From: Mucidula mucida | Lineage: Eukaryota > Basidiomycota > Agaricomycetes > Agaricales > Physalacriaceae | Assembly: GCA_015501055.1 (NCBI GenBank) | Contig: JADNYV010000103.1 | Coordinates: forward strand, 61,468-125,467 | Length of the DNA: 64,000 bases | Direction of reading: 5' to 3' | Part shown: positions 1 to 64,000 of the stretch, piece by piece | Numbering within the stretch: the stretch's first letter is position 1 | Layout: every line of letters begins with the position of its first letter | Translations under genes and position numbers: made by a program | Notes under the pieces: model-generated | What the model saw: only the letters and a program-made list of their open reading frames with translations | What the model was told of the DNA's origin: nothing | The model's database searches: none

Positions 1-3000
1 GAATGAGTTGTGACGCAATGTCGACGCATTTGGAGGAATCATCGTTGGCGATAACCATGACCAACGAAACGAATAAGAGATCGGCGTATTCCTGAACTAG
101 GTTGGATTGGAATTTCGTGATGACGGCACCCAGCAGCTCCATGACGGATTTCCTCCCACTCTCGTAGACATAGGACAGATTTGTAGCCAAGAAGGACATC
201 TGGTGCCGAAGACGTCCCTTGCCCTGTGGATAGTCTAACAAAAATTGAAGAAGGAGTCCTCGACATAACTCCTGCACTTGCGCAGGGTGATTGGTCACCA
301 TAATTTCGGAAACCTTCTCCATTATGTCGTATATTTCCACCACGACGAATTTTCGGGAGACGATAGCGCGAAGCATGGCGAAAACTGTTGCCTGGCGGGC
401 AGGTTCTTCAAGATCTGGGGAAATGAGTTGCAGCAGGAAGACGAGATCTTTCTCCTTGATATCTACGGGCGGACCATCTCGTAGAATGACGGCCAATGCC
501 TTCAAAGCCGCTTGTGCAAGTTCCGATTCCGCACTCCCAGTGGACTTGATTATGTCGAGCGTTTGTCGAACGAGAACCGGAAGGGATTTACCCCACGATC
601 GCAATGGACATTTCACCAGGACCGATATACACTTCAAGCTCATGATGAGGACTGGGGCATTACTGGAATACAGCGAGTTGCCAACAGCTACAAGCATGGA
701 CTCCAATCGAGGGACGATGCCGGATTCATGAAAGTCAAATCGATTCCGGCGCAAGGCAGTCTGGAAAAGATCAAGCCCAAGGACAATGAAGCTGCAAACA
801 ATGCTTAGACACGAAGAAGCTGGAGACACTGGCACATACCGAAATGAATTGTTAGCATAGTGATCATTAACGCCTGTTTCTTCGCGCTTCACCCGGACAA
901 TAGCGTCATCCTTCTTCGCTTTGGATTTGCGACGGAACGGCGCCTCTTTGAGGAACTTCGAGTTTTGACTGATGAGGGCATGACACACGGACAGTATCTG
1001 TTCGGGTACAAGGTGTTGATTCAGGTTGAGACCCGACGAAATCCGCTTCAATGTCTCGTCAACTAAGCCTAGGACCTTAGAGCTCGATGTCTCGTGCAAC
1101 ATAGAGCGTAAAGGCACAAGAAGAGCGCTGAGATACGGTGGTGTGATATGTTTCGCCATGATCGCAAAAGAATCGAAGCCTTTCGATGAGGAGCCACGAA
1201 CCTCGCGCATTTTGGTCTTAAAATCCTCCGACTGGACATCCTTGCCCGATTCTCCAAATATGACCTCTGCAGCTATATGGGCGACATCGGCGACACAGCT
1301 GTCTAGGGTGTGGAAGACCGATGCATGCTCAGGCGAGGTGACATGGGTCAATAGGGCGTGCGTCGTGTATGCGAGAATGTGAAGATGCGGTCCACGTAAC
1401 AGTGCACCGCGAAGCTCTTTGATCATTAGATGCAGGTAAGACGGCCCAAGTGCGATTGCAATCTGCACCAAGGTCTCGCGTGTAAGGTCTCTAGTCTCTT
1501 GAGACCGACTGCGAAGAATTTGGCTCGTAACCGTAAGAAGTCTGGTGACTTGAGACTCTCGGGTCGACGGGGGCAAGTGCTTGGCCACCGCAACGATCCC
1601 GACGGCGACAGGAATGCGAGTAGTGTCCTCTGTGGTAGAATCGCGAGATTCGATGAACTTGAGTAGATCGGGTAACAAGCGATTGTTGACCGCATTTGCT
1701 ACGCGGGAATCGACAGACGAGGGTACCACACCGGCTTCATCGTCTTCTTGCACTTCTGGTGGGGGAATCTCCATATCCATAGGGAAATGGAAGTTTTCCA
1801 AAAGCGCGACGAGTGCGCGAACATAAATCTTCTCCGCCTCGTTCTTCATCTTCGATAACCGCATGTACTTTTGAACAAAATCATGGTATGCACCCCAAGC
1901 CAAATGCTTCGAGAGTCTCCCGGTAGCATTAATCGCGTCATTAACAAGGTGATGGTTAGTCGAAGTTGTCGCGACAATATAGTTGCTGATTAAGGGTAGG
2001 ATGATTTCCGACAGCGTGCCGCTCCGAAGAGGGTGGTCCTCGCATTGATCTGCGAGGCGGCGAAGAGCTCGGGATCGTCGGTGAATCTGCACATGTTGTA
2101 TGTTATTGAAGAAATTGACCTCTTCGTCTCCATCTCCCAATAACACGCGCATGTCCTGGACAGCACTAACCTGCGTGCATTTCTGGACAGAGTAAGCCAA
2201 AACCCCCAATATTTCGGAGCGAACGAGCTCGTTCTTTGATCGCAGACCGTTCTTCAAACCGGCCAATAACGTTCTCGTGAAGATTGATTCGCTCTCGGTG
2301 GTGTGACTGGAAGCAACTAGATCAATGAAAAGGCGAAGAACGGATGCTGAGCTGGTTCGTATGGCAAGCTCCTCTGGGTCATGAATGCTGTTCAACGAAT
2401 GATGAATGATAACAGTCCAGTGGGGGAGAGACAGAGATGTGTGCAGTTCATTCAGAGCAGCGAAGCCTTTCAAACGCCTATCAAAGTCAGGCTCGTCCAT
2501 ACGTCTTTGAGAGTACGAATTGAGATCCTCCAAAAGATCGGCCAGACCTCGCAAGGATGTATTGACGGATGAAAGGCTTCGGAATGCGGCTATGAGACTG
2601 AGTCTCGCGGTCCTCGTACGAAGACTCTGGAATAATGACGATAGCGCCATATACAGTCGAAGGGAATCGTCGGAGGTGGGGTCTGATAGTTCGGGAATGA
2701 GAGGAAGGAGGTGAGAGATGATTTGAAGCAGATCTGCTTTGACCTTCTCCGGCACCAGTTTATGGGACTTGCGCAGGAGCGGGGCGAAGAGCTTGAAAAG
2801 CGTTTTCGCATCGTCGCTGCTAGTGGAATGATGAGCTATCCCGGAAAGAATATGGATTTGTCGCTGAGCCAGACCGTCGTCGACGCCCTTCATCCTCTCT
2901 GCCATGATCGACATATTCCTCAGGAGATGGCCAATGTTGGGCTTCACCACTGAATCAAGAACGGCCGAATCGGAAGCCCCGATTGATAGCAGGGTTTCAA

Positions 3001-6000
3001 CGATGTCAAAAATCTTGGAGATGACAACTGGCTTGACATTGTTCGCTATGAGACAGTCGAAAATCTTGGGAACGAGGCGATTGTCGAACTGCACCAGATA
3101 TAGCGCGTGCACGGCGGAACGACTCCAAACGGTGAAGAGTTCGAGAAGAGCGGAAGGAGATTGGATGTTCTCCGCATCGATCAAAGGTATGCGCGGGGAA
3201 ATGAAGGAGTCAAAGGACAACTTCAGGTAAGGAACGAAGTCGAACTCTACGGGAATGCGAAAGAAATCCGCGAATCGCTTGATCCCAAGCTGACGAACGG
3301 TTCTGATCGTCTTCGTTCCATGACCTACGACGTCTGCGGACGTCTCTTCGCCCTCTTCCTGCTCCACCTCCTCAGCTTGAACATCGGAGCCGAGCTGAGA
3401 CTGCGCTCCTCCCGTGAGCTGAATGGTCTTCCCTAGCAGGTCCGGCCAGTAAGTTACCAGCTTGGAGCCCAGATTCTTGAGGACGTCGTCTAACAAGGTC
3501 AGGAAACCAGTCCTCTGCTTGTCCGTCTCGGCCTTGAGCTTCCCGTCCACTGACACCAAAGGTTTGAGCATCAAGCGAACTAGGACGCCAAGGTCCTCTT
3601 CAGAACACGCTCCGAGGATGCCCAGAATGGTTGTTCGTCGCTCATTTCCTCTCCTCGACTTGCCCTTGCGCTCCAATAAGATACCGTACAGCATCCTGAT
3701 CACGACGTTAGTGATTTCTGAAGGGGCTTCACTCAGATCCAAAGAAGTAAGCTCATCGCGCCATCGTGTTTCATCAAGTAAAGCACGCAGCTTCTCTTGC
3801 CATTGCACGAAGGCGGGAGTTTTGTATGCCAGGAGACATGAAAGAGCAGCGGTTTGCAGCGAACGATCAGGATGGGCTAGGACATCGAGATAGAAACCTT
3901 GGAGTTTGTCGGTGGAATACAAGGCTTTGGGATTGGAAAATTTGGCGAAGAGATTGAGATAGGCAACGAGGTGTTGACGTTGTTGATATAAAGTTGGCGT
4001 ACTGGTCAGGAAGAACGGCACAAGGTCCCTGTTGTGCTTTTCGGTCAACAAGTGACATTGGCCCAGAACATTCAGCAGCTCGAGAGCGTATGATCGGCCA
4101 CTGAAACGAGTACTGAGACCTTTTGTCTATCACGACAATAAGCATCAATTGAATTGACTTAGCGAATGCAGCTTACCTTTGAGCCCGGTGCATTTTGCGT
4201 AACGTCTTGTTGCCATGTTTGGATCACGGTTCGCAGCTTGTGGGCGGACGGGTCCCTCCACGTCCGTTCACTCTCCCAGTCATCTTCTTCTGTGCGTTCG
4301 GTAGTTTCGTCATCCCCAGAATCAACAGAGCGCGTCAGATTTGTTGTTTGCAATTCGGTCCACACCAAAGACCACACGGTTTCACCCCAACCTAGTTCGA
4401 CTACTTCGGCGATGGTATTAGCTGCAGGTTTCCAAAGAGGCTTTAAGTTGACTTTCAATTGCGCGAGAAGCCATCTCGAACAAAGCTCAGCGCAGAGCTC
4501 TGTCGGAATGCCACCCTGAACTGCTTTTCAGTGACGTCTACGGTAGGTAAGATGTTCCTTTTACCTGAGTTATTCGACTCGTCCTGAGAACTCTTTCCCG
4601 AACGCCTCGCACATCCAGAGAAACCTCTTCACCCACTAGACATCTTTGCACGACCTCCGGTGCATCTGAGCAAGTCACAAGGACCCGTAAAGCACTGAGG
4701 CGAAGATCGGTGTCGTGTGAAAGCAGACAATCCTTCAAAGCATTATACACCAAGTCGAATGCTAACGAAGAACTCGTAGGAAGGTAAGTAACGGCGGAAG
4801 ACGGTGAAGCAGTAACCTACTGCGCCAATCCCGTCTGTTGAAGCTCGACTAGAGCGGTTAAGATCATCGAGGATTCGGGCCACTGGGCTATGATGCGAGA
4901 GGTCCAGGAAGACAAGTCAACCTGATTTGACCACTCGGCCTGCGGTCTATTTGCCACATAACGCAGAAGGAGACCAAGACATTGCTCCTGTGGTTGGGAA
5001 GGAACAGAATCCGATGGCAATGACAGCAAATTTTCAATCGCATTGGTCACCAGCGAAGTGACGTCGGGAGATAGATATGGCGAGAGCTTGAGCGCGAAAT
5101 GTATTTCCAGTCCCTGTTACGGGTGTATAAATGTCATTATTGCCTCAATGCAGCGTACACATACCATCTTGGTCAAGCCGGTCCCGAGGCCGGAATGCTT
5201 CTTCAGCCATGCTTCGAGTCCGCGTTTCCAAACCACGTCCACTTCACCAAGCTTGCCCTCTTCGTTAATTTTTGAAAGTAGTCGAAGAACACCCAAAGCA
5301 TCTTGATCCAACAAAGAGATGCTGCGCTTCAGCAAGACTGGTAGGGCTATCATCTTCCAGCCTCCCCAGTTCATGTCTACAAGCACACCGTGCAACTCCA
5401 GAGCGAATTTTAGATGGAGAGGCAGACCGTTGGTCACAAGGGACCAAACGTGCTCAAGGAAGCGCCGACCGCTCCCCATCCAGAGACCCATATCGCCCGT
5501 TGTACTGACCAGGATGGCAGCTGACAGCTTAAGGAGCGCCGCAAAGGTGCAAGGAGTTATCGAAATGCAATTTAGAGTTGGCAGAAGCGCAGCAAGGTGT
5601 TTATCTGGAGCAGGATGACATGCTAATTCATGATGAAAGAATAAACACTTACCTGACATTCGGGAACCATGCCTCACTGAACAGACGACGGAAAGCACTT
5701 CGATCAGTCTTCGCAAAGCCTCCTCGTCACCATCTGCGTTGTGGGTAAGAGCTTTTTGGCAGAGAAAGTCTCCAATGGGAGCAAATCCAGGGCATTTTTG
5801 ACATGGTGGATTAATGCAGTGAGAACGCGTCGAACAAGGGTATAAGTAGATTCCTGGACATCCTGCGGACATGAGATGTAGTACTCGACAAGCGGCGTGA
5901 TGATCGTTGGGGTCGTGGTGTGAAGTGTTTGTGAAACGGACTGGCCAAGGATTAGTATAACGCAGGCAATGATTGGAAGCATATCGCACTTTGCAAGCCG

Positions 6001-6824
6001 ACACAAAAACCCATGCAATCGCGTCCTCGACGCCGGTAAGATCGCCCGCAACCAAAATGACAGCCTCGTCACGCGAAACTAATTTCAGTCTTCGAAGAAG
6101 TGCTCCCCACACCTCAGCCATCGCGCGCTGGACCTCTGGCACGCATTTTACTAGTGCTCCACGGACAGATTTCCATGTTGAAGTCAACAACTCCCGGTCC
6201 GTTGTCGGAACAAGCAGATGTTTGAAGAACAGTGTAAATGTTGAGAGGAGCAACGTGAGAGAGGCACTAGATATTGAACGGGGAAGAAGGCGTAGAAGGG
6301 CGCCTAGAACGTCCAAGTACGCAGGTGCGAGTGATTCCCGAAGGTCAATGATCAATTTTTGGAGGATACTGCAAGGGCAGTTAGTACTCCCCAATAGGAT
6401 GAGTTTAGAAACATACTCTAACAATGCCTTCAAGCCTTCGTCATCAGAGGAGTTCAAAGCCGATATCCATAGATCCACTATCTCGCGCCAATTGTGGAGA
6501 AGGAGGGGAAGTGACGCGGAAAGTGACTGGGATTGGTTTGCATACGAGATGAACGATGGTGACAAGTTCAGTTGTCGCCAATGTTGCAGTGCATCGTGAA
6601 ATTGACATTCTGAATCCTGGATGCGATTTCAGTGAGAACGGACATAGGTTAACCCAAGAGAAAGCGGACCTCAAAATCGTGGTCTCGCTGCGACTGGTCT
6701 AAAGCTGAAGGAAGATGAACGTCTTTTAATTCGCTGGCATAGGATTGGTACTGTAGAGATGTCAGTCTTCATTCCCATAGGCATTTTCAAACGTCCACTT
6801 CACCTTGAACCGCTTGTCTTCCAT
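1..6824 (-). CDS. UTP20: U3 snoRNP / small-subunit processome protein UTP20 (3' end outside window)
   Basis: Giant HEAT-repeat scaffold of the 90S pre-ribosome, needed for 18S rRNA processing in the nucleolus. The N-terminus is resolved. ATG at 6824 gives MEDKRFK, a short intron follows, then YQSYASELKDVHLPSAL, then a second intron, then FHDALQHWRQLNLSPSFISY, which is the family N-terminal block. At the left edge the minus strand reads LLDYPQGKGRLRHQMSFLAT, a conserved block of the C-terminal part, so most of the protein is present and only the C-terminus is cut. Many introns of about 50 bp interrupt it, for example one removing 'gtgcgatatg...ttggccag' near 5950. Near 5789-5796 the frame jumps by one base inside a conserved block (HHVKNA to FAPIGDFL) with no possible intron; one extra C in the GCCC run would restore it. 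The identification is firm; individual intron borders are less so. Confidence 0.9.
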
Positions 6825-7213
6825 ACCAGACGCGAGATGATGATGGATGAAAAAAGCAATCACCTTCGGTCCGAGAAACCGGAGGGGTGGCTCTGCAGGT
6901 TCGGTCGTCGGTTCGATTCCCTGATTCGTCCCTTTTTCGAGATTTGGTGCCGTGATAGCAGGAACGTTGGGTCTACTGCTTGGAGAAGCCCGTAAGAAAC
7001 ATAGACAGACGCTGCGGGAAGACAAAACAAAACATCACATATGGCAGAAATAGCTACTGATACAAGAGTCGATAATGCAGATGATAGAGTATGCTGAACG
7101 TAGTACAGGTTGTACGGTGGATATAGCGATGTAGCGGAAAAAGAGATATGTATCATGCTGGAAAATCACCTCGTAAACCCCCCAAAAAACTGAGAATCAA
7201 CTAAGAACCGCGA
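6825..7213. other. Intergenic: UTP20 5' region and zinc-finger gene 3' end
   Basis: No gene is supported here. It holds the UTP20 upstream region and the 3' end of the next gene on the same strand. A GGTTCGATTCC sequence followed by a T run near 6911-6940 resembles a Pol III B-box, but no tRNA fold fits. Confidence 0.5.
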
Positions 7214-8388
7214 TCATGTTGAATGGAAAATGTTGATGTGTTGTTTGAGGTTGTCTTTCCTACTGAATGACTTTGTACATCCAGGGAACGTACATTCATG
7301 CGCTTCACAGTCAATGAGAATCCGACAAAACAACACAAAGACAGAGGCTTACGTTTTTCGGAAAGATGCAGACTCTTGATATGTCGCTTTAGATGCTCAC
7401 CACGTACGAAGCACTTGCCACAACCCTCGAACGTACAAACATACCGCCGCTTATTTTTATTGGACGACCCGGTTTTCTTGATCCCATAAGGAATAGACGG
7501 TAGAGTCGTCACCTGCGCCTCATTTCCTTCGACAGCGCCAAACTCTTGTGTGACCGGAACTTTCCTTCCACGGCTTTTCTTCCCATCTTGAGCAACAAAC
7601 TCATAATGGCTGTCCTCTGAAACACGAGCGCGCTTTCTAGGTCTGGAACGTCTAGAGCGCCCAGGGCTAGGAATGTACAATGAATCGGAGTCGTCGGAGT
7701 AGGATTCATCATCGTTGTAAGAAGATGCATAAGCGCTGCCGCTTTCAGGCGAGGACACATTGGCGGCATCAAAGGATTCCGGACTCGGACGGGGCGATGA
7801 AGGAGCGGAAAGAGCATTGGACGGACGTTTACGCTTCTCGGACAAGCTTGCACTGTAGAATTTCTGTTCCGTATTGACATAAAGGTCATAGTGATGCGGC
7901 GAAGACTGCTGAGCAGATCTATAGAGGGCCGCAACGGTTGGCGAGTTCGCAGAGGAAGACCGGGAAGACGTCAGATCTGAAACATTGACGAACAGCTCGG
8001 CGTCGTTGGAGGTGTTCCAGTCATTGACCGAAGGTTCTAATTTGAAGGGCGGAGGGCTGTGGATATTACGTTTCGATTCTGTAGGGTGTTCGGAGAGGAA
8101 TGGAGAATTGGCAGAGAGGAACGGCGAGTTGGTCGAACTACCTGCAAAAGGGCTGCGATTCGCGTATGGACTCGCGTAAGGGCTGCCAGCCTGCGCCTGT
8201 TCCCTGGAATGGCGCTCTCCGTGCAAACGTGTCCGCGGAAGGGCTGGGGTGGGATCAAAATTGAGGATGTGCGAGGCGTAGGATGGAAGGCCAGGTATAT
8301 TCGCGTTGCGATGATTGCTAGTAGAGGACCACGATAATGGCGACTTAGGAGAAGTTGAAGGTATCGCAGAGAAAAAATGGGCGTCCAT
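7214..8388 (-). CDS. C2H2 zinc-finger transcription factor, Msn2/Msn4-like
   Basis: Nuclear transcription factor of about 375 residues. ATG is at 8388 (MDAHFFSAIPSTSPKSPL). Most of the protein is Ser/Pro/Asn-rich and low complexity, with a basic stretch (RSRRSRPRKRAR) that may be a nuclear localisation signal. Two C-terminal C2H2 fingers are separated by a 50-bp intron: finger 1 reads CTFEGCGKCFVRGEHLKRH and finger 2 reads CTFPGCTKSFSRKDNLKQH. The join ends in HINIFHST and a TGA at 7214-7216. The helices RGEHLKR and RKDNLKQ correspond to those of yeast Msn2 (RSEHLKR, RSDNLSQ), and two fingers at the extreme C-terminus is the Msn2/4 layout. Binding to the stress element AGGGG is inferred from this and not shown. 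The finger family is certain; orthology to Msn2/4 is moderate. Confidence 0.85.
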
Positions 8389-8634
8389 GGTGGCCGTAGG
8401 AAAACGAGAAAGTGAATCTCACCCTTCTTTTGAAGACTTTGTCGCGATCACTAGTTTATTTCCGGCAGGTTCCAGAGGGCTGTACAAGACAAGACGCTGT
8501 TCTACAGAAGCTTTCACGATCAGCTCAGCCCAGACGGCGCTGATCAATAGCCATCTGCAGCCAGAGCAACAGCTGGAAACCGAGGCGATATTATTTAAAG
8601 GACAGACATTCCAGTAAAAAGTGCAACACATGTC

Positions 8635-9129
8635 TCAATTCCAAGCCAGCCTCGCCTTCCTACTCTTGTGTGAATTCTTCGGCTTCTCGTCATTTCCTCG
8701 TATCAGCGGATTTAGAGCTATACTGTGTCCAATGACGGGGGTGAGTTTGGGATTCGAGGGAGCAACCTTGGTGCACAAGGGTGGGTGATATGGTTCGTAG
8801 AATGGAATGTGATTGTCGTCAAGCATAAAGGCGCGTTTTGGCGGCTGGATCAAAGTTTCTTGACTATAGCGCAGGCACTGTTTCGTTTCCAAAGGTAAAG
8901 GCGGGTTGACGCGTTGGGGAGTATCATAGCATGTTGACAGGAAATAGCAGAGGACGGCGGCAATGATGACGATGATAGCGATAAGTGCGAGGTACGTCCA
9001 TGCGGATAGATGAGCGAGCGAAGGATGCTCTGAATCTACTACGTGGGGCATCTGAGGTGCCATGAGCAGATAAAGTGCTTGACTGTGATGGCGATGAACA
9101 AGACCCATCTCACACTTCACACGGTACAT
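8635..9129 (-). CDS. Small single-pass membrane protein, unknown function
   Basis: Intronless ORF of 164 residues. A hydrophobic segment (WTYLALIAIIVIIAAVLCYF, about residues 45-64) would span a membrane. It is followed by a Cys and then a Pro-rich tail with a basic end (NSHKSRKARLAWN). A second in-frame Met (MAPQMPHVV, residue 23) could also be the start. I recognise no family. Support comes from the clean hydrophobic helix, a good length for an intron-free reading frame, and a telobox directly upstream of the ATG, as at three other genes here. Confidence 0.5.
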   Translation of the reverse strand: MYRVKCEMGLVHRHHSQALYLLMAPQMPHVVDSEHPSLAHLSAWTYLALIAIIVIIAAVLCYFLSTCYDTPQRVNPPLPLETKQCLRYSQETLIQPPKRAFMLDDNHIPFYEPYHPPLCTKVAPSNPKLTPVIGHSIALNPLIRGNDEKPKNSHKSRKARLAWN

Positions 9130-9133
9130 TGAA

Positions 9134-9145
9134 TTAGGGTTAGGG
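9134..9145. promoter_or_regulatory. Telobox (TTAGGGTTAGGG) directly upstream of the small membrane-protein gene
   Basis: The plus strand reads TTAGGGTTAGGG, five bases from the ATG of the minus-strand gene at 9129. Telobox motifs bind Tbf1/Myb-type factors in fungi. Function here is inferred from position and from recurrence at 25722, 53121 and 55600. Confidence 0.5.
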
Positions 9146-9243
9146 CGTTGCTCAAGTCACACCGTTTACACACACACGATCCTCATCAATGACATCATTG
9201 ACAAGACAGGTTGCACATGGATTTCCTCTTCGAAGTACAAGCA

Positions 9244-10317
9244 CTACAAACCGAGATCTTCGCGTGTGTTCAAAAGGCGTCCTACCACATGAAAACTAAG
9301 ATCAGAAGAGGTGACAAACTAGTGAGACTTACCCTCCATCCCACCGGTCACCATCAGGCATTCGCCTGATATGTGTCCGGACACCTTCGTTGATGAGAGG
9401 ATTACGATTTGGGTTGCAACATCGTAAGGAACAGCAACTTTCTTGAGAGGGTACCTGTTACTCGCCTTCAGTGATAATGTAATTAGGAGGCAGAAAGCAA
9501 CCTACGTGGCGAGCGCTTGGTATAGAATATTCGTATCCTTGAGGCTCTCCTCAGCCATGGGAGTTTTAACCCAACCAGGCGCAACACAATTTACGCGCCC
9601 CCAAGGAGCGATTTTCACAATCTCGTTCTTGAGACTCAACGTAAACCCATACATCAACGCTTCCAAAAAGTATTAGTAATGACTTCTCTCAAGTAATCAA
9701 CACTTACCGCTCTTGGTCGCAGCATATTCGGCGTGAAATGCCTCGCCGTATTTCCCAGCAGAAGAACCGACAATGACGATAGATGCTTTCGCCTTCTCCG
9801 AATCAGTTGCGCGTTCCAGGTACCGCAAATACTCTCGGGCAACAAGGAATGATGAAGTGACGTTGGCGTCAAATGTATTCTTCCATCGGCAAGAGACATG
9901 TGTTGCAGAGGCGCGCGCTCCGCTATGTATATCGCGTGATTCAAAATCAACACTTGGACTGTGCCGAATGTCAACGTCGCTTCGCTGAACAACTTGGCAA
10001 CAGCATCTTCTTGGACGAGGTCGGCTTGGGCTAACAGGACGCGTTCCTTGCCCCATTTATCCAAAACGGGCTTCAAAGGAGCTGCCTTCGAATTGTAGTG
10101 TGCCGTGACGCGCGCGCCTTGTTCTGAACATAACTAGCTTGAGCGATATATCCGATGTCGCTTGATCAGAGTAATCTCGCCTAAGAAAAGGGAAGCGGTC
10201 TCTAGACCTATTCCACCACTGGCGCCTGAACAGACGAATCATCAGTCCGCAAAAAGAATATGGGGGTTAGTCGTTACCAGTAACCAAAACGTGAACGTCT
10301 TTCAAGTTCAAGTCCAT
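9244..10317 (-). CDS. Short-chain dehydrogenase/reductase (SDR), one frameshift
   Basis: NAD(P)H-dependent oxidoreductase with a Rossmann fold; substrate unknown. ATG at 10317 (MDLNLKDVHVLVTG) joins to ASGGIGLETASLFLEQGARV. This gives the TGxxxGIG cofactor motif and shows a GC-AG intron (10124-10190). NHAIY stands where NNAG is usual. The catalytic pair is in EYAATKS (YxxxK), with SSAGKYG before it. The C-terminus reads LMVTGGMEGRLLNTREDLGL and ends with TAG at 9244-9246, typical of a fungal SDR subgroup ending in VTGGMEGRLLN. Within MSLA/RWKNTFDANVTSSF (about 9885-9893) the frame shifts by one base; one more C in the CC pair would restore it. It is therefore either a recent pseudogene or a sequence error. 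The rest is well conserved. Confidence 0.85.
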
Positions 10318-10509
10318 GATAGTTCAAAAAGAAGGATAGGTCTGACTCGTTTACCTTTATCATCGTTGACTTGCCGTCGGCCGGCAATTAAGCAGACAGC
10401 ATCTCACATTCAGAACATATACACTACATCTACTTTTCAATATACCTGTGAGTACATCAGTACAAGGACGCCTCATATGCGGTAAGGGAGCTCACATGAA
10501 AATACAAGA

Positions 10510-12134
10510 TCAACTCTGCTCTGCGATGACCGTCTTTTTGCGCTCTGCTTTTGGCTTGTTCTCGCCCGCCCTGGTATGCTTCCGCCTGCGTTCCTCCTTG
10601 ACCCTCTCCGCCTCAAGCATGGTGCGTTTGAGCTTGGACGCCGTATATACAGGTTTAGGCAGATGCCGAGTCCTAACCAAACGTTAGAGTCAACCACAGA
10701 GATCAAAACGACAACGAACCGTGCAACTTTCCCGACCTCTTTATCGTCCTTCCATCGTTCCACAAGTTTGGCGCGATATTCAATCGCCGCGCGCTCTCTC
10801 GCATTGACCACACCCAGCTTTTCAGACGCACTCGATTTCCATACGCGAACGTTGCCATCATCTGACCCAGACACGACAAATCGCGCATCATTTGTGAACA
10901 CCGTGGAGGAAACTCGTCCCATCCGCTTGCCGTGGAAGACGTCCTCTCCCGTTCCCTTATCCTTCTTCCATATTCGCACCGTCCTATCCCATCCACCACT
11001 GACAAACTCGAGACCTGTAGGACTCCATTCGCAACTCATGACTGCTGCTACGTGGGCTTTATAGATCTGTGTCGGGGTGGACATATGCCGGATATCAAAG
11101 GTATAAAGATTGTGGTCTTCGGATGCTAGTAAGAGTGTTGTTGGATGTGTAGGACACCACGAAAGCGCGTTCGAGGTGAATTGCATGATTACTCGTCGTT
11201 CGGCTTTGCCCGTTCGGATGTCGTATAATGTAAATGTCCTGTCTGTGCCAATACTAGCCAGGACACTCGCTTCACTCTGATTGAAGCGGACAGATGTTAT
11301 TGTTTCAGTGGATGTAGGAAAGGTGAGATTGGATATCGGGGATGTTCTGTTTTTATGGATTAGTCTGCATTGCAAAAGAAACGGAAGGCCCTCACTTTGT
11401 CTCGTCCCAGATTTGTATCAAGTCTGATGCAGTAGCAAAGAGCGGTTCGTAGCGGTGGTGATCTATAGAGCTTGTATACAGTTGAGAAAGGACAAGACAC
11501 AGCTATAGATACAAACTCACTTGAACGCGCTCTTTCCCGGGAAAACAAGGGCAGGCTCGTCCTGTAAGACATGTAAGTAGACTGGGATTTAGTGCTCTTG
11601 GCACGTACTGATTGTGATTCAATATCCCACAACTTGACATTCCTATCGACACCACAGCTCAGGATTCTCGACTCCCCGGAAAAGCAGAGACCAGAGACCT
11701 TTCCCTTGTGGGCCTGTGGTAGGCGGAGTATATGCGTTCGTAAAGAGAGATTGTGTACTATGATGCCTTTCTAAAAGTTCAGCGAAAAACCTGCGAGGCA
11801 AGCGTTGGTATACGTACCTCCATCCCAGCTGCCGCTTCCAACTGTAATGAGATCGTGCGGCTTCCTCGCCAAAACCTCTACGGCATCTGTATGACCCTCC
11901 AGACTCGCGACGAACGGCTTTGCAAACATTCGGTCCATTTTAGCAGCATTCAACGCTCGTGTTCGTTCTCTTGCGCGCGCAAAAGGGTGCATGAGGGGAT
12001 CAAGGTTACGGGCCATGGGTGTAGGGTCTCCCGGACGGTTTGGTAGATGTTGAGAGGGTGCATGTTGTAAAACAGATATTTTCTACTTGTCTTTAGCTTG
12101 GCGATTGAGATGAACATAAAATGCTCACCACCAT
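10510..12134 (-). CDS. SOF1: WD40 small-subunit processome protein SOF1 (DCAF13)
   Basis: Nucleolar seven-bladed WD40 protein of the U3 processome, required for 18S rRNA maturation. The start lies in a tiny first exon: ATG GTG at 12134, an intron ending in 'aagtag', then KISVLQHAPSQHL and the family block NLDPLMHPFARARERTRALN. WD blades follow (for example VGSGSWDG, VSGGWDRTVRIWKKD and VVSGSDDGNVRVWK). The C-terminus RHLPKPVYTASKLKRTMLEA then RRRKHTRAGENKPKAERKK and TVIAEQS is the diagnostic Sof1 tail, ending at a TGA at 10510-10512. There are about six short introns. With UTP20 on the same strand nearby, two processome components sit in this end of the window. Confidence 0.92.
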
Positions 12135-12511
12135 GATTGACTCTTCTCGTTTCTCACCGTAGATCTGGAATTAGATGTCTGTCTATGCCCTCCGTGTAAT
12201 CAATTGCAGTTGAGCAGTCGAGGGCTGGACAGAGTTCAAGGAATGAGGACAAGATGCACGTAGAAAAATCCTTCCACGAAAGGAAATGTCATTTTTTGGT
12301 CTTGCTCTCATCTCTCATCTTCAACGCAATGCGACTCTAAATGTGCAATTCTATCTGGGGGGGGGGGGGGGACAACGCGTAATAACAGGACAGCAATACA
12401 TCAAGCAATATGCATATAATAATCCGAAAGCAAGTACGATGCAGAATACAACATAACCGATAGTCCCAAATTCCAACCCATAGTAGCAAAGCGTGTAATA
12501 AGCAGCACCAT
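12135..12511. other. Intergenic between SOF1 start and Rua1-domain gene stop
   Basis: No ORF is supported. It holds the SOF1 upstream region, the 3' end of the Rua1-domain gene and a homopolymer of 15 G. Confidence 0.5.
12357..12371. repeat. Poly-G tract, 15 bases
   Basis: Fifteen consecutive G on the plus strand, 140 bp beyond the stop of the Rua1-domain gene. It is prone to slippage in replication and in sequencing, so its exact length is unreliable. Confidence 0.9.
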
Positions 12512-13957
12512 TCACCCCCGCGCACCACAGCTCCTGGCATGCTTCCACCACATCATCTCCGGGACCTTCACTGGAACATCCTTCAAACCTTCTACTGGAA
12601 CCCACGTATCGCATCTTCCACACAACCCGTAAAGTTTTTCATGCTCCGGTTTGAGACCTTTCGAAGAGACAGAGGAGGAAGACGATTGGGACGACGAGGA
12701 TCCTGTACGCGAAATGGACTTGGCCTTAGACTTGTTGGAACTCGCGGAAAGCGTAGATGCCGACGATTGACCTGAGGGTGGGCCAATGCGAGTTTGCAAT
12801 GGCGGATCGAATGGACGATTGGTCGCAGCGCTTATCCCATGCGCATACTGCATGTGATAACTGGAAGATTCAATCAGCAACGAAGAATGAAGAAAAGTAA
12901 ATGCTCACTTGTACGCGCTATATTTCATAGCGAACCACTTTGATTTCCCCTCCTCTCCACACACTGGACAGAGCCCCATTTTGCTTGTCCCACTGCCCTT
13001 GACCCATCGCGGGGTATACAAATCGTCTTCGCTCAAGTCCTTTCCTGTATCCTTCTTTCTTCCAACAAGACCAACATTTGTATTCGTCGTTCCCCCAGCT
13101 CCGCCTACACCCCCCGTTTTGATCTTCGGAAATGGCCTATACCATCTTGGAAAGCCATCCGTCACTTGTGTACCGTCCGGCAGCTGGCGCATGGCGCGAC
13201 TTGGGCTCGGAGGTGTCTCTGGACGTGGGATTGGAGGCCTAGATGGAGAGGATAATGGTGAAGAGGCCTGACTAGCAGTGCCTGAGAGCCGACGAGCTTG
13301 TAACCGGATCGACCGTTCACGGGGACGAATAGGCGACGAACGCGCTGGCGAACTTGTCTCATCCTCTTCCGTGATACTGACCTTGCGCCTTTTCGCTGCT
13401 CTTGAAGGTGGAACCGGAGTCAACGGGCTGCTCTCACCGAAAACTTTTCTGCGCAGGCGTATCGAAATCGGCGTCTCGCCCTTCAAGTCTACCCTCTCGT
13501 CTGCAAATTCGAGCTCGTCACTAGCCATATTCCCAAGAACAGTCCCAAGGTCTGCAGCACGGGCCCAAGCACCAAAGTCGCTCTTCCGTATAACTGGACT
13601 TTCGCTTCCCCACCTCCTTTTGTACGGCGAACCTAACCTAATAGGCGAGGTTGTTGAGAACGGTGACACAGCTCCTCCCACAGTGTATCCGTATCGGAAT
13701 GGCGAGTTGTTCTCGCTGCGCGTCTTGTACGTAAATGGTGAACTTTGTTTTGCGCTTATGCCCTCCACGACGTCGAGAGACGCGTCTGATAATGGGCCAT
13801 ATTGCGAGCCAAATGCTGACGAAGAGATCTGACTTGATCCGAATTGAAAGTCATCTTCTTGTTGCGAAAACCGCGACGTTCGCGTTTCCGAGACGACGCG
13901 CTCGAGAAACGTACTGTCCATGTTTAGCTGTGATAGAAATACGTCGGCGGTCTCCAT
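12512..13957 (-). CDS. Protein with Rua1-type C-terminal domain (DUF4451), likely transcription regulator
   Basis: About 460 residues. The N-terminal two thirds is Ser/Pro-rich and disordered with basic patches (RAAKRRKVS). The last part carries the conserved domain: GFPRWYRPFPKI, then DLYTPRWVKG, KMGLCPVCGEEG, WFAMKYSAYNYHMQYAHGIS, LYGLCGRCDTWVPVEGLKDV and MMWWKHARSC. The C..C and C..C/H..C pairs suggest a zinc-binding fold. This is the region shared with Ustilago Rua1, a regulator of a glycolipid gene cluster. A 48-bp intron splits SAY/NYHM. Stop TGA is at 12512-12514. ATG at 13957 (METADVFLSQLNMDS) was taken as start; 13921 is an alternative. No secondary-metabolite cluster is visible next to it, so the target genes are unknown. 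Confidence 0.8.
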
Positions 13958-14735
13958 CAAGAGATATTGGAGATGTTGCAGATTATAAGCAGGAGGGATG
14001 CGGTTGCATGAGACTCGTAGATGTCTTGAGCAACGGGAAGCGGAAAATCCAGTGATAGGCAATAGAGAAGTCGGGCGAAGTTGTCGATAGATGGTCCAGA
14101 ATTCGTTAGGTGCGTGGATCCCTGTTCGCGCGGTCTATTGTCGGTGAGCCAGGAATTACAGGGAGATAACGAAACGCAACAGAGACGCAGTGCTTGCCGC
14201 CCGTCGTCGTCGTCGCTCGTCAAGAGACCAAAGAAGCCGCGCCACACCTATGCGATCATACCTGTCATTCGCCGATCTGCGCTTACTCGCTTGCAAGGTT
14301 AATCAGGCTTTGTTTAAGCTTCTACTGGACATCACATACCTTACATGCTGTAAATAGAAGGCAATGGGTAGGATACTTAGTTGTCCACTTGAATCCTGAG
14401 AATAGCGGCCGCAATTGGGGTCCATGTGAGCGAGGTCGTACGCATCCGTTTTCGGAGGTCATACTATCGCTGTATCAAATGGGCTTTAGCAGGTCAATGT
14501 TCTTGAAATAGTGATACATAAGTGGAAATGTCGTGACAATTGCTGAGAGATAGATTCGCGAGAAGCGGAGATATGTGGCACTTTTCATACCACGATGCCT
14601 TGAACATTTCCTGATTTGACTACATATTGCACCGTTTAAACGGGACTTCCTTGCGTAGGCACTCTCCGGTTACCGGAACGGACATCCGAGCCTTCTCCCA
14701 TTCACGTGTTGCGTATGACCATTACCATGACCTGA
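13958..14735. other. Divergent intergenic region between Rua1-domain gene and TAPT1
   Basis: No gene is supported. Short ORFs here lack family resemblance. It probably contains both promoters. A NotI-type GCGGCCGC occurs near 14405. Confidence 0.5.
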
Positions 14736-16410
14736 ATGGCTCGCAAGGCGAAATCCAAGTCAGACGGATGGCGACGTCGCCGGCCAGCGTCGCTCAGCCC
14801 GACCCACGTTATAACCACCAACGATGTGCCCCTCGCGTATGCCTCGCTGCCACCGACCCCCATCTCGCCGTCACCGCCCTCGACGGGCCTGGTGTCGCCA
14901 ACGTCGGCAACGTTCACAGAGATGCCACCCCCACCCTTCTCACTTTGGGACTACCTGCGCGAGGAACTGCTTGCTACGGACTTTGATTCCCATCAAGAAC
15001 TCAAGTGGGAGCGAGTCAGCAACTTTCTGAATATACCCATAGCCATCGAACAGGTGAGCTAGTTCATTTCGCGTCCGAGTTTATACTGAAATTGCTTAGA
15101 TCATGAGCTTTGGTTTTCTTCTTTGTCTGGACTCGTTTCTGTATACGTTCACGGTTCTTCCCATTCGATTCGTCCTTGCACTTTACAGAGTGTTGTCCTT
15201 GAAACGCGTGGCCCCGTCCCAAAAGGCCGACTTGCTGCGGGTTTCGCTGTTCGTCTTGACCGTGCTCATTTGCGGCCCACTTACCGACCCGAGCAAGATC
15301 TACCACACCATCCGCGGCCAGGATACTATCAAATTATACGTCATATTCAACGCGCTGGAAATAGCGGATCGTCTATGCGCGTCCATTGGACAAGACATTT
15401 TGGACTGTCTCTTCTCCCGGTCCAGTCTCTCTCCCACCTCATTCCGTACTGCCTTGTACTTTTTTCTCGCCACACTCTACACTGTCGGCCACTCATTGGT
15501 CATGGTGTACCAGCTCATATCCCTCAATGTCGCGATAAATTCTTATGACCACGCCCTCCTTACCTTGCTGGTGTCAAATCAGTTCGTCGAGATCAAAGCC
15601 TCTGTGTTCAAAAAGTTCGAAAAGGAGATTCTTTTCCAGCTCACTTGCGCGGATATCGTCGAGCGCTTTACGCTGTCCCTCATGCTATCCGCTGTCGCTT
15701 TTCGCAACCTCATCGAGCTTACCGGTAGTGCAGCTCACTTTGATCACGACGCGCTGTTGCCCAGGAGCTTTGGCTGGTCCCAAGCGGGTGTGTTATGGAC
15801 AATTGGATACCCGGTTTTGACAGTGATCCTTTCGGAATGTGTTGTTGATTCGCTCAAGCACGCATTCATCACCAAATACAACCACATTCGCCCATCCGTA
15901 TACGCGCGTTTCATGGATGTCCTGTGTCGTGATCTCACTTCAGGTAGCGCGGTAGGACGGAGGAAGCACACATATGTCGACCAGTCACCATTGGTTGCGC
16001 GCCGGCTAGGCTTTGCACCGCTGCCGCTGGCGGTGCTCTCCATCCTCATCGCGGGTCAAAGCATCGGAGAAATTGACCTTAAATGGGGTATGATGGGTTT
16101 GCTCTTCTGGCTGTGCTTCCTGGGTTTGAAGATCATCCTTGGAGTGAATCTGGTCAGTTATGCGACCGCTAGGCAGGATAGTCAGGAAGCTGCTAGTCGA
16201 GCTGAGGATCCAGAGAATGATTTCGGGCGACCACCGATTGGGGAGGGTAAGGAGGAACGGCAGTATAATAGCGAGTTGAAGAGTATGCTAGATGATTCCA
16301 GAGACGATGCTGTGAGAGTTGTAGAAATGGGAGAAGGTGTTTTGAGGGGCAGACAGAGAGCCCGCCTTGAAGATCTTACACGATTTACGATGATCAAAAG
16401 GATATGGTAG
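14736..16410 (+). CDS. TAPT1 / EMP65 family ER membrane protein
   Basis: Polytopic membrane protein of the TAPT1 (DUF747) family. The yeast relative Emp65 acts with Slp1 in ER protein quality control. Two exons, 14736-15053 and 15100-16410, join in frame to give 542 residues. After a basic Ser/Pro-rich N-terminus comes SLWDYLREELLATDFDSHQE and KWERVSNFLNIPIAIE, the family entry motif. Helices follow, including SFLYTFTVLPIRFVLALYRV, DTIKLYVIFNALEIADRL (highly conserved), FGWSQAGVLWTIGYPV and WGMMGLLFWLCFLGLKII. ECVVDSLKHAFITKYNHIRP is the conserved cytosolic loop. The acidic, charged tail is not conserved. Confidence 0.92.
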
Positions 16411-18182
16411 AAGAGTGAGTAGATTTTTGAATTGCGCGCCCTAGCTTACAGTCTTCTTTTTCTAGATCCTTTTTTTGACGCATTGCACATGTAATCATTG
16501 TTCCCCGCACTGGCCTGGTGTGCCCGAAACGAAGTGAATAAGTTACTCATCGCACCCGAATGCCCGAATATTCGCATTCATATGAGAGCGATTTGTCAAG
16601 TGAAGCCATGGCATTTCATCGTTCTTTCATTTGAGTTGACTCTTCCTCAGGTGTATTGAGTATTGAAAACATGTCAGGCGACCACCCACTTCAGACGTTG
16701 ATGGCCCAACACGACCCATTGCTTACCGCCCACCTACTTTCACGTGAACATGAGCCTCGCGTTAGCTCGATACTTCAAACAAACACTGCCTTCACTAGTT
16801 CTCAAATCCGTCTCATGTATCGGTAATCACACACTCAGAAAGCGTTTAACGTGGCGTTCCAGCGGCGGCTTGTTGAGCATCGACAACGAACTCGCAGTTC
16901 CGTTGTGAAAGTGGTCTTCATGTTGCACAGTATATGCATCTCCGTAAACCGTTAGAACGGAAGGTGAGTACTCAAAAATAATAATAACTGTAAGACGCCA
17001 CGAAAACAGGTGCTTCTTAGTCGAATAATTCTTCCCGTTCCGACAGATTGTTTCCGTAAGTTTGTCTAGATATGCTTCTTGCGCTGATGTATTGTTTGTT
17101 TCGACTACTGCTATGCTTTTCAGCGCTGATTCAATACGCAGACAGCAATCAGGACGAATTCTAGACTCGGGATTCGAGGTGAACATGTTGCCCTGGCGTA
17201 TATCTTTGGTTTTACCTCTTTCGACGTTTGTCCTCTTCGAGACAGTGACAACGTGGCCATGATTATCACTGTGCTCACGATCGCCCACACAAGAGGCTCT
17301 TATTTACCAATATATGGATACTAGTGGGCCCGTATGCATATAGGCACCATCTCGCTTGCGACTGTTGCTCTCTGCTACACCGTAGTGGGTGATGACCTTG
17401 TTCAGTTCGAAGAAGCTTATGACAAAAAATGCCTTTCCGATCATCAATGTACTCAAACGGGTTGCTTATTGACGACCGTGGGGGTTCGTTGACTTCTGTT
17501 CATCACACGGCCTCTTCCACTGCTTGGTCGGGGAGTCTCAGTCACTGTTTTGGCGCGTCTATCGCGTTTTGATGTATTCACTTATTACGCTACTAGAGGA
17601 TACGGGTCCTCTTCAATATTCTGTTCCAACGACTGCTTTCCCCGACTTGGTGGCGATCTTATCATCGTCCCCGTCGCGCAATCGCTCAGTTTTAAGTTGT
17701 GTTATGGCCATGAGGCCAGAGCCATGACAATGGCTATATCTAAAAGATATGCACAAGCAGTACCAAGGATCTCAGTTTCCGCCGTGATGAGAGGTGTTGA
17801 CCTTCGCCGATCAGTGTGTTCACTGTTTACATTCTGATGCGGCTCATGTGCCGATCCTCTCATGTAACTCCCATCGCCAGTGTCCATCTACTTGATTGTA
17901 TATGCTGTGACTGCGTCTTGCTCTTCCAGTGCAAAAACTACATTTACTGTGCTACCGGCATCTCCGCGCGCCTGCCAACATCGCCGCTTGTACAAATGTC
18001 TCCGTCTCGAAGCCGCGCGTATTTAACGAGTGGTTCTTTTGTGGGGAGCGTCATCATTTCTGGGCCTGGTCTTCCTTCGCGACATGCAAAATCCTTATAA
18101 CATCTGGGGGACGTGCAGAGGTTCCGAGCCTCCTCCGTCAATCTTTGGCGCTCTCCCGTATACCACCACTCCCACTCCTCCG
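16411..18182. other. Gene-poor stretch, nothing recognised
   Basis: The longest reading frames are a 153-codon minus-strand frame at 16827-17288 and frames of up to 95 codons near 17550. None shows a domain, signal peptide or splice-supported extension. It includes the 3' end of TAPT1 and the promoter of the DUF6593 gene. Confidence 0.45.
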
Positions 18183-18772
18183 ATGCACGCTCCTCGGCTA
18201 CTTGCTTACACATTCACCTCGCTGAATCCATCTGTTCTCAACTGTGTTGTTGTGGGCCCAGACAACCACCTCCAGTTCCAAATCGCGACAAATACCTCCA
18301 TCACGATCCTGAGAGGGAAAGACGGAAAGACCGTTGGTCTAGTCGAATGGCGACCCGACGGTAGCCAAGTCGAAATCATCCACGCCGTACGAAAACAGCC
18401 CGCTGGCGCTTTCCTCAGACTGGCTGGTGATCGCCAGTGCGTTATGTTTCCTGCCTAGATATCGCGCTTGTACGATACTCATTATCCTCATCAAAGATAC
18501 CGCGTCATGCAGGTTCAGAACACGGACTACCTCTGGATCACAGAGAGTAACGCGATATCGGTATGTAAGGTTCGAGTTTCCAGATGAGGCGGTAGTTGAC
18601 AAATGTATAGATGTATCTGGCGGGAGAGGTGAGATCCCCCGTCCTCTTGGCGAGACTCGAGCAGCATCAGCACGGCTTGAAGTTGGAGGTGGCGAATCAT
18701 GTTATACAGAACGGACTTCTTCATCCAGTCCTCCTCGCCGTCGTTCTCATGCAGAGTGGACAATCCTTTTAA
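18183..18772 (+). CDS. DUF6593 domain protein
   Basis: Three exons, 18183-18436, 18497-18560 and 18611-18772, join in frame to give 159 residues. Exon 1 has a beta-rich region (LQFQIATNTSITILRGKDGK, then TVGLVEWRPDGSQVEII). Exon 2 gives YRVMQVQNTDYLWITESNAI. Exon 3 ends with ARLEQHQHGLKLEVANHVIQ, NGLLHPVLLAVVLMQSGQSF and TAA. This arrangement, with a hydrophobic C-terminal helix, is typical of the DUF6593 family that is expanded in Agaricomycetes and has no known function. The good frame agreement supports an intact gene. Confidence 0.8.
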
Positions 18773-19016
18773 TAGACAATCCGCATTACTGTATCGATAG
18801 CAAATTGTATCCTAATGTAGACAGCTTTAGCAGTTCTGTAGAGTTTCCAATTAACGCGTATTTTGACCATATCGGGAGAGCAACGATGCTCAGCGCTAAA
18901 CTAGTGTGCATAGGTTCTACATCAAGATACATGAATGACTATCATAGGTATACATTAGCGCGCGAAGTAACATACATATCGCAAACATTAAAAAATGTTG
19001 TTGAATATTCTAGCGT

Positions 19017-22000
19017 TCAGAAGTCCAAGTTTCCTTGTCGGCGTTCTGGATCGCTCATCTTGTGCACACGCACATTAGGACCAACAGTAATGTCGCCAAG
19101 GTTCAAAGGGGAGATGGAAATATATTGCCCCGAACCGCCTTGGTTCGCTTTGTCGATCTATCAAGGCGAGTCAGCCACAAACACACACACAACAGCTGCA
19201 ATGCGTACCAGCAGTTTCACGGCTACTTTACGGTCGATGTTATCCATGAACACGTCGAACTCATCTGAAAACACGATGAATACCGGTAGCGATGATACAG
19301 AGAAAGAAGCATGCTACCTAGACATCTTATTGGGCACGAGATCGCGTCCCAAAGGGAAAGCAGGAAGCAGAGAGTAGAAAATGACTTCTCCCCGCCACTC
19401 AAGGACGACGCGTTCGACCCTTGAGATCCACCAGCAGCAGCGTCGTCTTTTGTGACCTGTTTGGATGAGCCTTGAGCGTAAGAAACGAGTGATAAAGACC
19501 GACCAGCATCTCCGACTTCTTCGAGTCATGCTTGAACTCGAGCCTTCCGAAATATCCACGACTCTGCATATTGAATTGGAAGATGATTTTGCATCTCACG
19601 GCAATATGCCTGCGGAACTCGAGCCGTCTATTGGAACGCATCTGCAGAGACCTTTTCAACGTCTAAAAAAAATATACATAAGATAACCGAATTAGTAGTA
19701 GTCAACGAGTTTACATCTTGTAGAGCAATCATTGCCTTGAGCTCTGTACGTGCTGATTGTAAACGATCGCTGGCGGTATTCAATCTTGCCGTCGATTGTG
19801 GCAGTGTAGGGAGCGTTCGGTCCCTGTAGAGGCACGGTTCGCGATGAATCAAAGGGAGTTCGTACGACGTACCCGCTCCGTTCCACAGCGGCCTGCGTGG
19901 AGTCAATGAGCCTTTGAATTTCTTTCGATTTACGTTGTGTCGCAACAGGCGGACAATAGTCAAGAGCTTTCGACCGAGTGTCCTGTAGGACCTTCTAGTT
20001 CGGCGTGATTATTCCCGTGTAAGTGATACGTACTGTGAACACGTTCTCGGCATCTTGTAGGTGTTTTCCCACAAACTCCAGCTCGGCGGTTTCGCGAGTG
20101 AGCTTGTCTTCATAATGCTTGACATTGCCTTGTGACCGGGCGAAATTCTGAGCTGCTTGTTCTATCCTTTCCTGGCAGTATGGTAGCCTTAGTAGTTAAT
20201 CATTTGGAGCCATGCAATGCCATTCACCTGGATCAAATCGCGCTCGTTGCTAAGCGCCTGAAGACTCTCTTCTACTCGACGTAGCTCCGCTCCTACTTGG
20301 TCGTGGTGTGTTTCAAGGTCGCCCTTCTGATGATTGTGGAAGAGGAACTCAGCCTCAAGGACAGTCCTTTCGGCTTCTGCCTCCTGTAATCGATATTATT
20401 TTGGGAGCTTGCGGAAGGAGAGGACACACCTTCAGAGAGTCTTGGAGGGCGGTGATGTTTGCCGGAAGGTCTACATCTGCATCGCTTTGGGCTCTGGTCG
20501 GTTCACGTTGCGCATCACTTTCACGTGTCTGGCCACGAAAGGTGTGAGTACGAGCTTTGGGTGGTTAAATTCAGAGATCTAACTTACCTTGCACGTCTTG
20601 AGCGCTAGAGAGACGGTTCCTAAAGTCCTTCTCAGCTCGGCTTTTTCTGTTCTCAACACTCCGAGGCGAGCTTGTGTGTTCTGACACTCAATTTCGAAGC
20701 AACTGTTTAGAAGTTGATATCATAGCGAGTTGGAATTTAATGGTGTAAACTCACTCCTTCCGCATTTCAGATCAGATTCGTAGCATCGCGTCGATCTGGA
20801 ATAGGTTCGACATTTCACCACCCTCACTAGTCTCTAAATCTCAGCATCTGAAAGAATGTCATTCCCCAAAAAAGTACAGATAACGGCGCACTAGAAATCC
20901 ATCAGCTGTCCAAGCAACATCAGAGCGGTTGTACTGTTGAAGAAGTCTTGCCCCTCCTTCCGCGTCCGAGCGGCGTACGTAGGGATCGGAAATCTGAAGC
21001 ATCGAATCAGCCAGGAGTGTCCGCGATGTAAACGATATGTCAAAGTCTTACAGACAATGCACGGAGAACGGTAAGATATTCTTCAGGCGGTTCTCCTTGA
21101 CTGTAATCAAACATGTCCTTCTCCGCAATTATCACTTGCAAGTTGCGACTAATAGTAACATGGCGTCAGTGATAAGCGCTCCACGACAATAATTCGAAAC
21201 AGATCACATACTTTCCCTTTTCCTAAAGCATCCTTCTGAGTTTCTTCGCATCACGAGTATCTGTAACCGCCCACGAAGTGAGCTGGTTGCTCATCTGCCG
21301 GCGAAGCACGTTGGCCCACTTGCCTGGGTCATCGACCACTAGAAAGGTACCTAGTGGACCAACTGGCATATCGCCGAACCATTCCGTGCGCTTGACCTCC
21401 ATGATAACCTCACGAATGCCCTTACCGCAGGGCGCATACTGATTCTTCTCCCGTTCCTCGAAGTTCCTCAGATCATTCTGACAATTTCTGACATCCCGCT
21501 CCGCCTCATTGATCTTCCCTGTCAAGTCGTTCTGCTCTGTAAGTAGATCTTCCTGTCTTTTTTCGAGATCGGCCTTCTCGGAGTTGGCAGATTCCAAAGT
21601 AATTCGAGCTGCATCCACGACAGCTTCAGCAATCTCGACACGCTGCTGCTCTTCTTCTCGCTGGGACTGCGAGTCGGCTTCTAGTTTCTGCTTTTCGTCT
21701 GCTATTTGAGATTGTATCGTCTCGATATCCACTTTGATGGTGGCGTATCTGCGTTCGTACTCTCGAGTATCTTGCTGAACTGATCATTAATGCAGTCCTA
21801 ATAAGGAGAAACTTCTGTACCTTCCACTCCTCCATTTGTTTGTTGCTATCGCGCACTTGTCTGCGCACGTCCGTCTTCTGCTTCGCCAGATCCTGACGCT
21901 TGTCGTCCTTTGCCTTCAATGCTTGCTCTTCGGCATGTAAGGCTTCGAGTTGTCTCTGCCAAGTTATGTCAAAAGAGCGCTTTGAATCTGACAACGCGTA

Positions 22001-23386
22001 ACCGGACCTTCGCTACATCGAGTCTCTCGTTTATCTGGTCGAGTCTCAACTGCTTCGCGGCATGTTCCTCTGAGCATTGCTCCAGAGCTGACTCTTTATC
22101 AGCAACGAATGCCCACGTGGCTCTTCTTTGAGTTTTTGGAGAGCAATGCGCTGCTCGTCACCTTGCGTACAAGTTCTAACTCTTCTGCTGCTCTAGTTTG
22201 CTCGTGTCGCGGTCATTTATCACGTCTTCCCGATTACGCAGGACAGTCGTGATATTCTCCACGTTTTCATAACAAGCTTGGTACTCATCGTGTAATTTAG
22301 ACAGCTGCGTGCCCGTCGAGAACAACTGTGGAGCCTGAGGAGTTATATCTTGGATGATAATGCAATTGCGACTTACATCGTATTTGGTTTTGGCGTCGGC
22401 TTGCCCTAGGAATCTCCGGGCAGAATCTGACTGTCATTGAATTTGAGAACATCAGCGACGTTACTATCGCACCTTGAGTCAGAACGCTGATAGGGTTATC
22501 GACTTGTATGTTCATGTAATCGCGTATCAAGTTCAATTCGGCTCTTGTGGTGCTTATCATACTCCATCCTTGTCCTTAATCTTCCAGGAAGACCCGTTCT
22601 TGTTGAACTTACGCGTGATGATGATTCTGGCACCATACACAGCGGGTTTGAATGCTTCAGGTCCTCTGTTCTTTATCCAGATGGATACTTCGGACGCACT
22701 GCAGGTGATAGACGATGAGGAAAGCTCATCCGAACTCCTGTGACTTACGGCTGTCCCTCACGTATGAACGACTTGAGACCGCTACCCCGTCCGGTTGAGG
22801 AACTCTTGCCACCTAAGGCAATCGTGATTGCAGAAAGGACGCCGCTCTTGCCGCCTTTGGTGCCACCATCAGATAAACCACGAAAGGAAAGGAATGGTGC
22901 GTACTTCCATTACGGCCTGATAAACGTTTAGACTCAAGTACGAATTGTGATTCTGTCATTACACACCGATGATAAAGTTGACGTCTGGTCCCATCTTGGA
23001 GGTAAGATACTTGTGACACATAAACTGGTGCATTTCGACCTGTTCAATGATACCATGCTCGGATACAACCTGAAAATAGTTGAGGTGTAGCCCAAGTAGG
23101 ACCAACAATGACTTACGCGAGCCAAGCCTTGCCTTGCCTTCAAAGAAGCCTGGATTCGTTCTCTATGCTCTGCCTCAAAATCTTGCTCTGCTTCAGAGTC
23201 GCTGAATTCAGATTCGGATGATTCCGTCTCCGATGAGCCTCCAGAATCGTGTTCCTGAGCACGTCCTTTCCCTTACGTGAAGTTGCCGGAGGCGTTGGGT
23301 ATTCATTCTTCTTCGACGCGCCTACGTTTCGTGGGTGTTCTAGGGCCGATGGAAGGCGGAGATGTTGGGCAGCGTTTACTTGACAT
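19017..23386 (-). CDS. SMC6: SMC6, Smc5/6 complex ATPase
   Basis: Coiled-coil ATPase of the Smc5/6 complex, acting in recombinational repair and chromosome segregation. A probable ATG at 23386 (MSSKRCPTSPPSIGPRTPTK) leads to an acidic N-terminus whose splicing is unclear. Then come FKARQGLA-type sequence, VEMHQFMCHKYL, and [20 protein letters not shown] with TGRGSGLKSFIREGQP. The Walker A loop is assembled from three exons, the middle one 12 nt (22905-22916). Coiled coil follows, then the hinge (WFGDMPVGPLGTFLVVDD), a second coil, FRRHIAVRCKIIFQFN, SSLSGGEKSFSTLCFLLSLW (signature motif) and CPIRCLDEFDVFMDNIDRK (Walker B). The end is VGPNVRVHKMSDPERRQGNL, DF and TGA at 19017-19019. Just before the signature (about 19460) the frame needs either a very short intron or a small indel. 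Identity is certain. Confidence 0.93.
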
Positions 23387-23650
23387 TGTGATAGCAGTCG
23401 AAGATGGCTGGGAGACACAGCTATGACGTTTCTGTCAACCATTTGTCTCCAAAACAAAAAACGCGGGTGCCATTCGGGCCGGATTGCCGGCTTTTTCGAT
23501 CATTGTTCCTGCAAGTTCGGTCCGGTTGCAGGAAACCTTGAAGTCTGTAAAGCTGAACTCCGAGTCAGAGCTTGAGCTCCAGTGTGAATGACAGCTTTCA
23601 AATATGTTACATATAATGTGTTCGAACCAATTTTCTTCTTCGTCTTAATA

Positions 23651-25638
23651 TTATGATTCATCCGCGATAACTCGTATTTTTGCTCCTGCTCTGACGGTTT
23701 CCTGTCTCAACAGCGATAACTCGTCAATCAGAGCGGGGAGGAACGTTCCCCGTCCTTGAACGTCGTGCCTTCCTGCCGCCACCTCAGCTGCAATAGTTAG
23801 CACCAGAACACTACGACACATGTCAGGAAAGTAGATAGCTGAGAAATGAATTATGAAAATGTACCCAGCTACAGCACCCAAGAGCGTGGTCGGACTGACA
23901 AGAGATGTAGAGCCTGACATTGCCACGGCGCAGTAGGAAGCGATGCAAGAACCCACGATGCATCCCGATCCTGTGATTTTGCTCATCATTTCATGTCCGT
24001 TAGACAGAGCGACGACAGAAGACCCGTCGGATATATAATCCGTGAGACCAGTCAAAACGATCACACAGCCTACGAAGTGCTCAGTTATTGATGGAAAAGG
24101 AAGCATCGAGCTCACGTTCTCGACGGGCCAAGTTCCGGACAAACGACACAGGGTCTTTGAATCCGGGACCAACGCTGTCAACGCCTTTGCTCTCGACTTC
24201 CCTTGATCCAGCAAGTGTCGCAAGCTCTCCAGCATTGCCCTTAATTACACTTGCTTGCCAGCGGTCCATCAATTCTGTTTTTGCGTTAGTGTCAATCAAT
24301 AGTATTAAAAGCCCTTGGAAACACTGACCATGAACGGTTGACCGACGGAAAGCAGAAGCGCCTATGCCAACAGGGTCGAGAACAACCGGTTTACGAAAGG
24401 AATTCGCATAGTATCCCGTCCTTAACATACCAGCCTTCGATTCGGTGGTCAGAGTACCAATGTTGATCAGACATGCACTGCATATTCTCGCGATATCTTC
24501 CGCTTCTTCAGGAGCAGTAGCCATAATAGGACTAGCTCCCAAGGCCAGCGTTATGTTGGCAGATTGCGTGGCGACAACATTATTGGTGATCTGTAAAACA
24601 GATGTGAAGTGTGGCACGTCTTCTTCTTTACATTTTGACACGCACTTGATGAACAAGGGGGTTCGTAGTCTTCATTTTCGCCATAAGTTCTATGACCTTG
24701 TCCGTAATGCTTTCCGCTGTCAACGGTTCATGGACCGCAGACTGGAAGGAGTTGACATCTAGCCTGAAGTTATCTATAATCTCACGGAGTCCCCGGGCTG
24801 ACGCTTGGGGATCGCGAGATGCTGCAATCTCTGAAACAACTGCTACCCCATCCAAAGCTCGTCCAAGGGCCGAAGTAGTTCCGTGAAGCGTTCTGAGCAA
24901 ATTGGTCCGCTTGATACCGCCTGAAGCTTAGTTCAATGCTTATAGACAAGACCTGCATGTTAATCCTACCTATTGCCACTGCTTTGACATCAGTACCTTG
25001 TAGAACATCCAAAATAGCGCCCACTCCTCTTACGCCGACCAAAGGCGAGATCAATGCCTTGGTCTGAGTCCCGAAGACAGCTCCGATCCCAATGTAGTCC
25101 GCACCACTTTGAACGGCGTCTTTGGCTTCCTGAACCGTGTTACAGGAAATACCGATGATGGAATTGGCAGGAAGAAGTCGGCGGGCCGTTCCAATGGGCA
25201 TATCAGTCTGACCAAGATGAACTCCGTGGGCACCGATAGCAAGCGCGATGTCAATCCTGTCGTTTACAAACAGCGGTACTTGAAATTTATCACATAGCTT
25301 CTTCGAAGCCTCCGCGATCTTAAGGAACTAGAGACGGCCGTCAACGGTCAAGCCATGTCGGTAGTACAGCATTAGACATACATACCTCCGACGTTTCCGT
25401 ATCCTTTTCGCGTATCTGCACGACGGTGACACCGCCTAACAAGGCCTGCATTCGATCCTCAAAATGAGATCTTCGATCTAAACAAACGGCGCGTACCATC
25501 TCCAGCGAACTCAAATAGTCCTAGCGACTATTCAAGTGACAACACTGAGAATAGTTCACGCTTACTGACCATTCCATCTGGCAGCATTGTTCGACCAGTC
25601 ACTAGATAGAGTGAATAGTCTGGTGTTATTTTCGACAT
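23651..25638 (-). CDS. THI6: Bifunctional thiamine-phosphate synthase / hydroxyethylthiazole kinase (THI6)
   Basis: Cytosolic thiamine biosynthesis enzyme. The N-terminal ThiE half couples HMP-PP to thiazole phosphate; the C-terminal ThiM half phosphorylates hydroxyethylthiazole. ATG at 25638 reads MSKITPDYSLYLVTGRTMLP. ThiE motifs: VTVVQIREKD, VNDRIDIALAIGAHGVHLGQ, GISCNTVQEAKDAVQSGADY and IGIGAVFGTQTK. ThiM motifs: HQVRVKM..VLQITNNVVATQ, LALGASPIMATAPEEAED, GTLTTESKAGM, KPVVLDPVGIGASAFR, VIKGNAGEL and KITGSGCIVGSCIA (catalytic Cys region). It ends at a TAA at 23651-23653. There are five or so short introns. No TPP riboswitch-like aptamer was noticed in the leader. It lies between SMC6 and SMC3 on the same strand. 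Confidence 0.93.
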
Positions 25639-25721
25639 TTTGTTGCAACCTTGTAGATTGTGGTGGCGGTGGAAGAATAAGGCGGTCTAGCAATAGTTGA
25701 TATCGATCACCTCACTTTTCC

Positions 25722-25733
25722 GGGTTAGGGTTT
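25722..25733. promoter_or_regulatory. Telobox (GGGTTAGGGTTT) upstream of THI6
   Basis: It lies about 85 bp upstream of the THI6 ATG, in the 232-bp gap to the SMC3 stop. It reads AAACCCTAACCC in the direction of THI6. It is the same motif as at 9134, 53121 and 55600. Confidence 0.45.
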
Positions 25734-25851
25734 CTTATTATTCCAGCAGTTCTGCACGACCGAGCACGGCATCAGACTTACTCGTAGTACTACACAACAT
25801 ACATTACAATCAGATAAATAAGCATGAAAGCAACGATAACAATACAGACTA

Positions 25852-30204
<4,353 letters not shown>

Positions 30205-30478
30205 GTCTAATCGCCAGAATCCACGCAGAGTATTGGCTGCGAGAGGTGCCCCGCGGGCTTGCACTGGTCGTGGTGGCGGTCAAGAGGCAAGTTGTGACCA
30301 GACGCGTTCGTGACTGTGGCCGGAGCTGCATACCATATTTGAATTGTTGATCCGGTCCTTCGGCCCCACTGAGAGTTGGAAAGACGCGTCTTTTTTTCGT
30401 CATCCACCACAGCGTCGCCTACCACAACCTCGCCAAGCTCTCCTCAATTTTTTCCATTTTCTTACTTATTCCTTTGCC
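30205..30478. promoter_or_regulatory. Divergent promoter SMC3 / caprin-like gene with two MCB boxes
   Basis: A 274-bp gap between two start codons. ACGCGT occurs at 30302-30307 and 30384-30389. ACGCGT is the Mlu I cell-cycle box bound by MBF in fungi, which drives G1/S genes including cohesin subunits in yeasts. Use by SMC3 is inferred. Confidence 0.5.
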
Positions 30479-32272
30479 ATGGCCGAAGTCACCACGCAGC
30501 GTATTGTGCCCGGTGCACCCCCACCAGTGCCCCTCACAAAATCCCAGTTGAAAAAGAAACGCAAGACGAAGAAAGCAGACGGTACTGATGACGCTCCTGT
30601 CACCATCCCCGACGCAGCGGCCGCTGCTCTAGTCGAGAAAGCCCCAGACGCCGCTGCTGTCGAAAATGGCACTGTAGCTTCGGAACTTATTGTACAGGAC
30701 GCACCTCCACCGCCAGCCGCACCAGCCTCAGAACCCGATACAAACTCCCTCAAGTTAAGCCCCATCGTAGACCTCGTCACCAAGCGATTGAAGGTTACGA
30801 ATAAAAAGATTGTACGCTTCCTTCCCATACTTTGGCTTGACCTATTGAACCTTGTTGGCACTAGACCAGAATATCCGCCTATGCCTCAGCTGAGCCCGAA
30901 AAGCTCAACGACGACCAAAAGCGCACGTTGAAAACTCTTCCTACTCTTGAAGCCATTGCAAAGGAATTATCCGAGGTTAAGAAGGCTGTCGAGGTACGGG
31001 TTCCCCGCATTAAACGTACAAGTCCTTACCCCACAATAGACCCACGAGGCAGAATTGGCCATTGAACTTCGTCAAAAGCAAGCCGAAATCGACAAAGCTG
31101 CGCAGGCTAAAATTGCTGATGCCGTCGCCTCCTCAGAGGTTTGAAAATATTCTCCATGTTTTTTCTCTGGAGCCTCACATTTCACAGGCAGCTTCAAGAG
31201 ACAAAACCAACGAGATTTTGACTTTCCTCAGGTTCCGCAATCTACTCGCGTCTGGGGAGGTTGATTCCCAAGGTTCGCTCTCACACGTTGTATTCTCACT
31301 CTACGACGTTCTTTTGGGCCCGGACAACGAAACTAAATTCGCTGTGCACGAAGGCCTTAGGTCGGAAGACGGTCAATATGAAGGTGTTAGCTGTACGTCC
31401 ATGTTCAACATAGCTAAATCACTGCTTACCGGGGCAACATAGACTCTCAGGTCTGGCAGTTCATGCACGACTCCTTGAATCCACGGGCCGCCACACCTGT
31501 GCCCACGGAACCAGATTTGGCCCAAGAAGAGACCGCGCCGCCTTCCTCTGTTGAAGAAGATATGCCGGTGTCAGGACAACCTTTGACAACATCCAGCAGC
31601 TTCCATTTTATGCAAGCAAGTGAATTGGAAACCCCCGTCGAAGAACCTACTGAGTGGGTGTCTGTTGATGCACCGCCACAACCGGGACCCCAGGCTCCTT
31701 CGGAGTCGACAACCGCTGTTAACGGACATGTTCATCCAACGGCGGACGAGATTCAATCTCCTGATGCTCAGGTACGTGTTCATCAATTCTGCACCGCACA
31801 ATCCACGAACATGCGGTAGGCTCCCGCCGCCATTGATTGGGCGGATGAAGACGATACTTTGCCATCTCTCAATGAAATACATGCGTCGTTCAATCCTTCT
31901 GGTGCAGCGACACCGGTAGCTGAAGGCAATGGAGACGCGCATACGCCTGTCTCCGCAGAACCACCGATTGAAGATGATGGTTTTGTCCAGGCTAAGAGCG
32001 GACGCGGACGCGGACGCGCTCGTGGTAGCGAGCGTGGTGGGCATGGGGGAGAGCGTGGCGGATTCCATGGTCGTGGTCGCGGTGAAGGCCGCGGTGGCTT
32101 CCGTGGCGAGCGGGGACGTGGCGGCAGCAACTTCCGAGGCGATGGCGAGCGAGGCCGTGGTGGATATCGTCGTGGGGGCGGTGATGGCGAGGGTCGTGGA
32201 CGTGGTGGTCGCGGTGGTCGCGGACGAGGTGGTGATCGTGGTGGTAGGCATTTTATTCCTGAAACTGAATAG
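30479..32272 (+). CDS. Caprin-like RGG-box RNA-binding protein
   Basis: Six exons (30479-30811, 30865-30993, 31040-31138, 31188-31392, 31443-31771, 31820-32272) join in frame to give 515 residues. Order: a basic patch (KSQLKKKRKTKK); a helical region resembling the caprin homology block (VTKRLKVTNKKI, then LNDDQKRTLKTLPTLEAIAK, ELSEVKKAVE); a coiled and helical segment (FLRFRNLLASGEV, VFSLYDVLLG); an acidic linker with two Trp motifs (PTEWVSVDA and AIDWADEDD); and a C-terminal RGG-rich tail from about 32000 (RGRGRARGSERGGHGGERGG and onward). RGG tails bind RNA and are usual substrates of arginine methylation. Caprin acts in stress granules and translation control in animals; the same role here is inference. 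The caprin assignment is moderate; the RGG protein is certain. Confidence 0.8.
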
Positions 32273-32676
32273 CTCTCAGTTCTATCTTTACAGCCCCCCC
32301 TTCGTGAGACGCTGAAAATTATTTGAAGTCCTGTATTGCTCCGTCGTATGTCTTGTTGTATCTATATCTGCACATTCTTTTGATATTTCGCTGTGAAAAT
32401 GCATATTCATTCTGGTGTCATCTCTCTAAGTGTGGTGTGATTGCTACAAAATCACAGCGCTTCATGCGGTCCAGCTAGCAACGAACTAGTAGTAATGATC
32501 TAGCTCTGAACCTAGAATTCGTGTTAAGGAGGTGAGGAAGATTACGATTAAGCGCGCGCCTCTGGCAAACAGGATCACATGTTGCCTTTTTGGGGAATTG
32601 GACGCGCAGGCATCTTGACTAGCAACCACTACCACTTTCTATCACGCTCATTCAATTGCCATTCTTTCATCCCATC
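32273..32676. other. Intergenic, nothing recognised
   Basis: Holds the 3' end of the caprin-like gene and the BTB gene promoter. No reading frame or repeat stands out. Confidence 0.45.
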
Positions 32677-33806
32677 ATGTTTCCAACCGATGATGTCAAC
32701 GACTTCAGCACGAATCAGCACGTTCCTATTCAGCTCGCGCGCTATCCAGGCTTGTCCTTTGACGACGGAAACCTTGCTATCCTCACCGGTCATTACTATT
32801 TCCTCGTTCATCAAGGCCTTTTATCCCGTCACTCGCCTATTCTTGGCTCCTCTATTGAAGCCCTTAGCTCCTCCTGTTCTATCCTTGAAGGTCGCCCTGT
32901 TCTCCGTCTTGACGATGTCTCAGCAGATCAGATGCATTTTTTCCTATGCGCGTTGTATGACGGAGTGTGAGTCTCTCTGGCGTGCTTTCTAGGACTTTTG
33001 TATTCACCATACAGGTCTAGATCCAATATTCCTTACACCAAGTCTGCCTTCGACCAGATAGCCGCGGTGTTACGCCTTACTACCCGCTACGAAGTTACCC
33101 ACATACGTCAAGATCTCATCGACGGACTACTCGCCGACTGGCCCGACAATCTTATAGATTGGGATGCACGCGAAGCGCGCGCAACTGTACTCAATTCTGT
33201 ATACCGCCCGCGAGAGACATTCCCTCATCCTATGTAGGTCATCTTACCGTTCATACTTCGTCTTTCGTCTGACACACCAGCAGCCTCGTTATAAATCTTT
33301 GTTACGACATCTCCGCACCGCAGCTACTACCATCTGCCTTCTATGATCTCTCTCGTTCTGTGTTAAGTGACGTTGTCAGAGATGCTATGCCAGAATGTCT
33401 CTCGGAAGACGCGCTGATGGATTTGTTAAGAGGAAGGGAACATGCGTCTAGATTTCTCTCGACTTTTATTGCGAACCACCTTGAAGGTCGGACACCAGCC
33501 GCGAACTGTATACATCAAAACCAATCACTCGAATCGCGCAAGCGAACCTGTCAAACCGCCTTTGAGGCGATAACCTTCGAGATTCTTCGTGATGCCAACG
33601 GTGTCGTTTGTCAGCGCAGCTCCGACCCTCTCTTCGCCATGATGGACTCTGAAATGATGCAGACAACATACGACAGCCATCGACCCCACTTTCGTCCCTG
33701 CGAAATTTGTAGATCGGAGTTTAGTGCCATAGTTGCTGGTGCTCGAGCTGATTTCTGGAGGAGACTTCCCGAGTGGTTTGGAATTGAGGTATCATCGTGG
33801 TCTTGA
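32677..33806 (+). CDS. BTB/POZ domain protein
   Basis: Three exons, 32677-32966, 33015-33233 and 33281-33806, join in frame to give 344 residues. The N-terminal BTB fold is recognisable: FDDGNLAILTGHYYFLVHQG, LLSRHSPILGSSIEAL, then VLRLDDVSADQMHFFLCALY. It is followed by the helical extension FDQIAAVLRLTTRYEVTHIR, the usual pattern of the large BTB families of agaric fungi. Near the C-terminus a CEIC motif (RPCEICRSEFSAI) with an upstream His could bind zinc, but this is not established. These proteins may serve as adaptors of Cullin-3 ligases; partners are unknown. Confidence 0.82.
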
Positions 33807-34415
33807 TTGTGTCACAGCGTACTTCTTGAATGTCTACCACCATTCTTTCCGGCTACATGCCGCGGTGTATCTTTCTGTCTCGGCGCGACATCAAAACCTG
33901 ATCTTCTCGCTTGCCAAGGTCCGCCATCAAGGTGCTTGAAAGCTGTACTGTCCGACACGTGAAATACATCATCAAGTTTGATAGAGTATCATCAGTCGGT
34001 GTGTACGCATCTGTTCATCTTAATCCGTTTGATTTGCTCCATGTGTCGCGGAATCTACAGCATCTCTGTCCACCGCTAGGAGTACAACTCCCCCGACGTG
34101 GTTGGCCTGTTGCCCTTCTCGCCGTACAGTAAGTGTTTCATGATTTACGCTTCATCTCACTTGCCCAAATTTGCCTGATCAATGACCATGTCATTGAAGA
34201 TCCCAATTATGTTGATCCTGTAACTCGAAGCCCGAGTCGATGTGTAGCACTCGGTGGCCATATCATTTCGCATATAAATATTGGGGTGTCAGTTTGTGTG
34301 TCTCAAATTTCCTTCCTGGCATCACTGGTATTTTGTCAGCTTAATCTCATGCTTACCTGCCCACTCGGCTCCGCTATATAACTACTCACTTTTTAAACCA
34401 GTCGCTCTTTGAATT
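33807..34415. other. Intergenic, nothing recognised
   Basis: About 600 bp with only short unsupported frames. It ends in the promoter of the first tandem zinc-finger gene. Confidence 0.45.
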
Positions 34416-35511
34416 ATGTCTCACCGTATTCCTCACGCGAAAGACAACGTCTCTCTTCCTCCGATCTCTCAAATCTTCAGTACGTTATCGTACGCCACGA
34501 TTATCGGTATCCTCACTCACATACTATAGATATACCTCCAGGCCAGAACCAGGATCCTACGTCACAATCCCAGTATACGCAGTATGCTGCCAACGGGGCA
34601 TATGGACTCGCGGGATACATTCCTCAGCCCAACACCCAGGCAAGTGCTTCGTCTACATATTGACATTGCAACTCACATATTCCGTTCTGTGTATAGAATC
34701 GCAGATACGCCTCCGCTCAACCCCCCGAGCAACCCCAGCCATACACAGGCTTACATCCAGGCTCATCCGCATTCTACGATCCAGGCTTGAATCCGAATCG
34801 ATCATCATCTAACTCTGCGCCATGCTATGGGACTTCCTATGGATACCCTAACCACGATGAAACACCGAACCCGACGTATTACAATACTAATTCATACGCC
34901 GCCCAGTCCTCGGATTTCCATAGCTTTAGTCCGCCGCCTTTCACGCCGTCGCGTACGAAGACACATTTCATGGCGCCGAACGGGCATCAAGGTGATGTAC
35001 GCCAGTCTTCAGGCATGCCAGCCTTCCCTGCTTCGGGATACCCCCAGGCCAGGATTAACGAACAGAGTCACGCTTTACGCGGTGATATGCCCGGTCATAC
35101 GTACGGAGAGGGCATGATACCAAACAGAATGGGTGGATCTCGGGAGTCCGAGCTATACTCAGACGACACGTCTAGTAAGACTCGATATGAATGTACATAT
35201 TGTGGCAAGGGCTTCAGCCGGCCCAGCGCCCTCAAGGTAAGCAACCTCCTCTGACACTCAATACGTGTATTTGCTTACCATGGTTCCTCGCTCTTAGATT
35301 CACGTTATTTCTCATACAGGAGACAAAGGTAAGGGTTGGGGGTGATAATGATTTTCCAGTGCAATGTTCATCGCCCAATTTAGATTTCGTCTGTCCAGAA
35401 GAGACATGTCGACGAAAATTCGGTATTCGCAGTAACATGCTGCGACACATACGTCTCGTGCACCAGAATATGCAGGCGCCGAGTGAGCACTCCTACGATG
35501 GGGCGGATTAA
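34416..35511 (+). CDS. C2H2 zinc-finger protein, tandem copy A
   Basis: Five exons, 34416-34479, 34530-34639, 34697-35236, 35298-35328 and 35384-35511, join in frame to give 290 residues. The second intron (34640-34696) is GC-AG with a perfect CAG/GCAAGT donor. The N-terminal 200 residues are Tyr/Pro/Asn/Gln-rich and disordered. Two C-terminal fingers read CTYCGKGFSRPSALKIHVIS (H..H completed by SHTGDK) and CPEETCRRKFGIRSNMLRHI with RLVHQ. The linker is HTGDKDF, a variant of TGEKP. The fingers match those of copy B 1 kb downstream, including the intron placed just after the first finger. It is presumably a DNA-binding regulator; targets are unknown. Confidence 0.85.
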
Positions 35512-36524
35512 TGCCTCATGATGTTGAACGACCCGGGATCTGATCACGAAAAGAGCTACTCCAGCTGAATCAGGACCTGTAGTCCATATTACCCATTCCA
35601 GCGTTCTATAATACTATCTTCCTCTAAATTAATCGATTACCTATACCATACAGCCTATACAGGAATAATAATACCAAGTGCTTATACATGATACTGTGGA
35701 GCGCTCTACATGTTAGAGGAGGACGAGAGTAGTCGCATCTCTCCACTAGATCCGTTTACGGTAATTGAGGACCAAGGCGGATCCACAGTTGAACTCGCAC
35801 TCGGTCATATGTTTCAGAAGCAGAGCTGTCAAGCTAGGACAGACGGACTCAGGTCTTCCTATTTGCCTAACCAACAATGAACCACATCATTGCTGCTGCT
35901 AAGCTCTGCGAGACACGACGTCTACGCGTAAAATCACCAAGTCCGATCGTGTTTGATCTGCGGGGTTCGGAACTCTGTTCGCCCATTGAATTTTGACAGG
36001 TACAGTCATCTGATTGAAACCCCTTCCGTGGTATTGATGAGAGCACCGCATACCTATGACCGGGATATACAACTCTCAGTATCGAGCAACGGTCGTCTTG
36101 ACCTTGGTACAACTACTGCAGAACGGAGAAGGAACATAGCAGTTAGCCGGAGTTATCCGCGTGTGGGCCACGTGTTGATGGCCTAAATGTGGCGCCTGCT
36201 GACGTTTTACCGTTCATCCCTAGCTCTCCGTGATGTAAGTATATGTTTTCTCTCTGTCATGAACACTCAATCACAGCAGCCGCCGAGTCAGATTACCGGC
36301 TCAGATTGTCTGAGCTGTAGTCGGTCGACGATGCGGAAACGATGCCAACGTCCTGATTTTAATACTGCGTGGGGCAATGTCCTGGGCCCTCCCGTTGTTT
36401 CATTCGTTCAAGTTCGCTTTCATCTAGCCAGTTACTCAGGCTGTGCTGTTGAACTAGCCTATATGAGCCCTGATGTTTGCCGATATGCTTCGTCGTTCTC
36501 CCAGCCACTCCTCCCTCCTCAACG
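35512..36524. other. Intergenic between the two zinc-finger paralogues
   Basis: About 1 kb. Several short frames (for example 36187-36588) overlap the start of copy B in another frame and have no independent support. No third finger copy is seen. Confidence 0.45.
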
Positions 36525-37474
36525 ATGTACAACGATCGTCCCCGACATGACAAAAGGCATCCCTCAGATCACGGAGACCAAAATGTAGTCCTTCCCTCTA
36601 TTGGAAGAATATTCGGTAGGTGAAATTCTTGGTGTTTCTTCGCTCGGCTTACAAATACGACGAATATCTAGATCAATCTCAGCAACCCAGACCATCTCGC
36701 CATGGAGAACTCACTCTTCCGCCTTTGATGGATGCGCACGGACATCGGAGTTCTCAATCCACTCATGCTTCTCAAATGACTTCGCAGGTAATTAGATTCC
36801 ACGTCAACAATGCATGTTTGTCTAACAGGCTTCTGTAGCACAGCTATCCTTCGAGATCTGCAATCCAGGACTATTATTTACCAGCGCAGCCACTCAGGCC
36901 CGACGCAGCGGGAATGTACGCCCGACCTCCATCGCATGAGCCGCGAGGAATGGGGTATCCTCAGCACTATCAGGGTGGTTCGCACTACGCCCAGCCTCAG
37001 CAAGGAGGTGGTCCTATGGCACCAATGTCGCGAGGGCCTCACGACTCTCATGCTTATCCTCCAAGTCAGGACCAAAGATACAATATACCCTATTCAGATC
37101 ATCGACCTTCCTCATCTGATGTATACGGACATCGTACACCAAGCCCTACGCAGCATCGCAACGCGCCCTATCATGCCGCAGCGCTGACACGATCTTCTTC
37201 GTCCAGCGGTCCTTCTCGCCACGAGTGCCCAGTCTGTGGCAAGAAGTTCAGCCGTCCAAGCGGCCTGAAGATACATGTCACGACGCACACTGGCGAAAAG
37301 CGTACGGCGACGTCACTATTATAAAAGGACTTCAATACTGACTTTCTTACAGCATACATTTGCCCTGAAGAAGGCTGTGGGCGCGCATTTAGTGTACAGA
37401 GCAACATGCGACGCCACGTTCGAATCGTTCATCATGGTGCCTCTGAAGATTATGAATCAGGCGACGAAGCCTGA
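36525..37474 (+). CDS. C2H2 zinc-finger protein, tandem copy B
   Basis: Four exons, 36525-36615, 36672-36787, 36839-37301 and 37353-37474, join in frame to give 263 residues. Start: MYNDRPRHDKRHPSDHGDQN, then VVLPSIGRIF, which parallels copy A's SLPPISQIF at the same place before intron 1. The middle is Tyr/Pro/Gln/His-rich. Fingers: CPVCGKKFSRPSGLKIHVTT with HTGEKPY linker, then CPEEGCGRAFSVQSNMRRHV with RIVHH. An intron falls at the same position after finger 1 as in copy A. The tail is short and acidic (GASEDYESGDEA). It is a tandem duplicate of copy A with conserved fingers and diverged N-terminus. Confidence 0.85.
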
Positions 37475-37955
37475 GCTATCTCTCTGCGACTGCTACTTCT
37501 TTTCAACCGTTAGCCACTTATAATCATCTATTTATCACTAGACGTTCTGTTTACGACATGACCTCCCAGCTATAGCCTACATATTTATTGTACGAGTATG
37601 TTCGGTAACTTACACTTTGCTTTCATCAAAAGTAGACGCGTCCTTTGAACGCCATACTTATCCATAATTCTTTGGCTCCCGACAAATTTGTCATACCCGA
37701 ACGGTTCTTCCAGATTTGGAAAATCATTCACCTTATGGGGTTCGAGTTTCTCCCGACACATGGATTTGTCCGATCTGTACTTGCTGCGCCGCCAACATGA
37801 AGCACTGCCTCAGCTTTAAAAAAAGTATGTGTCCGTTCGGGCGCAACTTCGCATTGCCAGGCGCAGTTTACATAAATAAGGCTTCCTTGGACGCCAACTT
37901 CCATTCCAAGCTTCCTCTCACTTTTCTCTAAACGTTTTCGATCCCTCGCTCCGAA
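37475..37955. other. Intergenic, nothing recognised
   Basis: Contains the 3' end of zinc-finger copy B and the promoter of the Ser/Thr-rich membrane protein. No conserved element was noticed. Confidence 0.45.
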
Positions 37956-39211
37956 ATGGTGCGACAATGCTGTCTTTTATCCCTGGCTCTTCTGCCTTGT
38001 TGTGCTCTGGGTCTTGCTATTGAGTAAGTAGAAGCTGTTCTGAATGGTCATTGTGTACTGACACATCAATGATTGCAGCTTCAAATCAAGCAGCCGCGAA
38101 CAGTATCCCATCGACTCCCCTATGCCGCCGTCAGAGCCTTTGTGAGCTAGTGACTCTGGATATCGAGCGTTCAACTCTGATTAATCAACGTTTAACTCTC
38201 AGATATCTGAAATCTTTGACGAAATCTACTTCTGAGATCGAACTAAGTCCGGTGATGCGTTTAGGGTAAGTACTTCACAGGCTCAACTGAGGTGTCAGCT
38301 CACGTAGGAACCACTAGAATCCGGCAAGCAACTACATCTGTCACATCCACTACTTCTTCAACTACTTCTGTTACTTCTGCATCCACGGGGACTACCTCCT
38401 CATCATCGTCGGCCTCCAGTAGCAGCTCGAGTTCGGTATCTGCATCGGGATCGACGAGTACTTCAAATGGCTCAAGTACTGTTGCCAGTAGTACCTCGTC
38501 ATCGAGCACAAGCAGCAGTGCGACATCCTCCAGCGCGAGCCCCTCAGCTACGCAGTCTGGAACCACCATGTCTTCCAGTTCATCCATCGGCGTTGGAGGT
38601 ATAATTGGAATTGTCATTGGCATTCGTAAGTGCTCTGAGTAGACATGATAGCCCGGATACTGAAAGCATCAGTAGTTGTCGGGTGCTCTTTACTATCCAT
38701 GCTCTTCACGGCCGCCCGTAAGAAGCGTCACGCCGCCCGTAAACGGCCGAGAGCCTCCCTTTACGATCCAAAGGCATTCACTGCCCCAAAGTCTGCGGGA
38801 GGACATCGTGCAAACGACAGCACAACGTTCACGCCCCTTCTAAATCTCAATCAACCATCCGATGAGCCTGAAGCAAGCCCGGCTTCAGGGTCGTCGCGGC
38901 GTACGTCGAGAGAGGAACACATTGAGGGAGACCAGACCGAAGAGCGACACTCTGCGCCAGTGCGCCAGTCATCAGAACCTTCTTGGCTCGGTCATGATTC
39001 ATTCCCTTCCCCGTATGACGAAAGTCACGAGTTACAGTCACCAACGCCAATATATTCCCCAGCGCCGCATCTTGGGTATGCACCGCTGGATGTTGCCCAC
39101 TCGGAATTCTCCGAGGAGACCATCCGGAGCGCCCTTAGTAGCCGCGCTCAGTCGGAGGCGGGATATCATATACCACATTCATCGCCCACTCCACCCACCG
39201 GGACGACGTGA
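37956..39211 (+). CDS. Ser/Thr-rich type I membrane protein (Mid2/WSC-like layout)
   Basis: It starts with a signal peptide (MVRQCCLLSLALLPCCALGL), cut by an intron after 38023. A short region of uncertain splicing follows (38079-38307). Then comes a long Ser/Thr stretch (from TTSVTSTTSSTTSVTSASTG to about SSASPSATQSG), likely heavily O-glycosylated. Next is a transmembrane helix (IGVGGIIGIVIGILVVGCSL) split by an intron ending near 38687, then a basic stop-transfer (ARKKRHAARKRPR) and a long cytosolic Ser/Pro-rich tail ending PPTGTT. This is the architecture of fungal cell-wall sensors and related proteins, but I see no WSC cysteine domain, so the function is unknown. Middle exon borders are not reliable: the most obvious acceptor at 38307 puts the joined frame out. 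Confidence 0.65.
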
Positions 39212-39336
39212 ACCAAGTTATCTCTTGCATGGACCACTTCAAATCTTCTAAAATCTGAAACGGACACTGTACCCATTTAAACATTCCTTTATTACGCATA
39301 TGCACAGTAACGTTATAATACGAGCGAGCATCAGTA

Positions 39337-41296
39337 TCAGCAGACTTGAGAAGAAGCAATTGCAACAGACGCAGTGATTTTGGTCGACAGGTAACGTAGA
39401 AGAGGGATAGCAGAGCTGTGACTTGTCGGAGGTCCAGAGTCAAGGAACGAGGAATTTGGCGGTGAAGGTTCAAGACAGAGATCATCTGGACTTGCGGGAT
39501 CGGAGGTTGCAGTGTAGAGTATTTCTATCTCAGCTTTTCGACGAGTATACAGCATGCGCATCAGTTCTTTTCTGTGAAGTTCTTAGTACCTAAGATCTAA
39601 GCATCCGCAAGTGAGACAACTAGACCTCCACTTGACGGGAAGGGCGGTCCTTCCAAGTCGTCTCTGGAGCATTGTATGAGCCTGTACAGCATCAATAAAC
39701 CAAGCATGTAGACAGATGGTCACTGAACCTTCTTTTCGTCGTATTTGCTGATTGGAATCAAAGAATCAGGATCAATACCCAACCTACCAGGAGAAGACAA
39801 GTCGGTCAACGATGAACTCCTTGAGTTGCGATGAAACTCACTGAGATAATTCAGACGCAAATAGTCCGAGCCATTCTATGCGTTCCGCTGCAAGTTTGTT
39901 ATTTTCGTGTTGCAGCGCCCTGCTACCGTATTTATAAACAGAAAGGATATCAAGGCCGTAGGAATCTCCGTCGACGAGAGCTAAGATTGGAACACTAGGT
40001 ACGCTGTTTCAGCCTTGACTAGCGAGGAATGGCAGTCGTACGAACCTTAGGGGTAGATTGTCCGCCAACGTTTTCACCAAGTGTCGCGTTGCCATATCCG
40101 GGTAGCCCTTGCCCTATATATGCGTTAGTATTTTGTCCTACAACGAGGAAAACGGCGCAAACCGTTACTAGTAATCCTCGTCCAGGTAACATCGGATGAT
40201 TTGTAATGTTTAGGTGGCTTAGCTGTTGGAAAATTGCCTGCGGAAACGCGTCGACGTTGAGACGCCCGATATCAATGACGGAGAGGGCCCACTTACATCC
40301 TTCTCCACGATCAGCACAAATGAAACAGGTTCGTTCAAGTCGAAAGATTTAATGTCCTCTCCAACAGGGATCAAAGAACCCTATGAATGAATGAGTGACA
40401 AGGTCGCAACGATACTCGTGATGAGTTCATTTACTTCGCTATCACTAGGCTGGATCGTAGACCCGCTCTCGAGGCCTATGCTCAGAGCAGACCCGCATAT
40501 GAGGCCCTTCGAAGTTGCGCGCTAAGACGGGAATGAGGAGTACGTATCTACAAGCACGTAGTGTCCCACACACAATGCGCAACTGGGACCTTTCGAGATC
40601 AAGTGTTGCGGCGACATCGTCCACGAGCTGTTTCGACGTTTGAGATAGCAGCGCGGTCAGAAAGAGCACCGAGATTACCGCATCGACTGTACGCTGAGAT
40701 TTGAATAACGGCACATCCTTATAATATATGTCTCTGGAACGGGCTGATCATGAGAAAGAAGTTTGATGATGGGACACAGAAGTTGCCTTTTCGTAGTAGT
40801 CATCTGGAATCTAATAGATTCGTGCATGCTATCAACGACCCGGAACAGTTGCGCTGATGAGAGATCAGACCCGGAGACGCAGTGTGGGCAAACGCGAGGT
40901 ACCAAAGGCCCGGACACTGCCGGTGGCTGATTTTCTGGGATAGCTCAGATACTTTTTGGCGTCTGGTCTAACTTTTGCGTTAGAGAGTTAGGGATAACAG
41001 ATATCAGTGAGGAAACCTACTTGTCGCTATTTCTGTCGGCCAATGGCAATTTGATAGTAAAGGTACAGGGCGAAGAATCCTGCTCTTCATCGGAAAGCTC
41101 ATTATCAGCGTCTGAGGCCATCCGGGCTGAGCAACTGGCCAGTTGCTCCAGGAAAGTCAGAGCGTAGTCTTCCAACGCCTTTATGGCATCCACAGGCCTA
41201 GAAATGATGGTAAGCAATGAGAAGGCGCCGAGTATCAGAATAATCCTGCATTTCTTCCTCCTCTTCAGGTTCAACTAGCATGTCGTCGTCGTGCAT
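39337..41296 (-). CDS. SPO11: SPO11, meiotic DNA double-strand-break topoisomerase-like protein
   Basis: TopoVIA-family enzyme that makes meiotic breaks through a tyrosyl-DNA link. Order: AIKALEDYALTFLEQL, FAQLFRVVDSMHESI, TTKR then DIYYKDVPLFKSQRTVDA, LVDDVAATLDLERSQLRIVC. The second Tyr of DIYYKD (codon at 40721-40723) aligns with the catalytic Tyr135 of yeast Spo11. The Toprim part has FVLIVEKD, ITNHPMLPGRGLLVT and the VDGD-type metal motif region. The C-terminus is LPVKWRKELMRMLYTRRKAE, IEIL, then PLLRYLSTKITASVA and TGA at 39337-39339. The intron just before the catalytic exon (40734-40786) has a GC donor. The first exon is uncertain: ATG at 41296 (MHDDDMLVEPEEEEE) is plausible, but its join to AIKALEDY is not resolved. 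Confidence 0.88.
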
Positions 41297-41511
41297 ATCC
41301 GGAAGAGGTGGCTGGGTGACGGTCAAGATGGGTTACAACACTGACACGTGGTTTCTTGTCGCGGTTCGCGTAAGTCATGTGACCATTCGCGAAAGCGCGT
41401 TTTGATGTTGATGGGCGGAGTTTGAATTTTCAGGGTAACCTCAGCTGGGGCCGTCTACGTTAGCTTCGTCTCGACCATCACCTCCACCGACAAGCCTCAA
41501 CACCTCTGCCA
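41297..41511. promoter_or_regulatory. Divergent promoter SPO11 / CDC6 with SCB/E2F-like and E-box sites
   Basis: A gap of about 215 bp. At 41386-41404 it reads TTCGCGAAAGCGCGTTTT, which contains CGCGAAA (SCB core CRCGAAA) and an E2F-like GC core. CACGTG lies at 41345-41350. G1/S control of CDC6 through SBF/MBF-type factors is known in yeasts; use here is inferred. Confidence 0.45.
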
Positions 41512-43491
41512 ATGCAGACTCCTCGTCAAACTCGTAGCTCCGTTCTCGGCAAACGCTCGCACAGCAGCGAGCTCTCGTCGCCCAACGTATGCGACCAATT
41601 GGCGACGCCCGACCCAAGCCCAATCCTCAAACGGGCGAAAACTACCACTACCGAGCTCGACGGCGACCACAACAAGGAGAATATTCCTCCTCTAATTATC
41701 GAGGCTGTCAATGTGCAGTCGGCTAGGGCCCAGAGGGCACTCCGGAGAGCAGCCACCGACGTCGACATGACACCCACTCGTCGCAGATCTAGTATGTATT
41801 CGTCCCATACTTCTACATTTACTTTTCTGAGCTTCACTCCTCACAGCCTCGGAAAGGCGGGCCTCCACGTCGTCATTGGTCGCACCAGCAACACCGGTCG
41901 GTGCTGTAGCGCAGCTATCGATCGTCACTCCCCCTTCTACGCCGCCAACTCACATTCCTATTCATGCTCGTGCCCGCGCATTGCTTCGCGCTACTTGTGA
42001 CAGTGCCGTCGACATGCCTGGTCGTGTCGACGAACGTGAAACTATCAACAACTTCATTACGTCCTTTTTGGACGAATCTTCCGACGAAATTTCTACCCTT
42101 TACATTTCCGGCGCTCCAGGCACTGGAAAGACCGCCCTCGTCAACTCCATTGTCCGCGACCTCCACTTAAACGATGTGAAGATTATCACCGTCAATTGCA
42201 TGGCCCTCAATAATGTGGACGCGTTGTGGGAAAGATTATCCGATGAATTTGCCAGCGCCAAGAAGCGCAAGGCTGGCGGACGTGCTACCAAGTCTGTCAA
42301 AGGCAAGGAAGCAGTCCAAGGTTTATTAAGTGACCTCAGTGTCAAGTGGTATGTAATTCATAACCACTCAAGATGTCAACTAAATATTCATCCAGTATAC
42401 TCATTCTTGACGAGTTGGATCACATAACGCCTAACGTTCAGGCCCTCACTTCACTCTTCTCGTTGCCTGTCTCCAATCCTTCCTCTATCCGCGTCATCGG
42501 CATCGCCAATACTCATACCCTCACTTCAACTGCTGCTTCTTTTTCCTCGTCAGTCAAGACTCTTCACTTCGCACCATACACTCCATCGCAACTTCTCGAG
42601 ATCATTCAGACTCGTCTATCTCCTCTAAACGAGGAGGAGGGAAAGGATGTCATAACCCCCCTCTTCCCTGCGAATTCGTTGAGCTTCTTGACAAAAAAGG
42701 TCGCCGCATTGACTGGCGACGTCAGGAGTCTGTTCGAGGTACTGCGAGGCGCCATCGAAGCGGCTGTAGCCGCCCGCGCTAAGGGTGATTCGCAACCGTC
42801 CGTTGCTATATCGCATATTCTCGCTGCGGTCAAGGCACACATGCCTGCTTCGACCAAGTCTGCCGGGGCCTCTAATAGTGAAACGATGAACAAGGTGAAG
42901 GTGCTTGGTTTACATGCGCGCATCGTGCTCGCATGTGTTTTGCTCTCTTCAAGAAGAAGCGATGCCGGATTACCACTCGCTTCATCGCCTCCTCCGTCAC
43001 CCGTTAAAAGAGGTGTGAAGATAAATATGGCGCCGATCAACAGCGGGGTCGAAGTCTCGTCTCTCCACGGATACTACATGGCTGTCTTGGGTCGTGGCGA
43101 CAGTTCAACGTTCACCCCGGTATCCAGAAGCGAGTTTAGCGACCTCGTTAATATGCTTGAGGGCGTCGGATTGTTGTCTACGACGTCTGCGTTTGCGTCG
43201 TCGCCCACTAAGGGCGTCAAGCGTGCTTTCTGTCGAACATCGTCCTTTGCGTCTGCGTCCAATAAGGCTGCAGAGGTGAACTTGTGTGAGGGCTTGATGA
43301 CGGAAGAGGTGCTGCAAGGATTGGGGATTCGCGAGCTCACGGCTCGTGCATCGGAAGACATCATGGAAGAAGAGGTGTCGTCGATATGGCATCGCGAGAT
43401 CTCGAGAATATCGAAAGAGGTCAAGATTGCGGAGATCAAAGCATCGAAAGAGCGTAGAGAGGTGTCGTTTGGGAGCGCGATGGAAGAGTAA
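41512..43491 (+). CDS. CDC6: CDC6, replication licensing AAA+ ATPase
   Basis: Loads MCM helicase on origins with ORC and Cdt1. Three exons, 41512-41791, 41847-42348 and 42396-43491, join in frame to give 625 residues. The disordered N-terminus carries basic and S/TP motifs, likely CDK sites. The AAA+ core has PGRVDERETINNFI, YISGAPGTGKTALVNSI (Walker A) and CILILDELDHIT (Walker B, spanning intron 2). Sensor motifs follow: RVIGIANTHTLTS and AALTGDVRSLFEVLRGAIEA. The C-terminal winged-helix region has VKVLGLHARIVLACVLLSSR, LHGYYMAVLG and FSDLVNMLEGVGLL. The lack of ORC1-type BAH sequence and the size favour CDC6 over ORC1. It is divergent from SPO11. Confidence 0.9.
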
Positions 43492-43712
43492 ATATGAAAT
43501 TAAAGGGCAAAAGAATCGTTACATTTATGCTTATTCCCGCATTGCTTGCATTACAGGTTCCCACATTTTCTCTATCGATGTGTTTATGGTGTATATGTAT
43601 GTATGGATAACTTCGTTATGTATTCACAATCTATCTATGTACATCCACTCCTTCCCGTGAACTTTGTAGGAGCTGCAGCAAATCATTTATTTTCAGCAGA
43701 ATTGCTACAAGT

Positions 43713-44897
43713 TTAGAAAATCCATGGGAAGATGGCCTTCCTTTTCCTCGGATACTCTTTCCCAAACTCCTTCTTGTAGTTGGCATGCTTCTTGGCAGCC
43801 CAGATTGCCATCTGGCCTGTCCCCAGCACCCAAAAGATACCTGCGGCAACGCTCTGTGTCATGACGGTAACAATTGTCCATCCGAGGATCTCGAAGAGGT
43901 AGTTGGGGAACGAGACGAGATTGAAGCCGTATCCGTAGGGTATGGCTCGCTTTTTGGAGCCCGCAGGACGGAGGTTGCGCACGTTGACATGCGTGATCAA
44001 GTTGGAGATTTCGAAAAAGGCCCATGCGCCGGTGCAGGCGAGGAGGAAATTGGTGTTGTTCATGATGCTGGTTTGGACAAAGGGAGAGGTCGCAGCGTAT
44101 TTGGGGCGGTATACGTCTAATGCGAGGAGCAGCCCGGAGAAGATGTGGTAGTGGGCCGAGCTGGAGTAAAGTTGAGTAGGATAGAGGAAGTGAGGTAGAT
44201 AACTGACTTTTTGAAGATGTTACGCGCTGGCATTGTGCCATGAGAGAATCGGTGTACACTTGGATAGCTAAGTCACGAATGGTGTCTCACTTGGAGTATA
44301 CACTTACAACAGTGTCTCCAATTCGCGCTTCGCGAAATGAAGCATAACCATGGCATAGGTGAGTCTGCACAGAAAGGTCACTCTCGCGTCATAAATAGGA
44401 ATGCAGAATACTTACTTTTGAACAGAACTGTGCTCGATGGCCTGGCCATACACTAACTCAGGCAAATGGTAGAAAATGGGATGAATGACCAAAGGTCCGA
44501 GCTACTAAGTCGGTCAGCGCATACACAGGCGAAATTAAGAAAGAACACACGTATTCAACGACAAAGACGAACTTCCAGCCAAGTTGGGGCCCGAGGTCCT
44601 TAATGTCGAGATCGCCGCCATTGCCCAGCCCGACGTCCTTGACTTTGGCGTCGTCCTGGAGTGGCTTTTTCTCGCTCTTGAGCGTGATCTTTTGTCTCGA
44701 CGTGTAAAACTGCGATACCAGTTGAATCGGAGGCGCTGTGACGTGTATAATAACCATACCTTGGGGCATTTTGCTGCAACCTTCTTCTTGACGTCCTCGA
44801 TAGTGTCTTCGGGTGAGACCTCGATAGTCAATGGAAGTACTTTACGTGCAAAGGCAGGTGCCCTGTTGCCGCTGGCAGAAATGGTGATGGCGACCAT
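43713..44897 (-). CDS. TSC13: TSC13, very-long-chain trans-2-enoyl-CoA reductase
   Basis: ER membrane enzyme catalysing the last step of very-long-chain fatty acid elongation, feeding sphingolipids. ATG at 44897 starts MVAITISASGNRAPAFARKV. A ubiquitin-like N-terminal part follows (IEVSPEDTIEDVKKKVAAKC, then RQKITLKSEKKPL), then DLGPQLGWKFVFVVEYLGPL. The steroid-reductase-like membrane domain has HFAKRELETLLVHRFSHGTM and PARNIFK, NLRPAGSKKRAIPYGYGFNL, VSFPNYLFEILGW and AAKKHANYKKEFGKEYPRKR ending KAIFPWIF. The KR-rich tail is typical of the family. About five short introns. The stop is at 43713-43715. It is divergent from ALG11 with an 81-bp gap. Confidence 0.92.
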
Positions 44898-44978
44898 TGC
44901 TTGGGGAGAGAGAAGAGGGTAAAGAGGTACTCCGAGTCGTAGAGTACTCAGTACAGATGCCGGCAGGCAGGGCCGACC
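44898..44978. promoter_or_regulatory. 81-bp bidirectional gap between TSC13 and ALG11 starts
   Basis: Only 81 bp separate the two ATG codons, so both leaders and promoters must overlap. No TATA box was noticed. Confidence 0.5.
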
Positions 44979-46700
44979 ATGACCAGTAACCACCATTCAC
45001 GACTCGGTACAGTCGTGTATGATTTTCCTATTATCCTTGTCGTAGCGGGTCCAGTCGTCGTGTTATGGGTCATATTCAACTTGTCTGTGAAATCAGCCCG
45101 TTACGCAGGCGTAAGAGGCCGCAGGGTGCTCGGAGCTCGGCCAGACGACCGACGTGTCGTTGGGTATTTCCATCCGTACTGGTGAGCAGTGTATGCTGTG
45201 TCTTCAAGAGAACCCGCTGAATAGGCTGTCAGCAACGCGGGCGGAGGCGGCGAGCGTGTGCTTTGGACAGCAATTGCATTCTCGCAGCGCACAGATCCAA
45301 ACGTCGTCAGCGTGGTGTACAGCGGCGATGTCGACGCTTCCAAGGAGATCATCCTCGACAAAGTCAAGGCAAGTCCCCGAGTGCTAAACGCCGAGACGGG
45401 CGCTTACTGTTGTATAGTCCCGTTTCGACATCACACTCGATCCATCAAGCCTACACTTTGTGTTTCTCCACCAGAGATGGCTCATTGAAGACACGACTTG
45501 GAAAGCCTTCACTCTTCTCGGCCAGAGCCTCGGATCAATGCTGCTCGCCTGGCAAGCCATGTCGAGCCTCATTCCGGATATCTACATTGACACCATGGGC
45601 TACGCCTTTACATTTCCTATTGTCCAACTCATTGCTCCAATCCCTGTCGGCGCATACGTGCACTATCCAACAATAAGCACGGAAATGCTCCGCCGTGTCA
45701 CTACCCGCCAGGCAGGCGTCACAAACTCTTCCCTTGTCTCAAGCTCCTCGTTCCTTACACGCGTCAAATTGTTTTACTATCGTACATTCATGTTCTACTA
45801 CTCTCGCTCCCTTCGAAGCGCCTCGTTCGCTATGGTAAACTCTTCGTGGACTAAAGCTCACGTCGACTCCATCCTCTCACATAGTGACCTCCTACTTGAA
45901 ATCCTACACAGCCTGTCATGCCTGCGCGTCCTCTTCCCTACACGTTCAGGAACAGTTCAATCGTCGCAAATCGTTTATCCTCCGTGCGATACCCGCGCCA
46001 TGTCCAAGTTTCCCTTAGCAGAAAGAGAAAAAGTAATTCTCAGCGTCGCCCAATTTCGCCCCGAAAAGAACCACGTAGCGCAGCTTCTCGCCTATGCCAC
46101 GCTGCGCGAGACTTATCCCCAGGACAACGCCAAGCTCGTGCTCCTTGGGGGTTCTCGAAATAGCGACGACGCGCAGAGGGTCCATGACCTCCGCGCCCTC
46201 GCAAGAAAGCTCGGCATTGCTGAGGGCGTTCAGTTCGTTGTCAATGCCTCGTATGCTGAGATGTTGGCTTGGCTGTCTAAGAGCAGCGTTGGACTCAGCA
46301 CAATGGTGGACGAGCACTTTGGAATCAACGTTGTCGAGTTGATGGCTGCGGGCGTGATACCTGTCGCGCATGCGTCAGGCGGGCCGCTGCATGATATCAT
46401 TGTGCCGTTCGAGGGCAAATCGACTGGTATGTACGGGTGCTGTCAATGTTTTTTCCCCCTGACGATGCTTCGATAGGATATCATGCAAAAACTCCGGAAG
46501 AGTTTGCTGATGCGATCCATACTGTTTTAAACCTTCCTCCAGATGAAGAGCTGGAGCTGAGAAAACGCGCCCGGACATGGGCTGTTCAACGTTTCTCGGA
46601 GCAGGAGTTTGAAAAGTTCTGGGACGAGTCTGGATGGAAGAACGTCATGGAGGAGCATATTCGTTCGCCAAAGGCTGAACCTAGCTGGATATGGGTCTAG
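44979..46700 (+). CDS. ALG11: ALG11, GDP-Man:Man3GlcNAc2-PP-dolichol alpha-1,2-mannosyltransferase
   Basis: GT4 glycosyltransferase on the cytosolic face of the ER; adds the fourth and fifth mannose to the N-glycan precursor. Four exons, 44979-45181, 45233-45368, 45418-46426 and 46477-46700, join in frame to give 523 residues. N-terminal membrane helix: [20 protein letters not shown]. Then [20 protein letters not shown] (family block), [128 protein letters not shown] and [12 protein letters not shown] (donor-binding E..E region). Intron 2 (45369-45417) is GC-AG with AAG/GCAAGT. Divergent from TSC13. Confidence 0.93.
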
Positions 46701-48007
46701 CCGTCTCTATGTATGTTCCAATATCATGTGTTGGCAGCTGCCGTTAATAGTCAGATCACAGTCTCGCTTTTCTGACCACCTCCTCGAGGGTAACATAAAG
46801 TTTGTACTACGACTCCGGATTGGCGACTGTGTAGACTCTGAAGCCATTGCTTTCACTGCGATCTCCATCTTCTTCTCAATAACTGTGTACTTACTTTGGA
46901 ATGGTCATCAGAAGACTCACTGTGGTACCGTTCAAAGACATAATTCGGAACATGCCTAGGACTCATCGACATCTTCTGCCGAACAGTCTGCTTGATACAG
47001 TATCCTTCATGGGGCCTCTCGTAAACACATCACCCGCATACGTTTCGACGAACAACAACCCTCGCCCCAGGTCATCAAAGGAATCCCGTCGTGTCCAATA
47101 GCAAGGTTTTCTGCATAGTTCAGTCACGGTCCGGGAAGCCAAACGGGGCCTTTCGGGATGCGTCCTTCCGTGGTCAACTTTCAAGGCCAACGCTCGTCAG
47201 AAATATTTGGACGCGTCGGGAGGCTTGTACCCCTCTCTTTGCACTTGGCATTGATCACGCGAAGTACTTCAATCTCCTCATTCCATGCCGTGGCGGTTTA
47301 CGCCTGGTGTACTCAAAGTTTATTGGTGGCTAGCGAAGTCAGCCGACTCCTATCATGATAGAGCATATCAATGGACATCTCCCCATCGTTCATCTCTGCC
47401 CCAACATGACTGTATTCCCGAGGTTGGCGGGGTATGGAGGGAAGCGATGGGCGCGGCTTTGAGTTCTCAATGATTATGCCAAGCTACTAGTAGCATCGCC
47501 ACTCTGGAGCTGCGGGATCCAACCTGCAAGCTATTATGGAGAGATGCCGCGTCTTTACGCTCTGTAAGGATGCTTTAAAAGGCGGCGACTCCAACCCTGG
47601 CCGCGACTACAATGAAGATCTTATTCCATCAGGATTCTCCCGTCAAGGCCTCTTTCTTGTGGGAGGATTCAATGATACTGTATGGATTCCTATCACCTAC
47701 GCGAAATTACATCCATGCCGTCTGTCATTGTCTTCTATACTCGCACCCTCGAAGTCCCATGTTTACGTGCTGATACACAACAGCGCCTGTAACGTGCAGC
47801 TAGTGACTTGCAGATGCGACCGATTATCTCTCCGACAACGCTCAGGACGTGACGGTATCTCGGGCGTTTCTCCTCTCCGACCTCGAGATGTAATATGATC
47901 ATCATCCCGCTTGTGACATTCCTGGTACGCATAAAAGACTCGTGTGGCACTGCCAAATTCTTCAGCGGGTTTTCCACTACCCACCTTTGAACACACCTCT
48001 CAGCAAT
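46701..48007. other. Gene-poor stretch before tyrosinase, nothing recognised
   Basis: About 1.3 kb. The longest plus frame is 47536-47898 (120 codons), without recognisable domain. It probably includes the tyrosinase promoter. Confidence 0.45.
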
Positions 48008-50177
48008 ATGTCTCGCTTCGTTATCACCGGCGCTTCAGGCGGCGCTCCCAATCGTCTCGAGATCAATGACTTTGTCAAGAACGACAAGTTCTTCTCGCTG
48101 TACATTCAAGCCCTTCGTACGATCTCCGTTACACTCGTCGTTCCTCAACGGTAACATCACTTTGACAGAGGTCATGTCTTCGAACAACCAGGCCAACATC
48201 CAGTCCCTCTTCCAGCTCGGCGGTATTCACGGTCTCCCCTACATTCCCTGGGATGGTGCGACTGGTGGCAAAGCCTGGGACGACAGCACTCAGTGGGGCG
48301 GCTACTGTACTCACGGTTCCGTCCTTTTCCCCACCTGGCACAGACCCTATGTTATGCTCTTTGAGGTAAGCATTTGACGCTGTGTGCGTTGCCAACACGC
48401 AGCCTAACATATATTATTCCGGACAGCAAATCATGCAGCAAAATGCCGAGGCGATTGCCGCTACCTACAAGGTCGATCAAGCTGCCTGGAAGCAGGCTGC
48501 GACCGATATTCGCCAGCCTTACTGGGATTGGGCGGCCAATGCGATTCCTCCCGACCAGGTTATTGCATTGAAGCAGGTCTCGATCACTGGGCCTGACGGA
48601 AAGAAGGTCACTGTTGACAATCCACTTTATCACTACAAGTTCCATCCGGTCGACCCGTCTTTCCCTGCGCCGTACAGTGGCTGGACGACCACCCTGAGGC
48701 AGCCCGGTAGCACTAGGCCGAACGCCACAGACGATGTGGCGCGTCTTCGCCTGTGAGTTCTGTGGGCGGGCGGTAATCATCTGTTCTAACTTGATCTTGT
48801 ATAGTGTACTTGGAAGAGCACAGAGCGACATCACCTCGAGTACCTACAGCATGTTGACGCGGGTGCATAACTGGACAGCATTCAGCAACCACACCGTTGG
48901 GGACGGAGGAAGCTCGAGCAACTCCTTGGAAGCCATTCATGATGGTATTCACGTCAATGTTGGAGGCAGAGGTCAGATGGCCGATCCGAGCGTGGCTGGT
49001 GGGTCTGATGATTATCAATGAGGTGAACGTTAAGGTTAACTGTTGTCCTTTCTATAGCATTCGACCCAATCTTCTTCTTACACCACGCCAACGTCGATCG
49101 GATGCTCTCTCTCTGGTTAGCGCTCAACCCCGGCGTGTGGGTCAGCCGGGGCGATTCACAGGATGGCAGTTTTACTATGCCTCCCGAAGCCCCAGTCGAC
49201 GAGAACACAAGTAAGTACTAGACGCACTCCTTTTTGGTATACCCTTCCCTGACCCCCCGGCTCTCTAGCACTCACTCCCTTCTGGAATGCTCAGACCACT
49301 TTCTGGGCCTCCGCTGGCACTCGCGATACCGCCAAACTCGGATACACGTACCCCGAGTTTAACGGGCTCGATATGGGCAACCCGGCCGCTGTGAAGACCG
49401 CCATTGGTGCCGCCGTCAATCGCCTCTACGGCTCGTCGATCTTTGGCGGCTTCAGTCGCCTCTCTGCCTCTGCCTCTGCGGGCAAGGAAGCTGAGAAGCC
49501 GGCCGCGCGAGAGATTACTGAGCGGGCTGCTGCTGCGCCATTGACCGCGACCAACTTCCTCGTCCAACCCGCCAGTGGAAACGGACACGGACATGGAGAC
49601 AGCCAACCCACTGTTCATCCCGGACACCCCACGCCCCCCGAAGGTGATTTCTGGGACTGGACCGCGCGCATCGAGTTCAAAAAGTACGAACTCGGGTGCA
49701 GCTTCTCTGTGCTCCTCTTCCTCGGCGCGGTGCCCGAGGACCCGGAGGACTGGCTGTGCAGCGAGAACCTCGCGGGCGCGCACCACGCGTTTGTCAATAG
49801 CTCTGCGGGGCGCTGCGCCAACTGCCGCGGGCAGGGCGACCTCCTCGCGGAGGGCTTTGTCCACCTGGACAATGCGATCGCGCAGCACTCTGGTTTGGGC
49901 TCGTTGGAGCCGGGTGTTGTTGAGCCGTATCTTACGCAGGCGCTGCAGTGGCGTGTTCAAAAGGTGAGTAGAAGGGGATGTTAGTATGTTGGGAAGGCTG
50001 ATTCAATCGAATAATGTGTAGGTCGATGGAACGCCCGCCGACCTGGAATCGCTTGAGGTGTCTGTTGTTTGCACGCCGTTGAGCTACCCGCCCGGTTCCA
50101 TGTTCCCCGTTCCTGGAGAGCCTCGTAGTTACAATGGTATTACACACGGCCGTCCGGGAGGCTGCCGCCATGCTTGA
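48008..50177 (+). CDS. Tyrosinase (polyphenol oxidase) with C-terminal lid domain
   Basis: Type 3 copper enzyme oxidising phenols to quinones; melanin and browning. Seven exons (48008-48116, 48169-48365, 48427-48752, 48805-48998, 49058-49210, 49269-49963, 50022-50177) join in frame to give 609 residues. There is no signal peptide, as in mushroom tyrosinases. Cu[14 protein letters not shown], then [20 protein letters not shown], where the Cys two residues before His can form the thioether. Cu[12 protein letters not shown] and [18 protein letters not shown]. After a Gly/His-rich linker ([18 protein letters not shown]) comes the lid: [37 protein letters not shown], a CANC motif, then [20 protein letters not shown] and [12 protein letters not shown]. 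The lid must be cleaved or moved for activity in family members. All six copper His are present, so the enzyme is expected to be functional. Confidence 0.95.
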
Positions 50178-50581
50178 ACGCGCCACGACTTCTAATTGTA
50201 TGTGTACGATTTGTGTATTCTCGACAGGTCTCCAAAAAAACGATATCATTAGAGTATTAGTTGAATTTCGTAACGCTCTGTACCCGGTATCCTTGTAAAA
50301 AAAATCCAAGATTGCATTTCAAAAGAAGACGCTTTGCTACCCAACGAAAGAGCGAAGATGGATTGTGATATAAGAGAGTACATATTGTCTTTCAGTGTCC
50401 TGATTCTAATTTTGAGATTTCTGCAACAGAGCACTGGGCCCCACAGATCCTGGGTGACGGCCAGGCGAGGTGCTATCTTGTAGCGATGGCCTGCTGAGCG
50501 AAGTTTGAGTTGAGCGTTGTGTGGCGTAATACGGAGAAAAAGAAAACCCTTGAGTACTGGTTCACTGGGGGTAGACACCAT

Positions 50582-50800
50582 CAATCATCATGTCTCAATT
50601 CGGAAACCACGCAACCTCGTCCACGCTCAAATAGACGATCAGGCAAGCTCCGGAAATGGACGCGCACAACCCACTACGCAGACCGAACGTGCTTATCGGG
50701 ATTGAAGCGTGTACGTCAAGTTGGAGCTCGGGCGGAGCTTTTCTGTCCCATTCCTCCTGGGTGAGGTTCCCGAGGACTCAAAGGTTTGGCTCTTCAAATG
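50582..50800 (+). pseudogene. Remnant of a tyrosinase lid domain with nonsense codon
   Basis: The frame reads SSGNGRAQPTTQTERAYRD, then TGA (50703-50705), then SVYVKLELGRSFSVPFLLGE and VPEDSKVWLF. It aligns with the linker and first lid strands of the upstream tyrosinase (SGNGHGH...[20 protein letters not shown] and PEDPEDWL). The stop replaces the conserved Trp of the DW pair (TGG to TGA). Nothing after WLF can be followed. No catalytic domain is next to it, so it is a broken fragment. Confidence 0.75.
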
Positions 50801-51147
50801 GAACGGTTTATATATCAGTTTGAAAGAAGAGGAAGGAAGAAGGAAGGAATAGTTACTATATGAAAGCTTATACATATAGTTTATCTGTAGCTTGACTCCA
50901 ATCATGTTAATGTATATACGCCACATTTGGCGGGGTTCACGGCCCGAGGCGGAGTATGCCGACCGCCGTGCTAGCATATGCATGCTGTTGTGATCAAAAG
51001 TGAGAAACAGTTGTATTCAAGATCTTTCTGGCCTCTTCCTACCTGCACGCAGGGCAGATATCTGGCAAGAGACTCAAGGCCTTTCAGCAGAATCCGAGAT
51101 CGCATCTCAACTAATACTACAAATTTTATCTCCCAACTCCATACTTA
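50801..51147. other. Intergenic, 3' side of CCT3
   Basis: No gene. AT-rich stretch following the lid remnant, then the CCT3 3' region. Confidence 0.5.
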
Positions 51148-53084
51148 TCAGCCCTCCATCATCTCTTCCGGCGGAGCCCCGCCCCCACCCCCACCTCCTC
51201 CCTGCTCCCTATCCTTCCTCACCGCCTGCACGACATCATCCACCCTCAACAGCATCCGCGCCGCCTCAATCGCCGTCTTCAACACCTGAATCTTGACACT
51301 GGCACTCTCATATAACCCATACACTTTCATATCCACCACCTTGCCGGTATCCCCGTCCACGCCCCACGAGTGCTCCCCTGCCGCATGCTTTGCGCGCAGC
51401 TCGGTCAACACTCGGATGGCGTTACCCCCCGCGTTCTGGACGAGCGTGCGGGGAATGACCTCCATGGCATCGGCGACGGCGCGGAACGGCCAGCCCTCGA
51501 CGCCGACGACCGACCGCGCTTTGGCGTGCAGCCCAACGCTGATAGCCATCTCTGTCGCGCCCCCACCCGGCGCGAGAATCGGGTTGTAGACGGCATTGCG
51601 CGCGACAGACATTGCGTCCGCGAGGTTGCGGTCAATCTCGTTGAGGATGTCTTTGGACGGCCCACGTAGGAGGATGGTGCATGCCTTGGGGTTGCTGCAT
51701 TCCGTTAAAAAGGTGAAGTACCTGGGGAATATATTTATAATGAGACGAGAGTAATGGGGAACGACCTACTCGTCTCCAATTTTCTCAACGTTGAAGAGAC
51801 CACAGCGCGTTCCTACGTCTGATTCGCGAAGGTCTTCGGCGCGGTTGACGATGGTGGCACCGACTGCGAGAGCTATACGATTGTTATCCGATTTCCGCAC
51901 GCGCCGAATGGCGCTAATGTTGTGCTTCATGAAAAAGTGCTGTGCAATATCTACATCGCAGTTAGTGGATAATCAAAAAAAGTAGTAGCAAACATACCAG
52001 AAACTCCCTTCTCGGTAATAACCAAGTCGGGCTTGAACTCTATTACTCTATCGCACAGCAGCTTGATCTGCTCCTCCTCTATGCTCTGCGCCCTCTCCCA
52101 GTCGCCCTCCTTTGAAAACTCCATATTAGTCTGACTCTCGCCCTTCTTATACTCCAGCGGGCAATCCAATAATATAATTCTTGGGTTCGCAATACGGCGA
52201 CGCATATTGGGATGGGTGATATCCTTGTTCAGCATGACCCCGTTCAACACACGACTCTGTTCAATCTCACCCCCCGGAACCTTTTCCACGCGTGCATAGC
52301 GCTTGATGTCGACGGTTTTCGTGCCGCCCTCCTCCTGGGCGACGGTGCGCACGGCCTGGAGCGCGAGTTTGCACATGAGATCGGACCAGCGCATGGAAAA
52401 CTTGGTGCCAATGGAGGTTTTGATGAGCGAAAGCATCTCGTCGTCGTTGTTGGTGTCGATAGGGACGGAGATGCGCTTGATGATCTCGAGCGCTTCTTTG
52501 AGCGCCTTGTTGTATGCAGAGATGATCACGACAGGGTGGATGTCTCGTTCGAGCTGGGATAGCGACTGTGCAAGGATTTCACCGGCTGGGGACTATGTCA
52601 GTGCGAGATGAGGATAAGGACTGGATACATACCAAGTATAATAACACTAGTTGTTCCATCGCCGCACTCTTCGTCTTGGGTACGACTGAGCTCAATCATG
52701 TTCTTGGCAGCAGGATGGGCGACATCGATTTCACGTAGAATGGCGTTGCCGTCGTTTGTTAGTCTGCACGGATCGTCAGTGTTGTGTAGGAGATGCCCAA
52801 GACCACAGACAGTATGCCGCCCATGGGATCCAGGATCATTTTGAGCATGGATTTGGGCCCGAGACACGTCCGGATGACATCTGCGACGGTCTATGAGTTT
52901 ATTAGAGTAACTCCCTGGACACAATGCATAAAATCGCACTTTTGCTGCGGTGATATTGGAGATTTGAGCTTTTCGACCTGATTGCCGCTGGGGCGTCGTG
53001 TCTGGCAGCACTCAGTGAGCTGTAGAGCGCGGAAATAGTTGATAGTAGCGTACTCATCACGAACACTGGTGTTTGGCCCGACAT
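51148..53084 (-). CDS. CCT3: CCT3, gamma subunit of the TRiC/CCT chaperonin
   Basis: Cytosolic group II chaperonin subunit folding actin, tubulin and WD40 proteins. ATG at 53084 starts MSGQTPVFVMNTTPQRQSGR, then KAQISNITAAK, TVADVIRTCLGPKSMLKMIL, DPMGGILLTNDGNAILREID and DEECGDGTTSVII (ATP-binding loops). The apical domain includes SRVLNGVMLNKDITHPNMRR and NPRIILLDCPLEYKKGESQT. Later: FLTECSNPKACTILLRGPSK, GGGATEMAISVGLHAKARS, GWPFRAVADAMEVIPRTLVQ and AAGEHSWGVDGDTGKVVDMK. The tail is DDVVQAVRKDREQ, a run of eight Gly, then APPEEMMEG, which fits the gamma subunit. Stop TGA at 51148-51150. About six short introns. It sits between the tyrosinase remnants on the opposite strand. Confidence 0.95.
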
Positions 53085-53120
53085 TCTTTTTTCAGATTTG
53101 GGAGGAGAAAGAGAGCAAGT

Positions 53121-53132
53121 AACCCTAACCCC
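53121..53132. promoter_or_regulatory. Telobox (AACCCTAACCCC) upstream of CCT3
   Basis: About 37 bp upstream of the CCT3 ATG at 53084, reading GGGGTTAGGGTT toward the gene. Same motif as at 9134, 25722 and 55600. Confidence 0.5.
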
Positions 53133-53611
53133 ACGGCCTCACCGCACAACTGGCGGTCGGTGTCACTCCGTACCCCGTCAAATGTGGTGTATATTCAAGC
53201 ACGATTGGACTCATACTACAATCATGATCAGAGGTGTGATACACTGTACGTGCAAGATACTCCTTCCTTTTTTCTTTTTTCTTTCTTCAACTTACAGAAC
53301 TGTCTATATGAACGCATTGGCCGAACCATGGAAGTTGTCATCTTTGGAGCAAAAGGGCAGTGAAAGTCAACGTGCATGTGTATAATACGAATGTTCAGTT
53401 CAACAAGTCATCGCATTAGAACGCTTCATGCCCAGCAAAATCACCTTCCGCACCTCCGGAACGGTCATGTATAATACTATCATAAAAGCGAGGTTCTCCA
53501 TGAAAGGGGAACATGGCACCGGGCAGGTTACTTGACAACATGCAGAAAACAGCCACCTGCAACGACTTTTAACTCAACGGGAGTTCCATAGATCTGTGTA
53601 GTTAATCAACT
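53133..53611. other. Intergenic, nothing recognised
   Basis: CCT3 upstream DNA with a pyrimidine-rich stretch near 53260-53290. No gene seen. Confidence 0.45.
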
Positions 53612-53911
53612 TCACAGAGCTGAAGCGGCCCTAGAATGTCGAGCAATCGCGTGGTTCAGTTGGAGGCTTCGAACGTAGACATGGCGCGCGCCTGCAAAGG
53701 TATCGCAGCAGAGCCAAATCTTTGAATCCTCGGGAACCTCACCCAGGAAGAGTGGGACAGAAAAGCTACACCCGAGCTCGTACTTTTCCAGGTTGTTCCA
53801 ATCCCACCGAGCAGGTTTGGGACTCAGGCGTGTCAAGTCTAGGATGCATAGTGGGCTGTCCGTCTTCGTCTCCAGTCTGGACGAAAGAGTTCGATAGTTC
53901 TGCCTGATCAC
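53612..53911 (-). pseudogene. Tyrosinase lid-domain remnant, opposite strand
   Basis: An open frame of 99 codons. The conserved part is [49 protein letters not shown] and LQLNHAIARHSRAASAL. It matches the tyrosinase lid ([43 protein letters not shown]) but lacks the CANC segment between VNSS and LDNAI. It ends before the region that should hold [15 protein letters not shown]. No copper-binding region lies upstream. It keeps the Tyr of KYELG, unlike the orphan gene at 54185. Confidence 0.7.
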
Positions 53912-54184
53912 CTATTAGAGAAGACTGTGAGTTGGGCCTAACAGAGAGTGTGTTTGCCGGGTTCCCCGGTTTTGAGACAGATAGTACTGCGTCACATGTA
54001 CTTGACTCCTTCTGAATCTCTTACTAGTCTCTCTCCAGTCGACCACCATGATGGAACTCGGGACTGCATACAACCACGGCGACATTGTCCAATACGTCGT
54101 TCTTTGCATTTTACGCCACAAAATACTTAACTCATACTTCTCTTCACAGGCCATCGCTACAAGATTCTCCAGCCCCACACCTCG

Positions 54185-55104
54185 GTGCCTACCGTCAGCC
54201 CGGAATTCTGGAGCATTCTCCATGGTCATCAGCAATCGCAACCACAGGGAAGTTCTATCAAGTGCCGGCATGACGCCACAGCTCACTGTTTGATGGACAC
54301 CAACGCGTCTCCTCCCCAACAGTCTGCTATTATCAACGATCTCAAGAAGAAGTCTGAGGACCACGTCCCGATGTCTTATTCCAAGAACAAGACAGAGTTA
54401 CCCCACTCACTCGCCCAACCCAGAAATAGATACCTCGACTGGAATGTATTCATCGAGTTCGACAGTGGCGAGCTTGGTTGCAATCTGTCCGTTCTCATCT
54501 TTATCGGCGAAGTCCCTGAGGACACGGAGGAGTGGCTTTGCTGCGAGTGCTTTGTCGGCGCGCTCTGCGCCTATATCGATCGCAGTCCAGGCCACGTCGA
54601 ATTGACGCAGGGCCCTGTCCACCTCAACAGCGCCATTATCCAGCACTCTGGCGTGAGGTCGTTGGAGCCGAGCGTTGTTGTGCCATTCCTTGAGCAGACA
54701 TTGCAGTGGCGGGTCATAAAGGTGGGGGGAAAGCCTCACTGTGGCAAACGTTAGTTAACCATGTTTATTAGGCATCGGATGATACTCCCGCCCAGCTGGA
54801 CTCCTTGCAAGGGAATGTCGTTTGCAGGCATATGAGGTATCCATCCGAAGGCATATTCCGTGTTTGCGAAAAGCTTGTTTATTATAACGGTATCACGCAT
54901 GGCCAGCCTGGAGCAGCCAGCCTTGAAAAACCTCAACATGACGAACAATCGATTGTACCACGAGCCAAAAACTGTAACATTCAGCTGTTCTGTAATTATA
55001 TTGAAAAACAGTTTCTGCTCATAGCAAGCTCGCGCTGGCCTGGCGAGCCTTACGCACCTTGTGTAGACATATCAGTAAGCTACCTCAAGGTTTCTGAGAT
55101 TTGA
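54185..55104 (+). CDS. Orphan tyrosinase C-terminal (lid) domain protein without catalytic domain
   Basis: Two exons, 54185-54721 and 54772-55104, join in frame to give 289 residues. The lid is clear: YLDWNVFIEFDSGELGCNLS, VLIFIGEVPEDTEEWLCCEC, FVGALCAYIDRS, PVHLNSAIIQHSGVRSLEPS, VVVPFLEQTLQWRVIK, intron, ASDDTPAQLDSLQGNVVC, then YYNGITHGQPGAASL. The intron lies at the same place as the last intron of the tyrosinase ([18 protein letters not shown]). The N-terminal ~75 residues are unrelated to any copper-binding region. Differences from the tyrosinase: the Tyr of KYELG is replaced (SGELG), the CANC motif is missing, and the C-terminus is about 60 residues longer (to YLKVSEI). Starts at 54293 or 54371 are possible. 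The open frame and intact splice sites suggest a live gene or a young fragment; function unknown. Confidence 0.65.
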
Positions 55105-55650
55105 TTCTCCTTGCCTACAGAGCACGAAACTAGCAACCACGCAAAAGCCTTTGATACTTACCTCGAAATTTGACAAAATAATACGCCAATTGCAAGCGGG
55201 TGGTCGCTTGCTGAATAGACTCACGTTAACTTCAAGAGAGAATGCTGTTTTTTTTTGTGAGGCGACACGCTGGTCAGACGCCATTCAAAGAACCCCGACA
55301 GAGTTTGAGATGACTGGCTTGAGTCCGGGAATATCGAGCAAGAACGTTCAACCAGGACAGCGTACTCGGAAACGAGTGTATCTGGTGAACTTTTAGTGAT
55401 AGTGGAGTCTGAGCGTACCATGACAGCACGTACTCTAGAACAGTCTATTCCGAGAACAATGTCCGTCTCTTGGAATACAGAATCAAGGATACAGAAGTCG
55501 CGTCCGTGAACGAGTTATTTTGGAGTACAAAAGAGAGCGCTGCCGAGCACAAAATATTTATTACACTGAGATTAGATGGTAGCGGGAATCAGAGGAAGAA
55601 ACCCTAACCCTAGGGCATCATCCTTGTTTTTTCCCTACCACGACGCGCGC
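55105..55650. other. Intergenic upstream of MRPS5
   Basis: No gene recognised. Open frames at 55151-55396 carry no domain. The proximal MRPS5 promoter contains a telobox. Confidence 0.45.
55599..55612. promoter_or_regulatory. Telobox (AAACCCTAACCCTA) upstream of MRPS5
   Basis: About 40 bp before the ATG at 55651. Teloboxes are known in promoters of ribosomal and translation genes in several eukaryotes; a role here is inferred. Confidence 0.5.
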
Positions 55651-57396
55651 ATGCTTCGGTTGACGGGACTAGCGCGGCGGTCGGTATTGCTCCGCCTCCC
55701 CGCCAGCCATGCGACACGCAGCGCAATCATAGCGCGACCATTGGTCGTCCCAATTCGTCGGTTATACAGTTCGGACCCACAACCCAGTAAGTGCTCCGTC
55801 TGCTCCGATATTTTGTCTTATTCTCGCTAGACCATGTACGGTGGACACCAGCGCAAAAGACATTTGTCCTTGGCCTGTTGACCAAGATAAATACTGCGCC
55901 GGTGATGGAGGCACTCATGAAACTGGGACCGGAAAAAGCGGGACATTTTATGGAGCTTTTGCAGGAAATCTCAGAGGACGGCGCGCGCGACAGTCTGTCG
56001 ATTGGACGTGTATTGGCATTCCTAAACACAAATGATATCGACTTGAATTCTGTGAAGGAGCAGGACTATGGTACGTGGACTGTCTACTGTCTATTGCCTC
56101 CGCTAATGCTTGTACAGCTGAAGAACTGCGAGAGGACGAGGTGTTACCGTCTTCTGAAAAGATACCGCGTCTGTCGAGGGAAGAGGTCATTGCCCTCGCC
56201 AAGGAGGAGGGGAGTCCGCCAGAAGAGTTGGAAGCGCTCTCTAAACTGACGGACGAAGAACTGGACGCGTTACACGAGGAAGCTCTGCAGTCCATGACGG
56301 AAGAGGTCCCTGAAGAGGAGCCCGCACATGAAATCCCAGGCGGCCCAGCTGGCGAGCACCGATGGCCAAACCTAATGGAGCGCGACCCTCTTATGGATTC
56401 GCGCGACGTTCTCGATATTCCTGCCACAACAGATATGCCATTCCACAACCGCGTCGTCATCCGCAACCACGAGTCCATGTTCCACGAAGCTATGCGACTG
56501 GAAGCCGAGATGGACGAGCAGGCAGATGAAATCGAATTCCAGGGAGAAAACGAAGCTGATAGCGAGTTTGACGACGCGCCAGAACAGCAGGTGCAAGCGG
56601 AACAAGACGAGAGGCTATCTGCAGACGAGGTCGAGGATCTCATGGAGAACAAAGGCGACAATGCGTTTGTATACAAATACGCTAGCCCGTCTGAAGCCAC
56701 TGCCAAAGAGGGCTCCCCAGAAGCAGAAGGCGAAGAAGGAGAGTATGCCCCTCCAGAAGGCGCACAAACCTTTACAGAAACGGACATCACGAGCCCCACC
56801 CCCGACATCTACAATCGTACAGGCATCTCCAAAAACTTCGACCTCAGAGACCCTGACATCCACGTCTACGAGTACTACCGCATGGCCAAGCAGCAAACAG
56901 GCAAAGGCAAAATTGCGCGTGCCCAGATTTTCGTCATCATCGGCAACGGCGACGGTCTCATTGGCTTTGGCAAGGGCACCCACGCAGAGTACATGCGCGC
57001 CAAAGACAAGGCGTACGCCCAAGCCATACGGAACATCGACTACGTAGACCGTTTCGAGGACCGCACCGTCTGGACTACATTGGAGGACAAGTTTGGCTCG
57101 GCCAAGATCATCATCCGCCCCAGGCCGCTAGGTTTTGGGCTCAGGTGCGGGCCGACGCTTCACAAGGTGTTTAGGGCGGCAGGTATCAGTGATATCTCGG
57201 CCAAGATCTGGAAGAGTAGGAATCGCCTGGTCGTCACACAGGGCGCGCTCAGGATGTTGCAGGCGGGACATAACCCGCTCGGCAAAGGGAATGGCGCGGG
57301 GGCCCGGCGAGGAGGTTGGAGAAGGGCAAGCCGCTGCAGAATGCGGAGAGCATGTCCAGGTCGAGGGGTAGATTTATTGTACCTCTGAGAAAGTAG
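55651..57396 (+). CDS. MRPS5: Mitochondrial ribosomal protein uS5m (MRPS5), C-terminal frameshift
   Basis: Small-subunit mitochondrial ribosomal protein. Exons 55651-55786, 55831-56070 and 56118 onward join in frame. The N-terminus is an Arg-rich mitochondrial presequence (MLRLTGLARRSVLLRLPASH). A long acidic middle follows. S5 core: VYEYYRMAKQQTGKGKIARA, QIFVIIGNGDGLIGFGKGTH and RAKDKAYAQAIRNIDYVDRF, then TVWTTLEDKFGSAKIIIRPR, GFGLRCGPTLHKVFRAAGIS and DISAKIWKSRNRLVVTQGAL. Near 57297-57305 the frame is off by one. As written it ends in an Arg/Cys-rich tail at 57388, but the +1 frame gives GPARRLEKGKPLQNAESMSR, then SRGRFIVPLRK and TAG at 57394-57396, the expected S5m ending. One more G in the run of five would restore it. 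Start is supported by the presequence. Confidence 0.9.
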
Positions 57397-58136
57397 ATAC
57401 ATATCTGCTTAACCTCATCTTGGTGTGTGAGAGCCTTAATTAGGATTCAACAGATTCTTCTCCACGATTCTACTTACATTGATTGCGCCACATCACGTGC
57501 CGACTTTGGGGGCTTCTGATGCCTCCTGGAAGGCTCGAGCTTGTGACCGCCAGATTGCCCAAGAAACCTGGTCATAAACATATGTGAGACTGGTTCTAGC
57601 CGAATGCGCCAAGGAGGCTTACTCCGGCGGTAAATTTGACTTTTATGATTTTACATGCAGCTTTTACATCCGAAATTTCTGGCGCAGATTAGCGTTTAAC
57701 CTAGTCTCGTAAACCAGCTTCTACGAGAGAGAAAAAGAGACTGCACGTATCTCTCTATTCCCGCTACCCCTAAGGTAGTGGGTTACTAGGTTGCCTTTAG
57801 TGGCTTCAGTTTCTCCGCCAAAAATCCTCGATCTCTGCCAAACCCATGGCAGGGGTTACTCAAACCTGTCGTCATTCTCGCGTGGCGATGACCAGTCTCG
57901 CCACGTTGTGATTATCAATCTCGCCACGTTTTCCACCTGCACGTTCGACCAATATACTGACCAATCTCGCCGCGCTGTCTTCCCAATCACGCCAGGCTTA
58001 TTCTTTCTGTATTTTTGGCTGCCGCTGTCGGACCTTGGTCATTAGGTAGAGCAGTCTTTGTGTAACGGAGACAATGCAAGTGAGTAACGGTCGACTGGCG
58101 CCAGCTTCAGAGTACTACTACTACTTCGTGTACTCT
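57397..58136. other. Intergenic with a short dispersed repeat
   Basis: No gene. The sequence TCTCGCCACGTT or a near copy occurs three times between about 57893 and 57977. The gene-poor, repeat-bearing region starts here. Confidence 0.45.
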
Positions 58137-58592
58137 CACTTTGCAGGGTGTAAATAAAGGCATTTGCTAAATTGAGGGCTAAACTCATAGCTAAAATACA
58201 GATATGTCATAGACAAAACTTGAAATTTAGCACCTGATTTGGACTGTGAGAAACTCAGAGAGAAAGGAAGTCTTTGTCACCAGATAAAGAAAAAATTTGG
58301 CAACTGAAAAAATAAATGCCCTCTGAGTGCTCACTCATTTTACCCTGAAATAAGCCTAAAATGGCCTAAAATGGCCTAACATGAGGCAAAATGAGCGGGC
58401 ACTCAGAGGGCATTTATTTTTTCAGTTGCCAAATTTTTCCTTTATCTGGTGACAAAGACTTCCTTTCTCTCTGAGTTTCTCACAGTCCAAATCAGGTGCT
58501 AAATTTCAAGTTTTGTCTATGACATATCTGTATTTTAGCTATGAGTTTAGCCCTCAATTTAGCAAATGCCTTTATTTACATCCTGCAAAGTG
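58137..58592. mobile_element. Foldback / MITE-like element with 205-nt inverted arms
   Basis: The left arm (58137-58341) starts CACTTTGCAGGGTGTAAATA. The right arm (58388-58592) ends TTTACATCCTGCAAAGTG. Compared as reverse complements they differ at only about four positions over 205 nt. The 46-bp centre holds two copies of AAAATGGCCT. There is no coding capacity. TCT flanks both ends and could be a 3-bp target duplication. The high arm identity indicates a recent insertion or ongoing gene conversion. Inferred to be a non-autonomous DNA transposon. Confidence 0.8.
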
Positions 58593-59537
58593 TCTGGAAC
58601 TAAGCATCGGCGATCACAACTTGAATTCTGTATATAGGTTGAGGCAGTCTGAAGCAGCGGACTAGATGTCGAGCAAGGTGTTGGTGTGGGTCTTAGCATA
58701 GACAATCTGTACCATGATACATTGTAGTGCTATTAAATGAACAAGATTGCTGCTGATTTAATGCGGGGAACAACGGGGGGTAGCGGGCCTTGCCGTTCAT
58801 TGGTATTACCCATGTTATGTAGAGTTGTAGAGTCTGGAACGTTTTAGTACGGACCATACCACAACAACGTCAATCCTCCCCTGCTCAAAAGAGACTCTCA
58901 AGAATGGCTCATTGTGCTTCTTTACAACAAGTGCTTTATCCCTTCCCTTTGTGCACCGCAGAAGAGACACTGTAGCTACAACTTGATTGATTCAAGGCCA
59001 ACAAGGCCAAGGATCTGTTCTTGATCATGGCTACTATCCTTGATTGGGAAGTAAAAATGTGTTGAGAAGTGAAATCCTGGTAGTATTTGGCTTCCCTATA
59101 TCACAATTGTTGTTGTATTGCACATGGATTTTTCTTATAAGATGCTTTTACACCTAAGGAATGACTGTGTGGAAGTACACACTCACTAGACAAATGAGGA
59201 GCAAAGAGTGAATTTTGAATGCTGAAATTGAGGTGTGATGCGATTTCACTACTCATTCTTGCCCCCGTGTAAATTCACCCTGAACTTGGATGGTCCAGGG
59301 ACTTCTCATACAGGTTATATACTTTGTTTTGGTATATTTTGATAAAAAAAACCACCGGAGAACAACTATACTCAATAACAACACTCATTAAGAACAGGAA
59401 GTGAAATCAACAGTGACAAATTTTTTTTCAACCCCGCGACACCATTGCTTGTGCACGGCACACATAAAGAGTGCCATGGTGCCAACCAAGTGTTGGCATC
59501 AGCAGGCAGGACTGGTCACAGCTCATCATTTCCCCGC
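58593..59537. other. Repeat-region spacer, nothing recognised
   Basis: AT-rich DNA without supported reading frames or an obvious repeat partner in this window. Confidence 0.4.
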
Positions 59538-60287
59538 TTACTATCCGTACCGGTGGTCCAGATAATCACCTAGAAGCGGTTAAAGTGAGGATAAGTCCCA
59601 GAATACAGCATTTCCTGGCCTCAATGATTTGATAATTCAAATTAGATACCTTTTTTCTATCTCTGAGTGAAGCAGTGGAAAAATAGATGGATGGGAGGTG
59701 TATGAAAACCGTGATGTGAGCATCAAAATTCACTGATTAGATCAGTGTTCGGGGTATTTCAGGCGCTGGAGGTTCCCAAAAGCTCTGGGAAAGCTGGAGT
59801 ACATGAATATGCCATGTATGTAGTAGTCTAGCCTGATGTCCAACAATTTAGAGGATTGACAAAGCTATATACCTCGAAATGAGTTGCCAAAGTGTGATGT
59901 AACAGCGTGACACTTCACTTGGTGAATAGTCACGCTCTGAGAGTTGGGAGGCATTGTTAGCTTCGTCTGTGTTTTCTCTGTTGAAGAATAATGTCCATTC
60001 AATGTATTTAGCATGAATCTATGTACCATAGCTTTTTCAAAATTTCTGGGAACCTCCAGCGCCTGAAATACTCTGAACACTGATCTGATCAGTGAATTTT
60101 GATGCTCGCGTCGCGGTTTTCATATATCTCCCATCCATCTATTTTCTCACTGCTTCACTCAGAAATGGAGAAATGGTATTTAAATTGAATCTTTAAATCA
60201 TTGAGGACAGGAAATGCTGTATTCTGGGACTTATCCTCACTTTAACCGCTTCTAGGTGATTATCCGGACCACCGGTACAGATAGTAA
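59538..60287. mobile_element. Second, older inverted-repeat element (about 240-nt arms)
   Basis: The left arm is about 59538-59780 and the right arm about 60046-60287. The outer ends read TTACTATCCGTACCGGTGG and CCACCGGTACAGATAGTAA. Many substitutions and small indels separate the arms, so it is more degraded than the element at 58137. The two elements do not share sequence. The 265-bp centre has a 71-codon minus frame without recognisable content. Inferred to be a MITE or foldback element. Confidence 0.7.
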
Positions 60288-60736
60288 TTGAAGGTCACAA
60301 TCACGGCTGCATTGGCAAAGCTCGTCCTCTGCCTAAAAATACCAAACTTGGTACATTTTATCTATAGCATATAAACTGTCTGATATGCAATTTCTAGGGC
60401 AATACACAAATAATTGAGCTATTACCACCCGTTTCAATAATCAATTTCACTTCCCGATCAAGGATATGTAGTAGGCAGGGCAATACTGTAGTCTTCTTGT
60501 CTTTGCTATTGTTGCAAAAGCACGGTGATGGATTATTGGGAGAGGGATCACGGTCCTGGAAGAGAATCATTATATGCATTGCCTTTGCAGTTAATACAGG
60601 GAGCCATTGTCTAAGGGGATATTGATCCACTTGTGAGATGATGTGATGAGGGTGTTGGATAGGTACAGAGACCGTGCGGGAAGCAGTTGTTGAGTCGGGT
60701 TGTGGAGATTATGGGAGTACGCGTAGCGTAGAGTAA
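60288..60736. other. Repeat-region spacer, nothing recognised
   Basis: No supported gene. Frames of fewer than 130 codons only. Confidence 0.4.
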
Positions 60737-61222
60737 TTATGGTCGGCAGCACGCCAAGAAGTACGGGGCATCGTAAGGGAAATGATTGGTGGAGTCTGCA
60801 TAACGGGAAGGGATGTACTCCTGCGTTGGGCAGAGCAAGTAAGCAAGGATCTCTGTCCAAGTAAGGAGGAAGTCTCGAACCCAGATTCTCCTGCCGCGCT
60901 TGGTGATGGAGAGCGTCATGCAGAAGTCCGTCCGAATGTACGACATGTACATGTAGTGGGAGATGCAATCATTGTTATGGGAGTGCCAGTGGGGAATGCA
61001 CACAAAGTAGAACGTCTGCACGGCCATACGAGGCCGCTTGGCACCCTCGGTTGTACCGGGCTGGGAGATGAGGTTGGTATATTCTGAGAAGGCCACCGTT
61101 GGCTGGTAGCAGCCTGGACATCCTTTGTGCACGTCGAAATGAGCTCGGACTCGTGCGTCAAAGGACAGATTGCCTGTATAAGCAGGACTGTTGGCAGGGT
61201 ATCCGATTAGGTGAAGGGGCAT
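60737..61222 (-). CDS. Uncertain ORF, 161 codons, no family recognised
   Basis: A frame open from ATG at 61222 (MPLHLIGYPANSPAYTGNLS). It contains a CPGC pair (HKGCPGCYQP) and several His/Tyr-rich stretches (IPHWHSHNND, HYMYMSY). It lies in repeat-rich DNA between a foldback element and a retrotransposon, so it may be a transposon fragment or chance frame. No intron-supported extension was found. Confidence 0.25.
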   Translation of the reverse strand: MPLHLIGYPANSPAYTGNLSFDARVRAHFDVHKGCPGCYQPTVAFSEYTNLISQPGTTEGAKRPRMAVQTFYFVCIPHWHSHNNDCISHYMYMSYIRTDFCMTLSITKRGRRIWVRDFLLTWTEILAYLLCPTQEYIPSRYADSTNHFPYDAPYFLACCRP

Positions 61223-61794
61223 GGTGAAAGAAGGGATGAATAAGGGAGATTGAGAGGTGATAGGAAGTTAAAATGAGAATTGTGAGAGGAGATCCTCCTC
61301 TCAGGTATCAGCATGATATTTTGCGCTATTGAATAGCATAAATTGATTCGTGAATCCTTAATCGAGGCCATACTCCACACAAAAGGCAAAGACACGATCA
61401 AGCCTGTATTCCGGATTGTTGCACACAACAATATGCGTGCCCAGCTTCGTCCGAAGAGCCTGGTTATCGGGTCAAAAGTAGAAGAGTCTGAGCTGCCTGA
61501 TATTGACATGGCCTTTGCAAATTGCTCCAGACAGTTCTCGTAACTCAAACGCATCATGGTCCCTTTTCTTGTGAATCACGTATATTGAGACTTATAGATG
61601 TCGGACGACGTGGGGGAACAGGACAATCATATTGGTGAAATAATTGAGCTATTTAAACGAAAACCGACGTGTAACTGAGTGAGATGAGAACGGAAAGTAA
61701 GTAAGTATAATATGGCTAAACGGAGAGAACAGTAAGTAACAATGGAGTCGGATGCTTGGATTGAGTTGTTCTGAGTCTGTAGAATTGTGGCGTC
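61223..61794. other. Flank of the copia element, nothing recognised
   Basis: A minus frame at 61207-61557 (116 codons) has no recognisable domain. Otherwise featureless. Confidence 0.4.
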
Positions 61795-61884
61795 TGTTGG
61801 AGACAATGGTAGCGAGTCAGTGAAGATGGATGCGGGTCGGTGAATATAGGTGCGGGTCCGTCGTGACCGGCTTGTATTCCAACA
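61795..61884 (-). repeat. Candidate 3' LTR, about 90 bp
   Basis: Bounded by 7-bp inverted ends TGTTGGA and TCCAACA and placed directly after the polypurine tract. Ninety bp is very short for a copia LTR, so the inner boundary may be fortuitous. The 5' LTR needed for comparison is outside the window. Confidence 0.45.
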
Positions 61885-61891
61885 CTCCCCC

Positions 61892-64000
61892 TCAAGCCGG
61901 AAGAAGTCCCAGATGGTGAGCGAAGTGTTTTGCCTTCGTGCTTGGAAGGGCTTTCGTCAGGATGTCCGCGACCATGTCCTCGGTGGGACAATAGATGAGA
62001 CAAATGTCTCCGTTCTGGATGGAGTACCAAATAAAGTGGTACCGGATGTCGATGTGTTTGGTGCGCGCGTGGAATTGGCCGAGTTTGGCGTGAGCGAGGG
62101 CAAGCGCGGATTGATTGTCGTCGTAGAGAATAATGGGGTACTCCAGTGGTGCGAAAAGTTCTGAGAGGAAATGACGCGTCCACATGGCTTCCTTGCCGGC
62201 ATACATTAACGCAACATATTCGGCCTCGGTAGTGGAGAGAGCGACGAGTTCCTGCTGTTTAGATGACCAGGAAACGGCGCCGCCGTCAATGAGGAATGTG
62301 TACCCCAAAATAGCTTTCCTGTTGTCAAGCGACATTCCGTCTGCATCAACATATCCTTCTAATCCTTGATTTCCTTCCTCTCCTCCATAAGTCAGCCTCC
62401 AGCTGCGAGTTCCTTTGAGATAACAAAGTACGCGCTTGGCCGCTTCCCAATGCGGCCTCCCAGGATTGTTGGAGAAACGAGAGAGGATAGTGGCCGTGTA
62501 TGCTATATCAGGCCGCGTGCCTGTGGAAGTCCAGATCAAAGATCCGACCAGCGCGCGATATGGACACCGAGACATTTCTGCTATCTCCAGCGGATCAGTT
62601 GGACATTGGTCGCGAGAGAGGGATGTTGTCGGGTCCAGAGAAATAGCAGATGGTTTACAATTTTCCATGTCAAACCGTTGCAACACAGAGTCAATGTAGG
62701 ATGTCTGGTTCAAAGAAATTGACCTTGTGGACCTATCCCTGATGATCTCCATACCAAGAAGCCAGTTGATAGGCCCGAGCAGCGTGACTTTGAACAACTG
62801 AGCAATGCGTTCCTGCACGTCGTCAATGAGGGATGCTGAACTGCCCGTGATGGTGCAGTCGTCGACGTGTATCGCGAGAATGATGATGTCCGCGCCTTGG
62901 ACGAGTCGGAAAACCGCGTGATCTTTCTTGAGTGCAGTAAAACCAAGTGTTGCGAGTGCCATGGTAAGCTTCTCGTACCATTTACGAGAGCTCTGCTTCA
63001 AACCATACATGGTCGAAGCACGTACTTCTGGCGATCCGCGAATTCAAAGTCTGGCGGTTGCTCCATATAGATCTCCTCGTTGTCATCAGATTCTCCATTG
63101 AGAAACGCGCCGTGGAAATCGAAAACTTTGATATCCCAATCATTTTGAGCGGCAATGGAGAGGATGATACGGAGGGCGGCGAGTTTAGCAACGGGTGCAA
63201 AGGTGACGAAGTAGTCGACGCCCTCAACTTGGGTGAATCCTTGCGCGACGAGTCGGGCCTTGTACTTGTCAATGACTCCGCCTGACTTCTTCTTGATGCG
63301 CAATACCCATTTGGAACCAATAATGTTCCGATCATCGGGTCGCGGCACGAGTTGCCATGTGCCGGCGTCTATTAACGTCTTGATTTCTTCCTCGATTGCT
63401 GTTTTCCACTGCGGCCAATCTGCTCGCTTCTTTGCTTCCTCAAATACGGGCTCGATAGCCTCCGACTCAGCAATAGCGGCTGCCATGGCCATCTCGACTT
63501 GGTTTGGCTCTGGGATATCAATATAGCCATTGTCAACACTGCCCGCGGATGCCTCACGCGAGGCTGTGGACGACTTCTTCGCTTCTGCCATCTCCTGGAC
63601 TTTTCTCGATGGCTTCCGTTCGCGGCGGTCACTGCGTATGTCCGCAGGATCAAGTCCTTCACGACGGAGTAGTCCAGTCACGAAGTCGGGCATAGTGGAC
63701 GTGTCAGGTTGGGATGAAGCAGATGTGGATGGAATGGGAGCTGTTGTGGATGAATTGGATGGTGCAGGAGGTGATGAAGATGTTGCAGAGGGTGTAGAAG
63801 GTGTGTTTTGCGCATTTTGAACGCCAGATGTTTGCTGAATGCTTTCCTTCCCTTTCTCCCCCTCATTCAGCACTGTATGCGGCAGTTGTACCTCCACAGA
63901 GTTGTCGAATTTAACGCTTCTTTTGACCGCAATAGACCGATTATCAGGCCAGTAAATCCTATGGCCACTGCTGTCTCCGTCAAAGCCCAGCCAACGACCA
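61892..64000 (-). pseudogene. copia pol: integrase C-terminus, RT and RNase H, frameshifted
   Basis: From the right edge: GRWLGFDGDSSGHRIYWPDN (integrase C-terminal motif), then a Ser/Pro-rich linker. RT follows with WKTAIEEEIKTLIDAGTWQL, NIIGSKWVLRIKKKSGGVID, KYKARLVAQGFTQVEGVDYF and DIKVFDFHGAFLNGE. At about 63003-63010 the frame breaks between KYVLR and MYGLKQSSRKWYEKLTMALA; one base is missing. RT continues with AIHVDDCTITG (HVDD in place of YVDD) and LLGMEI. RNase H has GYVDADGMSLDNRKAILGYT, SSKQQELVALSTTEAEYVAL and HIDIRYHF, ending HHLGLLPA at 61892. Apart from the frameshift it is well preserved. Confidence 0.88.

What the first reader, a model, noticed from the sequence alone, without database searches (positions are those of the whole stretch)
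22855..22966. 12-nt microexon encoding the Walker A loop of SMC6
The P-loop GRNGSGKS of SMC6 is assembled only if a 12-nt exon (22905-22916) is included between two introns of exactly 50 bp each (22917-22966 and 22855-22904). Both have GT..AG ends, and the frame is G / GC CGT AAT GGA A / GC GGC AAG AGC. Skipping the microexon would delete the core of the ATP-binding loop in frame, giving an ATPase-dead or dominant-negative form. A microexon at the most critical site of an essential gene is unusual, and automated gene callers would miss it.
Basis: partly seen in the sequence, partly recalled or inferred. Interest (0 to 1): 0.75.

Follow-up and report, generated by a model that had tools for sequence, protein, structure and literature searches.

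The report
Tiny exon inside SMC6's ATP loop
In mushrooms and their kin, the ATP-binding loop of the chromosome protein SMC6 is completed by an exon of only 12 bases that looks old, widely kept and sometimes missed by gene annotation; the copy in this window is a second, fast-changing SMC6 gene that reads as broken further on.

Summary
On the minus strand a 12-nt exon (22905-22916) between two 50-nt GT-AG introns completes the Walker A loop GRNGSGKS of an SMC6 gene; simulated gaps held such an exon 10 times in 1,000,000.

It is not peculiar to this gene. The genome's second, intact SMC6 (SMC6-A, contig C116, 1144 aa) has the same 103/12/106-nt exon trio. Of 149 agaricomycete proteins listed by two searches, 13 lack exactly the four microexon residues; a skip-form search adds 8, together spanning five orders. 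Five of five intronless, cDNA-like contigs include them. I conclude: an ancient, normally constitutive microexon, probably spliced by intron definition.

The framing needs correcting. The genome is Mucidula mucida. The window gene is SMC6-B, a fast-evolving Physalacriaceae paralogue; against its intact Hymenopellis radicata orthologue it shows 10 frameshifts, one stop and missing codons, from assembly error or recent decay, undecided. The deposited model includes the microexon, so annotation did not miss it here. Nothing supports regulated skipping or a dominant-negative isoform. It is a conserved gene-structure oddity and an annotation hazard.

The parts
22905..22916 (-). 12-nt microexon GCCGTAATGGAA, coding the R-N-G core of GRNGSGKS (phase 1 on both sides)
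   Evidence: chance 10 of 1,000,000 simulated gaps
22917..22966 (-). 50-nt upstream intron, GTGTGT..TATCAG
22855..22904 (-). 50-nt downstream intron, GTACGC..CCAAAG; its 3' splice site scores lowest of the 38 introns compared
22967..23069 (-). 103-nt exon before the microexon (..VNFIIG); the same length in SMC6-A
22749..22854 (-). 106-nt exon after the microexon (GKSGVLSAITIALGG..); the same length in SMC6-A
19020..23386 (-). SMC6-B gene of Mucidula mucida, head, hinge and tail; reads with 10 frameshifts, one in-frame TAG (21225) and three stretches of missing codons against H. radicata P0121
   Evidence: with SMC6-A as guide 6 frameshifts and 1 stop

Best explanation
The 12-nt segment is a genuine, constitutive, evolutionarily old microexon of the agaricomycete SMC6 gene. 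The P-loop codons are cut by two phase-1 introns of about 50 nt, leaving an exon that codes only for residues 2-5 of the 8-residue Walker A loop. Each short intron is most likely recognised as a unit (intron definition: the 5' splice site is paired with the branch point and 3' splice site across the intron), so the exon needs no exon-definition machinery and is included by default. Skipping would give the in-frame form NFIIG-GKS, which should not bind ATP; here it is seen only in gene models. The window carries the exon in SMC6-B, a fast-evolving duplicate from within Physalacriaceae, while the intact SMC6-A with the same microexon presumably does the essential work. Shown: exon geometry in both genes, the intact second gene, inclusion in cDNA-like contigs of relatives, skipped models in five orders. 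Inferred: inclusion in Mucidula mRNA, intron definition, age of the exon.
For: Same 103/12/106-nt exon trio and phases in the intact paralogue SMC6-A. Of 179 listed proteins, 150 include [H/R]NGS in normal context and 21 lack exactly those four residues; 13 of these 21 are among the 149 of the two ordinary searches, 8 among the 30 new ones of a search made with a skipped form. Lentinula edodes is annotated both ways (P0074 includes, P0154 skips), so skips look like annotation errors. Five of five 'lgn' proteins on contigs of 3.5-3.7 kb, too short for about 19 introns, include the residues; one (P0035) is 94% identical to the second SMC6 of Armillaria nabsnona. Introns of both genes are 42-63 nt. 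PMC8378409 (passages): small exons depend less on PRP-40 when flanking introns are short.
Against: No RNA reads of Mucidula were available. Genomic DNA of other species was not available, so the exon there is inferred from gene models. That 'lgn' contigs are transcripts is inferred from length alone. The 3' splice site of the downstream SMC6-B intron is the weakest of 38. Intron definition was not tested.
Confidence: 0.85

Rival explanations
1. The microexon is an alternatively spliced switch: regulated skipping makes an ATP-dead SMC6 that poisons or tunes the SMC5/6 complex.
For: 12 nt keeps the frame on skipping; the exon is kept over long time; the downstream 3' splice site of SMC6-B is weak. 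A glucose-dependent microexon switch is reported in Trichoderma Xlr2 (PMC11121469, abstract start and passages).
Against: 5 of 5 cDNA-like proteins include it; the one species seen with both forms (L. edodes, P0074 and P0154) fits annotation error; the splice sites flanking the exon in SMC6-A are average or better.
Confidence: 0.06
2. The window SMC6-B is a decaying pseudogene, so its microexon is a relic without function.
For: 10 frameshifts, one stop and missing codons against P0121, while SMC6-A aligned to a 52% identical guide shows 0 and 0 and neighbouring genes look whole (SMC3 by eye). At columns at least 95% conserved, 7 changes private to M. mucida B against 1 private to H. radicata B; tip 0.1 against 0.037.
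Against: Away from the breaks M. mucida B is no less family-like than H. radicata B (47 against 49 of 104 differences); Tajima counts 32:27 and 30:24, though 30:17 with a third outgroup; the 21 introns placed with P0121 all have GT-AG ends. Breaks lie only in 23311-22120 and 21225-20769, which also fits a bad assembly patch.
Confidence: 0.5
3. There is no microexon: a single 112-nt intron is removed and the gene has no canonical P-loop.
For: Only that no transcript of this gene was available, and that 21 of 179 gene models elsewhere read this way.
Against: Chance of about 1e-5 per gap, the same arrangement in a second gene, and 150 of 179 proteins with the motif in normal context.
Confidence: 0.02

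Closest known systems
Microexons of Phanerochaete chrysosporium P450 genes (PMC1184071, three passages)
   Same: Agaricomycete; exons coding 2-10 aa between introns of 45-55 bp.
   Different: Different gene family; those lie in many P450s and were not tied to one conserved catalytic motif in the passages I saw.
One-nucleotide exon of Fusarium CYP621A (PMC12940212, abstract and Introduction)
   Same: Tiny exon needed to build a conserved motif (PKG), missed by gene callers, kept across species; there backed by reads.
   Different: Ascomycete P450; 1 nt, so omission shifts the frame, whereas 12 nt does not.
Trichoderma virens Xlr2 microexon switch (PMC11121469, abstract start and passages)
   Same: Fungal microexon in the coding part.
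   Different: Inclusion is regulated by glucose there; no regulation is shown here.
PRP-40-dependent microexons of C. elegans and mouse cells (PMC8378409, passages)
   Same: Exons too small for exon definition, with intron definition proposed.
   Different: Animal, long flanking introns, neuronal regulation; here both introns are about 50 nt.
SMC6 (solved chains)
   Same: Head aligns over 192 residues (E 8.1e-48); P-loop, LSGGEKS and DEFDVFMD present.
   Different: SMC6-B is strongly diverged: 50 of 238 scorable conserved columns changed, against 2 of 242 in SMC6-A.

Membership tests
SMC6 | Closest to SMC6 rather than other SMC chains | tested here: met
   SMC6 8.1e-48, best SMC5 1.8e-11; nearest proteins are SMC6-type
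SMC6 | Walker A, signature (LSGGEKS) and Walker B (DEFDVFMD) motifs; motif names recalled | tested here: met
   all three readable in the window
SMC6 | Single open reading frame after splicing | tested here: not met
   10 frameshifts, 1 stop in this assembly for SMC6-B; met for SMC6-A
SMC6 | Works in an SMC5/6 complex | not testable with these tools
   needs experiment
Microexon (27 nt or less) | Length and flanking spliceosomal introns | tested here: met
   12 nt, GT-AG on both sides, 50 nt each; size limit as in PMC8378409 abstract start
Microexon (27 nt or less) | Included in mRNA | tested here: inconclusive
   5 of 5 cDNA-like contigs of relatives; no Mucidula RNA
Microexon (27 nt or less) | Evolutionary conservation | tested here: met
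   DNA of SMC6-A; other species by inference from models
Regulated microexon | Inclusion varies with condition or cell type | not tested
   no RNA data
Pseudogene (SMC6-B in M. mucida) | Disabling changes plus relaxed constraint | tested here: inconclusive
   disabling changes yes; relaxed constraint away from them no, 7 against 1 private conserved changes

The most novel reading that the evidence does not exclude
Agaricomycetes keep the SMC6 P-loop core on a 12-nt exon because its in-frame skipping is used, for example in dikaryotic or meiotic cells, to make an ATP-dead SMC6 that tunes SMC5/6; in Physalacriaceae a duplicated, fast-evolving SMC6-B with the same exon has become a dedicated partner or antagonist.
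Probability: 0.05. Interest if true: 0.8.

Novelty: new member of a known kind. Interest (0 to 1): 0.42.

Why it matters
It shows how small and how critically placed a constitutive exon can be in fungi with 50-nt introns, and it is a natural test of intron definition at its size limit. In practice, 13 of 149 listed agaricomycete SMC6 proteins lack the Walker A core apparently only because the gene model skipped the microexon; such models could be mistaken for ATP-dead paralogues.

Tried and rejected
One 112-nt intron with no microexon: rejected (and the same exon in SMC6-A). Special meaning of two introns of exactly 50 nt: rejected. Uniform assembly error as the cause of the SMC6-B frameshifts: disfavoured, since SMC6-A aligned without one and neighbours look whole; a local bad patch remains possible. 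SMC6-B as sister of the Hymenopellis/Mucidula A copies alone: AU p 0.015; one duplication shared with the Armillaria/Guyanagaster second copies: not rejected, p 0.54 (which used H. radicata B only, on a long branch).

Paper searches that gave nothing on the point, in a library of open-licence PMC papers only: SMC6+microexon, 0 papers; SMC6+Armillaria, 0; at least 4 of SMC6/Walker A/exon/intron/basidiomycete, 31 papers of which 10 were listed, none on SMC6 gene structure by title; microexon+Agaricomycetes, 3, none on SMC6 by title; annotation+microexon+mushroom, 10, none relevant by title; SMC6+Walker A+dominant negative, 2.

Full report
What is there. The minus strand of 23386-19020 encodes an SMC6 head, hinge and tail. 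The P-loop is split as ATC ATC G | 50-nt intron | GC CGT AAT GGA A | 50-nt intron | GC GGC AAG AGC, giving [13 protein letters not shown] protein-to-DNA alignment that I wrote (GT/GC-AG introns, frameshift and stop penalties) found both introns without being told of them, with SMC6-A, P0121 and P0122 as guides. In 1,000,000 simulated 112-nt gaps, 10 held a 12-nt exon that would complete the motif.

Whose gene it is. The nearest proteins are P0121 of Hymenopellis radicata (82%; 1127 aa) and P0122, CPB85DRAFT_1438661 of Mucidula mucida (86%; 967 aa), whose contig has the same length as the window's, 125,467 bp. P0122 aligns to the window with 967 identities in 969 positions, so the genome is M. 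mucida (Agaricales, Physalacriaceae). P0122 includes the microexon. It passes over the frameshifts by extra introns and so loses conserved residues; my alignment places these near 23325-23272, 22562-22473, 22180-22088, 21267-21223 and 20891-20681.

A second SMC6 gene. Searching the genome with the window's head and hinge found another locus on contig C116 (63, 67 and 78% identity over three head stretches, 32% over the hinge). Spliced by hand, it is an open 1144-aa SMC6 with 19 introns of 42-56 nt, 94% identical to H. radicata P0001. Its P-loop is split in the same way: G | 52 nt | GTCACAACGGCA | 48 nt | GT GGC AAG AGC. The exons on either side have the same lengths in both genes, 103 and 106 nt. 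Aligned to a 52% identical guide (P0036), SMC6-A shows 0 frameshifts and 0 stops.

How widespread the microexon is. I classed the 179 proteins listed by three searches (each lists at most its best 120): 150 include [H/R]NGS in normal context, 2 include it in odd context (P0107, P0149), 21 lack exactly these four residues, and 6 have other sequence there (P0031, P0070, P0117, P0132, P0164, P0179). The two ordinary searches give 149 of these, with 13 exact skips; the third used a skipped protein as query and so enriches for skips (8 of its 30 new proteins). Skips occur in Armillaria, Amanita, Mycena, Marasmius, Volvariella, Tephrocybe, Gymnopilus, Lentinula (2), Suillus (2), Boletus, Butyriboletus, Melanogaster, Pisolithus, Jaapia, Panus, Hermanssonia, Amylocystis and Lactarius (2). 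I looked up one species each for Jaapiales, Polyporales, Russulales and Boletales; the placing of the other genera is recalled. A model is most simply explained as losing exactly these residues if they form their own exon, so I infer the same exon there. Lentinula edodes is annotated both ways (P0074, P0154). Five 'lgn' proteins lie on contigs of 3498-3708 nt for coding sequences of about 3390-3450 nt and include the residues, 5 of 5; I take these to be transcript assemblies. Their nearest named relatives are Suillus, Armillaria (second copy), Pleurotus and Lactarius at 93-97%; the fifth has none close.

Mechanism. I scored 38 introns: 19 of SMC6-A and 19 of the 21 that the P0121 alignment gave for SMC6-B (two between frameshifts left out, one with its donor moved to that of P0122). 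They are 42-63 nt. With such introns splice sites can be paired across the intron; PMC8378409 (passages) reports that shortening a flanking intron relieves a microexon's need for PRP-40. The sites around the microexon are mostly average; the SMC6-A upstream donor is strong (95th percentile) and the SMC6-B downstream acceptor is the weakest of 38. I infer constitutive inclusion by intron definition. Skipping would keep the frame and leave GGKS in place of GxNGSGKS; that this would abolish ATP binding follows from general knowledge of P-loops (PMC6039025, passages, says condensin ATPase-motif mutants tested till then were inviable). I found no evidence that skipping is used.

State of the window gene. 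Against P0121 it has 10 frameshifts, an in-frame TAG at 21225 and three stretches of missing codons (13, 5 and 7). Frameshifts and stop lie in 23311-22120 and 21225-20769. For decay: clean SMC6-A and neighbours (SMC3 by eye), 7 against 1 private changes at conserved columns, and a longer tip (0.1 against 0.037). Against: away from the breaks M. mucida B is no less family-like than H. radicata B (47 against 49 of 104 differences in 789 positions; without masking 69 against 64, and residues not seen elsewhere 29 against 16, p 0.07); Tajima counts are 32:27 and 30:24 with two outgroups, 30:17 with a third. The read-through of SMC6-B was guided by P0121, which favours likeness to it. I cannot decide between a local assembly fault and very recent loss.

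Duplication. Both B copies are far more diverged than the A copies at 242 columns conserved in at least 95% of the others (changes: M. mucida B 50 of 238, H. radicata B 44 of 242, A copies 2 of 242 and 5 of 239). HymB falls within Physalacriaceae plus Cylindrobasidium (support 95/99), and one duplication shared with the Armillaria and Guyanagaster second copies is not rejected (p 0.54). In the larger tree, rooted at the midpoint, the B pair instead fell outside all others on a stem of 1.3, as a long branch may; its exact place is unsure.

Verdict. The claims about an essential single gene, about annotation missing the exon here, and about a dominant-negative isoform are not supported.

Noticed in passing
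window 19020-23386 and G000:C116:168841-173224 (-): SMC6 is duplicated in Physalacriaceae; the B copy evolves much faster yet keeps P-loop, LSGGEKS and DEFDVFMD. Possible second SMC5/6 complex; I found no paper on it.
   Followed up: partly
window ~25800-30300 (-): An SMC3 gene (hinge 27403-28344) lies a few kb upstream of SMC6-B, with a thiamine-synthesis gene (TMP-TENI and HK domains, 23654-25327) between; by eye SMC3 reads intact.
   Followed up: partly
P0029/P0129, P0052/P0141, P0102/P0137, P0024/P0179, P0017/P0061: Four Mycena species and Hypsizygus marmoreus also have two listed SMC6 proteins that pair within species in the tree, so SMC6 may duplicate repeatedly in Agaricales.
   Followed up: no
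G000:C116, SMC6-A intron 7 (50 nt): Best read as a GC-AG intron (GCACGC..TTTAG), chosen by hand and again by the alignment.
   Followed up: partly
window 61895-63043 (-): Reverse transcriptase RVT_2 domain, copia-type by recall.
   Followed up: no
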